This document shows, one piece after another, positions 1-64,000 of a stretch of DNA of 64,000 bases (positions within the stretch are counted from its first letter, which is position 1; every line of letters starts with the position of its first letter). Source of the DNA: Bacteroidales bacterium (GTDB lineage: Bacteria > Bacteroidota > Bacteroidia > Bacteroidales > UBA932); contig JAFSSE010000024.1 of NCBI GenBank assembly GCA_017445755.1, positions 1-64,000 on the forward strand. Reading direction: 5' to 3'. Below the pieces are notes generated by a model. The model saw nothing but the letters and a program-made list of their open reading frames with translations. It searched no databases and had not been told where the DNA came from. Made by a program: the position numbers and the translations under genes.

Positions 1-333
1 CCAGTAGTAGTAAGTGTGGCCGTCCCACTCGGCCTGTGGCCTCGGCTCGAAGTCACGGCCCCAGAGAGCCTTGCTGATGGTCTCCAGCTTCATAAGGGCA
101 ATGATGTGTGCGTCAGCTCCGGCAGCAAGCAAAGCATCCTCTTTCAGAGGCTCCACCCCCAGTGCTGTGCAGGCATCCTCATAGGTCTTGATGCTCTTGT
201 AGTCATCAAGCGTGGGAGCGTTGAAAAAGCTCTTATCGGGCACCTTTGCCTCCAGGATGTCCTTTCCCTCGCGGGTGCTCTCGGCATAGAGTTTTCTCAA
301 TTCTTCCACGGTCAAAACAATTTCTTTTTGCAT
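1..333 (-). CDS. Phage-type hypothetical protein, C-terminus cut by window edge
   Basis: An open frame runs leftward from an ATG at 333-331 to the window edge without a stop (111 codons visible). It begins MQKEIVLTVEELRKLYAEST and ends at the edge in an aromatic run (HTYYYW). The N-terminal half looks helical and charged. I do not recognise the family. It lies 19 bases downstream of the next leftward gene in the element's early operon, so it is probably co-transcribed with the exonuclease genes. No catalytic motif is visible. Only its place in the operon supports calling it phage-related. Confidence 0.6.
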   Translation of the reverse strand, partial: MQKEIVLTVEELRKLYAESTREGKDILEAKVPDKSFFNAPTLDDYKSIKTYEDACTALGVEPLKEDALLAAGADAHIIALMKLETISKALWGRDFEPRPQAEWDGHTYYYW

Positions 334-352
334 AATGTTGAATGTTAGGGAA

Positions 353-721
353 TTAGTCAAAGAAAGCAACAACGGCCTGGTCGGACAGGGCCACACGCAC
401 AGCGTGAATGCTATCCTCGCGCCCTTTGAGGCTGGCGGTATAGTCATCAATCTGCTTGCGGTTCTCTGCCACGTAGTAGCCGTTACTGGTCGCAATAAGG
501 CATTTCACTATGCCCTTGATACGAATATGGTTCACGACCTTACGGAGCCGGATTTCGTCAATCTTATACCCCTTTTCGGTCAGCCTTTCGCAGATGTACT
601 TGTTTTTAACGGCATTCTTCCTGCCACGTTTGGCAGCAAGGCCACGGGCCACGACAGGAACCAACACTTTTTCCTCGTAGTCTGTCAGAGGCTGGGTTTC
701 CAATTCAAATCCTTTGAGCAT
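353..721 (-). CDS. Small basic phage protein, possible DNA-binding
   Basis: 122 residues, with its start 18 bases after the stop of the exonuclease gene and in the same leftward operon. The central part is rich in Lys/Arg (for example AAKRGRKNAVKNKYICERL) and is followed by a helix-loop-strand pattern (EIRLRKVVNHIRIKG, then CLIATSNGYYVAENRK) that resembles a winged-helix fold with a beta wing. This is a shape guess, not a family match. It could be an accessory replication or recombination protein, or a regulator. There is no signal peptide and no membrane segment. Confidence 0.6.
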   Translation of the reverse strand: MLKGFELETQPLTDYEEKVLVPVVARGLAAKRGRKNAVKNKYICERLTEKGYKIDEIRLRKVVNHIRIKGIVKCLIATSNGYYVAENRKQIDDYTASLKGREDSIHAVRVALSDQAVVAFFD

Positions 722-739
722 AGTGAAATACTTTAATGG

Positions 740-1924
740 TTATTCTTGGCGGTACTGTTCCGGAATGAACTGAGGTTTCAGTTCCGCTTTGATGTAGGAC
801 GGGAAGCGTGCCTGGATAATTCCCCTGGCACCCTCCTCGGCATAGCACTCGAATCCGGGGTAACAGTCGGATTCCTTGGCCTGGCGCACGGTCTCCATCG
901 CCTGCTGGTACTTGTACTTGCCGATCTCCAGATCCTCAGCGTCAAGCCAAATGAGGGCACACTGGAAAGGAATCACGGTCTGGGCAATGAGCATCAGCGT
1001 TCCGGTGAACTTCCGGCCAGTGATCTCACTCGCCACCTGGAGATACATACCCTCGGCCAGCTCGTACCTGTATTTTGCTGCGTCCCTCATAAACCCGTCC
1101 AGCGTGCTTGCACTCGTTGTCTTGACGGACAGGATGATGTTCACCCCGATCTGCTCCTCCAGCAGCATACAGTCCGGGCGTATCTTCACTTTCAGCCCAG
1201 TGGCGGGGTCAATACCGTACATACTCGTTTCGGTGCGACCGTTGCGGATGAGCTTGGGAATGATACCACCGCCATAGGTGCGGTATGAGGAGCGGATAAT
1301 GCGGATAATCTCGGCATCCGGGGCAGAGATGAACGTGTAGCCCTGCTCGGCAGCTTCGGCCTCCAGTTCTGCCAGTTCAGCTTTCAGCTGCCCCTGCTTG
1401 AACTCGCTGAGGTCTTTCTGCTCCTTGCCAAGGAGCCTCCAGAAGTAGTCAATGAGGGCAATAAGTCCGTCATTGGTGTTGCGGGGTGCATTCTCCGGCA
1501 GCACCTTGACCTTATCGAACTTGGACGGCTCCAGGAATGCGGAGTGAATGAACGTGCCAAGGGTGAAATGACTGTCATCCTTGGGTTTCAGTTTCTCATT
1601 CTTGTAGATGAGGTAGTGACGCGGGGACACAAGGGCTGTTTTCAGCGCAGAGCTGCTTTCGCCCGGTGCAGCCAGGTACTTTTCCATCTTATCATTCACC
1701 ACCCGGCTACCCTTTGCTACAGCCAGGGTCTTGACAGCTGGTTTCTTGGTCGCGGGTTTGTCCGGCAGCTGGCTCACCTTGAAGATGAAGCTCTGAAAGT
1801 CGGTGTAACCCGATTTGTCGAACTGGAGTTCTGGCATCTGAGCCATCTCCTGGGATTCAACCTGGGCACCCGAAAGGTCGGGTGCCTCAAAGCCGAATCT
1901 CTCCATTGCCTCACTCTGATCCAT
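740..1924 (-). CDS. RecE/exonuclease VIII-like PD-(D/E)XK nuclease (DUF3799 type)
   Basis: 394 residues. The C-terminal two thirds carry the expected motifs of the phage exonuclease VIII-like PD-(D/E)XK fold: LGTFIHSAFLEP at about 122-133, RPD at 249-251, SVKTT at 266-270 (catalytic Lys 268) and YLQVA at 294-298. Such enzymes resect double-stranded DNA 5' to 3' and feed single strands to an annealing protein. The first ~115 residues are Lys/Pro-rich and probably a linker or partner-binding tail. The upstream gene's stop and this start overlap at 1924, indicating translational coupling. No RecT-like annealase is visible in the window; it may lie to the left. The fold assignment is good, but its exact role in the phage is inferred. 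Confidence 0.8.
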   Translation of the reverse strand: MDQSEAMERFGFEAPDLSGAQVESQEMAQMPELQFDKSGYTDFQSFIFKVSQLPDKPATKKPAVKTLAVAKGSRVVNDKMEKYLAAPGESSSALKTALVSPRHYLIYKNEKLKPKDDSHFTLGTFIHSAFLEPSKFDKVKVLPENAPRNTNDGLIALIDYFWRLLGKEQKDLSEFKQGQLKAELAELEAEAAEQGYTFISAPDAEIIRIIRSSYRTYGGGIIPKLIRNGRTETSMYGIDPATGLKVKIRPDCMLLEEQIGVNIILSVKTTSASTLDGFMRDAAKYRYELAEGMYLQVASEITGRKFTGTLMLIAQTVIPFQCALIWLDAEDLEIGKYKYQQAMETVRQAKESDCYPGFECYAEEGARGIIQARFPSYIKAELKPQFIPEQYRQE

Positions 1925-2355
1925 TACTTTTTCAGAATAAGGCGTTTGACACTCCAGTTGTCGCTCTTGAACTGGTTGTTCTGGTTCTTACGCTTGCCAA
2001 GGTAAGTGACCTCGAAAGCGTCTCCGGGCTGGATGGTGTTCTGGAACTGCTCGAAGATACCCACAAGCCTGCGGGAACCGTTGCGCACCACGTGAAGGGT
2101 GCCTCCGGTGTTCTCAGCGAAGCGAACCACCAACAGAGGGCGATTCTCGCCAGTCTCCATATCCAGCACGGATTCCTCGGCAAGGCCGACAAAGAACAAG
2201 CGTCTGGTTTCTCCCTCTTTCTCCGGTGTCCAGTATTCTCCGGACATCTCCAGGGGTTCCGGCTCGGCCTTGGAAAGGTCGGGCAATTTGGTGTAGTCCA
2301 CCACGGCTACAGCTTTCTCCTGCTGTGCAGCCACATCTTTTGTTTCTTCTGCCAT
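1924..2355 (-). CDS. Phage protein, possible ssDNA-binding (OB-like) recombination partner
   Basis: 143 residues, overlapping the exonuclease start by one base. After an acidic, low-complexity N-terminus (to ~45) comes a strand-rich region of about 95 residues (RRLFFVGLAEES, PLLVVRFAEN, TLHVVRNGS, DAFEVTYLGKRKN) compatible with an OB-fold, ending in Lys/Arg. Position next to a RecE-like nuclease and this pattern suggest a single-strand binding or mediator protein. That is inference; there is no signature motif and no acidic SSB C-terminal tail. Its own promoter is not obvious, and it is probably transcribed from the divergent switch region upstream. Confidence 0.6.
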   Translation of the reverse strand: MAEETKDVAAQQEKAVAVVDYTKLPDLSKAEPEPLEMSGEYWTPEKEGETRRLFFVGLAEESVLDMETGENRPLLVVRFAENTGGTLHVVRNGSRRLVGIFEQFQNTIQPGDAFEVTYLGKRKNQNNQFKSDNWSVKRLILKK

Positions 2356-2393
2356 AATAGCGTTACATTAAAGGGTTTATAAAAAGGTGTTTG

Positions 2394-2732
2394 TTAATAA
2401 GTTATCTCTTTCACTTCGTCAGCGGAAAAATCGTTTTCCAGCTCGTTTCCGTCCTCATCGGTCACGGTGAACTCATCGCAATCAATGGATATTCTCGTGA
2501 GCACCCAACCAAACTGGCTGTCATAGGGTGCGTACAGTCCTGGGTTGATCTCCTCATAGCGATAGCTCGGATATGCGGAAAAGGACAGGGTGCACAGATA
2601 GTCACCCACTTCCACCTCGGCCTCTCCCTTGACCGTATCGGGATCCCTGTAGTCCGGATCCCACTGGCCCTCTACCGCGCTCTCAATCTGCTCCAGCAGC
2701 TGGCCGTATATTTCCGGTGTTACGTTGAACAT
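2394..2732 (-). CDS. Acidic phage hypothetical protein
   Basis: 112 residues, strongly acidic (many Asp/Glu in the second half) and rich in Tyr. It contains alternating hydrophobic strands (EVEVGDYLCTLSFSAY, FGWVLTRISIDCDEFTV), so a small beta protein is likely. No family is recognised and there is no signal peptide or membrane segment. It starts 4 bases downstream of the next leftward gene and is 38 bases upstream of the putative ssDNA-binding protein, so it belongs to the leftward early operon. Confidence 0.6.
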   Translation of the reverse strand: MFNVTPEIYGQLLEQIESAVEGQWDPDYRDPDTVKGEAEVEVGDYLCTLSFSAYPSYRYEEINPGLYAPYDSQFGWVLTRISIDCDEFTVTDEDGNELENDFSADEVKEITY

Positions 2733-2736
2733 TGCT

Positions 2737-3021
2737 CTACCTGTTTACAAGTGCTACCATCTTCTCGGCCTCGATTGCAGCCATCAGCTCTGCCCTGCTG
2801 TACCGCTTCGGGCTGTTCTTACACCGCCCGTCTCTCTGTCCGCTCACCAGTCCGGCAGACACAAACCGCTTCACCCTTGCCTCCCCGAACTGGGAGTAGG
2901 CTTCGCGCTGTGTCAGCTCATCCTGGAGAGGTGCCGTCCGCTTCTGGTACTGTGCAGCACCCAGCTCCGACATCTCCATACAGAGGTTCTTTAGTTCGTA
3001 CAGTTCCAGGACAATCGCCAT
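2737..3021 (-). CDS. Small putative DNA-binding protein of the element
   Basis: The frame stays open up to 3180, but the upstream part overlaps the membrane-protein gene. The ATG at 3021-3019, six bases after that gene's stop, is the sensible start and gives 94 residues (MAIVLELYELKNLC...). The middle (REAYSQFGEARVKRFVSAGL followed by NSPKRYSRAELMAAIE) looks like a helix-turn-helix or excisionase-like layout: a helix, a basic recognition-like helix and a Tyr/Ser-Arg turn. It could regulate excision or replication. The assignment is by pattern only. Confidence 0.6.
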   Translation of the reverse strand: MAIVLELYELKNLCMEMSELGAAQYQKRTAPLQDELTQREAYSQFGEARVKRFVSAGLVSGQRDGRCKNSPKRYSRAELMAAIEAEKMVALVNR

Positions 3022-3026
3022 AGCCA

Positions 3027-3353
3027 CTACGCTTTTTTGCTGAAACAACGCTCGAAATAGTGGACGGCCTTTTCGTTGCCCAGAAAGTTGTCCTGGATGA
3101 GGGTCGCGCCCATTACGTAACTGACTACAGCCAGGAACAGCTGGTGCCAGGCCCCACAGAACAGGGCAGCACCTACGCACACGAGCGCAAGCGTGTAGAA
3201 TACTATGGTACCAACGGCATTCATAAGGGTGATGCCCTCAACTTTGCGGGCCTCCTCCCAGTTGAACCGCTTTACCAGGCGAATGAATCCCGCCCAGACG
3301 GAGGCGATTGCCTCCCAGATGCGTTTGATTGCTCTTTTCATTGTGTGCTGCAT
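3027..3353 (-). CDS. Small two-helix inner-membrane protein of the element
   Basis: 108 residues. A short amphipathic N-terminus with Trp and Arg is followed by two adjoining hydrophobic segments (about 45-66, AVGTIVFYTLALVCVGAALF, and about 68-88, HQLFLAVVSYVMGATLI) and a charged tail. It overlaps the end of the Cro-like gene by one base, so it is part of the leftward early operon. Small membrane proteins at this place in temperate phages often act in superinfection exclusion or host signalling, but nothing in the sequence decides that. Confidence 0.6.
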   Translation of the reverse strand: MQHTMKRAIKRIWEAIASVWAGFIRLVKRFNWEEARKVEGITLMNAVGTIVFYTLALVCVGAALFCGAWHQLFLAVVSYVMGATLIQDNFLGNEKAVHYFERCFSKKA

Positions 3354-3583
3354 TAAAGTGTTTGGAACAGTTCTTCTACAGGGATTCCCAGCTCTTTGCT
3401 TATCAGCTCCTGTCGCAGGGAATCCGGAGTATAACTACCGTATATCCAACCCTTGACGGTCTGCGGGTGAACCTTGGTGAGCTTCGCCAGCCTGTTAATG
3501 AAATCCTTTTTAGGCGCGATGTGCTCTCTGGCGGGCAGAGCGTCATAAATTTTCCTCAATCCAGTTTTCGGCATATTTTCCAT
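3353..3583 (-). CDS. Cro-like helix-turn-helix regulator
   Basis: 76 residues; start at 3583 (MENMPK), with an alternative at 3574. The segment PKKDFINRLAKLTKVHPQTVKGWIYGS is a helix-turn-helix with the KGW recognition-helix start common in Cro/XRE-type proteins. There is no further domain. It is the first gene of the leftward operon and is read from a promoter that lies within three operator-like sites, facing a longer repressor-like gene; this is the classical layout of a Cro/CI switch. The role as early regulator is inferred from that position. Confidence 0.75.
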   Translation of the reverse strand: MENMPKTGLRKIYDALPAREHIAPKKDFINRLAKLTKVHPQTVKGWIYGSYTPDSLRQELISKELGIPVEELFQTL

Positions 3584-3654
3584 ATTCCACTGTGTTTGAT
3601 AAACATAAATCGCGGTAAAATCACTATATTTGCACCGCTACTCAATCAATCTGA

Positions 3655-3718
3655 GTGCAAATATAAAGACTTTATTTTGAATTACCAAAGATTTTGGTGA
3701 ATTTTTATAAAGACTTTT
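3655..3718 (-). promoter_or_regulatory. Leftward early promoter overlapped by three phased operator-like sites
   Basis: On the minus strand a full Bacteroidota promoter is visible: TTTG (complement of 3686-3689), 20 bases, then TATATTTG (complement of 3658-3665), about 68 bases before the Cro-like start. Three small palindromes with core AAAGAYTTT are centred at 3669 (TAAAGACTTTA), 3691 (ACCAAAGATTTTGGT) and 3713 (TAAAGACTTTT). The spacing is exactly 22 bp, two helical turns. The first lies between the two promoter boxes and the second covers the upstream box, so a repressor bound there should block leftward transcription. A TATATTTGCAC / GTGCAAATATA inverted repeat (3625-3635 and 3655-3665) adds a rightward TATATTTG at 3625-3632. 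Confidence 0.7.
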
Positions 3719-3756
3719 GTTGCCAATGTTCAAAACTTTAATGCAACTCTTTGATT

Positions 3757-4185
3757 ATGAACAAAGTAGATAGGTACAAAATTTTGGTACGGCACCTAAA
3801 GGATTTGGGTGTGGTACAGAGCCAAAAGGAGCTTGGACGGCTTTTGGGGTACAGCAATGAATCCTATTTCTCCCAAATCATTAACGGACAGGTTGATGAA
3901 CCCAAAGACTTTATGGAAAAGCTAAAGAAATTGGTTCCGGATATTAACCCGGATTGGATCCAGACAGGGGAGGGAGAGATGACAGGCACAACGCCCCCTC
4001 TTGTGCATCAACACACCCAGAATGGGGACAACATCAACGGCACCCACGTTGAGGTGAAGTCCGATTCCGGAAAGCTCCTTGATGTAATCCTCCAGCAGAG
4101 TGCCCAACTCACGGTGAGCCAGCAGCAGCTATCTAAGAGCCAGGAACAGATTGACAGATTGATTTCGATAATTGAAAAAAAGTAA
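3757..4185 (+). CDS. CI-like repressor without a peptidase domain
   Basis: 142 residues from the ATG at 3757. Residues ~1-70 form a helix-turn-helix (SQKELGRLLGYSNESYFSQIINGQ) ending in WIQTGEGEMTG, the ending typical of Bacteroidota phage CI-like N-terminal domains. The C-terminal part is a Gln/Ser-rich coiled coil (about 105-140, LTVSQQQLSKSQEQIDRLISI) that would serve dimerisation. There is no S24 LexA-type Ser/Lys peptidase domain, so induction by RecA-stimulated self-cleavage is not expected. The gene diverges from the Cro-like gene across the operator region and starts a three-gene rightward operon. Confidence 0.8.
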   Translation: MNKVDRYKILVRHLKDLGVVQSQKELGRLLGYSNESYFSQIINGQVDEPKDFMEKLKKLVPDINPDWIQTGEGEMTGTTPPLVHQHTQNGDNINGTHVEVKSDSGKLLDVILQQSAQLTVSQQQLSKSQEQIDRLISIIEKK

Positions 4186-4190
4186 GCAGT

Positions 4191-4700
4191 ATGAAAAGGA
4201 TTCTAACGACAGTTGCCATTTTGTTCACAGTGGCCGTTTCCAGCCTCTCTGGACAGATTAAGAATGCCGGGTGCTACCTGCGTATGGTTGAGCCGGAAAA
4301 CGAGGAATTGAGCCTTGAAAATGACCTTGTGCGGATTGATTTCACATTCAGCAGCTACAACTACTTCTGCGATGTGACATTCCGGAACAAAACCGGACAG
4401 GTGCTCACGATAGACTGGGATAAGAGCGTGGTGATAATCGAGGAGGAGAGCGACCGGATCATCTTTGACGATACGAGGATGATTGACAAAGGGAGGCTGG
4501 GGACTGCAACGCTGGCTCCGGGCACCAAGATCACCAAGGCCATTGCCTCAGCACAGCATATCGAGCTGGAGATGGAATACTACACAAAGGGCTGGGTGAA
4601 GAAACGTGGTACCCAGTATATCGGATTCATTTTCCCCGTCACCACCGAGGACGGCCAGACAACCAACTGCCAGTGTAAAATAAGCGTTTCCTTACAATGA
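4191..4700 (+). CDS. Secreted element-encoded protein, possible lysogenic-conversion factor
   Basis: 169 residues with a clear Sec signal peptide (MKRILTTVAILFTVAVSSLSG, predicted cut near residue 20). It begins 5 bases after the repressor stop and overlaps the next gene's start by 4 bases. The mature part is strand-rich (VRIDFTFSSYNYFCDVTFRNKTG, SVVIIEEES, ITKAIASAQHIELEMEYY) and contains four Cys, like a small periplasmic or surface beta-sandwich. Its place between two regulators in the lysogen-expressed operon suggests a protein made in the lysogen, for instance for superinfection exclusion. The function is unknown. Confidence 0.7.
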   Translation: MKRILTTVAILFTVAVSSLSGQIKNAGCYLRMVEPENEELSLENDLVRIDFTFSSYNYFCDVTFRNKTGQVLTIDWDKSVVIIEEESDRIIFDDTRMIDKGRLGTATLAPGTKITKAIASAQHIELEMEYYTKGWVKKRGTQYIGFIFPVTTEDGQTTNCQCKISVSLQ

Positions 4701-4957
4701 ATACCGAAGTGACAAAGCAGATAATGGAGCGTTTCTACCAGTGTCTGGATGAGCTGATAGAGACAAAGACGATCCGTGGCGTGAACACGTACTGCCGTCT
4801 GTACGACATTGACAGGCGCAACCTCATTGCACAACGGAAAGACCTCAACCGTGGCTGGTTCCAGGTCTCCTGGCTCCAGCCGATGGTGCGGGAGTTCGGA
4901 GTGAGTGCCCGCTGGCTGCTGACTGGCTACGGTAAGATGTTCGACAGAGAGCGATGA
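4697..4957 (+). CDS. Small repressor-like DNA-binding protein
   Basis: 86 residues, overlapping the secreted-protein gene by 4 bases. The middle has the pattern of a helix-turn-helix (GVNTYCRLYDIDRRNLIAQRKDL), and the C-terminus reads EFGVSARWLLTGYGKMF, a close relative of the W-L-TGEGEMF ending of phage CI N-terminal domains. It therefore looks like a bare DNA-binding domain of the same family as the repressor upstream. It is the last gene before the palindrome array and a candidate binder of that array; that link is inference. Confidence 0.7.
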   Translation: MNTEVTKQIMERFYQCLDELIETKTIRGVNTYCRLYDIDRRNLIAQRKDLNRGWFQVSWLQPMVREFGVSARWLLTGYGKMFDRER

Positions 4958-4961
4958 CGGA

Positions 4962-5008
4962 AAAGGGGTGCATTTTGCTTAAGCAAATTTGCATCCCTTT
5001 CTTCTTTC
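4962..5008 (+). terminator. Terminator of the repressor operon, built around a palindrome copy
   Basis: AAAGGGGTGCA (4962-4972) pairs with TGCATCCCTTT (4990-5000) with one G-T pair. The first copy of the TTTTGCTTAAGCAAAW palindrome (4973-4988) forms the top of the same hairpin across a one-base bulge, and a pyrimidine-rich tract follows. It begins 5 bases after the last gene of the rightward operon. Confidence 0.6.
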
Positions 5009-5513
5009 CCCCATACCCCCTATTATCTATCTACCACATCTCTTTGTATAAACGTATATTTATATTCTGGAATATAAAGCGCGTGCGCGCACGCGAGGGC
5101 AAACAAAAACGGCCTCTGACGCGCTTGTAAAGCCGATTTTCAAAACCTCTGATTTTTGCTTAAGCAAAATAGGCTATTTATATTATTGATTATCAACATA
5201 TTACAAATTTTGCTTAAGCAAAATACAGAAAACCACCTAAACCACTGATATTTAGCACTTTATAATTTTGCTTAAGCAAAAAGTCAAGCAAAATTCAAGC
5301 AAAAATAGTGTTTGTATTTTGCTTAAGCAAAACGCACATACTTACTCGCTGATTATCAATACTTTGAAAATTTTGCTTAAGCAAAATGCAAGAATAAAGG
5401 CACTGGAAAACATCGAAAAACGGGCAATTTTAGCCCGAAATATTTTTGCTTAAGCAAAATGAAGTGTCTTTATTCCTCATTTTCAGCGACTTGTAATTTT
5501 TGCTTAAGCAAAT
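4973..5513. repeat. Array of eight palindromes TTTTGCTTAAGCAAAA
   Basis: This fills the 512-base gap between 4957 and 5470 and runs into the integrase gene. Copies lie at 4973-4988, 5154-5169, 5208-5223, 5266-5281, 5317-5332, 5371-5386, 5444-5459 and 5498-5513. Six are perfect 16-bp palindromes; the first and last differ by one end base. Start-to-start spacing is 181, 54, 58, 51, 54, 73 and 54. Two extra half sites (CAAGCAAAA) lie at 5285 and 5296. TGATTATCAA precedes copies 3 and 6 at the same distance. There is no credible gene in the stretch. Likely roles are an iterated operator, a replication or partition site, or a recombination accessory region. Confidence 0.9.
5080..5095. repeat. GC-rich 16-bp palindrome inside the AT-rich array
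   Basis: CGCGTGCGCGCACGCG is a perfect palindrome made entirely of CpG/TpG/CpA steps, placed in the 165-base interval between the first two AT-rich palindromes. It can form a cruciform or Z-DNA, or serve as a protein or methylation target. No function is known to me. Confidence 0.8.
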
Positions 5514-6744
5514 CCAATACTTTTCTGTTGGCCGTGTCTATCGGTTTCCAAGATTTCTTGATATAGACATCCGTAACCCTCAGCTTCTCATCCACGTGGT
5601 TGAGTGCCGTGTGAACGGTGTACTTATCCACCCCGGCCTCATTCACCGCCAGCGTTGCCCAGGTATGCCGGGCAGAGTAAAACTCAAGGTCATCAATGCC
5701 CAGCTCCTCTCCGACAGATTTAAGCCCCTTATTGAGCGAAGTGGTGAACGTATTGATTGAGCTGTACATCTTGTAGAAACAGAACACTCTCTGGCCGGAG
5801 GGGTCGCGGTACCTGGCAAGCAATGGTTCCAGTTCCGGCTGAATCTCCAGGGAGATCTCTGCCCGGTCTGCCCGCCTGTTCCTGGTTTTCTTCCGCTGGT
5901 ATGTTATCCTCCCCCCGTTGCAGTCCTCGCACTCGTACAGATCCGCCTCATTCATCCCCACAAGATAGAAACTGATGAGCCACGCATCCCGCGCCAGATT
6001 GCGCCTGTTCTGCCCCGGCTGGAGTATCTTCGTGTCCGGCAAGTCACGCAGGGCCTTGACCTGTTCCAGGGTGATTGCCCGCCACCGCGCCTGCTCAACC
6101 TTGGGCAGCTTCACTTTCTTGAAAGGGGATTGCGGGATTCTGATGATGCCCGCATCCTCATCGTTGAACTCTGCCTTGGCCTGGTTGAGGATCGCTCTCA
6201 GCTGTGACGGATAGAGGCTCTGTGCCCGGCTTCCTTTCTTCCTGTTCTTTCTCGCTGGCTGTGCAGCAATCCAGTCTATCCAGTCCTGTATGAACCGTGC
6301 CGTCACCTCCTTGACGCTCACGCACTCCCTGCCAACGAACCTCACCAGATTGTTCAGCGCACCCTCATAGCTCAATGCGTTCCCCTCGTGCCCCGTGGCA
6401 CGGAGCCTGGAGACAATGCCCCGCCCGTATGCCACAATATCCAGGTCGAACTGCTCTCCGTCCTGCTCATTCTCCAGCAACTCCACGACCTCATCCACTG
6501 TCATACCTTTCAGACGCTCTCCGGCCCTGTCGCATTTCTGCCGATACTTCTTAATGAGGGCATCGGTGTAGTCAATGTATGTCTGGTTTTTGAGTTTCAG
6601 TGAGCGTGTCAGATCCTCTTTCGTCACATACCAGCTCGTGGCGATGTAACGCTTGCGCCCGTTATGGAATACCCGTATCTTGATATTCCAGGTGCCGTCC
6701 TGTTTCTTCTGGTGGGCGTACACCTCTGCCTTAAATGTTGCCAT
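5470..6744 (-). CDS. Tyrosine recombinase (integrase) of the element
   Basis: 424 residues from the ATG at 6744 (MATFKAEVYAHQKK); the longer open frame to 6822 has no supporting start. It has an N-terminal arm-binding-like domain (~1-90), a SAM-like core-binding domain (~95-210) and a catalytic domain (~220-400). Catalytic residues visible are Arg 359 and His 360 in YSARHTWAT, His 383 in LNHV and the nucleophile Tyr 394 in DVYIKK. At the usual first-Arg position the sequence reads YLVGMNEADL (Asn 265), as in a subgroup of Bacteroidota integrases. It is adjacent to a tRNA-Arg gene, the probable attachment site. Its last codons (LDLLKQKL) are encoded by the eighth palindrome copy. Confidence 0.93.
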   Translation of the reverse strand: MATFKAEVYAHQKKQDGTWNIKIRVFHNGRKRYIATSWYVTKEDLTRSLKLKNQTYIDYTDALIKKYRQKCDRAGERLKGMTVDEVVELLENEQDGEQFDLDIVAYGRGIVSRLRATGHEGNALSYEGALNNLVRFVGRECVSVKEVTARFIQDWIDWIAAQPARKNRKKGSRAQSLYPSQLRAILNQAKAEFNDEDAGIIRIPQSPFKKVKLPKVEQARWRAITLEQVKALRDLPDTKILQPGQNRRNLARDAWLISFYLVGMNEADLYECEDCNGGRITYQRKKTRNRRADRAEISLEIQPELEPLLARYRDPSGQRVFCFYKMYSSINTFTTSLNKGLKSVGEELGIDDLEFYSARHTWATLAVNEAGVDKYTVHTALNHVDEKLRVTDVYIKKSWKPIDTANRKVLDLLKQKLQVAENEE

Positions 6745-6820
6745 AGTCGATTGCTCTGTAGAACTATTGTAGAACTTTTCACCGCAAATATACGCAAAAA
6801 GTGCGGAATAGTGCGGTAAC

Positions 6821-6848
6821 AAAAAAGCCCGGCCAGACGGTCGGGCTT
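6821..6848 (-). terminator. Rho-independent terminator after tRNA-Arg
   Basis: Read leftward: AAGCCCGACC, a four-base loop, GGCCGGGCTT, then six T. The 10-bp stem with one G-T pair sits 8 bases after the tRNA 3' end and before the integrase gene. It ends the tRNA transcript and insulates the integrase from read-through. Confidence 0.85.
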
Positions 6849-6855
6849 AGAAAGG

Positions 6856-6930
6856 TGGTAGCTCCGGGCAGAATCGAACTGCCATCTACGGTTTAGGAAA
6901 CCGCTATTCTATCCGTTGAACTACAGAGCC
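6856..6930 (-). tRNA. tRNA-Arg (anticodon CCT)
   Basis: The reverse strand folds as a cloverleaf. The acceptor GGCTCTG pairs with CGGAGCT with two G-U pairs. The D-arm contains GTTCAACGGATAGAA, the anticodon stem and loop are GCGGT-TTCCTAA-ACCGT with anticodon CCT, and the T-arm contains GGCAGTTCGATTCTGCC. The discriminator base is A and CCA is encoded (6856-6858). It lies directly beside the integrase gene, so it is likely part of the attachment site, or a copy brought by the element that replaces a disrupted host gene (see the fragment at 7019-7059). Confidence 0.93.
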
Positions 6931-7018
6931 TTACGCTTTCTGTTGTCAATTTTTGACAATTTGTTTCCGGAGGTCTCGCCTCCCGCTGATTGCAGCCCCT
7001 CGTTCGCCAGTCTCCCAA

Positions 7019-7059
7019 CGTTTAGGAAACTTCCGTTCTATCCGTTGAACTATGAGGCC
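7019..7059 (-). pseudogene. 5' half of a second tRNA-Arg(CCT), truncated
   Basis: The reverse strand begins GGCCTCATAGTTCAACGG and continues through a CCT anticodon loop (GTTTCCTAAAC). After position ~43 the sequence stops matching a tRNA: no T-arm with GTTCGA and no clean 3' acceptor strand can be formed. It is not a straight copy of the neighbouring tRNA, since the acceptor stems differ (GGCCTCA against GGCTCTG). It is best read as a host tRNA-Arg cut in or just after the anticodon loop by an integration event. A degenerate but functional tRNA cannot be fully excluded. Confidence 0.6.
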
Positions 7060-7096
7060 ATACCGCCCGGGCTAAGGCCCGGCATAAAGCGGTGGA

Positions 7097-7279
7097 TTAC
7101 TGCTCGTCTTTGACGACGATCTGACGTCCTCTGTAGAAACCGCACTCAGGGCATACACGATGATACATTACGGTTGCACCGCAATTCGGGCATACACTGA
7201 GGGTCGGGACAGGAGCGAAATCATGAGTTCTCCTCTTGTCGCGTCTCTGCTTGGAGTGTTTGTGTTTCGGATGTGCCAT
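7097..7279 (-). CDS. rpmF: 50S ribosomal protein bL32
   Basis: 60 residues beginning MAHPKHKHSKQRRDKRR, the standard bL32 start. The zinc-binding pattern CPNC (about 31-34) and CPEC (about 44-47) is intact. The product is a small structural protein of the large ribosomal subunit. It follows the DUF177 gene by 21 bases, the usual bacterial pairing, and is probably read from the TACCTTTG promoter upstream of that gene. Confidence 0.97.
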   Translation of the reverse strand: MAHPKHKHSKQRRDKRRTHDFAPVPTLSVCPNCGATVMYHRVCPECGFYRGRQIVVKDEQ

Positions 7280-7300
7280 TGTTTTATATTTTTAATATTA

Positions 7301-7810
7301 TCATTTCTCGTCAAAAAGTCCTTTGAGAGACGCAAAAGGGCTGTCTGCCACCTCCGGCTCCGTGCTTTCAAGATTCAGATACCTCAGTGCAGCCGGGTTG
7401 CAACCTCCCCCCGGGTGGACCCTCTGGAGGGGCAGGGCAAGCATCGCATAGTCGTAAATCTCCTGGCTAAGGTCAAGGTCTGGAAGCGAAGGATCTGCAA
7501 AGATGGTTTCCCGTCCATCTTCCTCCTCATCCTTTCCCGCGCCGAAACGCACCCGGAGTCTTGGCGAAGCCGAAACCGGGATTACCAGGTCCTCGAGACA
7601 TCTGTCGCATGGAACCGTCAACGTGCCTGACAGTTCCAGATCCACATCGGTTACCCGAAGGGATTTTTCGACAGAAATATCGATTCTGACGTTTGCGTCA
7701 AGGATTTCTGAATTATCAAAAGCTTCAAAGAACTCCTTCCCGACGGAAACCTGGAACTCTTTCCGGCCTTCCGTCCATCCGTTCAAAGGGATGATACATC
7801 CATCATTCAT
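7301..7810 (-). CDS. DUF177 (YceD-like) protein
   Basis: 169 residues encoded directly upstream of rpmF. DUF177 proteins are linked to 23S rRNA accumulation and large-subunit assembly in bacteria and plastids. The family hallmark CDRCLEDLVIPV is at about 89-100, and the C-terminal DYAMLALPLQRVHPGG matches the conserved segment near the end, where a Cys is also present (GGGCNPAALRYL). Pairing with rpmF suggests coordination of bL32 supply with 50S assembly. The Bacteroidota form is somewhat short but complete. Confidence 0.88.
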   Translation of the reverse strand: MNDGCIIPLNGWTEGRKEFQVSVGKEFFEAFDNSEILDANVRIDISVEKSLRVTDVDLELSGTLTVPCDRCLEDLVIPVSASPRLRVRFGAGKDEEEDGRETIFADPSLPDLDLSQEIYDYAMLALPLQRVHPGGGCNPAALRYLNLESTEPEVADSPFASLKGLFDEK

Positions 7811-7834
7811 TTCCTCGAATCAGATTAAGGGATG

Positions 7835-7842
7835 CAAAGGTA
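7835..7842 (-). promoter_or_regulatory. Promoter -7 element for the DUF177-rpmF operon
   Basis: TACCTTTG on the minus strand, 25 bases before the DUF177 start, fits the Bacteroidota TAnnTTTG box. The upstream TTTG box is not clear. Confidence 0.55.
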
Positions 7843-7860
7843 ATCATTTTTTTTCTAATT

Positions 7861-9663
7861 TCAATCCTCACTGCCGGAATTTCTCTTACGGGCAAGGGGA
7901 TCCAGCAGGATTTTGCGCATCCTCATATGGTTCGGGGTAACTTCCATGAGCTCATCCTCCTGGATATACTCGAGGGCCTCTTCGAGGGAGAATTTGATTG
8001 CAGGAGGCAGCATCACCTTCTCGTCAGAGCCGGAGGCACGGACGTTGGTGAGTTTCTTGGTCTTGCAGATATTGATGTTCAGGTCCCGGTCGCGGGTATG
8101 CTCTCCGACGACCTGACCGGCGTAGATTTCCTCGCCCGGCTCTACGAAAAAGCGTCCCCGGTCGAGAAGTTTGTTCATGGAATAAGCGACGGCCTCGCCG
8201 GTCTCGAGGGAGACCAGGGAGCCGTTCGTACGCATCTCGATTTCTCCCTTGTAGGGCTGATAATCCTTGAAACGGTGGGCTACAACCGCCTCTCCCTGGG
8301 TTGCGGTGAGGAGATTGCTCCTAAGTCCCATAAGCCCTCGTGTCGGAATTTCAAATTCGAGGAGCGTCCGGTCTCCACGCGGTTCCATTCTCACGAGAGC
8401 GGCCTTCCGCCGGGTCGAGAGCTCGATTGCGGCTCCGACAAACTGCTCGGGGACCTCGATGGAAAGCTCCTCTATCGGTTCGCAGCGCTGGCCGTTTATG
8501 GTCTTGTCGAGAACCTTCGGCTGACCGACCTGGAGTTCGAAACCTTCGCGGCGCATAGTCTCGATAAGAACCGAAAGATGGAGAACGCCACGGCCGTAAA
8601 CCACGAAGGAATCAGCGTTTACGCCAGGTTTCACCCTCAGCGCCAGGTTCTTCTCCAACTCCCGGTCAAGGCGATCCTTGAGGTGGCGGGAAGTTACGTA
8701 TTTCCCGTCTTTTCCAAAGAAGGGAGAGTTATTGATCATGAAGAGCATGGACATCGTCGGCTCGTCAACCGCAATCGGAGGGAGGGCCTCAGGGGTCTCA
8801 AAGTCAGCAATCGTGTCCCCGATTTCGAATCCCTCGATTCCTACGACAGCGCAGATGTCCCCACAGCCAACCTCAGAAACGCTGGCTTTGCCCAGCCCCT
8901 CGAAGACCATAAGCTGCTTGATCTTCGACTTCTCGACGATATCATAGCGTTTGCACAAGCTGACCGGCATACCGGCCTTCAGTTCCCCGCGGGTTATGCG
9001 GCCGACGGCGATACGCCCTACATACGGAGAGTACTCAAGGGAGGAAATCAGCATCTGGGGAGTGCCCTCGACTACTTCAGGAGCTGGAATCTCGGAAAGA
9101 ATCGTATCCAGAAGCGCGGTGATGTCGTTTGCCGGCTGTTTCCAGTCGAGGGACATCCAACCCTGCTTCGCGCTGCCGTAAACAGTCTTGTAGTCGAGCT
9201 GGTCGTCTGTCGCCCCAAGGTTGAACATGAGCTCGAAAACCTCGTCCTGGACCTCGTCCGGACGGCAATTCGGCTTATCGACCTTATTGATTACGACTAT
9301 CGGTTTCTTCCCCATCTGAAGGGCCTTCTGGAGGACGAAACGGGTCTGGGGCATGCAGCCCTCGAAAGCATCAACCAGAAGCAGGACGCCGTCCGCCATA
9401 TTAAGGACGCGTTCCACTTCGCCGCCGAAATCGCTGTGACCGGGAGTATCGATAATATTGATTTTCACTCCCTTATACGTAACCGAGACATTCTTGGCAA
9501 GGATGGTGATACCCCGCTCGCGCTCCAGGTCGTTATTGTCGAGGATCAGGTTTCCAAGATCCTCGGGGCGGCGCACAAGGTTCGCCTGATAGATCATCCT
9601 GTCGACAAGGGTCGTCTTGCCGTGGTCGACGTGGGCGATGATCGCAATATTCCTGATTTCCAT
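7861..9663 (-). CDS. typA: Ribosome-associated GTPase TypA/BipA
   Basis: 600 residues. This translational GTPase binds the 70S ribosome and helps 50S assembly and stress or cold adaptation. The G domain motifs are intact: AHVDHGKTTLVD (10-21), ERERGITI switch I, DTPGH (72-76) and NKVD (126-129). The C-terminal half carries the EF-G-like domains and the BipA-specific end (TPNHMRMRKILLDPLARKR). The length is typical. A TAATTTTG element on the minus strand at 9685-9692 should drive it, divergent from guaA. Confidence 0.97.
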   Translation of the reverse strand: MEIRNIAIIAHVDHGKTTLVDRMIYQANLVRRPEDLGNLILDNNDLERERGITILAKNVSVTYKGVKINIIDTPGHSDFGGEVERVLNMADGVLLLVDAFEGCMPQTRFVLQKALQMGKKPIVVINKVDKPNCRPDEVQDEVFELMFNLGATDDQLDYKTVYGSAKQGWMSLDWKQPANDITALLDTILSEIPAPEVVEGTPQMLISSLEYSPYVGRIAVGRITRGELKAGMPVSLCKRYDIVEKSKIKQLMVFEGLGKASVSEVGCGDICAVVGIEGFEIGDTIADFETPEALPPIAVDEPTMSMLFMINNSPFFGKDGKYVTSRHLKDRLDRELEKNLALRVKPGVNADSFVVYGRGVLHLSVLIETMRREGFELQVGQPKVLDKTINGQRCEPIEELSIEVPEQFVGAAIELSTRRKAALVRMEPRGDRTLLEFEIPTRGLMGLRSNLLTATQGEAVVAHRFKDYQPYKGEIEMRTNGSLVSLETGEAVAYSMNKLLDRGRFFVEPGEEIYAGQVVGEHTRDRDLNINICKTKKLTNVRASGSDEKVMLPPAIKFSLEEALEYIQEDELMEVTPNHMRMRKILLDPLARKRNSGSED

Positions 9664-9684
9664 ACACTAACTATTAAAAACTTG

Positions 9685-9734
9685 CAAAATTACGGATTTC
9701 AATGGAAAAACCGGTAAAATTATTCGTAAATTTG
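9685..9734. promoter_or_regulatory. Divergent promoters for typA and guaA
   Basis: TAATTTTG on the minus strand (9685-9692) faces typA, 21 bases before its ATG. TAAATTTG on the plus strand (9727-9734) lies 20 bases before the guaA ATG. Both fit the TAnnTTTG consensus; upstream TTTG boxes are weak. Confidence 0.6.
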
Positions 9735-9754
9735 CGTTCTAAACCCTTTCGCAC

Positions 9755-11338
9755 ATGACAGAAAGAATTATCATCCTCGATTCCGGATCCCAGGTGACCC
9801 AGCTGATCGGCCGCCGCCTCCGGGAAATCGGGGTTTACTGCGAAATCTACCCATACAACCGCATACCTGAAATTGACGGAACGGTAAAAGGAGTAATCCT
9901 TTCCGGCAGTCCCCGCTCCGTCCGGGACGCCGACGCGCCGATGCTCCATCTCGAAGCGATCAAGGGGCGCATTCCCCTACTCGGCATCTGTTACGGGGCT
10001 CAGTTTCTCGCACAGCACTATGGGGGAAAAGTTGAAGGATCCATCGCCCGGGAATACGGAAGGGCGACGCTCCGTCTTCGGGACTCCTCATGCCCCCTTC
10101 TTCGCGGCGTTTCGCCGAAATCCCAGGTCTGGATGTCCCACGGAGACACGATCTCCGTCCTTCCTGAAGGCGGAAAGGCCATCGCCTCCACGGAGGATGT
10201 CGAAAATGCGGCCTACCGGATCGAGGGGGAAGAGACTTACGCCGTCCAGTTCCATCCGGAGGTTTACCACACCGCCGAGGGCGGAAAGATGCTCTCAAAC
10301 TTTGCCCTCGGAATCTGTGGCTGCAAGGGAGACTGGACTCCGGAGAGTTTCATCGAAAGTACCGTAGAGGCCCTTAAGGAAAAAATCGGCGACGAAAAGG
10401 TTATACTCGGGCTCAGCGGCGGGGTGGACTCGACTGTCGCAGCCGTCCTCCTCGACAGGGCAATCGGTAAAAACCTGACCTGCATCTTCGTAAACAACGG
10501 ACTGCTAAGGAAAAATGAATACAGCTCAGTCCTGGATTCATACCGGGACATGGGGCTAAATGTCATCGGAGCCGACGCCTCGGCCGCCTTCCTCGCCGCC
10601 CTTAAGGGGGTGACCGACCCGGAGGAGAAGCGGAAGACAATCGGACGGCTTTTCGTAGAAACATTTGATTCCTATGCCGGACGGATAGAAGGTGCCGCCT
10701 GGCTTGCCCAGGGGACGATTTACCCCGATGTAATAGAATCTGCCGCCGTGGGTGGGACCGCTGCGAAAATCAAGTCCCACCACAATGTCGGCGGACTTCC
10801 CGAGAAGATGAACCTGAAGATTGTGGAACCGCTCCGCCTGCTTTTCAAAGACGAAGTCAGACGGGTCGGACGGGCCCTCGGAATAAAGGAAGAACTTATA
10901 GGGCGGCATCCCTTCCCGGGTCCGTCCCTCGCAATCCGCCTTCTCGGAGAAGTCACGGAAGAAAAGCTCGCCGTACTCCGGGAAGCGGACGATATCTTCA
11001 TATCCGCACTCAGGGGGTACGACTGCTCGGAAATGCACCTTAGAAGCGCTTCAGATCCTCTTGAAGAGGCGAAAACCCTCTACGATGCCATCTGGCAGGC
11101 GGGGGTTGTCCTCCTTCCGGTGAAAAGCGTCGGAGTCATGGGTGATGAAAGGACATACGAACACCCGGTCGCCCTCCGCGCAGTGGTATCCACCGACGGA
11201 ATGACGGCCGACTGGTTCCGCCTCCCCTATGACCTGATGGAAAAGGTTTCATCGGATATCATAAACCGTGTCCGGGGCGTCAACCGGGTTGTCTATGACA
11301 TATCCTCCAAACCACCGGCAACAATTGAATGGGAATAA
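9755..11338 (+). CDS. guaA: GMP synthase (glutamine-hydrolysing)
   Basis: 527 residues. Converts XMP to GMP using ATP and glutamine, the last step of guanine nucleotide synthesis. The N-terminal class I glutamine amidotransferase domain has the Cys 79 nucleophile in GICYGAQ and His 167/Glu 169 in QFHPEV. The ATP pyrophosphatase domain has the PP-loop SGGVDST at 221-227. The C-terminal dimerisation domain ends [13 protein letters not shown], the standard family ending. It is monocistronic: own promoter upstream and a strong terminator immediately after. Confidence 0.97.
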
Positions 11339-11340
11339 AA

Positions 11341-11379
11341 GAAGTCAACCTGCCCGGAAATGGGCAGGTTGACTTTTTT
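11341..11379 (+). terminator. Strong terminator of guaA
   Basis: AAGTCAACCTGCCC, a six-base loop, GGGCAGGTTGACTT and a seven-T run. The perfect 14-bp stem starts 4 bases after the guaA stop. The reverse strand also has a T-rich tail, so it may end the leftward tRNA-Pro transcript too. Confidence 0.92.
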
Positions 11380-11386
11380 TATCCTG

Positions 11387-11459
11387 TCGGGATGACTCGA
11401 CTCGAACGAGCGACCCCTACGTCCCGAACGTAGTGCGCTACCAACTGCGCTACATCCCG
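11387..11459 (-). tRNA. tRNA-Pro (anticodon CGG)
   Basis: The reverse strand starts CGGGATGTAGCGCAGTTGG and folds fully: acceptor CGGGATG/CATCCCG, anticodon stem CTACG-TTCGGGA-CGTAG with anticodon CGG, and a T-arm containing GTTCGAGTC. CCA is not encoded. It lies 12 bases downstream of rpsT on the same strand and is likely transcribed with it. Confidence 0.95.
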
Positions 11460-11471
11460 TTGCCGGCCTTA

Positions 11472-11726
11472 TTAGGCGAGCTTGTTGATATAGACGGCAA
11501 GACCGCTCTTAAGGTTCGCGGCCTTATTCTGGTGGATAACGCCGATTTTTGCGAGCTTGTCAATCATCGCATAGACCTTCGGAGCTTCCTCCTCAGCCGT
11601 TTTCTTATCGGTTGTATTGCGGAGATCACGGATAGCGTTCCGCGTCGTCTTTGCATAATACTTGTTATGCAATCTATGCCTTTCGTTCTGACGAACGGCC
11701 TTCTGAGCAGATTTTGTGTTTGCCAT
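11472..11726 (-). CDS. rpsT: 30S ribosomal protein bS20
   Basis: 84 residues, starting [19 protein letters not shown], characteristic of bS20, a helical protein that binds the 5' domain of 16S rRNA. It lies between tRNA-Glu (21 bases upstream) and tRNA-Pro (12 bases downstream), all leftward. The gap to tRNA-Glu holds no TAnnTTTG box, so the mRNA is probably released by tRNA processing from a common transcript. Confidence 0.97.
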
Positions 11727-11747
11727 TACTTTATTTTTTATATTTTG

Positions 11748-11819
11748 TAGTGGGTAGGAGAATCGAACTCCTATTGCGGGAATGAAAATCCCGAGTACTA
11801 ACCGTTATACGAACCCACC
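11748..11819 (-). tRNA. tRNA-Glu (anticodon TTC)
   Basis: The reverse strand starts GGTGGGTTCGTATAACGG. The acceptor GGTGGGT pairs with ACCCACT (one G-U). The anticodon stem and loop are CGGGA-TTTTCAT-TCCCG with anticodon TTC, and the T-arm contains GGAGTTCGATTCTCC. CCA is not encoded. It is the first gene of the tRNA-Glu/rpsT/tRNA-Pro unit. Confidence 0.95.
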
Positions 11820-11867
11820 GGATCCCCTCTTTCCGCATCAGCACTTGCATGACGCCGAAAGGGAGTG

Positions 11868-11898
11868 CAAAGTTAGAAAATTATTTCAAGAGCGCAAA
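11868..11898 (-). promoter_or_regulatory. Promoter of the tRNA-Glu / rpsT / tRNA-Pro unit
   Basis: Minus strand: TTTG (complement of 11895-11898), exactly 19 bases, then TAACTTTG (complement of 11868-11875). This is a full match to the Bacteroidota consensus, 48 bases before the tRNA-Glu 5' end. Confidence 0.8.
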
Positions 11899-11916
11899 AT
11901 AATTTTTGATATTTCC

Positions 11917-12903
11917 TTATTTTGTCCACTCAAACGAGTAGAGCAGCGATTCCACTTCCCGGAGGAGCTTGCGTTTGTCGTACTTCGGAGCGTACACAGA
12001 GCCCTCGAGCACCAGGATGTCCTTCCCGTCTTTGCTGTAGAAGGAGTGGGAGACAAAGGGCCCTCCCATGAAATCATTGTAAACCTCCCACATCCCCCTC
12101 ATTTCCAGGAAATCGATGCCGTGGTATTTCTTGAAGCCGGTCATTATAGGAAACGCCGCCGAAGTAGTCATGTAGGTGTTTTCAAACATGCCGGGAACGT
12201 TTGCCTTCAGGACTTCGTTCCGCTTTTCAAGAGCAGTTTCGGCAGAGAAAGGATCGCCGTCCGGAACGGGATAGCGATAAATCATTACATGATGGTCCAC
12301 GTACTGTTTCTCATCGGAAATCCACAGGAAATCCTCGGTCGCCTTTTTAAGCCGGTATCCGCTCGGGAAATTCATCGTTCCGCCGGTAAGGGCTTTTACA
12401 AAGGGAACTACCGACGCCTCTTCGTATAGTTTGGCGTTGGCAATGATTCGGTTACGCTCCGCCTGCTCGAAGTACTCGGGGAGAATCGCCTCGTTCTCCT
12501 TTATAATCCTGACGGCGCCCTCGAGGTCGAAGGCGTTGATCTGGGCGACAGACTGCGGGCGGGCCCATTTATCCTGCCGATAGACCATGCCTTCCTTCAC
12601 CTGCTGGGGATCGACATTGAGTATGATGATGTTCCTATGGACCTTGAACATGTTGGTAAAGCTCGACGGGGGAACATTCGCGAGGGTGAAGAGCGGTTCC
12701 CTCTGGGCGAGATAAGGGCACTCGCCTGCGAGCAGTTCCCGAAGGGATGAACCGACGGCGCCTTCCCAGGCGTCCCTGTCGATAACAACCACAATCTCGC
12801 CGGCCTTTCCGCTCACATTCGGAAGGAGGTTCGTGCCGGAACCTTTCCCGCGACAGCCCGCAAGGAGGAGTACTGCCGCCATAAGGATGGATAACTTTTT
12901 CAT
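11917..12903 (-). CDS. DUF4837 family lipoprotein
   Basis: 328 residues from the ATG at 12903. A lipoprotein signal MKKLSILMAAVLLLAGC (lipid Cys 17) places it in the envelope. The rest matches the Bacteroidota DUF4837 pattern: GEIVVVIDRDAWEG near the N-terminus, FTNMFKVHRNIIILNVDP, and the C-terminal FVSHSFYSKDGKDILVLEG and YAPKYDKRKLLREVESLLYSF. The function is unknown. It is the last gene of the LytM/dxr/rseP operon, starting 3 bases past the rseP stop, which suggests an envelope maintenance role. Confidence 0.88.
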   Translation of the reverse strand: MKKLSILMAAVLLLAGCRGKGSGTNLLPNVSGKAGEIVVVIDRDAWEGAVGSSLRELLAGECPYLAQREPLFTLANVPPSSFTNMFKVHRNIIILNVDPQQVKEGMVYRQDKWARPQSVAQINAFDLEGAVRIIKENEAILPEYFEQAERNRIIANAKLYEEASVVPFVKALTGGTMNFPSGYRLKKATEDFLWISDEKQYVDHHVMIYRYPVPDGDPFSAETALEKRNEVLKANVPGMFENTYMTTSAAFPIMTGFKKYHGIDFLEMRGMWEVYNDFMGGPFVSHSFYSKDGKDILVLEGSVYAPKYDKRKLLREVESLLYSFEWTK

Positions 12904-12905
12904 AA

Positions 12906-14237
12906 TCAATGAATCAATCTACCAATATCATTTCCAAAAGCCAGGAACATAAGCATCAGAAGAAGGAACATGCCTATCGCCTGGGCGACGGTCATGAACC
13001 GGTCCGACGGCTTCTTCCCGGTCAGCATTTCATAGAGACAGAAGACAATATGTCCCCCGTCAAGTCCCGGTATCGGGAGGAGGTTCATCACCCCAAGCAT
13101 AATCGACAGCAGGGCGAGAAGGTTGATGAAGGTGTACCAGTCCCAGGCCGAAGGGAAGACCTGGCCAATCGCAATAAAGCTTCCCACTGCCTTATAGGCC
13201 TTTGTCCGAGGGGTGAAAATCATGCGAAGGTCCCTCAGGTAGCCGCCTATGGTCTCTCCGGTAAGTTTCAGCCCAGCTGGAATGGCCTGCAGGAAGGTAT
13301 ATTCCCGGGTAACATGGAGGGGCAGGCGCGTAAAGACGCCGACGCGACCGAGGGAATCGACCTGCAGCGGCACCGAAAGGGTGTCCGCCCCGCGGATGAT
13401 CCCGCCGGAAAGGGTTTCACCGGAATGGGATGCAAGGAATTTACGGGCGTCCTGGAGGTAAGGGACATCCTCTCCTTCCAGGGAAAAAATACGGTCTCCG
13501 GGGCGCAGGACCGCGTTTGCGGACCCGGCCATCACCGAATCCACCACGAAGGGAATCGCCAGCTCGAACATGGAAGGGGTGTTCAGCACCTCCGCTATCC
13601 GGCCCTGGTCTATCCAGATCTTGAGGGTGTCGTTTCCGCGAAGAACTGTCGCCGTCCTGACATCCCGCCTCGCAAGATCCGCCTGAAGAGTCCCGAAATC
13701 CTCCGGCACATAATCGTCGAAAGCCAGGATCCGGTCCCCGGTCCTGAAGCCAATCGAGTAGGATAACTCATTGACATAGATACAGTTCCCCTCGTTCGGA
13801 AAATATGCGCTGCCGTAGATATCCATAATCAGGATATAGGCGAGGATGGCGAAGATGAAATTGTAAAGGACACCTCCGGCCATGACGAAAAGCCGTTTCC
13901 AGGCCGGTTTGGTCCGGAGTTCCCAGGGCTTCGGCTCCTGCTTCATCTGCTCGAGGTCCATGGACTCGTCGATCATCCCGGAAATCTTGCAGTATCCTCC
14001 AAGGGGCAGCCAGCCGATTCCATACTCGGTTTCCCAGGAGGCGGCCTTCGGGAAAAGCTTTATAAATGAGGGGCTTCTGGTAGAGAATAGCTTCTTCCCG
14101 CCGATATCGAAGAAAAGGAAAAATTTCTCCACCCGGACGCCGAAAAGGCGGGCGAAGGTGAAGTGGCCGGACTCATGGATAATGATGAGTATCGACAGGG
14201 CGAGGATGACCTGAAGGGTCTTTATGAGCACTACCAT
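12906..14237 (-). CDS. rseP: Site-2 metalloprotease RseP
   Basis: 443 residues. Intramembrane zinc protease that cuts anti-sigma factors and leftover signal peptides. The zinc motif HESGH is at 21-25 in the first membrane helix, and the third zinc ligand is in LLPIPGLDGGH (LDG 392-394) in a C-terminal helix. One or two PDZ-like regions lie between (about 140-310). The start overlaps the dxr end by 7 bases. The dxr-rseP order is a common bacterial arrangement. Confidence 0.95.
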   Translation of the reverse strand: MVVLIKTLQVILALSILIIIHESGHFTFARLFGVRVEKFFLFFDIGGKKLFSTRSPSFIKLFPKAASWETEYGIGWLPLGGYCKISGMIDESMDLEQMKQEPKPWELRTKPAWKRLFVMAGGVLYNFIFAILAYILIMDIYGSAYFPNEGNCIYVNELSYSIGFRTGDRILAFDDYVPEDFGTLQADLARRDVRTATVLRGNDTLKIWIDQGRIAEVLNTPSMFELAIPFVVDSVMAGSANAVLRPGDRIFSLEGEDVPYLQDARKFLASHSGETLSGGIIRGADTLSVPLQVDSLGRVGVFTRLPLHVTREYTFLQAIPAGLKLTGETIGGYLRDLRMIFTPRTKAYKAVGSFIAIGQVFPSAWDWYTFINLLALLSIMLGVMNLLPIPGLDGGHIVFCLYEMLTGKKPSDRFMTVAQAIGMFLLLMLMFLAFGNDIGRLIH

Positions 14238-15373
14238 GTCATTTCCTCCGCACGTTTCCGGATTTCAGAATCGGTCCCGAAAATATCCTCAATTGTCGGG
14301 TCGGAGATGAAGGGAACCTTTGCCATACAGTCCGCCGCAATGCCGGAAATGTCATAAAAACCTATCCTCCCGGAAAGGTAGGCCGCAACGGCGGCTTCGT
14401 TCGCGGCATTCAGGGCTGCGGGGACATTCCCTCCACGAGCCATCGCCTCGAAGGCGAGGGAGAGGCAGGGGAACTTCCCGAGATCGGGCTCATAAAAGGT
14501 CAGGGCGCCGAGGGAAGCGAAATCGAGTTTCCGGTTGTTCAAGGGAAGGCGTTCCGGATATGAAAGGGCCAGCTGGATCGGCTCCCGCATGTCGGGACAG
14601 CCGAGCTGGGCAAGGACGGACCCATCGACGAACTCGACCATCGAATGGATGACCGATTCGGGGTGGACGAGCACATGGATAGACTCGGTCGAGAAGAGCC
14701 ATTTTGCCTCTATGACCTCGAAGCCCTTGTTCATCATGGTCGCGGAATCGATGGTAATCTTCGCCCCCATGTTCCAGTTCGGATGTTTCAGGGCCGCATC
14801 CTTTGTGGCGCGGGCGATTTCCTCGCGGGGCCAGGTGCGGAAAGGACCACCGGAAGCTGTGAGGTGGATCTTTTCAAGCCGGTTGGGACCAGCCGCCTGG
14901 AGGCACTGGAAGATTGCCGAATGCTCCGAATCGACCGGATACACGGCCACTCCCTTCCGCTCTGCCGCGCCCATCACAATGGACCCCGCGGCAACGAGGG
15001 TCTCCTTGTTGGCAAGGGCAATCGCCTTCCCCGCCTCGATGGCGGAGAGGGTCGGGCGGAGTCCGCTGAATCCGACCATGGAAGCAACTACGACATCGAC
15101 CTCCGGGGCGGTCACCAGCTCGCACAGGGCGTCCATCCCCCCATAAACCTCCGTTCCGGAGCCAGCAAGGGCGTCCCTTACCTTCCCATAGAGGGATTCG
15201 TCGCAGATAACTGCCCGATGCGCCTTCATCTCGAGGGCCTGCTCAATCAGCAGGTCCGCACTCGAGCGGGCGGAGACGAGCTCCACTGAAAAGCGGTCAG
15301 GATGCTGCCGGACTACGTCTATTGTCTGTTTTCCGATCGATCCAGTCGATCCGAGTATCGCAATTCTCTTCAT
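14231..15373 (-). CDS. dxr: 1-deoxy-D-xylulose 5-phosphate reductoisomerase
   Basis: 380 residues. Catalyses the NADPH-dependent second step of the non-mevalonate (MEP) isoprenoid pathway. It has the N-terminal Rossmann motif GSTGSIGKQ (8-16), ALANKETLVAAG, the substrate and metal region DSEHSAIFQCL, TASGGPFR and MNKGFEVIEAKWLF, all typical. The length is standard for the family. It lies 3 bases downstream of the LytM-like gene. Confidence 0.97.
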   Translation of the reverse strand: MKRIAILGSTGSIGKQTIDVVRQHPDRFSVELVSARSSADLLIEQALEMKAHRAVICDESLYGKVRDALAGSGTEVYGGMDALCELVTAPEVDVVVASMVGFSGLRPTLSAIEAGKAIALANKETLVAAGSIVMGAAERKGVAVYPVDSEHSAIFQCLQAAGPNRLEKIHLTASGGPFRTWPREEIARATKDAALKHPNWNMGAKITIDSATMMNKGFEVIEAKWLFSTESIHVLVHPESVIHSMVEFVDGSVLAQLGCPDMREPIQLALSYPERLPLNNRKLDFASLGALTFYEPDLGKFPCLSLAFEAMARGGNVPAALNAANEAAVAAYLSGRIGFYDISGIAADCMAKVPFISDPTIEDIFGTDSEIRKRAEEMTW

Positions 15374-15376
15374 TCC

Positions 15377-16198
15377 CTAAAATCCAATGTACCCTGCCGG
15401 ATCCACCGACCGGCCTTCATACCACAGTTCGAACCGCAGGGACTCATTCCCGAGAAGGGCTATAGGCGTCCCGGCCCTGACCTGGTCCCCAACCTTGTGG
15501 AGGAGCTTGCTGGCATGGCCGTACACGGAGACGATGTCCCCGTCGTGCTGGAGCACCAGCGTATAGCCCTCGTCCGCATCCCAGGAGACGTAAACAATGC
15601 TGCCATCGAGCACGGACATCACCGTCGTACCGGGCTGGGCTGAGACCTCCAAATAAGGATGGGAAGGTCCATACCCCACTGAAACAGAGCCCCTTATCGG
15701 GACGAAGAAATGGATTCCCTCTATCGGCAGATTCCGTTTCTTACCCGAAATCTCGTAACGCTCTTCTTCCGCGACCATGGCCCTCAGCGCGGAATCCGCA
15801 GCCGCGGCGTCCTTCGAACCCAGCTCACGCTCTGAGGATATCCTGGAAATCAGACTGTCCAGCCGGATAGGATCCTCGCCGGAAACGACCCTCCGGAGAT
15901 TCTCCGTATAGAGTTCCCACTGGAGGATTCTCGTCTCGAGGGAATCTATCCTCATCGCGTTCTGGACGGCCTGCTTCCGCGTCTGGGCATCCGGATATCC
16001 CGGTATGAATGACCTGAGCGGAGTATAGGCGATTATGCAGAATGCGGCTACCAGAACGAGGACCAGAATCGTAATCAGCCCGATGACCATCCGCCCCCGC
16101 GAAAAGCGGAGCGAACGGACCTCGCGGTGGGAAACGTCCTCAGTCAGAGAGAGACGGAATATGTCGGAACGTTTTTTCCTGGTGGTTTTTTTCTCCAT
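15377..16198 (-). CDS. Membrane-anchored LytM (M23)-like protein, probably not catalytic
   Basis: 273 residues: a basic cytoplasmic N-terminus, one membrane helix (about 37-60), a helical coiled-coil region (~75-150) and a C-terminal M23/LytM-like domain (~165-273). The family's zinc residues are degraded. The HxGxD region reads SHPYLEVSAQPGT and the final HxH reads SLRFELWYEG, while YGHASKLL is kept. It therefore probably acts as a binding or activating protein in cell-wall remodelling, like EnvC/NlpD-type LytM proteins. It heads the dxr/rseP operon; TAACTTTG on the minus strand at 16325-16332, inside ruvX, may be its promoter. Confidence 0.88.
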   Translation of the reverse strand: MEKKTTRKKRSDIFRLSLTEDVSHREVRSLRFSRGRMVIGLITILVLVLVAAFCIIAYTPLRSFIPGYPDAQTRKQAVQNAMRIDSLETRILQWELYTENLRRVVSGEDPIRLDSLISRISSERELGSKDAAAADSALRAMVAEEERYEISGKKRNLPIEGIHFFVPIRGSVSVGYGPSHPYLEVSAQPGTTVMSVLDGSIVYVSWDADEGYTLVLQHDGDIVSVYGHASKLLHKVGDQVRAGTPIALLGNESLRFELWYEGRSVDPAGYIGF

Positions 16199-16208
16199 AA
16201 AAATGTGT

Positions 16209-16216
16209 TACCTTTG
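16209..16216 (+). promoter_or_regulatory. Promoter -7 element for ruvX-def
   Basis: TACCTTTG on the plus strand lies only 5 bases before the ruvX ATG at 16222, implying a very short leader or leaderless mRNA. Confidence 0.55.
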
Positions 16217-16221
16217 CACCA

Positions 16222-16710
16222 ATGGACAGACTCGTAGGAATAGATTACGGGAGGAAACGCACCGGCGTCGCCGTGAGCGATCCACTCCGCATCTTTTCAT
16301 CCGCCCTTGATACGGTCGATACTGCAAAGTTAATAGATTATCTCAAAAATTATGCTCAAGTAGAGACAATCGGACGATTTGTCGTTGGTTTCCCCGTAAA
16401 CATGGACGGACGGCCTTCCGAGGCGGCCGCCGACGTAGAGGCCTTCCTGAAGGTCCTTGAGCGGGAATTCCCGGGGATTCCGGTAACGCTTGAAGACGAA
16501 AGGTTCACCTCCGTCCTCGCCCACCGGACGATGATTGACGGCGGCATGAAGGCAAAAGACCGCCGCGACAAGGCCTCGGTGGACAGAATCAGCGCCGCCA
16601 TCATCCTCCAATCCTACATGGACCGGACCGGCGGGGCGCATCTCAATGTGAACCCGGACGCGGTCCCAGAGTCGATGGCCAGGAATGTGACAAAAAAAAG
16701 AAGAAAATGA
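16222..16710 (+). CDS. ruvX: Putative pre-16S rRNA nuclease / Holliday junction resolvase homologue
   Basis: 162 residues of the YqgF/RuvX family, an RNase H-like fold involved in 16S rRNA 5'-end maturation. It shows the family motifs GIDYGRKRTGVAVSD at 6-20, VVGFPVNMDG in the middle and a conserved acidic region (VTLEDERFTSVLA, DKASVDRISAAIILQSYM). It has an unusual basic tail (RNVTKKRRK) overlapping the def start by 4 bases. Confidence 0.93.
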   Translation: MDRLVGIDYGRKRTGVAVSDPLRIFSSALDTVDTAKLIDYLKNYAQVETIGRFVVGFPVNMDGRPSEAAADVEAFLKVLEREFPGIPVTLEDERFTSVLAHRTMIDGGMKAKDRRDKASVDRISAAIILQSYMDRTGGAHLNVNPDAVPESMARNVTKKRRK

Positions 16711-17261
16711 TACAGCCGATTTACCTCTATGGTTCCGAAGTGCTCCGCCGGAAGGCCGAGGAGATGGACCTTGGCGACAGGGAAGGCATCGCCGCCCTCG
16801 TCCAGGACCTTAAGGACACCCTGAAAGTCGCCGAGGGCTGCGGCCTCGCCGCTCCCCAGATAGGAGTCAGCCGAAAGGCAGTCATCGTAGACGGAACCGA
16901 AATGACTGACGTCTATCCCTATCTCAAGGACTTCAAGCGCACCCTTATCAACCCGGTAGTCGTTTCGGAGAGCTCCGAAAAGTGCACCTACCAGGAGGGC
17001 TGTCTCAGCATCCCCGGCATCTATGCCGACGTGGTCCGCCCAGCCGCCATCACGGTAACCTACTATGACGAGGACCTCAAACAGGTGACCGAGACCTTCG
17101 ACAAATTCGCCGCCCGGATGGTCCAGCATGAGCTTTCCCACCTCGACGGCAACATGTTCACCGACGACGTAGCCCCCATCCGGAAAAAGATGCTCTCAAA
17201 AAAGCTCCAGAACATCCAGAAGGGCAAGGTCCATCCCCGCTACGCTTCGAAATTGAAATAA
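16707..17261 (+). CDS. def: Peptide deformylase
   Basis: 184 residues. Removes the formyl group from nascent N-terminal methionine. All three motifs are present: GCGLAAPQ (44-51), EGCLS (97-101, metal Cys) and HELSH (141-145, metal His and catalytic Glu). It is coupled to ruvX by a 4-base overlap, an arrangement often seen in this phylum. The basic C-terminus (KKLQNIQKGKVHPRY) is typical of the Bacteroidota form. Confidence 0.97.
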   Translation: MIQPIYLYGSEVLRRKAEEMDLGDREGIAALVQDLKDTLKVAEGCGLAAPQIGVSRKAVIVDGTEMTDVYPYLKDFKRTLINPVVVSESSEKCTYQEGCLSIPGIYADVVRPAAITVTYYDEDLKQVTETFDKFAARMVQHELSHLDGNMFTDDVAPIRKKMLSKKLQNIQKGKVHPRYASKLK

Positions 17262-17279
17262 TCGACTAAGAATCCTCCG

Positions 17280-18743
17280 TCAAATCTCAGCGAAGAGATC
17301 ATCTGCCGTAACGACGGCATTCACAATTCCGGCATATTTGTTCCTGACGACACCACACGTTGTAACAAGGACTGTCTGGATGGGATTCCTTGTCCTGGTG
17401 ACAGCGCGGAAGGAGTTCCTCCTTCGGGCGAAATCCTTCTCATCCTTTCCGGAAAGAGGATAGTCATCCTCGTAGAATCGCATTTCGCAGAGAGTGACGC
17501 CAAAACTGCCCTTGTCAATAACAAGATCAACCTGAGCTCCCTCTATTCCGTTATCAGGGTCTTTTTTGCACTGCCAGGAGCAGACGCGCGTGGGAATTCC
17601 GCTGATTCCCAGTTTTTTCTTAATCTGTTCCGAATGGAGGAGGCAGATTCTTTCAAAAGAGTGTCCAGCCCAATTGTCAAATACCCTGGAAGGAATCTGG
17701 GAGAAGTCATCGCTATAGAGAATTCCATCCTTCAGGAATTTGAAGTAGAAAAGCGTAAAGTTATCAATCAATTGGTACATGGAATCCTTCTTTGCCTTCC
17801 CGAAAGCAGTGTACCGACGGATGAAACCGGATTTCTCCAAGTCTTCAAGGATAGTAGACAGTGTACCTCCGTCACTCAGTCCGCTCTCCCTGATAATCTC
17901 CTCACGAAGCATACCTGAACCCTTGCCGGACAATGCAGTGATTACCTTGACATAGGGCAACGGCTGTTCAAACGCAACCCTGTAGAGCATCTCAAATTCA
18001 TTGTACAGTGTAGGGGAATCCCCGAAAAACATGCGGTTGACGCCGCTTGCAACTGTATCCATCGGAAGGAATTCATCCCAGTAGTATGGAATGCCTCCCA
18101 GAATCATATAGGCCTCCATTATGTTCTTCCGGGTCATTGCGAGGTGCTTGCTCTCGGCGAACTTCTCACATTCACGAAGATTGAATGGCTTGATATTCAA
18201 AACGTCCGATTGTCTGCGGTAAAGGCCTCCCTTGTCTGAGAGGAATTCCTTGAAAATCCACGATGTAGAAGAGGCACAAACCACAAGAAGTATGTCATGG
18301 CGTTTAGATGCCCACCCATTCCAGAACGAGGATAGCATTGAGAGGAAATCTGACTCCGGTGTTTCCATCCAGGACAGTTCATCCAGGAAGAGAACCTTTT
18401 TGGCGGGATGCTCTGCCGACAGATCTTCTGCTCCAATCAGGTCCTTAAGCAGTTCGAATGCTTCACGCCAATCAGAAGGTACCGGGCAAGAACCAAGACC
18501 TTGTCGAAGGAGGGAATTCCAGAATGAGCGAAGCTCCTGTGAAAGCTTCTCACCGGGCGTCATGGAACTACTTTCAGATATATACTCTCCCGTATGTTCA
18601 AAAAAAATCCTGCCACGGAAAGTCTCATTTACCAGAAATGTTTTTCCGACCCTGCGCCTCCCATATACAATAACAAGACGGGAATACTCAGAATCGTAAG
18701 CGTGCATTAAGCGCTCCTGCTCTATTTCTCTTCCAATGACCAT
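17280..18743 (-). CDS. AAA ATPase with DUF234-type C-terminus
   Basis: 487 residues from the ATG at 18743, which has a GGAG sequence 10 bases upstream and is preferred over an ATG 30 bases earlier. It has Walker A GRRRVGKT (28-35), Walker B LFLDEL (118-123) and a sensor-like region (LLVVCASSTSWIFKEF), then a winged-helix part and a DUF234-like C-terminal nuclease-resembling domain (QVDLVIDKGSFGVTLCEMRFYEDDYPL). The family is scattered by horizontal transfer in archaea and gut Bacteroidota; its function is unproven, with mobile-element or defence roles proposed. A TATATTTG promoter box lies at 18761-18768 (minus). Confidence 0.88.
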   Translation of the reverse strand: MVIGREIEQERLMHAYDSEYSRLVIVYGRRRVGKTFLVNETFRGRIFFEHTGEYISESSSMTPGEKLSQELRSFWNSLLRQGLGSCPVPSDWREAFELLKDLIGAEDLSAEHPAKKVLFLDELSWMETPESDFLSMLSSFWNGWASKRHDILLVVCASSTSWIFKEFLSDKGGLYRRQSDVLNIKPFNLRECEKFAESKHLAMTRKNIMEAYMILGGIPYYWDEFLPMDTVASGVNRMFFGDSPTLYNEFEMLYRVAFEQPLPYVKVITALSGKGSGMLREEIIRESGLSDGGTLSTILEDLEKSGFIRRYTAFGKAKKDSMYQLIDNFTLFYFKFLKDGILYSDDFSQIPSRVFDNWAGHSFERICLLHSEQIKKKLGISGIPTRVCSWQCKKDPDNGIEGAQVDLVIDKGSFGVTLCEMRFYEDDYPLSGKDEKDFARRRNSFRAVTRTRNPIQTVLVTTCGVVRNKYAGIVNAVVTADDLFAEI

Positions 18744-18786
18744 AGCTATCTCCTTTTTTGCAAATATAATCATTTATTTTTAGTTC

Positions 18787-18922
18787 CCAGCGGAATCTCG
18801 ATTTTTTTGCCAGATTCCGCTGGAATAGAATTTCGTTGTAATAATCATATTTTCAGGAGTTTACACTGAGGATTAAATTTTGCTGTAGCGGAATCTCGAT
18901 TTTTTTGCCAGATTCCGCTGGA
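18787..18922. repeat. Two identical 36-bp hairpin repeats
   Basis: Copy one is at 18789-18824 and copy two at 18887-18922, 98 bases apart and identical over about 36 bases. Each is a hairpin: AGCGGAATCT, a 13-base loop (CGATTTTTTTGCC), AGATTCCGCT. In copy one the stem extends to 12 bp (CCAGCGGAATCT 18787-18798 with AGATTCCGCTGG 18812-18823). They sit between two divergent genes, the ATPase and the Bro-N gene. They could be a REP-like element, a shared operator, or relics of a small mobile element. Confidence 0.88.
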
Positions 18923-18974
18923 GGACATGCTGTCATTTTTTATCCTGTCTCCGCGGATTACAAGCTTGCAATTA

Positions 18975-19006
18975 TTTGTTTCCGCCCTGCTTTTGAGTTA
19001 TCTTTG
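18975..19006 (+). promoter_or_regulatory. Promoter of the Bro-N gene
   Basis: TTTG (18975-18978), 20 bases, TATCTTTG (18999-19006), 16 bases before the ATG at 19023. This is a full Bacteroidota consensus. Confidence 0.8.
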
Positions 19007-19022
19007 TGAAAAAGAAACGAGT

Positions 19023-19895
19023 ATGTCAGATATTGAGAAAATTCAGTTGTTCGAGGGTCGGAAGATTCGGACGGTTTGGGACGAGAAGGAAGAAAAGTGG
19101 TACTTTTCAGTGCTTGATGTGATTGAGATTCTTACGGACAGTAAGGATCCTACTGATTATTTCAAGAAAATGAGGAAGCGTGAGGTCGGGTTGGCCGAGT
19201 ACGTGGGGACAAATTGTCCCCAGGTAGAAATGCTCACTCCAACAGGGAAACACAGGAAAACATTGGCTGGAGAGATGGCCGTTATTCTGCGAATAATTGA
19301 ATCTATTCCTTCTAAGAAGGCAGAGCCGTTCAAGGTCTGGATGGCTCAGGTCGCCGCGGAGCGGATTAATCAAGCTATTGATCCGGAGCGCAGTATCGAC
19401 CAGGCAATAGCGGATTATCGGCGTTTGGGATACTCGGAGGCGTGGATTACCCAGAGAATCAAAACCATCGAAATCCGGAAAGGGCTCACCGACGAGTGGA
19501 AACGTGGTGGAGTGACGCAGGAGGTGGACTTTGCTTTCCTCACAGACCTTATGTCCAAAACCTGGAGCGGGCTGACGACACGTGAGTATAAGAAGTACAA
19601 AGGCCTCACCAAAGAGAATCTGCGGGACAACATGACCAATATGGAACTGCTCCTCAACGCCTTGGCGGAAGAAACCGCCACGGAAATCAGCAAGGCTCGC
19701 AGTCCGGAAGGTTTGGCGGAGAATGCCGGGGTTGCCAAGGAAGGTGCTGAAGTGGCAAAATCGGCTCGCGAAGAGGCGGAAAAGCGTATCGGTCACAGCG
19801 TTATCTCTCCCAAGAAAGCCATAGACCACATCCAATCGCCGGAGCAGCTTCCATTCAGTGAGCCGGAAGAACAAACAGGAGATAAAGACTATTAG
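19023..19895 (+). CDS. Bro-N domain (phage antirepressor-like) protein
   Basis: 290 residues from the ATG at 19023, chosen over the upstream in-frame start at 18927 because a full promoter lies between them. Residues ~1-110 form a Bro-N domain (IQLFEGRKIRTVWDEKEEKWYFSVLDVIEIL, then PTGKHRKTLAGEMAVILRIIESI). The rest resembles the helical C-terminal region of Bacteroidota chromosomal Bro proteins (GYSEAWITQRIKTIEIRKGLTDEW; LTTREYKKYKGL). Bro-N proteins bind DNA, and relatives are phage antirepressors, but many stand alone in gut genomes with unknown roles. It marks the region as accessory. Confidence 0.88.
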   Translation: MSDIEKIQLFEGRKIRTVWDEKEEKWYFSVLDVIEILTDSKDPTDYFKKMRKREVGLAEYVGTNCPQVEMLTPTGKHRKTLAGEMAVILRIIESIPSKKAEPFKVWMAQVAAERINQAIDPERSIDQAIADYRRLGYSEAWITQRIKTIEIRKGLTDEWKRGGVTQEVDFAFLTDLMSKTWSGLTTREYKKYKGLTKENLRDNMTNMELLLNALAEETATEISKARSPEGLAENAGVAKEGAEVAKSAREEAEKRIGHSVISPKKAIDHIQSPEQLPFSEPEEQTGDKDY

Positions 19896-19899
19896 ATTA

Positions 19900-20133
19900 A
19901 TGCGAAATGCGTCCGTCCATACAGTCATCTGTGCCCTGTGTCTAGGTGTTATCGCCTCCTGCTCATCATCATGGACCGACGCGTGCACAGTCACCGGGCC
20001 GGACGGGGTACAGTGGCATACCATGACCGTGGAGCGGTGGCTCCTCTCCAACCGCCATTCAACCGACGAGGAACCTCGCGCGGCTGCGGTAACAAAATCT
20101 GTTACCCGGAATATGGCGTGGGGGAAGAAATAA
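19900..20133 (+). CDS. Possible small lipoprotein
   Basis: 77 residues from the ATG at 19900, 4 bases after the Bro-N stop. The N-terminus MRNASVHTVICALCLGVIASC has a hydrophobic core and a lipobox-like VIASC, followed by SSS. The rest is short and without recognisable features. It could be a real lipoprotein co-transcribed with the Bro-N gene, or a chance frame. I favour a gene because of the signal and spacing, with low certainty. Confidence 0.4.
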   Translation: MRNASVHTVICALCLGVIASCSSSWTDACTVTGPDGVQWHTMTVERWLLSNRHSTDEEPRAAAVTKSVTRNMAWGKK

Positions 20134-20297
20134 ATGGCGTTTTCCGGAATTATTTGTAATTTTGTAAATCCGTACCCGGGTTTACGGCCGTTTTGTGGCT
20201 ATTTATTGACATCGTGTTTGTTACCCGTTTGTTACTTTTGGTGCGGACAAAACATATTAACGCACTGAAACACAATAATTTATAAAGCTATTATTCT

Positions 20298-21662
20298 ATG
20301 GGAGCATTTCACGCATACGACATCCGCGGAGTCTGGGGCAAAGACTGGGACCTCGACATCGCATACAAGGTAGGATATTTCATCCCCGTTCTGCTTAAGG
20401 CGGACAAGGTCCTCGTGGGCCGCGACTGCAGGGTTTCATCTGACGAAATCCACGATGCGGTCATCAGGGGAATCAATGACGCCGGAGCCGACGTCTATGA
20501 CATCGGACTCAGCTCGACGCCGCTGGTATATTTCGGAACGGCGAACTACGGCTTCGACGCCTCGATCCAGATTACCGCTTCCCATAATCCGGCCGAGTAC
20601 AACGGCATGAAGGTGTCCACAACGGACGCCCAGGCCGTGGGCTTCGACGCCGGGCTCGGGACAATCAAGGGCTGGATCGACGAGGGAAAACCCACTCCGG
20701 TGGCTGCGCAGCGGGGAAAAGTCTTCCAAAAAGAAATCCTCGGCGACTATCTCGTCTTCATGAGAAAATTCGTCAAGGACTATAGCGGCCTCACCATAGC
20801 GATGGACCTTTCCAACGGAATGGCGAACCTCTTCGCAAAGGAAATCTTCGGGACCGGAAAGAACTTCCACTATCTCTTCGACACCCTCGACGGCCGTTTC
20901 CCCAACCATGAGCCGAACCCCCTCATCGAGAAAAACTGCTATCCCCTTGAGGAGAAAGTACGCGAAGTCGGAGCCGACGCCGGTGTTATCTACGACGGAG
21001 ACGCGGACCGCGTAATGTTCGTGGACGAGAGGGGAACCTTCATCTCCCCCGACCTCATGATTGCCCTTATGGGCCGTTATTTTGTGGGAGAAAGGGGTCT
21101 CAAGGGGCTTGTGCTCCAGGATATCCGCTCTTCCAAGGCAGTCGGCGAATACCTCGCCCCGATGGGCTGCGAAATGAGGACATGGAAGGTCGGTCGCGCC
21201 TTTGCCGCCGCGAAACTCCGCGAGATTGACGGAGTCTGGGGCGGAGAACTGGCCGGGCACTACTATTTCCGCGACTTCTTCTACTCGGACAGCGGCCTTC
21301 TCGCCTCCATAATCCTTCTCAACATCGTCGCCGACCTTAAAAAGGAGGGAAAGACCCTCTCGGAGGCGATTTCGGAGATCGTCCGGTACGAGAACTCCGG
21401 GGAAATCAACTACCGCGTCGAAGACAAGAAGGGAGCGATGGATGCCGTAAAGGCCCATTTCACCGAAAAAGAAACTCCGACCGCTTTTATGGACTTCGAC
21501 GGATACAGGGTCGAGTTCCCTTCATGGTGGTTCAACATCCGTCCTTCCAATACCGAACCCTACCTCCGCTTCATCTGCGAGGCGTCCTCCAAGGAACTCC
21601 TCCGCGAGAAGATCGCCGAGACGGACAAAATCCTCTTCGAGCAGTTCGGAGCAACACGTTAG
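20298..21662 (+). CDS. Phosphomannomutase/phosphoglucomutase
   Basis: 454 residues of the alpha-D-phosphohexomutase family, which interconverts hexose 1- and 6-phosphates for glycan and nucleotide-sugar synthesis. The catalytic serine loop TASHNP is at 93-98 (Ser 95), metal-binding DGDADR at about 233-238, a sugar-binding GE-like loop in GVWGGELAGH, and a C-terminal phosphate-binding RPSNTEPYLRF. Substrate choice (Man or Glc) cannot be read from the sequence. Candidate TAnnTTTG boxes lie at 20157-20164 and 20233-20240 upstream. It is followed 3 bases later by the M23/LysM gene. Confidence 0.94.
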   Translation: MGAFHAYDIRGVWGKDWDLDIAYKVGYFIPVLLKADKVLVGRDCRVSSDEIHDAVIRGINDAGADVYDIGLSSTPLVYFGTANYGFDASIQITASHNPAEYNGMKVSTTDAQAVGFDAGLGTIKGWIDEGKPTPVAAQRGKVFQKEILGDYLVFMRKFVKDYSGLTIAMDLSNGMANLFAKEIFGTGKNFHYLFDTLDGRFPNHEPNPLIEKNCYPLEEKVREVGADAGVIYDGDADRVMFVDERGTFISPDLMIALMGRYFVGERGLKGLVLQDIRSSKAVGEYLAPMGCEMRTWKVGRAFAAAKLREIDGVWGGELAGHYYFRDFFYSDSGLLASIILLNIVADLKKEGKTLSEAISEIVRYENSGEINYRVEDKKGAMDAVKAHFTEKETPTAFMDFDGYRVEFPSWWFNIRPSNTEPYLRFICEASSKELLREKIAETDKILFEQFGATR

Positions 21663-21665
21663 CCA

Positions 21666-22703
21666 ATGACCCGAAAGACGTTACTTACCCTGACCCTTCT
21701 GGTCTCCTCGCTGTCTTCATGGGCCGCTCCGGAGCCGATTATCGACTCCCTTCGCCATGTTTACGGCCGGGAGAGCGTACGGACCTCCCAGAATACGGGA
21801 ACGCCCTACGCAGATACCCTCGATACCGGTAATCCCGACGTGAAACTCGTCCTGTATAACAACGGGACATGGAAATACGCCCGGGACCCGAAGGCCCTCG
21901 CCGACGAAAAGGTCTTTACCGAGTACTGGGATACCGAAACCACGAACCCTTACCGGAGCGAGAATGTCCAGCCCGGAGACCTCCATCTCTGGATTGTCGA
22001 TACCCTCGATTCCTACTGCTGCCCCCGTTATGGAAGGATCTCTTCCAAATTCGGTTACCGCCACGGCCGGGCCCATCAGGGAATTGACCTTCCCTACCCT
22101 GTCGGGACGCCGGTCTTTGCCGCATTCGACGGCAAGGTACGCTACTCCCAGCATGTCGGAGGATACGGAAACCTCGTGATCATCCGTCATGCAAACGGGC
22201 TGGAGACCTATTACGGCCACCTTTCTCGCAGTCTGGTTGAGCCGGGACAATGGGTCCACGCCGGCGACACCATTGCCCTCGGAGGCAACACCGGCCGGTC
22301 TACAGGCCCCCATCTCCACTTTGAGACCCGCTATCGCGGCTATGCCTTCGACCCTTCGTGGCTGATAGATTTCGAGACCGGAACCCTCCGACACCGGATG
22401 CTCCACATCCGGAGCTGGTACTTCAACCCGTCCCAGAAATATGTCCAGGACGTGGACGACGAGGACGCCATCTGGGAAGGTGACGAAAAGGCCCGCATAG
22501 AAAAGGAAGAGAGGGAGAAACAGCTGGCGGCGGAACGGGAGCGTGCTGCCCAGGCCGCCATGCGCTGGCATACAATAAAGAAAGGAGACACGCTCTCCGG
22601 CCTCGCCGTGAAATACCACACTTCCGTCTCCACCCTCTGCCGTCTCAACGGCATCAAACCCACAACTACACTCCAGATAGGGAGGAAATTAAGAGTACGA
22701 TGA
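21666..22703 (+). CDS. Secreted M23 peptidase with C-terminal LysM
   Basis: 345 residues with a Sec signal peptide (cut near 20, SSWAAPEP). The M23 endopeptidase domain has a complete zinc site: His 137 and Asp 141 in HQGID, His 185 in YYGH and His 216/218 in HLHFE. After a charged helical linker (IEKEEREKQLAAERERAAQ) a LysM module ends the protein (WHTIKKGDTLSGLAVKYHTS and following). It should hydrolyse peptidoglycan cross-links in the periplasm. It overlaps the next gene by 4 bases. Confidence 0.94.
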   Translation: MTRKTLLTLTLLVSSLSSWAAPEPIIDSLRHVYGRESVRTSQNTGTPYADTLDTGNPDVKLVLYNNGTWKYARDPKALADEKVFTEYWDTETTNPYRSENVQPGDLHLWIVDTLDSYCCPRYGRISSKFGYRHGRAHQGIDLPYPVGTPVFAAFDGKVRYSQHVGGYGNLVIIRHANGLETYYGHLSRSLVEPGQWVHAGDTIALGGNTGRSTGPHLHFETRYRGYAFDPSWLIDFETGTLRHRMLHIRSWYFNPSQKYVQDVDDEDAIWEGDEKARIEKEEREKQLAAERERAAQAAMRWHTIKKGDTLSGLAVKYHTSVSTLCRLNGIKPTTTLQIGRKLRVR

Positions 22704-23833
22704 AAAAAATCCTATCCCTCGCGGCCGCATTTGCAGCCGCCCTTACCCTGACGGCCCAGGATCTTCCCCGGGAAATCTATTCCGGCAGCTGGAATTCCGG
22801 CCACGTCCAGGGCGCCGTTGTCGACGCCGCCCGGGAGTATGTCTATTTTTCATTCACTGACATGATTGTGAAAACGGACATGAACGGAAAGGTCGTCGGG
22901 ACAGTAACCGGCCTGCTCGGCCACCTCGGCTGCCTCGACTACAACGAAGAGGACGGGCTGATTTATGGCTCACTCGAATACAAGGACGACGTAATCGGAC
23001 AGGGTATTCTTAAAAGGAATAAATCCGACCTCCAGTACGAGAATACCTTCTACATCGCCATCATTGACGGAAAGAAAATAGTCCGGGAGAACATGGACGC
23101 CCTGAAAGACGGGATTGTCACCTGCGTGAACCTCCCCTCCGTAGTCGCCGACTACGAGGGCCATGTAACGGTTGACGGGAAGGAGCTCCCCCACCGCCTC
23201 GGCTGCAGCGGCATCGACGGCGTCAGCTTCGGTCCCGAATTCGGGAAAAAGGGCGGGAAGAACTATCTGATGGTCTGCTACGGAATATATGGGGACAATG
23301 ACAGGAGCGACAACGACTACCAGGTCATCCTCGAATACGACACCTCGAAGTGGATGAAGAAATATGCCAAGCCCCTCGAGGTCGGGAACCTCCACCGACA
23401 GGGCCCCGCAAAGCCCCGGAAATGCTTCTACGCATTTACCGGAAACACTACCTGGGGTATCCAGAACCTGGAATACGACCCCTCTACCGGCTACTGGTTC
23501 ATGGCGGCTTATAAAGGCAAGAAGCCCCAATACCCGAACTATACCCTCTTCGCCGTGGACGGGGCTTCAAAGCCCGTCAAACAGAAGCTTGAGGGCGTTC
23601 CATATGTCCGGAAAGGGCTTGTCGTCCCGCTCGCCGACGCGGGGAAGGAGCACAAGGAAAGCGGAGTCCGCGGCTGGCGCTTCAAATACGGAGCCACCGG
23701 AATCATCTCAATGGGTAACGGACTCTTCTACTTCTCCGAAAACTCCAAGACTCCGGAAAAGCTGCAGCAGACGACCCTCCGCCTCTACCGCTTCACCGGA
23801 GCTTCGGACGCTCCCTTCGTCCCGGTGGAATAA
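22700..23833 (+). CDS. Secreted protein of unknown function, propeller-like
   Basis: 377 residues with a signal peptide (MKKILSLAAAFAAALTLTAQ). The sequence has repeated strand blocks with short turns (YVYFSFTDMIVKTDMNGKVVG; LIYGSLEYKDD; GYWFMAAYKGKKPQYPNYTLFAVDGASKP; GNGLFYFSENSK), which suggests a beta-propeller. I do not recognise a characterised family. It is translationally coupled to the M23/LysM gene, and ends base-to-base with a convergent lipoprotein gene of similar architecture. Roles in cell-surface sensing or wall metabolism are possible but unproven. Confidence 0.75.
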   Translation: MKKILSLAAAFAAALTLTAQDLPREIYSGSWNSGHVQGAVVDAAREYVYFSFTDMIVKTDMNGKVVGTVTGLLGHLGCLDYNEEDGLIYGSLEYKDDVIGQGILKRNKSDLQYENTFYIAIIDGKKIVRENMDALKDGIVTCVNLPSVVADYEGHVTVDGKELPHRLGCSGIDGVSFGPEFGKKGGKNYLMVCYGIYGDNDRSDNDYQVILEYDTSKWMKKYAKPLEVGNLHRQGPAKPRKCFYAFTGNTTWGIQNLEYDPSTGYWFMAAYKGKKPQYPNYTLFAVDGASKPVKQKLEGVPYVRKGLVVPLADAGKEHKESGVRGWRFKYGATGIISMGNGLFYFSENSKTPEKLQQTTLRLYRFTGASDAPFVPVE

Positions 23834-24697
23834 CTATTTCAGCGAGAAACGGTACAGGGTTGAATGGCGGGGCGCCTTTTTCTTGTGGAAGACCACATAG
23901 AGCCAGTCGCCCTTCCTTACGAGTCCTTCTGGCTCGAGGCCGAGATCCGTCACTTCCTTGGACAAAAGTATCTCCTTCTTTTTCAGGTCAGCCACATGGA
24001 TATACTCCTTATGGGGCGGATACCCGTCCGGAAGGAAGGCATAGCGGCCGTCCACAAAGCTCCCCTGCCAGATATTGATTTCGTCCTCGAAACGTATCTC
24101 ATCGATGACGTCGGCTTCACGGAGATGGACTTCACCGCTGCCGTCCGAATCGGCGAGGGAAGGCATACGGAACTTTTTCAGGAGTTTGAATGAACCGTTC
24201 TTCCCGCCATAGGTGTAAATAAACCCGTTTCCAAGGTCGGGAGCCCAGTCAAAAGAGCCAGGATAATCCCCGTTTTCATTGTCGAAATAAATCTTCTGGA
24301 CTATCCTCGCGCTGTCCCTGCCAAGATCCGTGACAAAGCAGGCGTGGGTGCCGCGGCACTCAGAGATATACAGGAGGGGGAAAAGGGCGTCTTCGCTGCT
24401 CTTTTCCAGACCGAAGAAGGCGTTGTTGCAGTGGGACTCGTTGCCGGAAAGCTTATAGCTTGCCCAGAGGGACTTGCCGTCCATGTCGAAGATGCAGCAC
24501 TGGCCCTTGTCATGGACGACTACGGCATAGTTCTCCCACATGGCAAAGCCCTGGGTCGAACCCTTCACCTCGACGCTGTCGGGGGTCCAATCTGCAAAAT
24601 CAACGACTAATTCCTCTTTGAGCGAAGGATTGAAGCGGCACGAAGTAACCGGAAGCAGCGCCAAAGCGGCGGCGGCAGAAAGAATAAAACGGTTCAT
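23834..24697 (-). CDS. Lipoprotein with propeller-like repeats
   Basis: 287 residues with a lipoprotein signal (MNRFILSAAAALALLPVTSC, lipid Cys 20). It resembles the Bacteroidota DUF-type beta-propeller lipoproteins, with blocks such as GFAMWENYAVVVHDKGQCCIFD, FVDGRYAFLPDGY and GDWLYVVFHKKK. The function is unknown. It starts 12 bases after the GH97 stop, so it is probably the last gene of the starch operon, where it may be an accessory surface protein. It ends exactly where the convergent secreted-protein gene ends. Confidence 0.75.
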   Translation of the reverse strand: MNRFILSAAAALALLPVTSCRFNPSLKEELVVDFADWTPDSVEVKGSTQGFAMWENYAVVVHDKGQCCIFDMDGKSLWASYKLSGNESHCNNAFFGLEKSSEDALFPLLYISECRGTHACFVTDLGRDSARIVQKIYFDNENGDYPGSFDWAPDLGNGFIYTYGGKNGSFKLLKKFRMPSLADSDGSGEVHLREADVIDEIRFEDEINIWQGSFVDGRYAFLPDGYPPHKEYIHVADLKKKEILLSKEVTDLGLEPEGLVRKGDWLYVVFHKKKAPRHSTLYRFSLK

Positions 24698-24709
24698 ATC
24701 GGATTATGT

Positions 24710-26869
24710 CTAATAAGTCAAACAATTATTTTTGCGGAGTGTAAGGCCGAAGCCGCCGGAGCGGGCCATCCTGATTGTAAGCGAATCGGAAGCACTTACT
24801 GTGCTGCGGGTTATGACGTAGGACTGCGGGGCGGTTTCAAAGTCCGCATCCGGGGCGTCGGCATAAAGCGTCGCCTCATATGTCCTTCCCTCCTCCAGGA
24901 AGTCGAGCGGGAAGGTCACTACCCTCTCGTTCTCATCCGTCACCCCGCCTACAAACCAGACTCCCGGCTCTCTCTTCGACTCGCGGGCCGTAACGATATG
25001 GCTGCCGGGCTCGGCAAGAAGATACCGGCTCTGAAGCCAATCTACGTCAACATCCTTAATAAACTGGAACGCATCCATGAATCTCTCATAATGCTCCGGC
25101 AGGTCCGCAGCCATCTGCAGCGGGGAATACATCACTACGTAAAGTCCAAGCTGGTTTCCAATGGTATGGCGCATCCTGGAGTGATCTCCGGGATTGAGCT
25201 TCGACATATCCTGCTCGAAAATACCGGGAGTGTAGTCCATCGGACCGCCCTGGAGCCGTGTGAAAGGAAGAATTGTCGTATGGCCGGGGTTTATTCCCGC
25301 CCGGTACTCCGTTCCCATGGCGGACTCGTTGCCGATAAGATTCGGCCATGTCCGGCAAAGGCCTGTCGGACGAACCGCCTCATGGGCATTGACCATTATA
25401 TGGTGCTTTGCGGCCTCTTTGATGGCAAAAAGATAATGGTTTATCAGCGGCTGGCTGTAGTGGTGCTCTCCATAAGGAATGATATTCCCGACATAGCCGC
25501 TCTTAACCGCGTCATAACCATATTTGTTCATAAGGTCATAGGCCTTCTCCATGTGACGCTCGTAGTTCTGGGTCGAAGAGGAAGTCTCATGGTGCATGAT
25601 AAGCCGGATCCCCTTGAGATGGGCATAGCTGTTCAAGGACTCGATGTCGAAATCCGGATAAGGGGTCACAAAATCGAACACATAGTCCTTCTGCTTCCCG
25701 AACCAGTCCTCCCAGCCCTCATTCCATCCCTCGACCAGAAGGGCGTCGAATCCATGTGCCGCGGCAAAGTCTATATAGCGGCGGACATTGTCGGTATTCG
25801 CCCCGTGGCGACCATGGGGATTGAGTTTTCGGTAGTCTGTCTTCCCGAGCTGGACGGATGGGACGTCGTACGTGTAGGACCACTCTGACTTTCCCGTAAT
25901 CATCTCCCACCAGACCCCCATATACTTCACCGGATGGATCCAGCTGACATCTTCTATGGCACATGGTTCATTGAGATTCAGAATGAGCCGGGACGAGAGT
26001 ACCTTTCTGGCGTCATCCACGGCCATAACCGTCCTCCAGGGGGTCACGCATGGGGCCTGCATCCGACCTTTGACCCCTTCGGCATCCGGGGTCAGCCAAA
26101 TCCGGAAAACCATTTTCTTATCATCCAGATCGAGGTTCGCGGTCGGGTAATTGACTACCGCCGCCTCATGGATGTTGACATAGAGCCCCGAGCCGGTCTT
26201 CATCTGGAGCGAAGTCTGGACCCCTGTATCGGAAAAACCCGACTGGGAGGCATTCCCAAGGCGCATTGCCCTCGAACGGCTCCGGATCTCGCTGAGGCGG
26301 CTTTCGGTATAATTGTATTCCTGGGTGTCATAGTCTCCGCTGATCCACCAGCAAAGGTGGTCCCCGGTCATTGCAAATTCCGTCAGCTCTTCCTTTATGT
26401 TAAAATAAGAAAGCTTGTTCTCCCCCGGAAATTCATATCGAAAGCCGAGCCCTTCGTCATAAAGACGGAAGACCACCCTCATTATTGCGCCATCATCCTT
26501 GTCGAAAGTCAGGGACATCTCGTTAAAGTGATTCCGGATCTCTCTCTCCTCCCCCCAGACCGGGTTCCAGGTCTCATCGGTTTCCTCCGGAGGAGCAACC
26601 GACAAAAGTTGGAATCCCTCCTTCAGGTTACTCCCGTCCATAAGGTCGAAACCAAGCTTTGAAGGGAGTACTACCGGCTCTCCGCCCCGGTCAAGGGCAT
26701 AAAACGGCTCCCCCTTCGAGGTTAAGCCGACACGGACGGAAAGGGCGCCGTCGGGGCTTTTCATGGACAGGATATCCGAAAAAACGACGGAGCGGGACCC
26801 GCAGCCGGAAAAGATAATCAGAGCTGCGAGGGACATGATATTAAGGAAAAGACGGCGTGGATTCATCAT
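24710..26869 (-). CDS. GH97 glycoside hydrolase (SusB-like alpha-glucosidase)
   Basis: 719 residues with a lipoprotein-type signal (lipid Cys ~23 in IIFSGC). The order is N-terminal beta-super-sandwich (~30-290), (beta/alpha)8 barrel (~300-590) and C-terminal beta domain, the GH97 plan. Conserved segments include VKYMGVWWEM, LVEGWNEGWE, IMHHETSSSTQNYERHM, NAHEAVRPTGLCRTWPN and NESAMGTEY. The segment DAVKSGYVGN has Gly/Tyr where retaining GH97 enzymes have an Asp nucleophile, so an inverting, SusB-like alpha-glucosidase is expected, with Glu residues as base and acid. It overlaps the acyltransferase gene by 4 bases and would release glucose from malto-oligosaccharides in the periplasm. Confidence 0.92.
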   Translation of the reverse strand: MMNPRRLFLNIMSLAALIIFSGCGSRSVVFSDILSMKSPDGALSVRVGLTSKGEPFYALDRGGEPVVLPSKLGFDLMDGSNLKEGFQLLSVAPPEETDETWNPVWGEEREIRNHFNEMSLTFDKDDGAIMRVVFRLYDEGLGFRYEFPGENKLSYFNIKEELTEFAMTGDHLCWWISGDYDTQEYNYTESRLSEIRSRSRAMRLGNASQSGFSDTGVQTSLQMKTGSGLYVNIHEAAVVNYPTANLDLDDKKMVFRIWLTPDAEGVKGRMQAPCVTPWRTVMAVDDARKVLSSRLILNLNEPCAIEDVSWIHPVKYMGVWWEMITGKSEWSYTYDVPSVQLGKTDYRKLNPHGRHGANTDNVRRYIDFAAAHGFDALLVEGWNEGWEDWFGKQKDYVFDFVTPYPDFDIESLNSYAHLKGIRLIMHHETSSSTQNYERHMEKAYDLMNKYGYDAVKSGYVGNIIPYGEHHYSQPLINHYLFAIKEAAKHHIMVNAHEAVRPTGLCRTWPNLIGNESAMGTEYRAGINPGHTTILPFTRLQGGPMDYTPGIFEQDMSKLNPGDHSRMRHTIGNQLGLYVVMYSPLQMAADLPEHYERFMDAFQFIKDVDVDWLQSRYLLAEPGSHIVTARESKREPGVWFVGGVTDENERVVTFPLDFLEEGRTYEATLYADAPDADFETAPQSYVITRSTVSASDSLTIRMARSGGFGLTLRKNNCLTY

Positions 26870-27837
26870 CGGATGTCTTCAGAAACAGGTTTCAACAGGG
26901 CGGACCACTCATATACGGCCGAATAGGAGAAGAAGAAAAGGATAAACAGCGGAGCTGCAATCCACCATTTCATAGAAAGGAAGAGGACAAGGGCCCAGAA
27001 AAGCACCATCAGAGGAGTCAGGACAAGCTTGATGAAAAAGCGGATGCTGTTCCCGAAGGCCTTGTCCTTCAGTTTGTTGCAAATAATCTCTGAAACAATC
27101 CACATCGGAGCCGAAAGGATTGCGGCAAGAAGGGCCAGCGGGGAGGTAAGAACGGCAAGAAGCAGCTTTTTCCTGCTCTTTTCCGGTCTGAATACGAGTT
27201 CCTGAATCCTGGAACGGAGCTCTGTGTTGAACGCGGAAAGAAGAGCCGCATCGTCGAGAAGGGCGTGGTCTTCCAGAAAGGCGTTGACGTCAATCGGCGC
27301 CCCGTAACGGAGGGTACAGCGGTTCCGGAAGCGGAAAAAGCCGTCATAAGATAGCCCGGCAGGGACGACAATGGTCGGCCGCTTTTCAGCGGAAGCCCTG
27401 GCGATCCTCAAAAGTCCTTTCCGGAGCGGGTCAACAGCGTATCCTGGCGTATGGTGCCCCTCCGGAAACATACAGAATGGGACCCCGGCGGCGAGGGTAT
27501 CATCGACTTCCCGGTATATCCCCGCAAAGCGTCTCTGGACAGCGAGTCCGTCGCGGAGACGGGCCATTGGGAGGATTTTCAGGAAACGGAGCACCCTTTC
27601 CAAAAGGGGCTTTACGAAAAGGTCCGCACGGGCCCCGAAAACAAAGGAGTCCGGATCGGACTGAAGGACGACGAGAGCGTCCATGAGGGTATTGCAATGG
27701 TTAGGGGTTATTATTACGGCCCCGCCCCTCGGAAAGCTTCCCTCAACGGCCAGAGAGCGGAAACTCTTCCGGGTACAGTAATCCACATAAGGCCTCAGAA
27801 AGGCGTACAGAGAGTCATGTGCCCAGATATCAGCCAT
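26866..27837 (-). CDS. PlsC-like 1-acylglycerol-phosphate acyltransferase
   Basis: 323 residues. Acyltransferase motif I NHCNTLMD (NHx4D-type) is at about 42-49 and motif III FPEG at about 139-142. Two C-terminal hydrophobic hairpins anchor it to the membrane (LLLAVLTSPLALLAAILSA; LVLTPLMVLFWALVLFL). It likely transfers acyl chains to lysophosphatidic acid or a related acceptor. Being sandwiched between a BASS transporter and GH97 inside a starch operon is unusual. Overlaps with both neighbours (8 and 4 bases) point to co-expression. Confidence 0.88.
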   Translation of the reverse strand: MADIWAHDSLYAFLRPYVDYCTRKSFRSLAVEGSFPRGGAVIITPNHCNTLMDALVVLQSDPDSFVFGARADLFVKPLLERVLRFLKILPMARLRDGLAVQRRFAGIYREVDDTLAAGVPFCMFPEGHHTPGYAVDPLRKGLLRIARASAEKRPTIVVPAGLSYDGFFRFRNRCTLRYGAPIDVNAFLEDHALLDDAALLSAFNTELRSRIQELVFRPEKSRKKLLLAVLTSPLALLAAILSAPMWIVSEIICNKLKDKAFGNSIRFFIKLVLTPLMVLFWALVLFLSMKWWIAAPLFILFFFSYSAVYEWSALLKPVSEDIR

Positions 27838-28777
27838 TCTTCCTGCTGCGGTTGAAAATCGTAGCTACGATAAGGCCGGAAACAATGTGCCAGATTCCCC
27901 ACCAGGCGGTAATTACCAGCATGCCCCCGTGCGGCGGGAAGCCGGCAAAGAGCGAGGTCCCGAGCATAAGGGCGAGACCAAGGCCTGAATTCTGGATACC
28001 GGTTTCAATAGTAAGGGTACGGCGGTCGCGGAAGGGCACCTTGAAGACCGTTCCGACCCCGAAACCTATGGAAAGGGCCAGGAGATTATGGATAAACACC
28101 ACCAGGAAAATATACTTTACGCAGCGGAGGAAGGCATCCATGTTGCTGCTGAAAGACAGGATAACCATCGCAATGAAAAAGAGGATGGAAACCCACTGGA
28201 GGGGCTTTTTAAGGGCGTTCGCAACCTTCGGCAGGAAGTGGGAGGTCAGGATTCCGAGGGTAAGGGGAATACCGAGAAGGATAAAAATCGTCTTGAATAC
28301 ATCCCAGAGCGGAATCACCAGGGTCGGAACCTCGGCGGCGACATTTGCGGTATTCAGATAGATATTGCCCCAGAACCAGAAGTTGAAAGGGGTCATGAAT
28401 ATCGCGAGTGCAGTCGAAATCGCCGTAAGCGAGACTGAGAGCTCGATATTTGCCTTGCCGAGGGAGGACATGAAATTCGAAATATTCCCGCCCGGGCAGG
28501 CCGCGACCAGTATCATGCCGAGGCCCATCATCGGGGAAATGGATTTCCCGAGGATAATGGCGAGAAGACAGGTGAAGGCCGGCAGCAGAATAAGCTGGCA
28601 GCACATCCCGAGAAGCACTGATTTGGGTTTCCGGAAGACGTCCACAAAAATCTTCGGCTGGATGCCGAGGGCGACGCCGAACATCACGAAGGCGAGAACG
28701 ATATTGATGGTGTTCATCCCACCCGCGTTTAGCTGGACCTGGATGCTGTCGATTGCAGCTGCTGTTTCCTGAGTCAT
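27830..28777 (-). CDS. Bile acid:sodium symporter (BASS) family transporter
   Basis: 315 residues from MTQETAAAID (28777); the longer frame would overlap the upstream amylase. About nine or ten membrane helices are visible. The signature region GMILVAACPGGNISNFMSSLGKANIELSV (about 90-118) holds the G-N-S crossover residues of this fold, and the second crossover reads IETGIQNSGLGLAL. It is a sodium-coupled organic-anion transporter; relatives move bile acids, pyruvate or pantoate. The substrate cannot be predicted. It starts 20 bases after the amylase stop in the starch operon. Confidence 0.9.
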   Translation of the reverse strand: MTQETAAAIDSIQVQLNAGGMNTINIVLAFVMFGVALGIQPKIFVDVFRKPKSVLLGMCCQLILLPAFTCLLAIILGKSISPMMGLGMILVAACPGGNISNFMSSLGKANIELSVSLTAISTALAIFMTPFNFWFWGNIYLNTANVAAEVPTLVIPLWDVFKTIFILLGIPLTLGILTSHFLPKVANALKKPLQWVSILFFIAMVILSFSSNMDAFLRCVKYIFLVVFIHNLLALSIGFGVGTVFKVPFRDRRTLTIETGIQNSGLGLALMLGTSLFAGFPPHGGMLVITAWWGIWHIVSGLIVATIFNRSRKNG

Positions 28778-28797
28778 AGGTTTTAGAATTACGGATA

Positions 28798-30066
28798 TTA
28801 CTTGCACTCGATACTGTAGCCCCACGAAGGCAGGGTCGTTCCGTCAGGAAGGACCACGGGGTCTTCTGAAATGTTGGCAACGACCGTGACGGAGTTATTC
28901 TCTACTTCACGGCGGAAGGCGAGAACACTCTCAGGATATCCCTCCAGGTATGTCAGAGGGCCTCCCTTCTCCCCCGCAGCAAGGGCCGGGTTATTATGCC
29001 TCAGGTCAACCAGTCCCTTGAAGAAGGTCGTGTAAGCATTTGACGACCAGTCGGTAACCGGATCTTTCTCAAAGAAGGCCAGCCGGCGGGAAAGGCCGAT
29101 TTCCTGGCCGGTGTAAATCAGCGGCTGCCCCTTCGGAAGGGTGAAGCAGAGTAACGCCATAAGGTTCGCGGCGTCCCCCATGCGCTCGAACTCGGTCCCG
29201 GACCATGAATTCTCATCATGGTTAGAAGTAAACATCAGCCGGAAGGCCTCAGGACGGTGATTCTCAGCATCCCTTGCTATGTATTCCTTCAGGTCAGAGA
29301 TACCTTTCTTCCCCTTTGCCATGTCGTTCATCAGATGGTGGAGTTCCCAGGCGTAGGTTGCATCGAAAATGGCGGAGAGCTCAGGTTTCTCCGCTTCAGC
29401 GAGGAAATAGGCATCGGAATACTGCTTCCTGAGGTCCGGGATAATGCGTTCCCATACTTTCACGGGCATCTCCCCTGCCGCGTCACAGCGGAAACCGTCC
29501 ACCCCGCGGTCAAGCCAGAATTTCATACAGTCTTCCTGGGCATCCCACACGGCCTCATTCTCATAATTCAAGCTGCGGGTATCTGTCCAGTCGTACTCAT
29601 AAATGGCGTTTCCAAGGGAATCACGCTCATAGAAGTCGGCCGGCTTTTCAGTCATCCAGACATGGTCCGGAGAGGTCTGGTTAGCAACCCAGTCGAGAAT
29701 CACCTTGAAACCGGCAGCATGGGCGGCGGCGAGAAGATCGTCGAAATCCTGCTCCGTCCCGAATTCAGGATTAACCTTCTTATAGTCAGATATTGCGTAA
29801 TAGGAACCGAGGGTTCCTTTCCGCTCCTCGACGCCGATTTGATACATGGGCATAAGCCAGAGGATGTCAACTCCGAGTTCAGCAAGCCGCGGGAGCTGGG
29901 CCTCAACACCCTTGAAGGTCCCTTCGGGGGAAAACTGACGGATATTGACTTCGTACATCACAGTGTTGTAGGACCACCCCGGATGGACTAAGGGAGCTTC
30001 GGCTTTTTTTGCGCAGCCGACAAAAACAAGGAGGGCGGCAAAGGCGAGGAAGATTGATCTTTTCAT
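28798..30066 (-). CDS. GH13 alpha-amylase family lipoprotein
   Basis: 422 residues with a lipoprotein signal (lipid Cys 18 in LVFVGC). The GH13 barrel motifs are clear: DWVANQTSPDH (region I), GFRCDAAGEM (region II, Asp nucleophile), FLAEAEKPE (region III, acid/base Glu) and FTSNHDENS (region IV). A short C-terminal beta domain follows. It is smaller than SusG and has no inserted binding module, so it may act on short malto-oligosaccharides in the periplasm or at the surface. It lies 5 bases after the SusG stop. Confidence 0.93.
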   Translation of the reverse strand: MKRSIFLAFAALLVFVGCAKKAEAPLVHPGWSYNTVMYEVNIRQFSPEGTFKGVEAQLPRLAELGVDILWLMPMYQIGVEERKGTLGSYYAISDYKKVNPEFGTEQDFDDLLAAAHAAGFKVILDWVANQTSPDHVWMTEKPADFYERDSLGNAIYEYDWTDTRSLNYENEAVWDAQEDCMKFWLDRGVDGFRCDAAGEMPVKVWERIIPDLRKQYSDAYFLAEAEKPELSAIFDATYAWELHHLMNDMAKGKKGISDLKEYIARDAENHRPEAFRLMFTSNHDENSWSGTEFERMGDAANLMALLCFTLPKGQPLIYTGQEIGLSRRLAFFEKDPVTDWSSNAYTTFFKGLVDLRHNNPALAAGEKGGPLTYLEGYPESVLAFRREVENNSVTVVANISEDPVVLPDGTTLPSWGYSIECK

Positions 30067-30071
30067 ATGGA

Positions 30072-32072
30072 TTATTGCAAAAATACTACTGAAGAGGACG
30101 CTCCGAGTTTCAACGAGGATCCGGAAACCGACACGGACCCAAGGGAAACCACCTGATTGTCAAGTTTGTCTCCGGAAAGGTCAAGGGTCACTTCGGACTG
30201 TCCTACATTATGGATTACCAGGGCCTTGGATCCGTCAGATGAAGTCATATACCAGGCGGCGACCGAAGAGTCGGAGGTATTGCTTTCATTGTAACGGCCG
30301 TGGGCCGACATCTTCCCCGAAGAAAGCGCCGGAGTGGTATTTCTGGCCCGTGTCCAATCGAAATATGTGCGGAGCAATGAACCGGAATCCGAAGTCTGAT
30401 GGGCCACTGAAATTTCATCCGTCACCAGCGTCATGTCAAAATGCCCGTTCAGGTCTCCCGTTGCGGCATCAGTCGCCTTTTCCCAAACTATCGGAGTACG
30501 GACCTTCTCGTCGCAGTCACCGTCATCGCTGTCTTTCCCCCAATAGCCCAGCTCTTCTCCCTGGTAGATATACGGTTCTCCTTCGGCGGTCATGAGGAAG
30601 GCCGCGGCCTGCTTGAGTTTTGCAAGGTTCCGGTCAAGGATTGTAGCCGCACGGGTCTCGTCATGGTTGGTCAGTTTGGTTGCGGGCACAGGAGCATTCC
30701 GGACGGAACGGTATAACTCCCGGTATCCCATCAGGTCCTTGGCGAAATAACAGCCGGTACGCTGATTCAGGACCCATTTCAACCTATCCCAGAAATCAAA
30801 TTCGAAGCAGGCGGGAAGGCCCTTGTAATAGGGCGCGACGGAAGATGCATCCATCCAGACCTCCCCGACCATGTAGATATCCGTAGAATGGGTTTTCCGG
30901 AATGTTTCATTGCAGCGGTCGTACCAGAGTTTCAGGAAAGCCGGATTCTCCTCTCCGCGTTCATTGGGATATATGTGCTTGACCGCATCCAGACGGAAAC
31001 CGTCCACCCCGAGGGAAATCCACTTGTCAGCCGTCTCCGCAAGGGCGAGGAAGGGTCCGGACGATGCAGCATCGGAAACCGCGCCGAAATTCAGGTCCGG
31101 CATCCAGCTTCCAAATGCACCCTGGAATTTCATCTGGGAAGGGGAACCGAAGAGGATGTCCTGGGCATCGTCGGTGCTCAGGGTCAACGGCTGCCCGAAG
31201 GTAAGGACATTGGCCCCCCTGGGCGCTCCCCATTTCGTCCCTCCGTCCCAGGAAGTATCTGAGGTACGGACAAGTACGCCCCACGGAGAATCCACGTCAA
31301 GGGTTATTTCATAAACGTCCGTCCCGGTCCTGTACATGCGCACGGCCTTCCCGGGTTCTCCGATCCAGAGGAACATGCTTACGGACGTATCCGAATTCGG
31401 GGATTGCGCCTCAGCTTCGGAACGGCTCACGGTCAGGGTCTTTGGAGAACCGGAGAAATCGACCTTGAAGTGGAGACGGCCGGTATATCCGATCTCGCCT
31501 ACCGTCACATCGTACCACTCGCCGGGGTAATACCCGCTCAGCATGGGAAAGACCCCGGTGGCGATATCCGTTACGGGGTCGGCGCTGATATGATACCAGC
31601 CGAACTTATCCGAGCTCCTCCCCTTTTTCGCTTCCGTGAACCAGATATTCCCTTTACCGGTATGGTTCAGGACATAATCCATGTATATTTTTATATCCTT
31701 TTCATGTGCAGCGTCAATAAGGGCCTTGAAGTCCTCTTCCGTGCCGTACTTGGGATTTACGGTGGAGTAGTCCTGGACGTCATATCCATGGTATGAATCC
31801 GCCGGATGGGCAGGAGAAAGCCAGATTGCGCTTACGCCAAGGGCATCCAGATAATCCAGACGGGACCGGATTCCGTTGAAATCCCCGATTCCGTCCCCAT
31901 CACTGTCGGCGAAACTGTAAATCAGAAGCTGATAAGTGATGTTGCCCTGTTTTTCACCTGAAGAATAGGAAGGCGCCACCCACTTTTCATCGGGTGACAC
32001 AGGATCCTTTCTGCAACTGATGGTTAGCAGGAGCGATGCCAGAATCACAGGCACGAGGATTATCTTTTTCAT
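30072..32072 (-). CDS. SusG-like outer-membrane alpha-amylase with inserted starch-binding module
   Basis: 666 residues from MKKIILVPVILASLLLTISC (lipid Cys 20). The GH13 barrel is interrupted after DKFGWYHIS by a beta-rich insert of about 130 residues (~205-340), matching the position of CBM58 in SusG; the barrel then resumes with QGAFGSWMPDLNF. Catalytic residues are in GVDGFRLDAVKH (Asp), YMVGEVWMD (Glu) and LTNHDETR (Asp). It starts starch digestion at the cell surface for import by SusCD. Confidence 0.95.
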   Translation of the reverse strand: MKKIILVPVILASLLLTISCRKDPVSPDEKWVAPSYSSGEKQGNITYQLLIYSFADSDGDGIGDFNGIRSRLDYLDALGVSAIWLSPAHPADSYHGYDVQDYSTVNPKYGTEEDFKALIDAAHEKDIKIYMDYVLNHTGKGNIWFTEAKKGRSSDKFGWYHISADPVTDIATGVFPMLSGYYPGEWYDVTVGEIGYTGRLHFKVDFSGSPKTLTVSRSEAEAQSPNSDTSVSMFLWIGEPGKAVRMYRTGTDVYEITLDVDSPWGVLVRTSDTSWDGGTKWGAPRGANVLTFGQPLTLSTDDAQDILFGSPSQMKFQGAFGSWMPDLNFGAVSDAASSGPFLALAETADKWISLGVDGFRLDAVKHIYPNERGEENPAFLKLWYDRCNETFRKTHSTDIYMVGEVWMDASSVAPYYKGLPACFEFDFWDRLKWVLNQRTGCYFAKDLMGYRELYRSVRNAPVPATKLTNHDETRAATILDRNLAKLKQAAAFLMTAEGEPYIYQGEELGYWGKDSDDGDCDEKVRTPIVWEKATDAATGDLNGHFDMTLVTDEISVAHQTSDSGSLLRTYFDWTRARNTTPALSSGKMSAHGRYNESNTSDSSVAAWYMTSSDGSKALVIHNVGQSEVTLDLSGDKLDNQVVSLGSVSVSGSSLKLGASSSVVFLQ

Positions 32073-32144
32073 GGACGTACCGTTTTGAATTGGAACCTGC
32101 AAGTCCGTATCAGGGGCTTGCAGGTTAAAATGTGTCAGAAAAAC

Positions 32145-33566
32145 CTACTTGACTACGCCAGTTCCGGCATTGAAGTCATAAGTAACGGTCTGTCCGGCTG
32201 CAATCGCGACGGCCTCAGGATCTCCACCGGCCTCACGATAAACGATCTTTCCATCCTTAGGGATGAACTCGGCATGCCACCAGTCGCCGTTGAGTTCGCA
32301 GGAAACGAAGGTGCGGATGTTACCGGCTGCAACTGCGGTCTTGGAAGCGAGCTTGCCGTTGATGGTAAACTTGGCGGCCTCGAGGGTCTTGTCCCAGCTG
32401 CCGTTTCCGAACGGAGCGTCCATACCGATGATGACTGCGGGCTCTACGATAACTGCGCTGTTTTCGTAGTCGACCTCGAGGGTGTAGAGACCGGTAGTCT
32501 CAACGAAGCAGTTGCCATCCTTTACGGTGAAGCCCTTGCCATTTCCGAGGTCGGTGAAGTCGGAACCCCACTTGGTGTTCACGGTGCTGAACTTGAAGCC
32601 CTTGCCGGCCTCGATATAGCGGATTGCCCAGAAGGCGCCGGGCTGGCTGTGGAACGGGTGCATAGCGACTGCCTGTGAAGGAGTATCCTCAAGACCCCAT
32701 CCTTCAATACCTTCGCCTATCATATACATTTCCTCAGGAAGGTTGGATTCCTGGGTGCATACTGCGGTGTAGCTGAAGTTTTTGTCGAAAGAACCCTGTG
32801 CGAGCTTGAAGGTAAGAGTGATGTCATAGAGACCCGCCTTGTCAACCTTGAGGTTGGCACCGTTGAGGGTCATGCCCTCTGCGAGGGAAACCTCGGCCTT
32901 TACCTTTCCGGCGTCGTCGAGGGTCACCTTCCAGTAGTTGCCGGTCGCGAACTTGAACTCACCGTTCTTGGACATTTTCTGATCCTTGAAGGTGAAGGTC
33001 ATGCCGTCATTGCTGAACGCGCTCTTTTCCGTAGCGGAAGAGAAGCCCCAGCCGTTCATTGCGCCACGGACACCGAAGTCGCTGGCATCGAGAAGCACGA
33101 TCTGAGGTTCCTTAAGGTCACCTGCCTTGTTGATGTCAAGGACGATGTGGTAGAGACCGGTAGTGCTAACCCTCATTGCGGGAGCGGAAGATCCGGTAAC
33201 GAGGGTTCCCTTCATTACGGAAGCGGGGTTATCGGCATAAGCTTCTTCCTCGGGAGTAGTGAACTCGGAAAGGGAGGCGCTGTAGCGCTCCTTTTTTCCA
33301 CCGTCGTTGTAGAGAAGATAGAAGTCCTTGTTGGCTTCCAGGACGATGTATTTCTCATACATACCGTCGCGGAGGGCCTTGTCGACCTCATTGAAACCGG
33401 CTGCCATGACGCACTCGGACTTGATTTCGTCGGATCCGGTAGCGGGGCCTGCCACATAGAAACCGTCGACGGTCACAGCAGACCAGTCGATTTCGTTCTT
33501 GTCACCATTGCAGGATACTGCCAAAACTGAGAGGGCAGCCATCCCAAACATAAATAAACGTTTCAT
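32145..33566 (-). CDS. SusE/SusF-type starch-binding lipoprotein
   Basis: 473 residues with a lipoprotein signal (MKRLFMFGMAALSVLAVSC, lipid Cys 19). Several tandem beta-sandwich domains of about 100-120 residues are visible, each with a G-W pattern (GVRGAMNGWGFSSATEK; MIGEGIEGWGLED), as in the starch-binding domains of SusE/F. It lies between SusD and SusG, the usual place. It should hold starch at the cell surface and has no catalytic role. Confidence 0.92.
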   Translation of the reverse strand: MKRLFMFGMAALSVLAVSCNGDKNEIDWSAVTVDGFYVAGPATGSDEIKSECVMAAGFNEVDKALRDGMYEKYIVLEANKDFYLLYNDGGKKERYSASLSEFTTPEEEAYADNPASVMKGTLVTGSSAPAMRVSTTGLYHIVLDINKAGDLKEPQIVLLDASDFGVRGAMNGWGFSSATEKSAFSNDGMTFTFKDQKMSKNGEFKFATGNYWKVTLDDAGKVKAEVSLAEGMTLNGANLKVDKAGLYDITLTFKLAQGSFDKNFSYTAVCTQESNLPEEMYMIGEGIEGWGLEDTPSQAVAMHPFHSQPGAFWAIRYIEAGKGFKFSTVNTKWGSDFTDLGNGKGFTVKDGNCFVETTGLYTLEVDYENSAVIVEPAVIIGMDAPFGNGSWDKTLEAAKFTINGKLASKTAVAAGNIRTFVSCELNGDWWHAEFIPKDGKIVYREAGGDPEAVAIAAGQTVTYDFNAGTGVVK

Positions 33567-33609
33567 AAATGATTAATTAATAGTTAATTTATAATTTAGA
33601 TTTTAGTGG

Positions 33610-35337
33610 TCAAAGGTTGGAAGGATAACCAGGATTCTGGGTCCACACGGGATTGCCGTTTTCGTCCCGGACAGACTTCTCGAGAATCTTGTAAGGAATA
33701 GGGAACCATTTGCGATAGTCGTCAGTTGCGGTCACAAACTCAACATAGGACGGCTGGTTGAACTTTCCGAAGCGGATAAGGTCGCGACGCCGCATGTTTT
33801 CCCACGCAAATTCACGTCCGCGCTCGTCCAGGATTCCGTCCAGCGTAAGGGCAGTAGGATAGGCGGCAGTATATGCCGCGGCCGGCGACGCATCATAGGC
33901 AAATGCACGGTTACGAAGGGTCTGGAAATCCGCGGAATTCCAACCGGAGGTTCCGGAGCCGCCCCTGAGGATGGCCTCTTCCTTCATCCAGAGGACATCG
34001 GCGTAGCGGAACAGCACGAAATCGTTCTCGGAATACTTGTATTTCCCGGCTTTGTCAATCTCATACTTGATGCAGCGGGCCCCGTCCAGGTCTGTGGCCT
34101 CGGTCAAGGAGGTCACGTCCTTGACAATGATTGCGGGGGAAGCCGCCTCGTCCTTGTCCTTACACAGCACGCCGGATGCGTCATAGATTGGTCCGAGGAA
34201 CCAGCCCCACTGCTTGGTGTCATTGGTACCCTTGCCTTCATTGCCCGGACCGCGAACATCTGTTGCTGCATAGCGGTCAATGAAGCCCGGACGGGCGCAA
34301 AAACCATTCCAAGGAGTCTCAAGAAGGTTATATGTCTTCTGGTGATTGTAATTCAGGGTAAGCAGGGATATGCGGAGTTTGTTGAGCATCATGCCGTCGT
34401 CTCCGGAGCGCTCGTCGATATTCGCCTCCCCGTTCTCCACTATCACGAATATGTTTTCCCGGCTGGAGGAGTTGTCAATCTTGAAATTGGTGAAGTAGTC
34501 CGGTTCAATGGTATAAGAGCCGGCGTTTATTATGGCATCACAGCACCGCACTGCATTGGTGTAGAAATCCGCAGCGGTGTTGACAGGCGTGGAATAGGCA
34601 TTGTCCAGCTTAACATTTGCGGGGGTGCATCCGAAAGACTCCGCGTTCAGGTAAAGACGGGCCAGAAGCGCATAGGCGAGACCCTGGGTAGCCCGGCCGT
34701 AATTGAGCGCCCTGGAGGCATCGTCAGTAACGGCAGGCAGGTTGGGAGCGTTCTTCTCCAAGCAGTTGACAAGCTTGGACCAGACATCCTCCGGCTCCAT
34801 CAGCGGATCACTCGCCTTGTCGACGAACTCCTCGAGATAAGGAATACGTCCGAAGCAGTCGAAGAGCATATAGTAGTAGTACGAACGCATGACTTCGAGC
34901 TCACCGGAATACTGAGCATAAACCTGATCCGACATTGAAGACCTGTAGTCGTCGAGCGTCTTAAGCAGCTTGTTGCAGAGAACTGCTCCGGCGATGGTAG
35001 TGTTCCAAATGTTCCGGAACGCTCCGCCCATCTCATTCCAGTTGTGCGTATTGAGGTTACGCCAGTAACCGCCGTCCGCCCAGTCCTTGTCGGGCATACG
35101 CGTAGGGCAAAGGCCCTCGTCCGCGGTCAGGGTGACGACGCCCCAGTATCCCCAGTGGTCATGCAGCCATTTGACTTCGGCGTAGCACTGGCCCACCAGC
35201 AGGGGGACGTTCGCCTCATTGGTCATCAGGTCCGCAGTGGTGGGGTTGCCATAGTTAACCTCCTCCAGCATCTGGTCGCAGGAAGCTGTGCACAGGGTGA
35301 GGACAAAGATAACTGATATATAAAGTATCTTTTTCAT
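33610..35337 (-). CDS. SusD/RagB nutrient-binding lipoprotein
   Basis: 575 residues from MKKILYISVIFVLTLCTASC (lipid Cys 20), preferred over an ATG five codons upstream. The TPR-like helical SusD fold is indicated by the N-terminal helix run (GGAFRNIWNTTIAGAVLCNKLL), EVMRSYYYYMLFDCFGRIPYL and the C-terminal RGREFAWENMRRRDLIRFGKF, a family hallmark. It forms the lid over the SusC barrel and binds maltodextrins. It starts 15 bases after the SusC stop. Confidence 0.95.
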   Translation of the reverse strand: MKKILYISVIFVLTLCTASCDQMLEEVNYGNPTTADLMTNEANVPLLVGQCYAEVKWLHDHWGYWGVVTLTADEGLCPTRMPDKDWADGGYWRNLNTHNWNEMGGAFRNIWNTTIAGAVLCNKLLKTLDDYRSSMSDQVYAQYSGELEVMRSYYYYMLFDCFGRIPYLEEFVDKASDPLMEPEDVWSKLVNCLEKNAPNLPAVTDDASRALNYGRATQGLAYALLARLYLNAESFGCTPANVKLDNAYSTPVNTAADFYTNAVRCCDAIINAGSYTIEPDYFTNFKIDNSSSRENIFVIVENGEANIDERSGDDGMMLNKLRISLLTLNYNHQKTYNLLETPWNGFCARPGFIDRYAATDVRGPGNEGKGTNDTKQWGWFLGPIYDASGVLCKDKDEAASPAIIVKDVTSLTEATDLDGARCIKYEIDKAGKYKYSENDFVLFRYADVLWMKEEAILRGGSGTSGWNSADFQTLRNRAFAYDASPAAAYTAAYPTALTLDGILDERGREFAWENMRRRDLIRFGKFNQPSYVEFVTATDDYRKWFPIPYKILEKSVRDENGNPVWTQNPGYPSNL

Positions 35338-35352
35338 ATCTTTCCTTTTCAA

Positions 35353-38300
35353 TTAATTGAAACTCAGGTTAATGCCGATCAGGAAGGTAGCGACAGGCGG
35401 GTAGAAGGAGCAGTAGTCGATACCGCCGTTCCATACCGAGGTGGTGTTTACCTCGGGATCCTGGCCGCTGTAAGAAGTGAGGGTGAGGAGATTCTGCCCA
35501 GTGGCGTAAACCCTCATGGACTGGATGTATTTATTCTCCTTCAAAGGGACGGTATAACCTACGGTAAGGTTGTCCAGCTTCAGGTATGTCCCGCTTTCAA
35601 GATAATAATCCGAGAACTGGGCTTTCTGGGTCAGAACCGTGGAGGCGCCGTTGACGTCCTTCATGAAGACATTCTTGTTGTTGGCGCTCATAGGACCATA
35701 GGCCCACCGGGTCACGTTCAGGATCTTGTTTCCTACAACACCGCGAAGGAACATGGTGAAATCCCAGTTACCCATATGTACGGTATTGTTCCATCCGTAG
35801 GTAAACAGCGGCTGGGCGCTGCCTATCGGCTGACGGTCGCTTTCGACCGCCGTACTCTCGTCGCAGTAGCGCACTGTCCCGTCTCCCTGGTCCGGCTTAT
35901 AGTAAGTCCACAGACCCGAAGAGGGGTTCACTCCGAAGAACTTGTAACCGTAGAAGGTTCCTACCGCCTGGCCTTCCACCAGAATCTGGGTGTCGGTATT
36001 CATGATACCGTTCTCGCCGACTCCACCGGAAGTGGTCTCGGTGTAGTTGAATCCCTTGGAAGGATCGGACAGGGAGGTGATCCGGTTGCGGTTGAATGAG
36101 AGAGTCGGGGTGGTAACCCAGGTAATCCGGTCGTTCCGTACAGGAACCACGGACACATTGAGTTCTACGCCGAAACTATCCATCTTTCCGGCATTGGCCA
36201 GCAGAGTGCTGTACTGATAGGGAGGAGTAGGAACTTCATAGTCCCAGAGAAGGTCCTTGGTGTGGCGGTAGTAAACATCCAGACTACCGTACACGGTATC
36301 CTTGAACAGGGAATAATCGGCACCGATGTTATACTCGTACTTCTTTTCCCAGCGAAGGTCCGGATTTACATTCTGGCTTACCGTGTAAGTATAGACATAA
36401 GCCCCGTTGTACCAGAATGTTCCTCCATTCGAGAGGAGCTCCACGGAACGGAGATCGCTCCCGAGGTCGTTTCCGGTCACACCGAAGCCCGCACGGACTT
36501 TCAGGTCGTCAACCCACTGGACCTGCTCCATGAACGGCTCTCCGCTGACCCTCCAGCCGGCGCTCAGGGCCGGGAACCAGCCCCATTTGTTGCTCGCCCC
36601 GAAGCGGGATGAACCCTCGTGGCGAAGCGAAGCCGAAAGGAGGTATTTTTCCTTGTAATTGTAGTTGACACGGAGGAACTGTGCGATCAGGGTGTGGGAA
36701 TTACGGTCAGAACCCATCTCCATATATTTCTTTGTCGCGTCTCCGTCTCCCATCTTGAAGTATTTCATGACATCCGGGGCAGCGAATCCCTTGTTTGCCA
36801 TGGATGAAGAGTCGTAGAAGAAATTCTGGTAGGAAACACCGGCGACAAGGGCGACATTGTGCCCGTCGAAATTGCGTACATAGTCGGACGTGAGTTCAAA
36901 CAGCCGGTTCATGCTGCTGTCGTTGGACCGTCCGGCCTTCTCCGATCCGGAGGCGTCGGTATTGATGACGCCGTTATACCAGAATCCGGCGTTGTCACCT
37001 TCCTCGACGGCTGCGAAGCCGCTGACTTTCAGTCCCTGGACGGGTTTGATATTCACCGTTGCCTTTACACTGCCGCGGAAGAAGTTGCCGGTACCGTAGG
37101 ATTCCTTCTGGTTCATGTTCTCGACAGGGTTCACGAAACCCGTTTCCTCGCTGCGCCAGAAATATCCGTTCTGGGTACTCTGATCATAGACCGGGTAGGT
37201 CGGATTAAGCAGGGCCGCATTTTTGAAATCTCCGCAGAAGTAATCGTTGCGGTAATGCATGTAGGAGAGGTCATACTGGAGGTCGAGCCACCCGTCCAGG
37301 GCCTTCTGCCCGGCGGCAAGCTTTGCCATAACCTCGTTGCGGTTGTTGGTGCGGGCAATTCCTTCGGCGTTCTTATAGCTTACGGAAGCCCTGTAATTGA
37401 ATTTGCTCGAAGAACCGACGATTGCCACATTGTGGTTATGGGCGAGGGCGGCGGGACGGCAAACCTCAGCCATCCAGTCCGTATTGTAGGACTCCCCTCC
37501 CGGACCGGTATAGATGTTGGCCGCGGCAAGGCCGCCGGAAAGCTCCGCCAGAGAGCGGAATTCCTCTGCGGTCGCCATTCCGGTACCATGGTTGCGGACA
37601 GAAACGGAAGCGTATCCGGAATACTCTACACGGGTGGTAGCCACCTCGGAAAAAGCATCACCACGCTTCGTCGTAATGATGATAACGCCGTTGGTACCCC
37701 TCGTTCCGTAGATAGCGGCCGCAGAACCGTCCTTCAGCACATCCATGGAAGCGATTTCATCGGCAGCTATGTTGTCGATATTGCTGACCGGAACCCCGTC
37801 CACAATGAACAGAGGGCTGGTTCCGGTACCCTTGTCGAGGGTGGAGAAACCGCGGATCTGGATGTTGTAACCGGTACTGGTAGGGTCGGATGTGGTCTTT
37901 ATGATGTTCAGACCCGCCACCTTACCCTGGAGAAGTCCCATGGGATTGGTCTTTACACCGGCATTGAAGTCCTCGCTCTTGATAGAGGCGACAGAGCCGG
38001 TGACCTCTTTCTTCTTCTGTGAACCGTAACCGATTACGACAACCTCGTCAAGGAAGGTATTGTCCTCGGACAGGTCAATGGTCGGAGGGACCTCGGAGGC
38101 CTTGAAAGAAAGGGTGGAATAACCGATGCAACTTACCTCAACTATGGCATCCGGACCGGACACCGTAAGGACGAAGTCTCCATCCAGCCCGGTAGGGACA
38201 CCGTTGGACGTTCCTTTCTCCAACACGGTGGCTCCAATTACCGGACCCATGGAATCGGTCACGACTCCTTTCACCTGATATCCCTGAGCGAAGGCAGGAA

Positions 38301-38355
38301 CAGCCGCCGACGCGCAAAGGATTAGAATTGCTGCAAGAGTAATAATTCTCTTCAT
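35353..38355 (-). CDS. SusC/RagA TonB-dependent receptor
   Basis: 1000 residues: signal peptide (to ~23), an N-terminal carboxypeptidase-regulatory-like domain (~25-100), a TonB box/plug start (LDEVVVIGYGSQKKKEVTGS, ~103-122), the plug with IRGFSTLDKG and GTRGTNGVIIITTKRG, and a 22-strand barrel ending in a terminal aromatic-containing strand (TFLIGINLSFN). It imports malto-oligosaccharides across the outer membrane with SusD. It begins 12 bases after the MFS transporter stop. Confidence 0.97.
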   Translation of the reverse strand: MKRIITLAAILILCASAAVPAFAQGYQVKGVVTDSMGPVIGATVLEKGTSNGVPTGLDGDFVLTVSGPDAIVEVSCIGYSTLSFKASEVPPTIDLSEDNTFLDEVVVIGYGSQKKKEVTGSVASIKSEDFNAGVKTNPMGLLQGKVAGLNIIKTTSDPTSTGYNIQIRGFSTLDKGTGTSPLFIVDGVPVSNIDNIAADEIASMDVLKDGSAAAIYGTRGTNGVIIITTKRGDAFSEVATTRVEYSGYASVSVRNHGTGMATAEEFRSLAELSGGLAAANIYTGPGGESYNTDWMAEVCRPAALAHNHNVAIVGSSSKFNYRASVSYKNAEGIARTNNRNEVMAKLAAGQKALDGWLDLQYDLSYMHYRNDYFCGDFKNAALLNPTYPVYDQSTQNGYFWRSEETGFVNPVENMNQKESYGTGNFFRGSVKATVNIKPVQGLKVSGFAAVEEGDNAGFWYNGVINTDASGSEKAGRSNDSSMNRLFELTSDYVRNFDGHNVALVAGVSYQNFFYDSSSMANKGFAAPDVMKYFKMGDGDATKKYMEMGSDRNSHTLIAQFLRVNYNYKEKYLLSASLRHEGSSRFGASNKWGWFPALSAGWRVSGEPFMEQVQWVDDLKVRAGFGVTGNDLGSDLRSVELLSNGGTFWYNGAYVYTYTVSQNVNPDLRWEKKYEYNIGADYSLFKDTVYGSLDVYYRHTKDLLWDYEVPTPPYQYSTLLANAGKMDSFGVELNVSVVPVRNDRITWVTTPTLSFNRNRITSLSDPSKGFNYTETTSGGVGENGIMNTDTQILVEGQAVGTFYGYKFFGVNPSSGLWTYYKPDQGDGTVRYCDESTAVESDRQPIGSAQPLFTYGWNNTVHMGNWDFTMFLRGVVGNKILNVTRWAYGPMSANNKNVFMKDVNGASTVLTQKAQFSDYYLESGTYLKLDNLTVGYTVPLKENKYIQSMRVYATGQNLLTLTSYSGQDPEVNTTSVWNGGIDYCSFYPPVATFLIGINLSFN

Positions 38356-38366
38356 AAGTTATTTGA

Positions 38367-39713
38367 CTATTGTTTTTTAGTATCGATAAAGCGTACGCAG
38401 AGCGCCCCGGCGACAAGGAAAATACCGGCCACGAGGAGCATCATCGCCTGGCTTCCGCCGACGAGAGACATGACAAGGCCTCCGGTCGCCGCCGCAATGA
38501 TTTGCGGAAGGCAGATCGTGCAGTTGAAAAGCCCGAGATAGCTTCCCATGTACGGGTTCCCCTCGAGGGCGTTCGTCACGAGCGTGAACGGGAGTGCCAG
38601 CATGGCGGCCCAGGCAAATCCGATAAGGAAGTAGCTCACAAAGAGGAGATACTGGTTATGGACCAGTATTATCGATGCAAAGCCGAGGGCGCCGGCAAGG
38701 AGAGAGACGACGTACGAAAGAGAAATGCTGCGGAATTTCGGGATTACAAGGGCCCAGAGGATGGAACCGACGGCCTGGACGGCGAAAACGACACCGACCC
38801 AGTTTCCAGCCGCCTGATAAGCGGACGAAGCCGTCATACCGGGAGCGTTCGGGTCGATTCCCCAGCAGTTCGCGGCGATGGCCCCGTTCGAGTAGGTCCA
38901 CATATAAAGGAAGGCGGCCCAGCAGAAGAACTGCACCAGACCGACGGTCCAGAAGGTCCTCGGGGCCTTTACCAGAAGTTTCAGGAGCCCTTCCTTCGGG
39001 GCTTCTTCCTGCTTTTCGAGATTGATTCCATGGAACTCGGCATACTCCTTCGGAGGCATTTCCTTTACCCTGAAGAAAGTGTACAGGACACACAGGATCA
39101 GGATGGCGGCTCCGACGTAGAAGGACACCCTGACAGAATCCGGAATGACACCCTCAGGGGCCTCGTTGGCGATTCCGATCCACGTAAACGCTATCGGAAG
39201 GAGATACCCGACAAGACTGCCTGCATTGCAGAGGAAACTCTGGATGGAATAGGCACGGGTCTTCTGCTCCTCGTTAACCATGTCTCCGACCATCATCTTG
39301 AAGGGCTGCATGGCGACGTTGATGGAAGTGTCAAGGAAGATCAGGGAGAAGAGTCCGAACCACATCGCGGCGTTCAGACCGAGGAAGAACCGCGTCGAAA
39401 AATGAAGACTCCCGGCATTCGGGAGGAGAACCATGACCAGCACGGCTACAATCGCTCCGACGAGAAGGTAAGGTTTCCTTCTTCCCAGACGGCACCATGT
39501 CCTGTCCGACCATTTTCCTATCAGCGGCTGAACCAGCATCCCCATCAGCGGAGGAAGAATCCAGAAAAACGACAGTTGGTGTGGATCTGCGCCCAGAGTA
39601 GCAAAAATACGGGAAATATTGGCGCTCTGGAGCGAATATGCAATCTGGACTCCAAAAAATCCAAAACTCAGATTCACCAGCTGGGTGAGGGATAGCTTTC
39701 TTTTATTATTCAT
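38367..39713 (-). CDS. MFS sugar transporter (SLC45/maltose-type)
   Basis: 448 residues with 12 predicted membrane helices. Sequence hallmarks are LSFFWILPPLMGMLVQPLIGKWSDRTWCRLGRRKPYLL, the MFS loop 2-3 motif in the form typical of SLC45/glycoside-pentoside-type sucrose and maltose carriers, and a DTSINVAMQPFKMMVGD helix. It likely carries maltose or glucose oligomers over the inner membrane. As the first gene of the starch operon it is directly behind the promoter at 39755-39762. Confidence 0.93.
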   Translation of the reverse strand: MNNKRKLSLTQLVNLSFGFFGVQIAYSLQSANISRIFATLGADPHQLSFFWILPPLMGMLVQPLIGKWSDRTWCRLGRRKPYLLVGAIVAVLVMVLLPNAGSLHFSTRFFLGLNAAMWFGLFSLIFLDTSINVAMQPFKMMVGDMVNEEQKTRAYSIQSFLCNAGSLVGYLLPIAFTWIGIANEAPEGVIPDSVRVSFYVGAAILILCVLYTFFRVKEMPPKEYAEFHGINLEKQEEAPKEGLLKLLVKAPRTFWTVGLVQFFCWAAFLYMWTYSNGAIAANCWGIDPNAPGMTASSAYQAAGNWVGVVFAVQAVGSILWALVIPKFRSISLSYVVSLLAGALGFASIILVHNQYLLFVSYFLIGFAWAAMLALPFTLVTNALEGNPYMGSYLGLFNCTICLPQIIAAATGGLVMSLVGGSQAMMLLVAGIFLVAGALCVRFIDTKKQ

Positions 39714-39754
39714 TCTCTTGGTTATCAGTCCCGGGCGTACCCGGATTCAGCTCG

Positions 39755-39762
39755 CAAATTTA
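39755..39762 (-). promoter_or_regulatory. Promoter -7 element for the starch operon
   Basis: TAAATTTG on the minus strand, 42 bases before the transporter ATG. No good upstream TTTG box is seen, which would fit a promoter needing an activator. The gap 39714-39891 separates it from the divergent kinase gene. Confidence 0.55.
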
Positions 39763-39891
39763 CGAGAATGACTTTATTAATAAAATACACGCGGGACGAA
39801 TTGTCGGATTTTGACGAAGAATTGTTCATTTTTCGGGATGAATCGCTGCATATTTTTGCAATTCATGCCAAATTTTCTTAACTTTCGCTCT

Positions 39892-41241
39892 ATGACACTG
39901 AAACGGGAACCACTGCTGATTCACGGGTTTGCGGCTCTCCACGCCGCCGTCACCGTCCTCTGCGCCGTCGCCGGCATAAGGGACGCCCTGGTGTTGACGC
40001 TGCTTACCCTGACCATGTCGGTTCTCCTGTGCATCGGCAGGGCGGTTGCGCTCGACATGACCGCAATTGTCCTCATTCTGGTAAATGTCGGAGGATTCAT
40101 TCTTGGGACCCTTGGGGCGGACTTTTTTGGTATCTTCCTCTCTTCCCCCCTGGCGGTCCACGCACTTTCCACCTTCTTTACAACCGAAGTTCTTGGGTGG
40201 AGCATCGTTCTGTTTTCGAAAAACGTGAAGCTCGAGGACAAGCGGATGGGGGCCCGTCCCATTCTCGTAGTCTCGCTGGCGGTCACAATCTATCTGGTCC
40301 GTATTCTGATAGACATCGTAGTAGAAACCCGCCTGTTCATGGAAGTCGGAGTTGTTGAATCCCTGCAGGCCTTCTTCTCCAATTCCGTGGTGCTTCTGCT
40401 CATGATTGCGGCCACCGTCTTCTCCCTCAACAAGATTGGCAACACCTCAAATATCGCCGTCCCGGTTACCGTAACCATACTTGTAATTTCGGCCCTTGCA
40501 GCCCTACTTGAGAGCTACGGAATACCCTTCCACTTTTCCCCCTCGCCGGGATGGAACCTCTACCTCCGGATGCTGGTAGTCGCCTTCCTGGCCGAGGTGA
40601 CCCTCTTTGCCCTCATTTACGTCATCTCCGCCGCCGTTCGTATGAGAAACGAGGTGGAAAAGGAAAAGGAGAGGACCCACCAGGCGGAATTCCGCTACAT
40701 GACCCTGAAACACCAGGTCAACCCCCACTTTCTCTTCAACTCGCTGAACATCCTCGACTCCCTGATCCTGGACGGGGAGACCAGTGAGGCCAGGGATTTT
40801 ATCCGGCGGCTCAGCGGTATCTACCGGTATATGCTACGCCATGAAAACGCGGCCCTGGTCCGTGTGGAAGAGGAACTCGAATTTGCGGAAATGTACTTCC
40901 GGCTACTCCAGGTCCGATTCCCGGAAGGGCTTGAGATCCATGTGGATATCCCCGAAGAGGTCCGGAGCCGCTTTGTTATTCCCTGCACCCTGCAGCTGCT
41001 GATTGAGAACGCCACGAAACACAACGCCATAGATAAAAGCAACCCGCTGATAATAAGTATATTATCCACCCAAAGAGAGACTCTCGCCGTAGAAAATGCC
41101 CTCATTCCGAAAATTACGCCGGTCTCCTCGACCGGGCTGGGCATGAAGTATATCCGGCAGCAGTATCTGGATGCGGCCGGGCAGGACATACGCGTTGAGA
41201 AGACCGCCGAGAAATTCCGGGTGGAAATACCGCTTCTTTAA
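39892..41241 (+). CDS. LytS-family sensor histidine kinase
   Basis: 449 residues from the ATG at 39892. A membrane sensor with about 7 or 8 hydrophobic helices spans residues 8-250, and a cytoplasmic His_kinase (PF06580) region has the phosphoacceptor His ~279 in NPHFLFNSLN. The ATPase part keeps the N box (LLIENATKHNAI, Asn ~373) and GLGM (415-418). It has no obvious extracellular ligand domain. It is followed after 11 bases by its LytTR response regulator, and diverges from the starch operon, so maltodextrin control is a reasonable inference. Confidence 0.92.
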   Translation: MTLKREPLLIHGFAALHAAVTVLCAVAGIRDALVLTLLTLTMSVLLCIGRAVALDMTAIVLILVNVGGFILGTLGADFFGIFLSSPLAVHALSTFFTTEVLGWSIVLFSKNVKLEDKRMGARPILVVSLAVTIYLVRILIDIVVETRLFMEVGVVESLQAFFSNSVVLLLMIAATVFSLNKIGNTSNIAVPVTVTILVISALAALLESYGIPFHFSPSPGWNLYLRMLVVAFLAEVTLFALIYVISAAVRMRNEVEKEKERTHQAEFRYMTLKHQVNPHFLFNSLNILDSLILDGETSEARDFIRRLSGIYRYMLRHENAALVRVEEELEFAEMYFRLLQVRFPEGLEIHVDIPEEVRSRFVIPCTLQLLIENATKHNAIDKSNPLIISILSTQRETLAVENALIPKITPVSSTGLGMKYIRQQYLDAAGQDIRVEKTAEKFRVEIPLL

Positions 41242-41252
41242 AACTTTTTCCC

Positions 41253-42014
41253 ATGAACATCAAAGCACTTATCATAGAAGATGAACCCCGCGCGAGGAAG
41301 AACATGGTCACGCTTCTGGAGCGCACCTTCCCGGAGGTGGAGGTCATTGGCGAAACCGGATCGGTCCGGGACTCCATCGCCTGGCTCTCCTGTAATGAAC
41401 CGGATGTGGTTTTCATGGACGTGGAACTGTCGGACGGCAACTGCTTCGATATTTTCCGCAAGGTGGACGTAAAGGCCCAGGTAGTCATGACGACCGCATA
41501 CGACACATATGCCGTACGCGCTTTCGAAGTCAATTCTGTGGACTATCTGTTGAAACCGGTTTCAGAAAGCGACCTCAGACGCGCCATGGACAGGGTGAAA
41601 AAAAACATGTACACCGCAAAACCGGCCATGGATTTCCAGAAAGTGATGGACGCCTTTGGCAAGACCGCCCGTAAAGACCGCCTCATCATCCGCCTCAACG
41701 ACCGCATCGTCCCGGTAAACGTAAGCGATATAGCATACTTCTACTCGGAAGCGAAAAACACGTATCTCATTACCGGAAACGGAATCTCATATGTAATTGA
41801 CGAGTCTCTGGACGCCATTGAGGGTTCACTTGACCCCGAACAGTTCTTCCGCATTTCGCGCGGTTGCATCATCGCCGGGAAAAGCATTGACAGCATTTCC
41901 AAACTGCTCGGCGGCCGTCTCCGCATATATCTCCGGGAAGGAATAGAAGCCCGGGGAGATATTACTGTCTCCAGGGGCCGCGCCCTCGATTTTCTGTCCT
42001 GGCTGGAAAAGTAA
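41253..42014 (+). CDS. LytTR-family response regulator
   Basis: 253 residues. The receiver domain has acidic residues Asp 10/Glu 11, phosphoacceptor Asp 56 in VVFMDVEL and Lys 101 in DYLLKPVS. The LytTR DNA-binding domain (~145-253) follows (IRLNDRIVPVNVSDIAYFYSEAKNTYLIT, FFRISRGCIIAGKSID). It is the partner of the preceding kinase; the best target candidate is the starch operon promoter. It ends base-to-base with the convergent rpoN gene. Confidence 0.94.
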   Translation: MNIKALIIEDEPRARKNMVTLLERTFPEVEVIGETGSVRDSIAWLSCNEPDVVFMDVELSDGNCFDIFRKVDVKAQVVMTTAYDTYAVRAFEVNSVDYLLKPVSESDLRRAMDRVKKNMYTAKPAMDFQKVMDAFGKTARKDRLIIRLNDRIVPVNVSDIAYFYSEAKNTYLITGNGISYVIDESLDAIEGSLDPEQFFRISRGCIIAGKSIDSISKLLGGRLRIYLREGIEARGDITVSRGRALDFLSWLEK

Positions 42015-43463
42015 TTAGAGTTCCCGGCGAAGGCGTGCCTTCGGAATGTCGAGCTGGGAACGGTATTTTGCGATTGTACGGCGGGCAACTTTGTAGCCAC
42101 GGTTGGAAAGCTCTTCGACAAGGTCGTCGTCCGTCAGAGGATTGCGCTTGTCCTCCTTGCTGACACAGTCCTGGAGAACCTTCTTGATCTCCCTCGTGGA
42201 CACCTCTTCACCGTCCTGGTTTTCAAGTCCTTCCGAGAAGAAATACTTCAGCGGGAAGACGCCGAAATGGGTTTCTATCCACTTGCTGTTGACAACCCGC
42301 GAAATAGTCGAAATATCGAAGCCGGTCCGCTCGGCTATGTCCTTAAGGACCATGGGGCGGAGGTTGGTTTCGTCACCATCTATAAAGAAATCGTGCTGGT
42401 AGGCGATGATTGCCTTCATGGTGCGTTCCAGGGTATTCTGACGCTGGCGAAGAGCTTCGATGAACCACTTGGCTGAGTCGATTTTCTGTTTTACGAAGGT
42501 GGCCGCCTCTTTTTCGGAGCGCTGCTTGGAGTAGCGGCTCTGTTCCAGAATTTCGGAGTACCTCCGGTTTATCCTCAGTTCCGGGACCTGGAAACGGGGC
42601 ATGGAAAGGACAAGTTCACCATTGTCATAGTCCAGACGAAAGTCCGGGACCACCTGCTGGGCCTGGTCGGTATAGCTGTCGTCTATCTGGCCGCCTGGAG
42701 CGGGATTCAGTTTCTTTATCTCGGCAAGCACCTCCTGCATCTCCTCCTTGGAGAGGTGGAGGCGGGCCATGACCCTCTGGAAATGGCGGCCGGAAAAATC
42801 GTCGAAACACTCATCCAGAACGCGGATGGCATTACGTACAGAAGGGGTCTGCCGCTTGTCTTCGAGCTGGATTATGAGACACTCCCTAAGGTCCCGGGCT
42901 CCGACGCCGGAGGGTTCGAACTGCTGAATGATTTTCAGAAGTCGCTCAATCTCAGGGACATCCGTCTCTATTCCAGAGCGGAAGGCCATGTCGTCCACAA
43001 GGGATTCCAGGTCCCTGCGGAGATATCCCCCGTCGTCCAGACTTCCGATTATAAAGGTCGCAACAGAGCGCTCATGATCTGTAAGCTGCTGGAAACCAAG
43101 TTGTTCCATCAGCGACTGGGTAAAACTCTGACGTACCGAGAAGGTATTGTACTCCGGCCGCTCGTCCTTCCCCCAGTTGTTCACCTTAAGGTTATAGGAT
43201 GGAATATCATCGTCGGAATAGTCATAGGAGTCATCGGAGGAATTCTGCTCCCGCTCCTCGACTTCGGAGATGGAAACGTCCTTGGGGCCCTCGGAATCGC
43301 CACCCTGAGGGGCCTCGTCTTCGAATACCGGATTGTTGTTCAACTCTTCCCGGACATGCTGCTCGAGCACCTGCACCGGCATCTCGATCAGCTTGATGGT
43401 CTGGATCTGGAGCGGCGAGAGCTTCTGCTGAAGCACCTGTCTGGTTTCGAGTCCCTGTTTCAT
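42015..43463 (-). CDS. rpoN: RNA polymerase sigma-54 factor
   Basis: 482 residues. It has region I (glutamine-rich activator-interacting: GLETRQVLQQKLSPLQIQTIKLIEMP), an acidic region II, the core-binding and helix-turn-helix parts (ITLxDIAERTGFDISTISRVVNSKW-like) and the RpoN box ARRTIAKYR near the C-terminus. It recognises -24/-12 promoters with enhancer-binding activators, none of which lies in this window. It overlaps the SPOR gene by 4 bases, so it is translated from a three-gene leftward operon. Confidence 0.97.
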   Translation of the reverse strand: MKQGLETRQVLQQKLSPLQIQTIKLIEMPVQVLEQHVREELNNNPVFEDEAPQGGDSEGPKDVSISEVEEREQNSSDDSYDYSDDDIPSYNLKVNNWGKDERPEYNTFSVRQSFTQSLMEQLGFQQLTDHERSVATFIIGSLDDGGYLRRDLESLVDDMAFRSGIETDVPEIERLLKIIQQFEPSGVGARDLRECLIIQLEDKRQTPSVRNAIRVLDECFDDFSGRHFQRVMARLHLSKEEMQEVLAEIKKLNPAPGGQIDDSYTDQAQQVVPDFRLDYDNGELVLSMPRFQVPELRINRRYSEILEQSRYSKQRSEKEAATFVKQKIDSAKWFIEALRQRQNTLERTMKAIIAYQHDFFIDGDETNLRPMVLKDIAERTGFDISTISRVVNSKWIETHFGVFPLKYFFSEGLENQDGEEVSTREIKKVLQDCVSKEDKRNPLTDDDLVEELSNRGYKVARRTIAKYRSQLDIPKARLRREL

Positions 43464-43960
43464 TGCAAAATCAAATCCGCGTCAACAAGGGGGTAATTGA
43501 TGTTTTCCTTTATAATGAAAGCTGCCGGATACTGGCTTTTCAGGCGCTTGAAAAGGGCAAGGGCCTCGTCCTTTGTCCTGAAATCACCGACTGCAACCTT
43601 AAAGTTCGGGCTGTCGAAAGTCCGGTAAACTTTCAGTCCGGGATAGCGGCCGGCAATCTGGCGGGCAATCGACTCTGAAACGCCCCTGGAAGTCCTGTCG
43701 CTGTCGTAATAAACCCGGATCCTATACCCCTGCATCGGCTTTGAGGCGTTCCTCGAGACATACTGCCGGAATGCGACGCCGACGGAAGCGGACTGGTAAA
43801 CAGTAGAATTACCATCCGCAGACTGGATGACATTTATGATGTCCCGTCCCTGGAGAGTCGAATCGACCGCGGCAGGAACGTACAGGGAATCCGATATTTC
43901 CTGTGAATAAGAGAGTACGCCGGCAAAGAGGGCCAGGATAAACGGTATGATGCGTTTCAT
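43460..43960 (-). CDS. Periplasmic SPOR-domain protein
   Basis: 166 residues with a signal peptide (MKRIIPFILALFAGVLSYS). The C-terminal ~80 residues are a SPOR domain (GYRIRVYYDSDRTSRGVSESIARQIAGRYPGLKVYRTFDSPNFKVAVGDFRTKDEALALFKRL), which binds peptidoglycan stripped of stem peptides at division sites. It overlaps its neighbours on both sides by 4 bases, an envelope gene locked to rpoN expression. Confidence 0.9.
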   Translation of the reverse strand: MKRIIPFILALFAGVLSYSQEISDSLYVPAAVDSTLQGRDIINVIQSADGNSTVYQSASVGVAFRQYVSRNASKPMQGYRIRVYYDSDRTSRGVSESIARQIAGRYPGLKVYRTFDSPNFKVAVGDFRTKDEALALFKRLKSQYPAAFIIKENINYPLVDADLILQ

Positions 43961-44439
43961 TGAGGTTGAAATAGTCCTTTAATGTTCATGTCCTTGAATT
44001 CCAAGTCCTTGCCAAGACCGTTCCTGAGCTTGACACGGAGGATGATATCGGCCGCAAGATCGTCATAAGACCGTTTCATTGCAATAGCGAATATCTCCAG
44101 GACGGAAACCCCTTCCGCAAGGACAGCCGTACACGGGAGTTCATAGGTCGCCTCGGTGCGTGGCTCCAGCTCTATCTCTCCCGCCGTAAAGTACCCGAGC
44201 ACCTTCTCCCCTCTCCGCACCTGTCCTTCCACATCGGAAACGGTAAAGGCGACAGAGGGATTATCAATGCCGAGAAGAAGCACGGCGTCAACGGAACGGG
44301 AGCTCGTCGGGGCGACATACTTCACTCCGCAGGAAGTCACCTTTATATCCTTCGCCTTCCGCAGGTCACTGCATCCTGACAAGGTCAGGGCGAGAACCGC
44401 CATGACGAGAATGAGGTATATTCGCTTCTTTGATGCCAT
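43957..44439 (-). CDS. LEA type 2-like lipoprotein
   Basis: 160 residues from the ATG at 44439 (MASKKRIYLILVMAVLALTLSGC, lipid Cys 23); the longer open frame reads into the miaB promoter and has no signal. The body fits an LEA-2/WHy-type beta-sandwich (AVLLLGIDNPSVAFTVSDVEGQVRRGEKVLGYFTAGEIELEPRTEATY). The function is unknown in bacteria, with envelope stress proposed. A TACCTTTG promoter box lies at 44447-44454 (minus). Confidence 0.82.
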   Translation of the reverse strand: MASKKRIYLILVMAVLALTLSGCSDLRKAKDIKVTSCGVKYVAPTSSRSVDAVLLLGIDNPSVAFTVSDVEGQVRRGEKVLGYFTAGEIELEPRTEATYELPCTAVLAEGVSVLEIFAIAMKRSYDDLAADIILRVKLRNGLGKDLEFKDMNIKGLFQPQ

Positions 44440-44446
44440 ATTGGTA

Positions 44447-44494
44447 CAAAGGTAAGAAAAAAAGTGCAATTGCTGCTGCAATTTCTTATCTTTG
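44447..44494. promoter_or_regulatory. Divergent promoters for the rpoN operon and miaB
   Basis: TACCTTTG on the minus strand (44447-44454) faces the LEA-2/SPOR/rpoN genes. TATCTTTG on the plus strand (44487-44494) lies 8 bases before the miaB ATG, implying a very short leader. Confidence 0.6.
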
Positions 44495-44502
44495 CATACG
44501 AT

Positions 44503-45819
44503 ATGGCGAAGAAACTCTACATTGAAACCTACGGCTGTCAGATGAACGTCAGCGACACCGAGGTTATTTTTTCCATCCTCGGGAAGGAAGGTTATCAGCG
44601 TACGGAATCCATCGGGGAAGCCGATGTAATCCTGGCCAACACCTGCTCGGTGAGGGACAATGCCGAACAGCGGATTTACGGGCGCATCGGTGAGTTCCGC
44701 AGGGAAAAAAGCCGCCCGGGAGTAATTGTAGGCATTGTCGGCTGCATGGCCGAACGTCTCAAGGACAAGCTTCTGGACAGTCATGAGGTGGATCTCGTCG
44801 TCGGTCCGGATGCCTACCGGCGCCTTCCGGAGCTGATCGAGGCGGTAAGCCCCGAAACGCCCCAGATCGACGTCCGCCTTTCCCGGGATGAAACATACGC
44901 CGATATCATCCCCGTAAGGACTGACCGGAGCGGCGTTTCCGCCTTCATATCGATCATGCGCGGATGCAATAATGTCTGCTCGTACTGCGTGGTTCCATAT
45001 ACCCGCGGCGCAGAGAGGTCGAGGAATCCGAGGACGATTGTCAGGGAGGCCTGCGATGTATTCTCGAAAGGATACCGCGAGGTCACCCTCCTCGGCCAGA
45101 ATGTTGACTCATACTTCTGGAAGGACGAAAACGGGACCGTTGATTTTGCAGACCTCCTCGAGAGGGTTGCCGCAATAAGCGGCGACCTCCGGGTCCGCTT
45201 CGCGACCTCCCACCCGAAGGACATCAGCGACAAGCTTATCGAGACGATGGCCGCCCATGACAATATCTGCCGCCATATCCACCTTCCCGTCCAGTCGGGA
45301 AGCACCCGCTTGCTGGAGAAAATGCGCCGGAAATACACCCGGGAATGGTATCTGGAAAGGGTTTCGAAGATTCGCGAGGTGATGCCGGACTGCGGGCTGA
45401 CGACAGACGTTATAGCCGGTTTCTGCTCGGAAACGGAGGAGGACCACAGGGAGACCCTCTCCCTGATGGAGGAGGTCGGTTTCGACTGGGCATTCATGTT
45501 CCAGTATTCCGAGCGGCCCGGGACCCTTGCGGCGAGGAACTATCCGGACGATGTCCCCCCGCAGGAAAAGACCCGCCGCCTGAACGAAATAATCGAGCTC
45601 CAGAACCGCATCAGCCGTGAACGATACGGGGCGGACGTCGGGAAACGCTTCCGCGTCCTCGTGGAAGGTCCGTCAAAAAAAGACCCCGCAATGCTCTGCG
45701 GACGGGCTTCCAATAACAAGATGTGCGTTTTCCCCGCCGGAAACTACCACAAGGGAGACTACGCCGAAGTTCTCGTGAAGGATTTCACCAGCGCAACCCT
45801 TATCTGCGATATTGTATAA
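44503..45819 (+). CDS. miaB: tRNA-2-methylthio-N6-dimethylallyladenosine synthase
   Basis: 438 residues from the ATG at 44503 (MAKKLYIETYGCQMNVSDTE). Radical-SAM methylthiotransferase acting on A37 of tRNAs that read UNN codons. The N-terminal UPF0004 domain has cluster cysteines at 12, 48 and 81; the radical-SAM motif Cys 155-xxx-Cys 159-xx-Cys 162 is in MRGCNNVCSYCVVPYTRG; a C-terminal TRAM domain binds RNA. glpK follows after 15 bases. Confidence 0.97.
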   Translation: MAKKLYIETYGCQMNVSDTEVIFSILGKEGYQRTESIGEADVILANTCSVRDNAEQRIYGRIGEFRREKSRPGVIVGIVGCMAERLKDKLLDSHEVDLVVGPDAYRRLPELIEAVSPETPQIDVRLSRDETYADIIPVRTDRSGVSAFISIMRGCNNVCSYCVVPYTRGAERSRNPRTIVREACDVFSKGYREVTLLGQNVDSYFWKDENGTVDFADLLERVAAISGDLRVRFATSHPKDISDKLIETMAAHDNICRHIHLPVQSGSTRLLEKMRRKYTREWYLERVSKIREVMPDCGLTTDVIAGFCSETEEDHRETLSLMEEVGFDWAFMFQYSERPGTLAARNYPDDVPPQEKTRRLNEIIELQNRISRERYGADVGKRFRVLVEGPSKKDPAMLCGRASNNKMCVFPAGNYHKGDYAEVLVKDFTSATLICDIV

Positions 45820-45834
45820 GAACCACATAATACC

Positions 45835-47319
45835 ATGAAAGAGAAATTCATCCTCGCCCTCGACCAGGGCACCTCAAGTTCCAGGGCAATTGTCTTCGAC
45901 CACGAAGGCAAGGTCCGCTCCGTAGCCCAGAAGGAGTTCACCCAGCACTTCCCGAAACCGGGCTGGGTGGAGCATGACCCGAAGGAAATATGGTCCTCCG
46001 AGGCCGCTGTAATCGCAGAGGCGATCAGCGCCATCGGAATCAACGGACTCGACATTGCCGGCATCGGTATCACCAACCAGCGGGAAACGACCATCGTTTG
46101 GGATGCCGAGACGGGCGAACCGGTCTCCAACGCAATAGTCTGGCAGGACCGCCGCACATCGGAATACTGCGACTCTCTTAAGCAACAGGGTCTGACCGAG
46201 CGTATCCGGGAGAAAACCGGACTCATTATTGATGCTTACTTCAGCGGAACCAAGATCCGCTGGATACTGGAAAACGTCCCTGGAGCCCGCGAAAAGGCCG
46301 AAAAGGGGAAGCTCAGTTTCGGAACCGTCGACACCTGGCTGATTTGGAACCTTACCCGCGGGGAGGTCCATGTCACCGACGTCAGCAACGCTTCCAGGAC
46401 CATGCTCTTCAACATCAACACTCTCGAGTGGGACAAGGAACTCCTGGATCTTCTCGGAATTCCCGCCTCGATGATGCCTGAGGTCCGTTCCTCCTCCGAG
46501 GTCTATGGCCACACCAAAACCACAATCTTCGCCCACGAGGTTCCCATCGCCGGAATCGCAGGAGACCAGCAGGCCGCCCTCTTCGGCCAGATGTGCACCG
46601 CTCCCGGATCGGTGAAGAATACCTACGGAACCGGCTGCTTCCTCCTTATGAACACCGGGGAGAAGCCGATCCTCTCCAGAAACAACCTGCTGACTACGGT
46701 TGCATGGAAAATCGGAGATACCGTAAACTACGCCCTTGAGGGCTCGATTTTCGTCGGCGGCTCCGTGGTACAGTGGCTCCGTGACGGACTTGGAATCATC
46801 CGTTCCTCTTCCGAAATAGAAGCTCTCGCAGAGTCCGTTCCGGACAATGGCGGAGTATATTTCGTCCCCGCTCTGACCGGAATGGGCGCCCCTTATTGGG
46901 ATGCCTATGCCCACGGCACCATCTGCGGCATTACCCGCGGAACGAAGGCCGCCCACATTGCCAGGGCTGCCCTTGAAGGCATCGCCTTCCAGACCATGGA
47001 CATAGTCCGTGCGATGGAGAAGGACGCCGGAGTCCGCCTTGCTGAACTGAAGGTCGACGGAGGCGCCTCGAGAAACAACCTGATGATGCAGTTCCAGTCC
47101 GATGTCCTCGGCGCTTCAGTCGTACGTCCGGAGGTTACGGAGACTACGGCGATGGGTGCCTGCTACCTCGCAGGACTCGCCGTCGGCTACTGGGACTCCC
47201 TCGACGAAATCCGCCGCCAGTGGAAGGCAGAGCGCGTCTTCAACCCTTCCGACGCCGATCCCGAGCCGCTTAAGGCCGGCTGGGCAGACGCCATTTCCAG
47301 AACATTAAGTAAAAGATAA
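45835..47319 (+). CDS. glpK: Glycerol kinase
   Basis: 494 residues of the FGGY family. It phosphorylates glycerol to glycerol 3-phosphate. It begins [22 protein letters not shown] (ATP-binding phosphate 1 motif) and contains [11 protein letters not shown] (glycerol binding), [12 protein letters not shown] and the C-terminal adenosine motif ([19 protein letters not shown]). It is standard in length. It forms a unit with glpF 5 bases downstream and possibly with miaB upstream. No glycerol 3-phosphate dehydrogenase is seen in the window. Confidence 0.97.
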
Positions 47320-47324
47320 CCAAT

Positions 47325-48047
47325 ATGATGACACAGTACATTTTCGAATTCATCGGCACTCTCGTGCTGGTGCTTCTCGGTGACGGCGTCTGCGCCAACG
47401 TCACCCTAAATAAATCCAAGGCCCAGGGCGCAGGTTGGGTCGTAATCGCCCTGGCGTGGGGCTTCGCCGTAATGTGCGGCGTCCTTATCGCCGGACCGGT
47501 TTCGGGAGCCCACCTCAATCCGGCTGTGACCCTCGGCCTCGCCATCGCGGGAAAATTCGCCTGGGACGGCGTTCTCGGTTACATTGCGGCCCAGATGCTC
47601 GGCGGCTTTGCCGGCGCAGTTCTCGTCTATGTGTTCTTCAAGGATCACTATGACGCCACTTCCGACAACCCGGACGCCATGCTCGGCACTTTCTGCACCA
47701 TGCCTGCAATCTCCTCCCCCTGGCGAAACTTCCTCTCCGAGCTCATCGCGACCTGCCTTCTGGTCTTCCTTATCCTCTGCCTCGGGCAGCACGGCGGCAC
47801 TGAACTGGTCGGCAGCGGAGTCGGGGCCTTCCCCGTCACCTGCGTCATCATGGCCCTCGGCATGTCCCTCGGCGGTACTACCGGCTATGCCATGAATCCC
47901 GCCCGTGACCTCAGCCCGCGCTGCGCCCACGCCGTCCTCCCCATCAAGGGAAAGCGGGACAGCGGCTGGTCCTACAGCTGGGTCCCGGTAGCAGGCCCGA
48001 TGGTAGGAGGTATCCTCGCTGCAGGCCTTTTCATTCTGGTTTTCTAA
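47325..48047 (+). CDS. glpF: Glycerol uptake facilitator (aquaglyceroporin)
   Basis: 240 residues with six membrane helices and the two NPA half-helices: HLNPAVTLG (NPA 65-67) and MNPARDLSPR near residue 195. Asp after NPAR is the mark of glycerol facilitators as against water channels. It supplies glycerol to the adjacent kinase. A 30-base gap separates it from malQ. Confidence 0.96.
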   Translation: MMTQYIFEFIGTLVLVLLGDGVCANVTLNKSKAQGAGWVVIALAWGFAVMCGVLIAGPVSGAHLNPAVTLGLAIAGKFAWDGVLGYIAAQMLGGFAGAVLVYVFFKDHYDATSDNPDAMLGTFCTMPAISSPWRNFLSELIATCLLVFLILCLGQHGGTELVGSGVGAFPVTCVIMALGMSLGGTTGYAMNPARDLSPRCAHAVLPIKGKRDSGWSYSWVPVAGPMVGGILAAGLFILVF

Positions 48048-48077
48048 TACATCGACAAACGGCGGAAGCCATTTACC

Positions 48078-50498
48078 ATGACTTATCTATTTGAAATCCG
48101 ATACGAAACCCATTGGGGGGAAGAACTTAAGATGAAGGTCGGGAAGAAGCTTCTCGACATGGAATACGCCGGGGAAGGACTTTGGAAGAAAACGCTGAAA
48201 GCGAGCGAAATCAAGTCTCCTTATTCCTATGTCCTCTGCGCCGGGGATGGAATTATCAGGACCGAGTGGCGGAGCCATGTCCTGCCGCCAGTCAGCGGAA
48301 GGACGGTACAGATCCGCGACCGCTGGCAGGAGCGTCCCGTAAACTCCCCGTTCTGGTCTTCCGCCTTTACCGATGTCATTTTCCGCCGGGAAGGAGGGAA
48401 ATCCTTCCGGAATCCCGGCGAAGCCCTGGTCGAAAAGGGCAACCTCATCCTCGAAGTGGCTTTCCCGGAAGTCCGCCCGGGGGAAGCCGTCGGAGTTGTC
48501 GGCAGCTGGGACGAGTGGGATACCGTCCGCGTGATGGACGACAACCGCTTCCCCTACTGGAGGGTGGAAGTCCCCGTTTCCGGCCCGGTGGAGTACAAGT
48601 ATGTGCTCGTCGACCCGGAAAAGGAAGAGATTAAAGAGTGGGAAAAGGGGCCGAACCGGACCCTTGAGGTGGACGGAAAAACCATCCAGGTTATCCGGAC
48701 CGATGTTCCCTCCTTCGGAACCCTGCCGTGGAGGGGCGCCGGTACGGCGGTTCCGGTTTTCTCACTGAGGACCGAAGACAGCTTCGGAGTCGGAGAGTTC
48801 CATGACCTGAAGAAAATGGTCGACTGGGCCGTTGCAACGGGCCAGAATGTCATTCAGATACTCCCTGTCAACGACACTTCCATGACCGGGACATGGCAGG
48901 ATTCATATCCATACAATGCCGTCAGTTCCTTCGCCCTCCACCCCCAGTTCATCCACCTGCCCGATGCCGGCGTACGCAGGGACAAGGCGTACAAGGCCCT
49001 CCAGGCCGAGCTCAACGCCCTCCCGCAAATTGACTACGAAAGGGTCAACAGCGAGAAAAAACGCCTCCTGAAAAAGGTCTTTGCGGCGAAATGGCCCGAA
49101 ATAGAGGCCTCTCCGGAGTATAGCGGCTTCCTGAAAGAGAACAAAGAATGGCTAATTCCCTTCGCCGTTTTCTCTGCCCTGAAGGATGAAAAGGGTACTC
49201 CGGATTTCACAAAGTGGGGCAGGGAGGCAAAATACAGTCCCCGCCTTGCCGCCTCATATCACAAGGCACATAAGGAAGAGGTCGATTTCTATCTCTTCGA
49301 ACAGTACCTTCTGGATGTCCAGCTGAAGGATGCTGTCCGCTATGCCCACAGGCGGGGCGTCGTCCTGAAGGGCGACCTTCCGATAGGGGTCAGCCGGACA
49401 AGCGCTGACGCCTGGACGGAACCGGATCTTTTCAACCTCGATTCCCAGGCGGGAGCGCCGCCGGACGCGTTTTCGACTGACGGCCAGAACTGGGGCTTCC
49501 CGACATATAACTGGGAGAGGATGGAAGAAACCGGCTTTGACTGGTGGAAACGGCGTCTTAAGAAGATGAACGAGTATTTCGACGCCTACCGTATAGATCA
49601 TATCCTCGGCTTTTTCCGCATCTGGGAGATCCCCTACGGAATAAAAAGCGGCCTTCTCGGCCACTTCTCCCCGGCACTTCCCTACTCCGGAGAAGAGCTG
49701 CAGCACATGGGCTTCGACGCCCCTGCCCTTTCCCGTCCCGGCGTATCGGAAACCGATGTCCTTTTCGTCGAAGATCCCAGGAAGAAGGGATATTACCATC
49801 CCAGGATCTCCGCAGTGGATACTCCCCGCTTCCAGTCGCTGTCCAGGGAGAGCCAGGACAGGTTCCGCTCTCTCCATGACGACTTCTTCTACCGCCGTCA
49901 CAACAGTTTCTGGAAGGAATCCGCCTACCGGAAACTCCCGTCCCTTCTACGCTCCTCAGGTATGCTTTCCTGCGGAGAGGACCTCGGAATGATTCCCGCC
50001 TGCGTTCCTGAAACCATGGACGACCTTACCATTCTTTCGCTTGAAATCCAGCGGATGCCAAAGGATGTCCATGTGGAATTTGCGAGGACAGAACTCTATC
50101 CGTACCCCTGCGTATGCGCAACCGGGACCCATGACACCTCGCCGCTACGCGCCTGGTGGGAAGAAGACCGCGCCTCGACGCAGCGCTTCTACAACGAGAT
50201 TCTCGGCTGCGACGGTGACGCGCCGTACTTCTGCGAACCATGGATAGCGGAAAGGATTGTTTCCCAGCATCTTAAGTCCCCCGCCATGCTTGCCGTGCTG
50301 CCTCTCCAGGACTGGCTGGCAATCGACGGCGAGGTCCGATACAACGGAAACCCCGCCGACGAGAGAATCAATATTCCGGCTAATCCGCGCCACTACTGGC
50401 GCTACCGGATGCACTGCACCCTGGAATCCCTGCTGGAGAACACAGCCCTCAGCGCCCGCATCCGCGGCCTTGTCGCCGCCTCCGCCCGCGGGCGCTAG
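48078..50498 (+). CDS. malQ: 4-alpha-glucanotransferase (amylomaltase) with N-terminal CBM20-like modules
   Basis: 806 residues. Two CBM20-like starch-binding modules occupy ~1-105 and ~115-215 (GEAVGVVGSWDEWDTVRVMDDNRFPYWRVEVPV). A GH77 domain fills the rest: GDLPIGVSRTSADAW, the nucleophile Asp in YRIDHILGFFRIWEIPYG, Glu in CGEDLGMIP, and ATGTHDTSPLRAWW. It disproportionates maltodextrins in the cytoplasm, releasing glucose, and complements the surface starch system encoded ~10 kb upstream. Confidence 0.95.
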   Translation: MTYLFEIRYETHWGEELKMKVGKKLLDMEYAGEGLWKKTLKASEIKSPYSYVLCAGDGIIRTEWRSHVLPPVSGRTVQIRDRWQERPVNSPFWSSAFTDVIFRREGGKSFRNPGEALVEKGNLILEVAFPEVRPGEAVGVVGSWDEWDTVRVMDDNRFPYWRVEVPVSGPVEYKYVLVDPEKEEIKEWEKGPNRTLEVDGKTIQVIRTDVPSFGTLPWRGAGTAVPVFSLRTEDSFGVGEFHDLKKMVDWAVATGQNVIQILPVNDTSMTGTWQDSYPYNAVSSFALHPQFIHLPDAGVRRDKAYKALQAELNALPQIDYERVNSEKKRLLKKVFAAKWPEIEASPEYSGFLKENKEWLIPFAVFSALKDEKGTPDFTKWGREAKYSPRLAASYHKAHKEEVDFYLFEQYLLDVQLKDAVRYAHRRGVVLKGDLPIGVSRTSADAWTEPDLFNLDSQAGAPPDAFSTDGQNWGFPTYNWERMEETGFDWWKRRLKKMNEYFDAYRIDHILGFFRIWEIPYGIKSGLLGHFSPALPYSGEELQHMGFDAPALSRPGVSETDVLFVEDPRKKGYYHPRISAVDTPRFQSLSRESQDRFRSLHDDFFYRRHNSFWKESAYRKLPSLLRSSGMLSCGEDLGMIPACVPETMDDLTILSLEIQRMPKDVHVEFARTELYPYPCVCATGTHDTSPLRAWWEEDRASTQRFYNEILGCDGDAPYFCEPWIAERIVSQHLKSPAMLAVLPLQDWLAIDGEVRYNGNPADERINIPANPRHYWRYRMHCTLESLLENTALSARIRGLVAASARGR

Positions 50499-50504
50499 GC
50501 CCTC

Positions 50505-53500
50505 CTACAGCACGGGCTGCAGGAGGAACCAGAAGGAGAGCTCGGAAGAAGGTTTGATGCGGTAGGGTTCCATCATCCAACGGCCCCATGAATTTATACC
50601 GCCGACACCGGCCTGGCGCGACTCAAATGTCACCCAGGTAGTTCCGTTATAACGGTCATTCTCAAAGGCGAGGGGCTTCAGCGAGAGGGAGTGGAGAGGA
50701 GCCCCTTCCTGGACATTGGATGTATTGGGGCGGTAAGGTGTACCGTCTTTGGTGAAATCCAACTGCTCCTGGGAGAAAGGCAGGGCTGCAGCGGAGAAAT
50801 CCGCGCTGAGGATTGCAATCCCGCTTCCGGAAGGATCCAGGACCTTGAAGGAGCGGAGACCGGAATGGGTACCGCTCTCCTGGGAACGGACATAACCGTA
50901 ATGGTACTGGTCCTCAACCCGTTGGACATAGTGGCCGAAGAGGGCGCCGGAGCGGCGGTCCTCATAATTTTCCCACGGGCCGTAACCGACAAAATCGACA
51001 GTGGAGAACTCTCCTCCCATCGCAAGGCGCATTCCGAAACGGAACATCGGAGGCATCTGGTCAAGACCCTCAGTGTCCTTAAGGAACTCATGGATCGCCA
51101 GGGTTCCGTCCGCGAGGACGAAGTATTCGAGCACAACGACAGCCGAGCCGACCGGGGCGAATTCAGTCCGGATTACATCACCTTCGCCGCGGGTCACCGA
51201 AGCCGCCTTCCACTCTGGATACTGCCATACGGCCCACTTGCGGTTCAGCTTGGCACCCATGTCATTTTCGACGACGGCACGGCCGGTATTCGGAAGAAGC
51301 GGGGCCTTCAGAAGCTGCCTGCCGTTAACCTGATAAGAAGTAAGCACACCATTTACGATATCCGCACTCCAGGTCGCAGGACGGGGGGAAGCGACTCCGG
51401 GAACGATTCTCGTACCGGAGAAGCGGTATCCGCCGGGGATGTTCTCCAGGCGCGGCTTCTCGGCAAGTTGCCTGATGGCGGTGGCCTCCGGGCCGTCATA
51501 GACCTTCATCTGGTCGTAGGCGACTTCCTCGCCGGCATCCTGGAGGGCAGTAGCGTCCTTAAGCACATAACTGACTGTCAGATAATTGTCTTCTCCAGGG
51601 AGATAATCCTTTCCGGACAGACCGAGGAAGACGGAAACCCTGCCCTGCGGGGCACAGGCAATACGGTCGACCGAACCGGTCCGAAGAACCCGTCCACCGG
51701 CTTCAAGCTTCCATTCCAGGCGGTACGGGGAAAGGTCCGTAAAGAAATTCTCATTGAAAATCTCCACCTTACCGTCTCCGAGCCAGCGCGTATGGATATT
51801 CCTGTACTGGTAGCGGACCTCGTAGGCATGGGGATGATAGCTCCTGTCGGAAGCGACAATGCCGTTGCAGTTGAAAGATCCGTCGGAGGCGTCATAGTCG
51901 TTGAAGTCGCCGCCGAAAGTCCAGATATGGTCCACCCCGAACTTCTTCGGATCAACCGGCCACCAGAGCGCCTGGTCGGCAAAATCCCAGATAAAACCGC
52001 CCTGGTATTCCGGGTACTTCCTGACAAGGTCCCAGTACTCCTTGAAATTACCCATTGAGTTCCCCATGGCATGGGCATACTCACACTGGATAAGGGGCTT
52101 AGGAGGATCATTTTCAAGGTAGTTAACACACTCCTCCGGAGTATGGTACATCGGGCAGAATATGTCCGTGTTCCTCTCCAGTTCGGCCCGTTCGTACTGC
52201 ACCGGACGGGTCGGGTCATAGGCCTTGATCCAGTCATAGCAGGCAACGAAATTGGTCCCGTTGCCGGCCTCGTTGCCAAGACTCCAGACAATGATGGAAG
52301 GATGGTTGATGTCACGCTGAACCATGCGGCGGTCACGGGCGAGATGGGCCTGGAGGAAGTCTTCCCGGTTTGCAAGCGTCTTGTCCGGAGAATAGCCCAT
52401 TCCATGGGACTCGATATTCCCTTCATCGACCACATAGATGCCATAGCGGTCGCAGAGGTCGTACCAGAGGGGGTCATTGGGATAGTGGGAAGTCCTGACC
52501 GCATTGATATTCAGTCTCTTAAAGATACGGATATCCTCTATCATGTCCTCCTCCGAGACTATATAACCGCGGTAGGGACTGAGCTCATGGCGGTCCGTAC
52601 CCTTGATGAGAACCGCCTTTCCGTTTACAAGGAGCTGGGAAGAGCGGATCTGGACGGTCCTGAAGCCGAAGGTTACTTCCGCGGACTCACAGACGCGCTT
52701 GCGGTCGGATGCGACGACGCGGAGACGATACAGGTTCGGCTCTTCGGCGGACCAGAGTTTCGGAGTTGCAACCGTCTTTTCTGCCTTCAGAAGCACGTTT
52801 CCGGTCTCTGAAACCTCATATCTCCTTGGAACGGGAATCTGGAAAGAGGAAACCTCTTTTCCGGAAGGATCTATTACAGAACACTCAACCCTGGTTACTC
52901 CCGGGGTCACCTCCGCCGACAGGGTCATGGTCCCGTTCATCGCGCCGGCGACATGGATATCCTCTATCCTCCTTTCGGGACGGGAATAGACATAGGTGTC
53001 GCGAGAGAGACCGCAGAAACGCCAGAAATCCTGGTCCTCCAGATACGTGCCGTCGCACCAGCGGAAGATCTCAAGGGCAACGAGGTTCTCCTCCCCGGGA
53101 CGGACATAGCGGGTAATGTCGAAACGGGCTTCGAGCTTGCTGTCCTGGCTGTATCCGACCTCCTTGCCGTTAATCCAGACCCGGACGTTGGAAGTTGCAG
53201 AACCGATGCAGAGGACAATCTGGCGGCCCTTCCAAGAAGACGGGACGGAGAAGGTCCTTCGATACTCGCCGACGTGGTTATGCTCCGAAGGAACAATAGG
53301 AGGGTTGTTCGTATAATGGCCTCGCCAGGCATAGCCATAATTGACATAAAGAGGATCGCCGTAGCCCTCAAGCTCCCACAGCCCCGGGACGGGCATGTCA
53401 TCCCATGAAGCGTCGTTGAACTGGATCTTCTCGAAGCCAGGGACGCGGCCCGAAGGGTTCTCACACCAGTGGAATTTCCATACGCCGTTCAGCGTCAGGG

Positions 53501-53642
53501 TTTCCTGCTGTTCTGGAACGAAAGTGGCCCTCATAGGGAGGCGGTTCTCCTCGAACACTCCCGGGTTCTGCCAGTCTTCAGCGGCAAAAAGGGCTCCTGC
53601 AGACAGCAGGGCGGCAAAAATGGTAATCAGTTTCAGTTTCAT
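50505..53642 (-). CDS. Secreted GH2 beta-galactosidase
   Basis: 1045 residues with a signal peptide (MKLKLITIFAALLSAGALFA). The domain order is LacZ-like: sugar-binding domain (~45-220), immunoglobulin-like (~225-335), barrel (~340-630), a further beta domain, and the C-terminal beta-sandwich (Bgal small chain). The acid/base Glu 458 is in SLGNEAGNG and the nucleophile Glu 521 in IQCEYAHAMGNS. As a periplasmic enzyme it may cut beta-galactosides or related glycans. It is the last gene of the Bat gene run, 11 bases after the phosphoesterase stop. Confidence 0.93.
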   Translation of the reverse strand: MKLKLITIFAALLSAGALFAAEDWQNPGVFEENRLPMRATFVPEQQETLTLNGVWKFHWCENPSGRVPGFEKIQFNDASWDDMPVPGLWELEGYGDPLYVNYGYAWRGHYTNNPPIVPSEHNHVGEYRRTFSVPSSWKGRQIVLCIGSATSNVRVWINGKEVGYSQDSKLEARFDITRYVRPGEENLVALEIFRWCDGTYLEDQDFWRFCGLSRDTYVYSRPERRIEDIHVAGAMNGTMTLSAEVTPGVTRVECSVIDPSGKEVSSFQIPVPRRYEVSETGNVLLKAEKTVATPKLWSAEEPNLYRLRVVASDRKRVCESAEVTFGFRTVQIRSSQLLVNGKAVLIKGTDRHELSPYRGYIVSEEDMIEDIRIFKRLNINAVRTSHYPNDPLWYDLCDRYGIYVVDEGNIESHGMGYSPDKTLANREDFLQAHLARDRRMVQRDINHPSIIVWSLGNEAGNGTNFVACYDWIKAYDPTRPVQYERAELERNTDIFCPMYHTPEECVNYLENDPPKPLIQCEYAHAMGNSMGNFKEYWDLVRKYPEYQGGFIWDFADQALWWPVDPKKFGVDHIWTFGGDFNDYDASDGSFNCNGIVASDRSYHPHAYEVRYQYRNIHTRWLGDGKVEIFNENFFTDLSPYRLEWKLEAGGRVLRTGSVDRIACAPQGRVSVFLGLSGKDYLPGEDNYLTVSYVLKDATALQDAGEEVAYDQMKVYDGPEATAIRQLAEKPRLENIPGGYRFSGTRIVPGVASPRPATWSADIVNGVLTSYQVNGRQLLKAPLLPNTGRAVVENDMGAKLNRKWAVWQYPEWKAASVTRGEGDVIRTEFAPVGSAVVVLEYFVLADGTLAIHEFLKDTEGLDQMPPMFRFGMRLAMGGEFSTVDFVGYGPWENYEDRRSGALFGHYVQRVEDQYHYGYVRSQESGTHSGLRSFKVLDPSGSGIAILSADFSAAALPFSQEQLDFTKDGTPYRPNTSNVQEGAPLHSLSLKPLAFENDRYNGTTWVTFESRQAGVGGINSWGRWMMEPYRIKPSSELSFWFLLQPVL

Positions 53643-53653
53643 ATCGTGGTAGT

Positions 53654-55513
53654 TTAGAATTCAAGAAGGGTTATGACTCCGTCCATGGTAGAAGCTAGGA
53701 TGCGTCGTCTTCCGGACGGGGCGGGAACCTCGAGCATCGGGTTTACAAGGGCTATTGAGATTTTATGCGCCCAGAGCAAGGAGCCGTCTTCGGAAGAGAA
53801 GGCAAGCAGATTTCCCTTGTCGGTCGGGTACAAGACCGCGGAACCGACCTCCAGTATCGATGAGCAGCCGATTTCGTAGCCGGCTCCTGTCTCGACGGAC
53901 CATTTTTTGGACCCGTCCTCAGCATTGAAAGCGAAAAGACGATGCCACATGGACTTCGTATAGACGGTTTCTCCGTCGCCGGAAAGACCTATCGCCTCGC
54001 GGGCGCAGGCGGGATGTTCCACAACAGTTTCCCCCGTCTTTGCATCGATTACATACATGCTCCGGTCCGGAACAGCAATGAAAATCTTCCCATGGGATTT
54101 CACGGGCCAGACGGCGGCTGGAGAGTACATCCGGGACGGCTTTTTGCACTGCCAGACCCACTGAAGCTCTCCGGTTTTCGTATCGAGGGAATAGAGCCGG
54201 TTGGCCCATGATCCGAAAACGACCTGGTCCTCGTCCACATAGGCACGGCACTCCACGAATCCCTCAACATTGTCAAAGGTCCAGACCGGTTTACCGCTGC
54301 GCAGTTTCAGGGCACGGAAAACGCCGTCAGAGGCGCCCACAAAGACCTTTCCGTCGAGGATAACCGGAGATGCGAGAACGGATTTTGCGGCCCTCTGGAT
54401 CCAGATGGTCTTCCCGGTCGAGGCATTCAGTCCGTAGATCGAGCCGTCGGCACAGCCGAACACGAGATATTTTCCGGAGACGGCAGGGGTCGAGAAAATC
54501 TTCCCCGGAAAGAGTCTTTCCCATATTTCCTTCCCGTCATCGAGACGGACCGCCTTCACAAAACCGGAGGCGGTTGTATAATAAACCACGCCATCCTTCC
54601 TTGCAAAACCGGCGACCACATTGCTCTTCTCCCGGATTTTCCATATCTCCCGGACGGAGGGATATTTCTCGTTCACATCGTACCTCATCCACGGGTAGGA
54701 GTCCGGGAACCCGTCGGCGTCATAGCGGACCGTATCCGCAACCGGCTCAAGCCGACGTCCATACCAGGGCTCCATCTGGACTGCCGTATGGGGGAAGAGA
54801 CGGCGTTCGGAAACCGAGACGCTGTCCTCATAGACAGTAAATACATTGTACCCGGCCGGCTTGGACCTGTCAGTCATGGAAGACCGGCCCAAGACCGCCG
54901 GGATTCCCTCGTAATTCAGGGCCCGGTTCTGGTGCCAGTGGCCGCCTATTTCAAAGCGTACACCTATACGTTTAAGCTCCCTGGTAACATCGAAATAATT
55001 CAGTACCGACGTGTCCTGGGGGTAGTGATTGACAAAAATGCTCTTCTTCCCGCTTTCGATGCCGCGAAGCCATTCCATGCTCTCCTGGGGCAGAAGGGCG
55101 GGAGCCATGCGCATATCCGGACCGCAGGAGCAGCCGAGAAAACGCCAGCCCTTCTCCTCAAACTCGAAGTGCTCATACCCGAAAACCTTCCTGAAAGTGT
55201 TGCATCCGCTTTCGGACCACTTGGCATCATGGTTCCCGGGAACGACATAATACCGGATTTTCAGGGAGTCGAATATCTCCTTTACGGCAACGAGCTCATC
55301 ATCGGCCCCGAAGTCGGTAATATCTCCTCCGAAAATAACGAAATCGAGATCCTCCCGGGAGTTTATATCGTCAATGCAGCGCTGGAGGTCACCTACGGAA
55401 TGGGACCCGAAGGAGAAGTGGTTGTCCGTTATGAAGGCGAAGCGAACCGGCTCTCCGGCTCTGGCAATGACCCCGGCAAGAAGGGCCAGGACAAGGAGGA
55501 TTCTTTTCATCAT
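53654..55513 (-). CDS. Secreted metallophosphoesterase fused to a PQQ-like beta-propeller
   Basis: 619 residues with a signal peptide (to ~20). The calcineurin-like phosphoesterase domain has DNH (Asp 30, His 32), GGD (Asp 64), GNHD (93-96), VNHYP and GGHWHQ. From ~300 onward, PQQ-like propeller blades are seen (KYLVFGCADGSIYGLNASTGKTIW; GKVFVGASDGVFRALKLRSGKPVW; DGETVYTKSMWHRLFAFNAEDGSKKW). It starts within the batD-batE stop (4-base overlap). It is a periplasmic phosphatase or phosphodiesterase of unknown substrate. Confidence 0.92.
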   Translation of the reverse strand: MMKRILLVLALLAGVIARAGEPVRFAFITDNHFSFGSHSVGDLQRCIDDINSREDLDFVIFGGDITDFGADDELVAVKEIFDSLKIRYYVVPGNHDAKWSESGCNTFRKVFGYEHFEFEEKGWRFLGCSCGPDMRMAPALLPQESMEWLRGIESGKKSIFVNHYPQDTSVLNYFDVTRELKRIGVRFEIGGHWHQNRALNYEGIPAVLGRSSMTDRSKPAGYNVFTVYEDSVSVSERRLFPHTAVQMEPWYGRRLEPVADTVRYDADGFPDSYPWMRYDVNEKYPSVREIWKIREKSNVVAGFARKDGVVYYTTASGFVKAVRLDDGKEIWERLFPGKIFSTPAVSGKYLVFGCADGSIYGLNASTGKTIWIQRAAKSVLASPVILDGKVFVGASDGVFRALKLRSGKPVWTFDNVEGFVECRAYVDEDQVVFGSWANRLYSLDTKTGELQWVWQCKKPSRMYSPAAVWPVKSHGKIFIAVPDRSMYVIDAKTGETVVEHPACAREAIGLSGDGETVYTKSMWHRLFAFNAEDGSKKWSVETGAGYEIGCSSILEVGSAVLYPTDKGNLLAFSSEDGSLLWAHKISIALVNPMLEVPAPSGRRRILASTMDGVITLLEF

Positions 55514-58137
55514 ATGATTTCTATGTCAGAGAGGGAAATCCATCCCTGGCGGCCGTCAGAGAGGGAAATATTGTACCATGACCCGACCGTATCGAGTATC
55601 TTTACCTTCGTCCCCTCGTGGAGGATGAAAAGGTCCTTTGCCGACTCGGACGATGGGGTGCTTTTGACCGAAGACACCGCTTTCATGACTATTGCTTCGT
55701 CACAGCGCTCGGATTCGGCCTTCTGGCTCCTTGAGAAGCCGAAACAGCAGAGCGAAAGAAGGAGCAGGACTATTCCCGTAAAGAAACCGGTCTTACGCGC
55801 ACCCGGCGAGCCCCCGAGAAGGAAAAGCAGGAGCATCGCCAGCATGGCGGCAAAGACCAGAAGCGAAAGCACCGCCCAGGTATTCGATGGAAGGAGGTAA
55901 CTCATCTTCCTTGTCCACGTCTTCAGGATGAACTCCGGAACCTCGTCGATGCGGTCCCTTGTCATGTTCCTGGCGTATTCCAGGTTGTACCTAACATCCG
56001 CCGATGAGGGGTCGAGGCGAAGGGCCCGTTCGTAGCAGAGGACTGCGCGGCCCGTCTCCCCTGCTTTCAGGTAAGCGTTTCCGGTATTATAGAGAAGGTC
56101 GGCATTCCGGATTCCGGCATCGAGAAGGGACTGCCAGGCCTCCGCGGCGGCATCCCAACGGGCAGCCGAATAGGCCTCTACACCCACGTTCCAGAGGGAA
56201 TCGGGGTAGCTCATCGGAGCGGCTTCAGACGGCTTGGGAAGAAGCATCAGAAGCGCGGCTATCAAAGCAGCGCCGCCGGCTGCGGCAGAGGAGGGTTTTT
56301 TCATGGATGAATCAATAGCGGTAATAACCTCGACGGCACGGGTATAGTGGGTATTCATGGCCTCATGGCCTGAAGAAGGGGCATAACGGGCATACTCGCA
56401 CTCGTCAAGAAGGTCCGTAAACTCCTTCGAAAGGTCTTCGGCGATGCCCCGGTCCAAAAGGGCCGCGGAGATATTCTCCTTGGTCTGGTCGGCCATATCC
56501 ATGCTCAGCTTGTCGGAAATGAAACCGAGGAGGGCCTTATGAAGCTCTTCATAAAAGGCGGTCTGGAGGTTTTCGGAGAGGAAATTCCCGGCCAGTTTAA
56601 GGCGCTTCAGGGCCATTTTTGCGGCTCCCCTGTTTTTAGTCCCGCGGACATCCGCACGGCGGGCGGCGGCCTTTCTCTCAAGGAGCCAGAGGGCAGCGGC
56701 GGCGAGGGCCATGACAATAATCAAAACCCAATACAGGGGCTTCCCGACGAGGAAACTGCTCTCATTCGAGAAATCAGGGGTCTTTGTCCTGATGAAACGG
56801 ATGTCTTCCCCGAGGTTCTTTACGCCCTTCCGGTCCACGGTAAGGACATTCCCCTCCTGCGGCTGGGATGGCGAGGCGGAAGCGCTCCCTCGCGAGACCC
56901 GAAGACGCAGGGTGTCTGTCGAAGAGGTCGAATAGCGGTGGGCGTTGACATCGTAGTAGGAAAAGCGGACGGGATCTATGGAGAATTCGCCGCTGCTTCT
57001 CGGAATAAACGGATACTCAAAGGTTTTGCTGCCGCTGGTACCGCTCTTGTCGGTATTCTGGCTGACCTTGACGTCATAGGTTTCGAAGTCCGGAGGGAAA
57101 GTAATCTTCGGGGCTTCGATCAGGGAGACGTTGCCCTTGCCGCTTATTGTCACTATTAGGGATGCGGCATCATGTGCCTTGAGGGAATCCTTGCTGAACT
57201 TGGCTGAAACTGAGAAAGTTCCTACACCGCCGCTGAAGGATGAGGGCGCTCCGGCGGGAAGGGCCGATACATTGACCGTCGCCGAGGAAGTTGCCACCCG
57301 CTTTCGGACAGTTACATATTCGTCGTCGAAGAATGAATCGAAAATGCTTCCGGTAGTCCGCCTTGCACTCCTGACATTCACCAGGCATACCAGCTCGAAG
57401 GGATCTATCGTAAGTTTACCTGTTTTCTGAGGAATAAGGACATAGCGGCGGATAAGGGCGACGTTGTAGATTTCGTCCCCGAGGGTTTCGCGGCGGAACT
57501 CTATATTGGACGGCGCCTCCACTTCCTGGCTCCAGAAACCGTTGAAAGAAGGGAACTTGGCGTTTTCAAATCCGACTATATTGGCCCGCTGGTATAGCTT
57601 CAAGGTAGCCGTTACAGGTTCTCCGACTACAACCGAAGTCCGCGACAGGGAGAGCCGCATGAAAACGTCGTCGGAAGAAACTTCCGTAGAGGATTTCGAA
57701 GAGGAGGAAGAGGAGGAAGATGCGGCTCCGCCTTTTGAGGAGGAAGACGAGGATCCGCCCACGACCTGGATGGTAAACGGTTTCGAGCCGATGGTTTCAC
57801 CCTTTACCTTTGCACTCGCGGAAGGAAGGGTAAAGGTACCTGCCTTTTTCGGCAGAAGGATATACGTAAAGGTTGTCTGGGAAGAACGGCTTGTCTTTCC
57901 GTTCACGATGCTGATGCTGGAGGAGGTTCCCTTCTGCGGACCCCAGACAAGCTGGAAATCGTCCGAAGGGGACCAGTTGAATTCACCTGGGGCATGTTCC
58001 CCTTCAACGACGAAGGCAACATTGAACCTCTCCTCGAGGCCGACCACATCCGGCGCCTCAACCCGGATGGTGTTCTGGGCGGCGACCGAAAGCGCGAAAA
58101 GCGTCGAGAGCAATGATATTATCCTGTATTTCCACAT
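55510..58137 (-). CDS. Fused BatD-BatE protein (Ig-like BatD, TPR, SH3)
   Basis: 875 residues from the ATG at 58137. The BatD part has a signal peptide, beta-sandwich repeats (~25-420) with a Ser-rich low-complexity stretch near 130-155, a membrane helix (WVLIIVMALAAAALWLLE, ~473-490) and a cytoplasmic helical region. From ~612 the sequence reads MKKPSSAAAGGAALIAALLM...AAP, an internal signal-peptide-like segment, then TPR repeats (~640-725), two membrane helices, and a bacterial SH3 domain at the end, which is BatE architecture. BatD and BatE are usually separate. Internal start at 56304 could still make BatE alone. Confidence 0.85.
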   Translation of the reverse strand: MWKYRIISLLSTLFALSVAAQNTIRVEAPDVVGLEERFNVAFVVEGEHAPGEFNWSPSDDFQLVWGPQKGTSSSISIVNGKTSRSSQTTFTYILLPKKAGTFTLPSASAKVKGETIGSKPFTIQVVGGSSSSSSKGGAASSSSSSSSKSSTEVSSDDVFMRLSLSRTSVVVGEPVTATLKLYQRANIVGFENAKFPSFNGFWSQEVEAPSNIEFRRETLGDEIYNVALIRRYVLIPQKTGKLTIDPFELVCLVNVRSARRTTGSIFDSFFDDEYVTVRKRVATSSATVNVSALPAGAPSSFSGGVGTFSVSAKFSKDSLKAHDAASLIVTISGKGNVSLIEAPKITFPPDFETYDVKVSQNTDKSGTSGSKTFEYPFIPRSSGEFSIDPVRFSYYDVNAHRYSTSSTDTLRLRVSRGSASASPSQPQEGNVLTVDRKGVKNLGEDIRFIRTKTPDFSNESSFLVGKPLYWVLIIVMALAAAALWLLERKAAARRADVRGTKNRGAAKMALKRLKLAGNFLSENLQTAFYEELHKALLGFISDKLSMDMADQTKENISAALLDRGIAEDLSKEFTDLLDECEYARYAPSSGHEAMNTHYTRAVEVITAIDSSMKKPSSAAAGGAALIAALLMLLPKPSEAAPMSYPDSLWNVGVEAYSAARWDAAAEAWQSLLDAGIRNADLLYNTGNAYLKAGETGRAVLCYERALRLDPSSADVRYNLEYARNMTRDRIDEVPEFILKTWTRKMSYLLPSNTWAVLSLLVFAAMLAMLLLFLLGGSPGARKTGFFTGIVLLLLSLCCFGFSRSQKAESERCDEAIVMKAVSSVKSTPSSESAKDLFILHEGTKVKILDTVGSWYNISLSDGRQGWISLSDIEII

Positions 58138-58139
58138 AG

Positions 58140-58862
58140 CTACCAATTCTTGTCCTTCTGCCGTGCCTTAAGGGCTGCGGCCTTTTCCTTATTGACCTTA
58201 TCCTGGGTCTCCTTCTCCTGGGCCTGGATGGCCTGGAGCATCTGCTGGGCCTGCTGAGGGGAGATTTCCCCGCGGTACGGCTGCTGCCCCTGGTCCTTGT
58301 TCTGGTCTTGATTCTGGTCCTGATTCTGGTTTTGATCCTGATTTTGGTCCTGATTCTGATTCTGATCCTGGTTCTGATCCTGGTTCTGATCCTGGTTCTG
58401 ATCCTGGTTTCCGCCACCCTGGCCCTCCTGGTCCTTCATCTTCATTTTGGCGTAGATATAATTCTCCTTTGCGTCCATGTCGTCAGGACGGAGAAGCAGG
58501 GACTGGCCGAAGGCGAGGACGGCGCTGCGGTAATCCTCCTTTTTCAGGGCCACATCGCCGAGATTATAGAAATAATCGGCCCCGTACCGGGTCTCGGGGG
58601 CGCTTTCCTTTATTCTGTCGAGGCACTTGAGGGCCTCGTCATAATTCTCCTGGCGGTAAAGGTTGGAGGCAAGATCATAATTGGCCGCCACGGAGGTGCT
58701 GTCCTTTAGCAGCCCCTTCCTGTATGATATGTCCGCTTCGGCATACTTCCCTTTACGGAACATACGGTTCCCCTGACGGACATCCTTCTTGTCCGGCTGG
58801 GCAAAAAGCGAAAACGTTGTCGCTGCCAGAAGCAGGCACAGGGTAAATAACCTTTTCATCAT
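58140..58862 (-). CDS. BatC: TPR protein with Gln/Asn/Asp repeat
   Basis: 240 residues: signal peptide (to ~21), three or four TPR units (about 25-135: GNRMFRKGKYAEADISYRKGLL; NYDLASNLYRQENYDEALKCLDRI; FYNLGDVALKKEDYRSAVLAFGQSLLL), then a low-complexity tract of DQNQ/QDQN repeats (~150-197) and a charged helical end. A periplasmic scaffold in the Bat complex. The start overlaps the batB stop (ATGA). The repeat tract is encoded by near-identical short units (58290-58412), prone to slippage. Confidence 0.9.
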   Translation of the reverse strand: MMKRLFTLCLLLAATTFSLFAQPDKKDVRQGNRMFRKGKYAEADISYRKGLLKDSTSVAANYDLASNLYRQENYDEALKCLDRIKESAPETRYGADYFYNLGDVALKKEDYRSAVLAFGQSLLLRPDDMDAKENYIYAKMKMKDQEGQGGGNQDQNQDQNQDQNQDQNQNQDQNQDQNQNQDQNQDQNKDQGQQPYRGEISPQQAQQMLQAIQAQEKETQDKVNKEKAAALKARQKDKNW

Positions 58863-59863
58863 TTTCCGAATAATCTTCTCTTCGGCCGGCGCTCCCCGAC
58901 CAGCATTTCAATTACAAGCAGGGCGAGCGCAATCGCGAAGAAATACATATACTGCTCGTCATATTCCTCGAACATGACGCTGCTGAATTCCTCATCCTCC
59001 ATCCGGCGGATGTCATCGATAATCGGATTGAGTCCGAACTCGTCGTTGCCGGCATGGATATAGGCACCGTTACCCGCAGAGGCCACCTTCCGGAGCGTTC
59101 CCTCATCGAGGCGGGTGACGACGATATTACCTTCCTTATCCTTAAGCAGTTCCCCGTCAAGCGGAATCGGCTGGCCCTCACTCGAACCGACGCCGATCGT
59201 ATAGACGCGAATCCCTATTTCAGCGGCCTGTTTCGCCGCTGCCACAGGGTCGTCCTCATGGTTCTCACCGTCGGAAATCACCACTATTACGCGGCTCTTT
59301 TCGCTCTGGGCGCTGAAGCTCTTGATTGCGAGCATTATCGCATCCCCGAGCGCCGTACCCTGGACGGGAACGGATTCCGGCCCGATGCTCGAAAGGAACA
59401 TCTTTGCGGATATGTAGTCAGTCGTTATCGGCAACTGGACAAAGGGTGTTCCGGCAAAGACTATCAGCCCGATACGGTCGTCCCGGAGCTTGTCCGAAAG
59501 GCGGGAAATGGCGAGTTTGGCCCTCTCCAGCCGGTTCGGAGAATAATCCTCCGCCAGCATGGAGTTCGAGACGTCGAGGCAGACCATGATTTCAGCGCCC
59601 TTGGCCTTATGTTCTGCAAGCTTGGCCCCGATCTGAGGCCTGGCAAGACCGATGACGAAAAAGAGGAAGGCGAGGGTGAAAAGCACTACACGGACCCACC
59701 CCTTCGAGCCGGACCATGAGGGCATGAGTTCCTTCACCAGTTTTTCATCCCCGAAGGAGCGGATAGCCCTCCGGCGAATATACCTCAGAATCCCGTAACC
59801 GATGGGCAGCAGCGGCACGAGAATCAGAAGATAGAGGAACTTATATGAAGCGAAATACAGCAT
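58859..59863 (-). CDS. BatB: von Willebrand A membrane protein
   Basis: 334 residues: two N-terminal membrane helices (~8-25 and ~57-75), a VWA domain with the metal-ion-dependent adhesion site DVSNSM (97-102) and T/D partners (VVISDGENHEDDP), then a C-terminal membrane helix (MYFFAIALALLVIEML). With BatA it forms the membrane core of the Bat system linked to aerotolerance and envelope stress in Bacteroides. It lies 3 bases downstream of batA. Confidence 0.94.
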   Translation of the reverse strand: MLYFASYKFLYLLILVPLLPIGYGILRYIRRRAIRSFGDEKLVKELMPSWSGSKGWVRVVLFTLAFLFFVIGLARPQIGAKLAEHKAKGAEIMVCLDVSNSMLAEDYSPNRLERAKLAISRLSDKLRDDRIGLIVFAGTPFVQLPITTDYISAKMFLSSIGPESVPVQGTALGDAIMLAIKSFSAQSEKSRVIVVISDGENHEDDPVAAAKQAAEIGIRVYTIGVGSSEGQPIPLDGELLKDKEGNIVVTRLDEGTLRKVASAGNGAYIHAGNDEFGLNPIIDDIRRMEDEEFSSVMFEEYDEQYMYFFAIALALLVIEMLVGERRPKRRLFGK

Positions 59864-59866
59864 TTC

Positions 59867-60850
59867 CTAAGGCATTTTACGAATAAGGGCTGTAAGGAGG
59901 ACCTCCAGCAGAAGACAGACCAGGGCCCAGAGGGCATAGGTCGGGAAGAGCTCCTTGTAAACCGGAAAACTGTCAACGGTAGTCCGCGTCTTTTCCATCC
60001 GGTTGATTTCAGAATAGATTTCGGAGAGCTTGGTATTGTCCGTCGCCCGGAAATACTTTCCGCCGGTCATGTCGGCGATACTCTTGAGCAGTTCCTCGTC
60101 AATCTCCACCTTGATATTCTGGACATCATTGCCCCAGGGGGTCAGTACCGGGTAAGGCGCTTCCCCGTTGGCGCCTACGCCAATGGTATAAACGCGGATT
60201 CCATAGGTCTTTGCGATCTCGGCGGCGGTCTGCGGGGCGACTGTACCACGGTTATTGACACCGTCGGTAAGCAGGATAATCACCCGGCTCTTGGCGTCGG
60301 AATCCTTCATCCGCGCCACGGCCGTAGCAAGTCCGTTACCGATTGCGGTGCCGTCCTCGATAAGGTCGGTCTGGACATCCTGCATGAGGTTTATAAGGGT
60401 CGCCCGGTCGGTTGTAAGGGGACACTGGGTATAGCTCTCACCCGCAAACACGACGATGCCCATCCGGTCGGAGGGACGCTGTGAGATGAACTCCACGGCA
60501 ATGTCCTTCGCCGCATTCAGGCGGTTCGGCTTGAAGTCCATGGCCAGCATACTGGTCGAAACGTCCATCGTAAGGATTATATCTATCCCCTCTGTATCAA
60601 TCTTTTCCATCTCGGAAGAAGACCTTGGACGGGCGATTGCGACAATAAGGAGACAGAGGGCGGCAGTCCGGAGGGCGAACGGAAGATGACGGACAATCTC
60701 AAGAACGGAGCGTCCGCCGGCCTTCCACGGAGCTGACGCAGACACCCTTAGGTGGGGCCGGCGCTCCTTTATTTCCACCCACACGTAACGCAGCACCAGA
60801 AGCAGCGGCACGACGAGCAGGAAAAGCAATTTCGGATATTCAAAAAACAT
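59867..60850 (-). CDS. BatA: von Willebrand A membrane protein
   Basis: 327 residues with N-terminal helices (~8-22 and ~58-74), the VWA metal site DVSTSM (96-101), ILLTDGVNNRG, and a final membrane helix (LFPTYALWALVCLLLEVLLTALI). A paralogue of BatB, next to it. The start is 12 bases after the preceding gene's stop. Its cofactor would be Mg or Mn; partner identity in the complex is inferred from synteny. Confidence 0.94.
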   Translation of the reverse strand: MFFEYPKLLFLLVVPLLLVLRYVWVEIKERRPHLRVSASAPWKAGGRSVLEIVRHLPFALRTAALCLLIVAIARPRSSSEMEKIDTEGIDIILTMDVSTSMLAMDFKPNRLNAAKDIAVEFISQRPSDRMGIVVFAGESYTQCPLTTDRATLINLMQDVQTDLIEDGTAIGNGLATAVARMKDSDAKSRVIILLTDGVNNRGTVAPQTAAEIAKTYGIRVYTIGVGANGEAPYPVLTPWGNDVQNIKVEIDEELLKSIADMTGGKYFRATDNTKLSEIYSEINRMEKTRTTVDSFPVYKELFPTYALWALVCLLLEVLLTALIRKMP

Positions 60851-60862
60851 GGTCCTTCCCTC

Positions 60863-61966
60863 CTATTTCGGCATATAATCTTCGTCATTTTCCAGGTGCC
60901 TGGGAGTTTCCTCCGAGGGTTTCTCCCCCTCCGAAGCCGCTTCCTCGGCCTCTTCTTCTACCTCCACCTGATAGGTCGCGGTCACAAATCGGACGGCCTG
61001 GGGAAGTACTGTGGCATTATCCTCCTTCGGGACCGTGAACTTTGCAAATTTCACAAAATCAGCCCTCTCGAAAAGGTCCTTCATCTCTTCATACAGGTCC
61101 GAAGGAACGTCTGTTCCCTTCATCTCGGAGAAAATCTCCGCCGTAGTCATCTCCATCGCCCCTATCCCGTAACGCTTCGAGATATATTCCCGGAGGGCGT
61201 CCGTGACACCCGAGTAGAAGACCTTCTGCTGCTCCGGCTCCCAGAACTTGTCCCCGCGGAACTTATCCAGCTTCCGAAGAGCGGTAATATGGGCCGGTTC
61301 CTCGAATTCAGGGCCCTCAGCCCGCTTTTTGCTCATTAAGATAAGGCAAATGGCGCCGGTCAGCAGAAGCACTCCGATAAAGAACAAAAATACCCACGGC
61401 AGGACCTCCATAAGGGTCAGCGGATAACGGATCTGGCCTTTGAGGTCATGGGGAACGAAGGTCGTCGTATCTATCTGGATTGTCGTGACTTCGAGTTTCT
61501 GGGTATTGAACCGGAGCGTATCTACAGTCCCGTCCTTTGAAATACGCTGGACAAAAAGCGGCGGAAGTTCATAGCTTCCCGGCTCGAACGGAGCCACCAC
61601 AATGCCCGCGCGGATATCATAGAGTTTCGCTCCCGTTGAGCGGACCTTCTGGACCCGAAGGGTGTCGACCACCCACGGACGGACCGTGACCATGTTCTCC
61701 ATATACGGCTGGGCCACTTCTGGATAGGCAAGCGATGCGCTGTCCGGGACGCCCTTCAGTTCAAAGCCGTACTCGAGCTGATCCGCGATAAGGACCGAAT
61801 CGCGCGGCTGGAGCTGCTTCAGGAATGACCCTTCCCGAAGGATGAGCTCCCCCGGACGGAGAGTCCCGTCGGTAAAATCAATGGAATCCTTCCAGGCAAC
61901 CTGGGCGGAACCATGGACCCACGCAAAAAGCAGCAGCGCCGCCAATATGGTAATTCTCCCTTTCAT
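60863..61966 (-). CDS. Bat-operon single-pass membrane protein
   Basis: 367 residues: signal peptide (to ~21), a periplasmic beta-sandwich (~25-175, with GSYELPPLFVQR near residue 130, a BatD-like motif), one membrane helix (VLPWVFLFFIGVLLLTGAICLILM, ~189-212) and a cytoplasmic helical domain (EYISKRYGIGAMEMTTAEIFSEMKGTDVP) with an acidic tail. This is the DUF4381/BatD-like protein that usually sits between DUF58 and batA in Bacteroidota. It overlaps the DUF58 gene by 4 bases. Confidence 0.82.
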   Translation of the reverse strand: MKGRITILAALLLFAWVHGSAQVAWKDSIDFTDGTLRPGELILREGSFLKQLQPRDSVLIADQLEYGFELKGVPDSASLAYPEVAQPYMENMVTVRPWVVDTLRVQKVRSTGAKLYDIRAGIVVAPFEPGSYELPPLFVQRISKDGTVDTLRFNTQKLEVTTIQIDTTTFVPHDLKGQIRYPLTLMEVLPWVFLFFIGVLLLTGAICLILMSKKRAEGPEFEEPAHITALRKLDKFRGDKFWEPEQQKVFYSGVTDALREYISKRYGIGAMEMTTAEIFSEMKGTDVPSDLYEEMKDLFERADFVKFAKFTVPKEDNATVLPQAVRFVTATYQVEVEEEAEEAASEGEKPSEETPRHLENDEDYMPK

Positions 61967-62853
61967 CTTTTCTGGAACAAGGACAAAAGTTGCTTTACAT
62001 AATCGCCGTCCGTTGCGACGGAAACGCAGTCTACGCTGTATCTGTTGAACAGCCGCTCCGAGCTTTCCTCAACGTGGCGGAACCATTCCGAATAGGCGCT
62101 TCGGACCTTCTTCGAATCCGTATTGATCCACCCTGCCTCCCCGGTTTCAGCGTCCTTGACATGGACCAGCCCGACGGCGGGAATCACCCTTTCGCGGGGG
62201 TCATAGACCCGTATTACCGAAAGGTCATGGCGGGATGCAGCGATTTTCAACGCCTCCTCATAACGGGGGCTTCCGTCCCCGTTAACGTCAATCATATCCG
62301 AAAGAACGAAGGCGGTACACTTTTTCTTGATGGCGTTTGTAAGGTAACGGAGAGCTTCTCCGACATCTGTCCGGTCGGACTGCGGCTCGTACTCAATAAC
62401 CTCGCGGATAATATGGAGAAGGTGGCTGCGGCCCTTTTTCGGCGGGATGAACTTCTCCACCCGGTCGCTGAAAAGCAGGGCGCCCACCTTGTCATTATTG
62501 AGGATTGCGGAAAAAGAGAGAACTGCCGCAATCTCCGCTATCTGCTCCCGTTTTGTCTTCCCCTGCGTACCGAAAAGGGCGGAGCGGCTGACATCGACAA
62601 GCAGTACGACTGTCAGTTCCCTCTCCTCTTCAAAGACTTTGACAAAAGGCGCGTTCATCCGGGCGGTGACATTCCAGTCCATGGACCTCACGTCATCCCC
62701 CCACTGGTACTCCCTCACCTCGCTGAAGGCCATACCGCGTCCCTTGAACGCGGAATGGTACTCACCGGCGAAAATCTGGTGGGAAAGGGCCTTTGTCCGG
62801 ATCTCTATTTTACGGACCTTGCGCAGCAGGTCGTTAGGGGTCATTTCCGACAT
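61963..62853 (-). CDS. DUF58 (VWA-like) protein
   Basis: 296 residues with the DUF58 core GMAFSEVREYQWGDDVRSMDWNVTARM (~39-65) and VWA-like residues LLVDVSRSALFG (~84-95) and FVLSDMIDVNGDG. It is soluble and likely on the inner face of the membrane. MoxR/DUF58/VWA modules act as chaperone-like systems. It overlaps the moxR stop by one base. Confidence 0.93.
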   Translation of the reverse strand: MSEMTPNDLLRKVRKIEIRTKALSHQIFAGEYHSAFKGRGMAFSEVREYQWGDDVRSMDWNVTARMNAPFVKVFEEERELTVVLLVDVSRSALFGTQGKTKREQIAEIAAVLSFSAILNNDKVGALLFSDRVEKFIPPKKGRSHLLHIIREVIEYEPQSDRTDVGEALRYLTNAIKKKCTAFVLSDMIDVNGDGSPRYEEALKIAASRHDLSVIRVYDPRERVIPAVGLVHVKDAETGEAGWINTDSKKVRSAYSEWFRHVEESSERLFNRYSVDCVSVATDGDYVKQLLSLFQKR

Positions 62854-63845
62854 TACGGGACGATTACTGCATTGATAACCTTTTCGATAATCTCTTCGGA
62901 GGTAACATTCTCCGCTTCGGCCTCATATGTCAGCCCGATACGATGGCGGAGCACCTCATTGCAGACGGCGCGTACGTCCTCCGGAATGACATATCCCCTG
63001 CGCTTGATGAAGGCATAGGCCTTTGCGGCCATGGACAGGGAAATGCTGGCACGCGGGGATGCGCCATAGGCAATCAGGTCCTTCAGGGAGCCGAGCCCGT
63101 AATCCTGAGGGGTACGGGTCGCATAGACTATATCCACGATATACCGCTCGATCTTTTCGTCCATGTAAACGTCGCGGACGACGCTCCGGGCACGGACGAT
63201 ATCCTCCGGTTTCACAACCGGGGAGGCCTTCGGGAAGGTTCCCTGGTTGTTCATGCGGATAATCTGCCGTTCCTCATCCTTCTTCGGGTAGGAGACGACA
63301 ACCTTCAGCATGAATCGGTCGACCTGGGCTTCAGGAAGCGGGTAAGTCCCCTCCTGCTCTATAGGGTTCTGTGTCGCCATGACGAGGAAGGGCTCCGGGA
63401 GCTTGAAGGTCTCGTCGCCGATAGTCACCTGACGCTCCTGCATGGCCTCCAGAAGGGCAGACTGGACTTTTGCCGGGCTTCGGTTGATTTCATCGGCAAG
63501 GACGAAATTCGCGAAGATGGGGCCCTTGTGGATCTCGAAATTCTCATTCTTCTGGGAATAGACAAGCGTACCGATTACATCGGCAGGAAGGAGGTCCGGG
63601 GTAAACTGGATACGGTTGAACTTCGCATCTACCGCCTGGGCCAGAGTATTGATTGCCAAGGTTTTGGCAAGTCCGGGGACACCTTCGAGGAGGATATGGC
63701 CGTTAGAGAGAAGGCCTATCAGGAGGTTGTCCACGAGGTGCTTCTGACCGACGATAACCTTCCCCATCTCCAGGGAAAGGAGGTCTACAAACGAACTTTC
63801 GTTCTGGATACGCTCGTTGAGTTCCTTAATGTTTACACTTTCCAT
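62853..63845 (-). CDS. MoxR family AAA ATPase
   Basis: 330 residues of the AAA_3 group: Walker A GVPGLAKT (55-62), Walker B LADEIN (116-121), sensor 1 MATQNPIEQEGTYPLPEAQ and a C-terminal lid (APPED-like YGASPRASISLSMAAKA). It drives remodelling by the DUF58/Bat proteins. It is the first gene of the leftward Bat run; the gap to truA is only 36 bases, and no clear TAnnTTTG box faces moxR within it. Confidence 0.95.
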   Translation of the reverse strand: MESVNIKELNERIQNESSFVDLLSLEMGKVIVGQKHLVDNLLIGLLSNGHILLEGVPGLAKTLAINTLAQAVDAKFNRIQFTPDLLPADVIGTLVYSQKNENFEIHKGPIFANFVLADEINRSPAKVQSALLEAMQERQVTIGDETFKLPEPFLVMATQNPIEQEGTYPLPEAQVDRFMLKVVVSYPKKDEERQIIRMNNQGTFPKASPVVKPEDIVRARSVVRDVYMDEKIERYIVDIVYATRTPQDYGLGSLKDLIAYGASPRASISLSMAAKAYAFIKRRGYVIPEDVRAVCNEVLRHRIGLTYEAEAENVTSEEIIEKVINAVIVP

Positions 63846-63854
63846 TTTATTGTT

Positions 63855-63862
63855 TATTTTTG
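63855..63862 (+). promoter_or_regulatory. Promoter -7 element for truA
   Basis: TATTTTTG on the plus strand, 19 bases before the truA ATG at 63882. Confidence 0.5.
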
Positions 63863-63881
63863 CATTGTCATCCGGTTTGTC

Positions 63882-64000
63882 ATGCGATACTCAATCACAT
63901 TGTCCTATGACGGCGGCGCCTTCTGCGGCTGGCAAATCCAGCCCGGATCCCCATCCGTCCAGGAGTGTCTCGAGAAGGCGCTCTCCACCCTTATCGGCGA
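63882..64000 (+). CDS. truA: tRNA pseudouridine synthase A, N-terminus only
   Basis: 39 complete codons from the ATG at 63882, cut by the window edge. MRYSITLSYDGGAFCGWQIQPGSPSVQECLE is the standard start of TruA, which makes pseudouridine at positions 38-40 of tRNA anticodon arms. The catalytic Asp lies beyond the window. Confidence 0.9.
   Translation, partial: MRYSITLSYDGGAFCGWQIQPGSPSVQECLEKALSTLIG

Follow-up and report, generated by a model that had tools for sequence, protein, structure and literature searches.

A conserved array of near-palindromes at the integrase gene of Bacteroidales prophages: a possible parS-like target of a phage ParB-family protein

The window analysed here is a stretch of 64,000 nucleotides from a Bacteroidales bacterium (GenBank assembly GCA_017445755.1, contig JAFSSE010000024.1). 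The contig begins at position 1 inside the early operon of a prophage, and most of the phage is missing. The first gene of this operon, which runs off the contig, encodes a Cro-like HTH protein (3353–3583, reverse strand). On the forward strand, a CI-like repressor gene (3751–4185) is the first gene of a lysogeny-type operon, and downstream of it is the gene (4697–4957) for an 86-amino-acid protein (phrog_9710), which we call p86. The tyrosine integrase gene (5470–6744, reverse strand; Phage_int_SAM_5; stop codon, 5470–5472) converges on the p86 gene. The prophage presumably attaches at a tRNA-Arg (CCT) gene (6856–6930, reverse strand). About 100 bp outside this gene there is a second, partial 5′ half of a tRNA, at 7020–7062 in the window and at 7915–7958 in the locus L006.

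Between the convergent 3′ ends of the p86 and integrase genes, the 16-bp near-palindrome TTTTGCTTAAGCAAAA occurs eight times at 4973–5513, as a reading of the sequence alone had claimed. Six copies are perfect (copies 2 to 7; 5154–5169, 5208–5223, 5266–5281, 5317–5332, 5371–5386 and 5444–5459), and copy 1 (4973–4988) and copy 8 (5498–5513) each have one end-base change. When up to three mismatches are allowed, 0.22 copies are expected by chance, and eight copies were reached in none of 100 shuffles. The start-to-start distances are 181, 54, 58, 51, 54, 73 and 54 bp; thus, the spacings of 51, 54, 54, 54, 58 and 73 bp given earlier were borne out, and one of 181 bp is to be added. The array had also been described as gene-free. 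It lies mostly between genes, but copy 8 falls within the reading frame of the integrase, at the coding end. Copy 1, from which copy 2 is 181 bp away, forms the upper stem and loop of the p86 terminator hairpin (4963–5000). Unlike this terminator, the p86 terminators of L006 and of phage Versailles do not contain the palindrome. On the array side away from the integrase gene, there is a C-rich box, CCCCCATACCCCCTAT (5008–5023, forward strand), followed by an AT-rich stretch.

In the host assembly (2.18 Mb, 44 contigs, 83% complete), a search at up to two mismatches found only the eight array copies of TTTTGCTTAAGCAAAA. The genome-wide count that the sequence-only reading had proposed therefore confines the palindrome to the array, and a chromosome-wide repeat (REP or MITE) is not supported. 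A CRISPR array is not supported either, because the spacers are non-uniform (3–167 nt), have a common internal motif and recur between phages; the same verdict had been reached earlier and is confirmed here as judged by the spacers. An ordinary operator, likewise dismissed before, does not agree with the position of the array between convergent genes.

When relatives were first sought by a pair of TTAA-type sites, a single viral contig, L005, was obtained. A search with p86 gave 25 further loci. In 21 of them an array lies beyond the p86 gene, mostly composed of TTTGCTTAGGCAAA and in either orientation; among the other four, L010 and L015 end before the array place, and L029 and L030 are without an array. 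Scans with the motif yielded 31 viral stretches, many of them already known, and 15 genome contigs, which include contigs of Bacteroides acidifaciens, Muribaculum, Duncaniella, Barnesiella, Prevotella and Dysgonomonas. L043 was rejected as a member because both its sites arise from codons for LLKQK in a phage gene that is not related, and L057 and L059 were rejected because they carry a different repeat, in Fibrobacteres. After these three were dropped, clusters of 2–12 copies of TTTGC-YTAR-GCAAA are present at 61 loci, one contig often standing under two locus ids, and represent 37 distinct arrays (64 and 40 before the removal). The clusters are mostly located at the 3′ end of a tyrosine integrase gene in Bacteroidales prophages, and the cluster start is within the integrase coding end in 28 of 36 elements. 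Often, the palindrome itself supplies the final integrase codons (for LLKQK or LPKQK). Compared with the window, full-length integrases are 57–68% identical and p86 is 62–84% identical, and the motif hardly varies; G035 has a variant array, TTTTGATTAGGCAAA, and in L028 canonical and degenerate sites are mixed. The C-rich box (CCCCCAYACCCCCTAT), which adjoins an AT-rich stretch, is found at the array edge away from the integrase gene in 8 of 10 elements, and additionally in L005 by a relaxed pattern. Two sites at 30–60 bp were seen in 3 of 398 genomes of the family to which the host belongs, one of the three being that of the window. Thus, the array travels with the prophage and is not a trait of the lineage. 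Judged by sequence comparison, the array is a conserved feature of a temperate phage family in Bacteroides and relatives. The proposal that it may be a binding array for a dimeric protein is supported. The array is limited to the element, and relatives have conserved it together with the element.

Bacteroides phage Versailles (ON453897.1) has the same integrase and p86 as the window. Its array of nine sites (1573–1960) consists of eight full 14-mers and one 12-mer core, and no such site is present elsewhere in the 58 kb. Versailles differs from the window in that its sites are mostly TTTGCCTAAGCAAA, its early genes are of the SbcC/RecT type and a ParB is present. The available part of Lamy-Besnier et al. 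2023 (PMC10197239) reports that the prophage is induced, with raised coverage and a circularisation signal in vivo; by a word search, "palindrom" appears nowhere in the main text of that paper. The core of the Versailles array is identical in B. acidifaciens L058, which is a near-identical Versailles prophage with a deletion. In L058, a fragment of an MBL-type gene (residues 1–126) adjoins the end of a radical-SAM gene (residue 286 on), and the genes between them, ParB included, are missing. Because this internal deletion took out ParB, L058 was rejected as a counterexample. L131 (Bacteroides acidifaciens DSM 15896) is also a near-identical Versailles prophage, from which an internal deletion removes the replication genes and ParB. 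A reverse transcriptase is annotated near the Versailles tail genes (L072 4082–5269; Versailles 54082–55269) and perhaps belongs to a diversity-generating element.

The distances between copies follow the DNA helix. Site-to-site distances cluster near 22, 31, 49, 54 and 66–74 bp. Similar spacers were collapsed to 161, and the 158 below 100 bp were used to measure helical periodicity. The R value was 0.51 at 11.0 bp, 0.495 at 10.75 bp and 0.45 at 10.5 bp; none of 2000 jittered controls was as high, and the best R in these controls averaged 0.13. For the count of IHF-like sites, a harder collapse to 125 spacers was used, of which 40 belong to the 51–58-bp class. In this class, WTCARN4TTR occurs in 19 of 40 spacers in the forward and in 8 of 40 in the reverse orientation, against 0.56 expected per strand, and the forward form always starts 17–18 nt ahead of the next 14-bp core. 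The strict form WATCARN4TTR, which we take to be the IHF consensus (WTCARN4TTR is the same with the first A relaxed), occurs forward in 10 of 40 spacers of the class, against 0.20 expected. In the window, the relaxed form is present in three of the seven intervals: TATCAACATATTA (5191–5203), TATCAATACTTTG (5354–5366) and the weaker TTTCAGCGACTTG (5481–5493), each on the forward strand of a 54-bp unit and assigned by the same presumed consensus. A common unit can thus be described as palindrome, bend site, palindrome. As in sites of the P1 type, a putative IHF site stands at a fixed place between the boxes.

A protein of the Versailles early operon matches Pfam ParB_N and HTH_ParB above the cut-off, and three of three relatives tested pass NCBIfam TIGR00180. 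Among 34 records or genomes searched, a Versailles-type ParB at 70–82% identity was found in 22, and four more have only a distant match (E about 1e-12). Twenty-one of the 22 ParB holders have an array, and the remaining one, G002, ends before the array place. Altogether, 27 records combine an array with ParB (these 21, Versailles, G035 with its variant array, G445, G446, G449 and G451); they are not all independent, since several stand for a phage that is present in two collections. G447, which has ParB and one site 50 bp from the contig end, was left outside the 27. Eight array-bearing sources in the 34-record search are without ParB. Four of them (G008, G018, G020 and the window genome) are fragments or contig ends and break off short of where ParB is expected, and G021 derives from Versailles by deletion. 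In G013 (12.9 kb), an array is present and ParB is absent; the expected ParB position would barely fall inside the record, within about 0.3 kb of the end, and G013 may be a second real absence. The last two, G001 and G026, are one phage (L005/L065, 55.7 kb), which has no such ParB and carries a DNA methylase in the ParB slot. As L005 keeps three exact sites and L065 keeps four, this phage is a clear exception to the pairing of array and ParB.

A phage-type ParB was not found in the assembly of the window, which is 83% complete and in which the phage is cut at the contig start. The exonuclease of the window phage (743–1924) resembles that of another phage lineage (L162–L167), and p86, ParB and the array were not found in the fetched L162–L167, the early-gene kin of the window phage. 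Therefore, the window phage is of mosaic make-up, and it may be without ParB. The absence of ParB from array-less kin was dropped as evidence, because most Versailles early genes are also missing there. G463 has a ParB at 57–58% identity, a p86 at 47–49% identity with an internal stop, and about 70 bp between the p86 and integrase genes; its integrase gave no match to the window integrase at E 1e-15. We found no array in G463: a 10-mer scan, which detects the arrays of Versailles and G035, gave only a four-copy word at 17.35 kb. A near-palindrome scan of ParB relatives at 50–60% identity, which found the Versailles array and missed that of G035, gave no array, and among these relatives G463 alone covers the interval between p86 and the integrase. 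In 22 of a set of 28 ParB-bearing records there is no p86, integrase or site, each record having at most about 10.6 kb upstream of ParB; in Versailles, ParB and p86 are separated by 10.7 kb. Three of these 22 records, G452, G453 and G455, stop in the early operon.

It should be mentioned that the Versailles annotation contains no ParA. None of the 16 ParB sequences tested has the motif for ParA binding, (L/F/I)G(K/R)G(L/F/I), as given in the available part of PMC12704722. In the CTPase fold, GERRYRA is kept and Box III has diverged (by eye), and divergence of Box III is common in orphan ParBs according to the same part of that survey.

The array site has TT at −6/−5 and C at −3, which are common to parS, so that its half-site is parS-like. 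The half-site of NBS, the Noc site, also has TT at −6/−5 and C at −3. We aligned the phage ParB with Caulobacter ParB (6t1f). In the accessible portion of Jalal 2020 (PMC7383237), ten DNA-contact residues are named, and R173 and G201 are those that separate parS from NBS specificity. All ten fall on the right letters in our alignment; therefore, its register is sure. Caulobacter Q162, K171 and S172 are kept in the phage ParB, and R204 is K or R. Thus, the presumed HTH_ParB docking, the TT and C of the half-site and these three residues are likenesses to both Noc/NBS and chromosomal ParB/parS. In contrast, R173 (Q in Noc) is replaced by P or T, N178 by K and G201 by K or T, and the core bases of the site differ. 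R173 aligns with residue 146 of the phage ParB, which is P in 19 of 21 sequences and T only in L063 and G035. The array of L063 has mostly TTAA sites and that of G035 has ATTAGG/ATTAAG, and the 19 elements with P146 are dominated by CCTAAG. The coincidence of T146 with variant arrays has a chance of 1 in 210 for one position, and four positions were candidates. The varying site bases (positions 5–6) differ from the base that residue 173 reads in ParB and Noc. Pairwise distances of motif and ParB HTH showed no significant correlation (rho 0.05, p 0.33; for the recognition part, rho 0.22, p 0.07). In p86, no change is shared by L063 and G035. The comparison of residues and motifs favours ParB over p86 as the binder, though thinly.

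Among the readings compared here we prefer one, as a tentative but serious possibility, not far from an even chance: the near-palindromes are parS-like sites, clustered as a target for the ParB-family protein of the relatives' early (lytic) operon. This reading draws on the co-occurrence with ParB, the parS-like half-sites, the kept contact residues, the coincidence of T146 with variant arrays, the p86 of L047 (see below), the phasing and the convergent genes. It is weakened by L005/L065, G013, G463, the mosaic nature of the window phage, the non-significant distance correlation, the variation at bases other than that read by residue 173, the diverged Box III and the lack of a clear parallel in five distant orphan-ParB phages.

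If the parS-like reading is correct, a ParB dimer would dock on each near-palindrome through HTH_ParB, and a host IHF-type protein would bend the DNA in many of the 51–58-bp units, so that neighbouring sites face each other. The array could then load many ParB clamps beside the phage attachment end. Upon induction, the clamps would spread over the flanking kilobases, reaching the integrase gene and attachment site on one side and the p86/CI operon on the other. The spread clamps might act as a long-range silencer or organiser in the manner of KorB, without ParA-driven partition. We infer binding, clamp loading, spreading and silencing, as well as the possession of a ParB by the window phage. 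Because ParB belongs to the early operon in Versailles, such a lock would act after induction. According to the available part of PMC11790492, KorB of RK2, a ParB relative, loads at the 16-bp OB, moves along DNA as a sliding CTP clamp and shuts off promoters at distances of up to 1.5 kb, aided by a small DNA-binding partner. The phage system resembles KorB and OB in the ParB-like protein, the 16-bp site and the small candidate partner; the distance of about 1.3 kb from array to tRNA, together with p86 on the other side, invites a model of this type. However, OB sites lie upstream of the promoters that KorB controls, whereas the phage sites are clustered between convergent genes. The full proposal, that an orphan ParB clamp at an IHF-bent array is a long-range lock that silences the integrase and lysogeny genes at lysis, with p86 as a possible KorA-like clamp stopper, is in our estimation unlikely as a whole.

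The sequence-only reading had named small proteins of 86 and 94 residues as candidate binders. The 94-residue product has no Pfam or NCBIfam match, and the 86-residue product, p86, stays the main rival to ParB. If p86 binds the array, it might form in the lysogen a nucleoprotein block between the convergent integrase and repressor operons, or an immunity device against incoming phage DNA; we judge this rather unlikely, though not negligible. The co-conservation of array and small regulator, a check proposed earlier, is seen in part: p86 is present in most array-bearing loci, where its gene mostly adjoins the array, and in searches of whole records or genomes it is missing only from G020, a contig that breaks off at the array; the ParB-less L005/L065 has it. 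However, p86 also occurs in kin without the array (four records: L029, L030, PJN03 and G463). In array-less kin p86 is only 39–56% identical and its HTH-like region is changed, which speaks for p86; but the HTH-like region is also changed in L047, where the motif is canonical. The Pfam HTH match of p86 is below the threshold (E 0.018 over 15 residues). Moreover, the p86 gene is 1.6 kb from the array in Versailles and 2.4 kb in L005, while the array stays at the integrase gene. In no plasmid record searched was p86 found.

Replication iterons, a partition (centromere-like) site and an excision complex beside the integrase had been the three earlier guesses at function. An origin of phage replication, in which iterons and the AT-rich stretch are bound by the replisome organizer (phrog_13246) or by p86 as in lambda ori, seems improbable to us. 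No larger cluster of short repeats was found in the Versailles genome, the array is bordered by an AT-rich stretch and a C-rich box, and the region of the Versailles replisome organizer has no comparable cluster; but that gene is about 10 kb from the array, its product is among the faster-changing conserved early proteins (38–52% identity to Versailles) while the motif hardly varies, and cumulative GC skew tracks gene strand and gives no independent origin signal. The partition site is the best of the three guesses. A true centromere would require that ParB on the array moves an extrachromosomal phage circle with a ParA of the host or another source in a carrier state. In its favour are the genuine ParB homologue that accompanies a multi-site array and the circularisation signal and raised in vivo coverage of prophage I48-pp-2.969 (available part of PMC10197239). 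Strict partition is nevertheless doubtful, since no ParA partner is visible in Versailles, the relatives' ParB is without the ParA-binding motif, and the phage has an integrase and sits integrated beside a tRNA gene; we regard a centromere as quite improbable. It is highly improbable that the array provides arm-type sites, or enhancer sites, to the integrase or to an excisionase. The array abuts the integrase gene wherever both are in the fetched DNA, and mostly starts in its coding end, but about 1.3 kb separates it from the attachment end at the tRNA, which also makes an excision complex unlikely, and at this distance its repeats would not flank the attachment core. Separate short repeats between the integrase gene and the tRNA (window 6745–6850, and the same place in L006; by eye) resemble ordinary arm sites, and the integrase diverges to 57% identity while the motif stays.

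The plasmid prophage P1 has ParA and a single compact, IHF-assisted parS, in which ParB boxes surround the IHF site. The phage array resembles P1/P7 parS in the ParB-family protein, the palindromic boxes and the IHF-type bend site at a fixed place between boxes, and is unlike P1 in having 2–12 sites and no annotated ParA (Versailles) and in belonging to an integrated prophage. ParB–parS systems and IHF-assisted parS are thus already known; what is likely new is a conserved multi-site array as the probable target of an orphan phage ParB in temperate, tRNA-associated phages. A text search of the literature for the 14-mers, which reached few subscription papers, found none, and no description of the array was found in the titles and abstract openings on Bacteroides prophages among the matches listed. 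The authors of PMC10286716 state, in the part available, that they know of no characterised phage that has ParB alone, and the 2025 survey (PMC12704722) ties orphan ParBs to mobile elements and assigns no target sites in its available part. As in the phages of these two sources, as far as their available text goes, ParB is here without ParA; the difference is that a conserved candidate target accompanies it. The array is therefore a precise, conserved candidate target for the orphan ParB of an inducible gut phage, for which binding, loading and function are directly testable. In addition, the arrays are a ready marker of this Bacteroidales prophage family.

Orphan ParB-like proteins match in 255 phage records. 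In five distant orphan-ParB phages, a repeated-word scan, which detects the arrays of Versailles and G035, gave nothing in two and no comparable palindrome array in the others; an exact-palindrome scan of the five carries no weight, because it missed the known Versailles array. Repeat clusters were seen in phage PHB09 (11.3 kb, inside replication gene O) and, between genes, in Agrobacterium phage 7-7-1 (41.7–41.9 kb; first 50 kb of 69.4 kb scanned) and Escherichia phage ECO1230-10 (28.5–28.8 kb). The clusters of 7-7-1 (L136 41660–41950) and ECO1230-10 (L137 28500–28775) consist of non-palindromic short repeats in both orientations and could be the sites of their own ParBs. Phage 7-7-1 also has four dispersed TACAAATnATTTGTA sites (L136 32660–39108).
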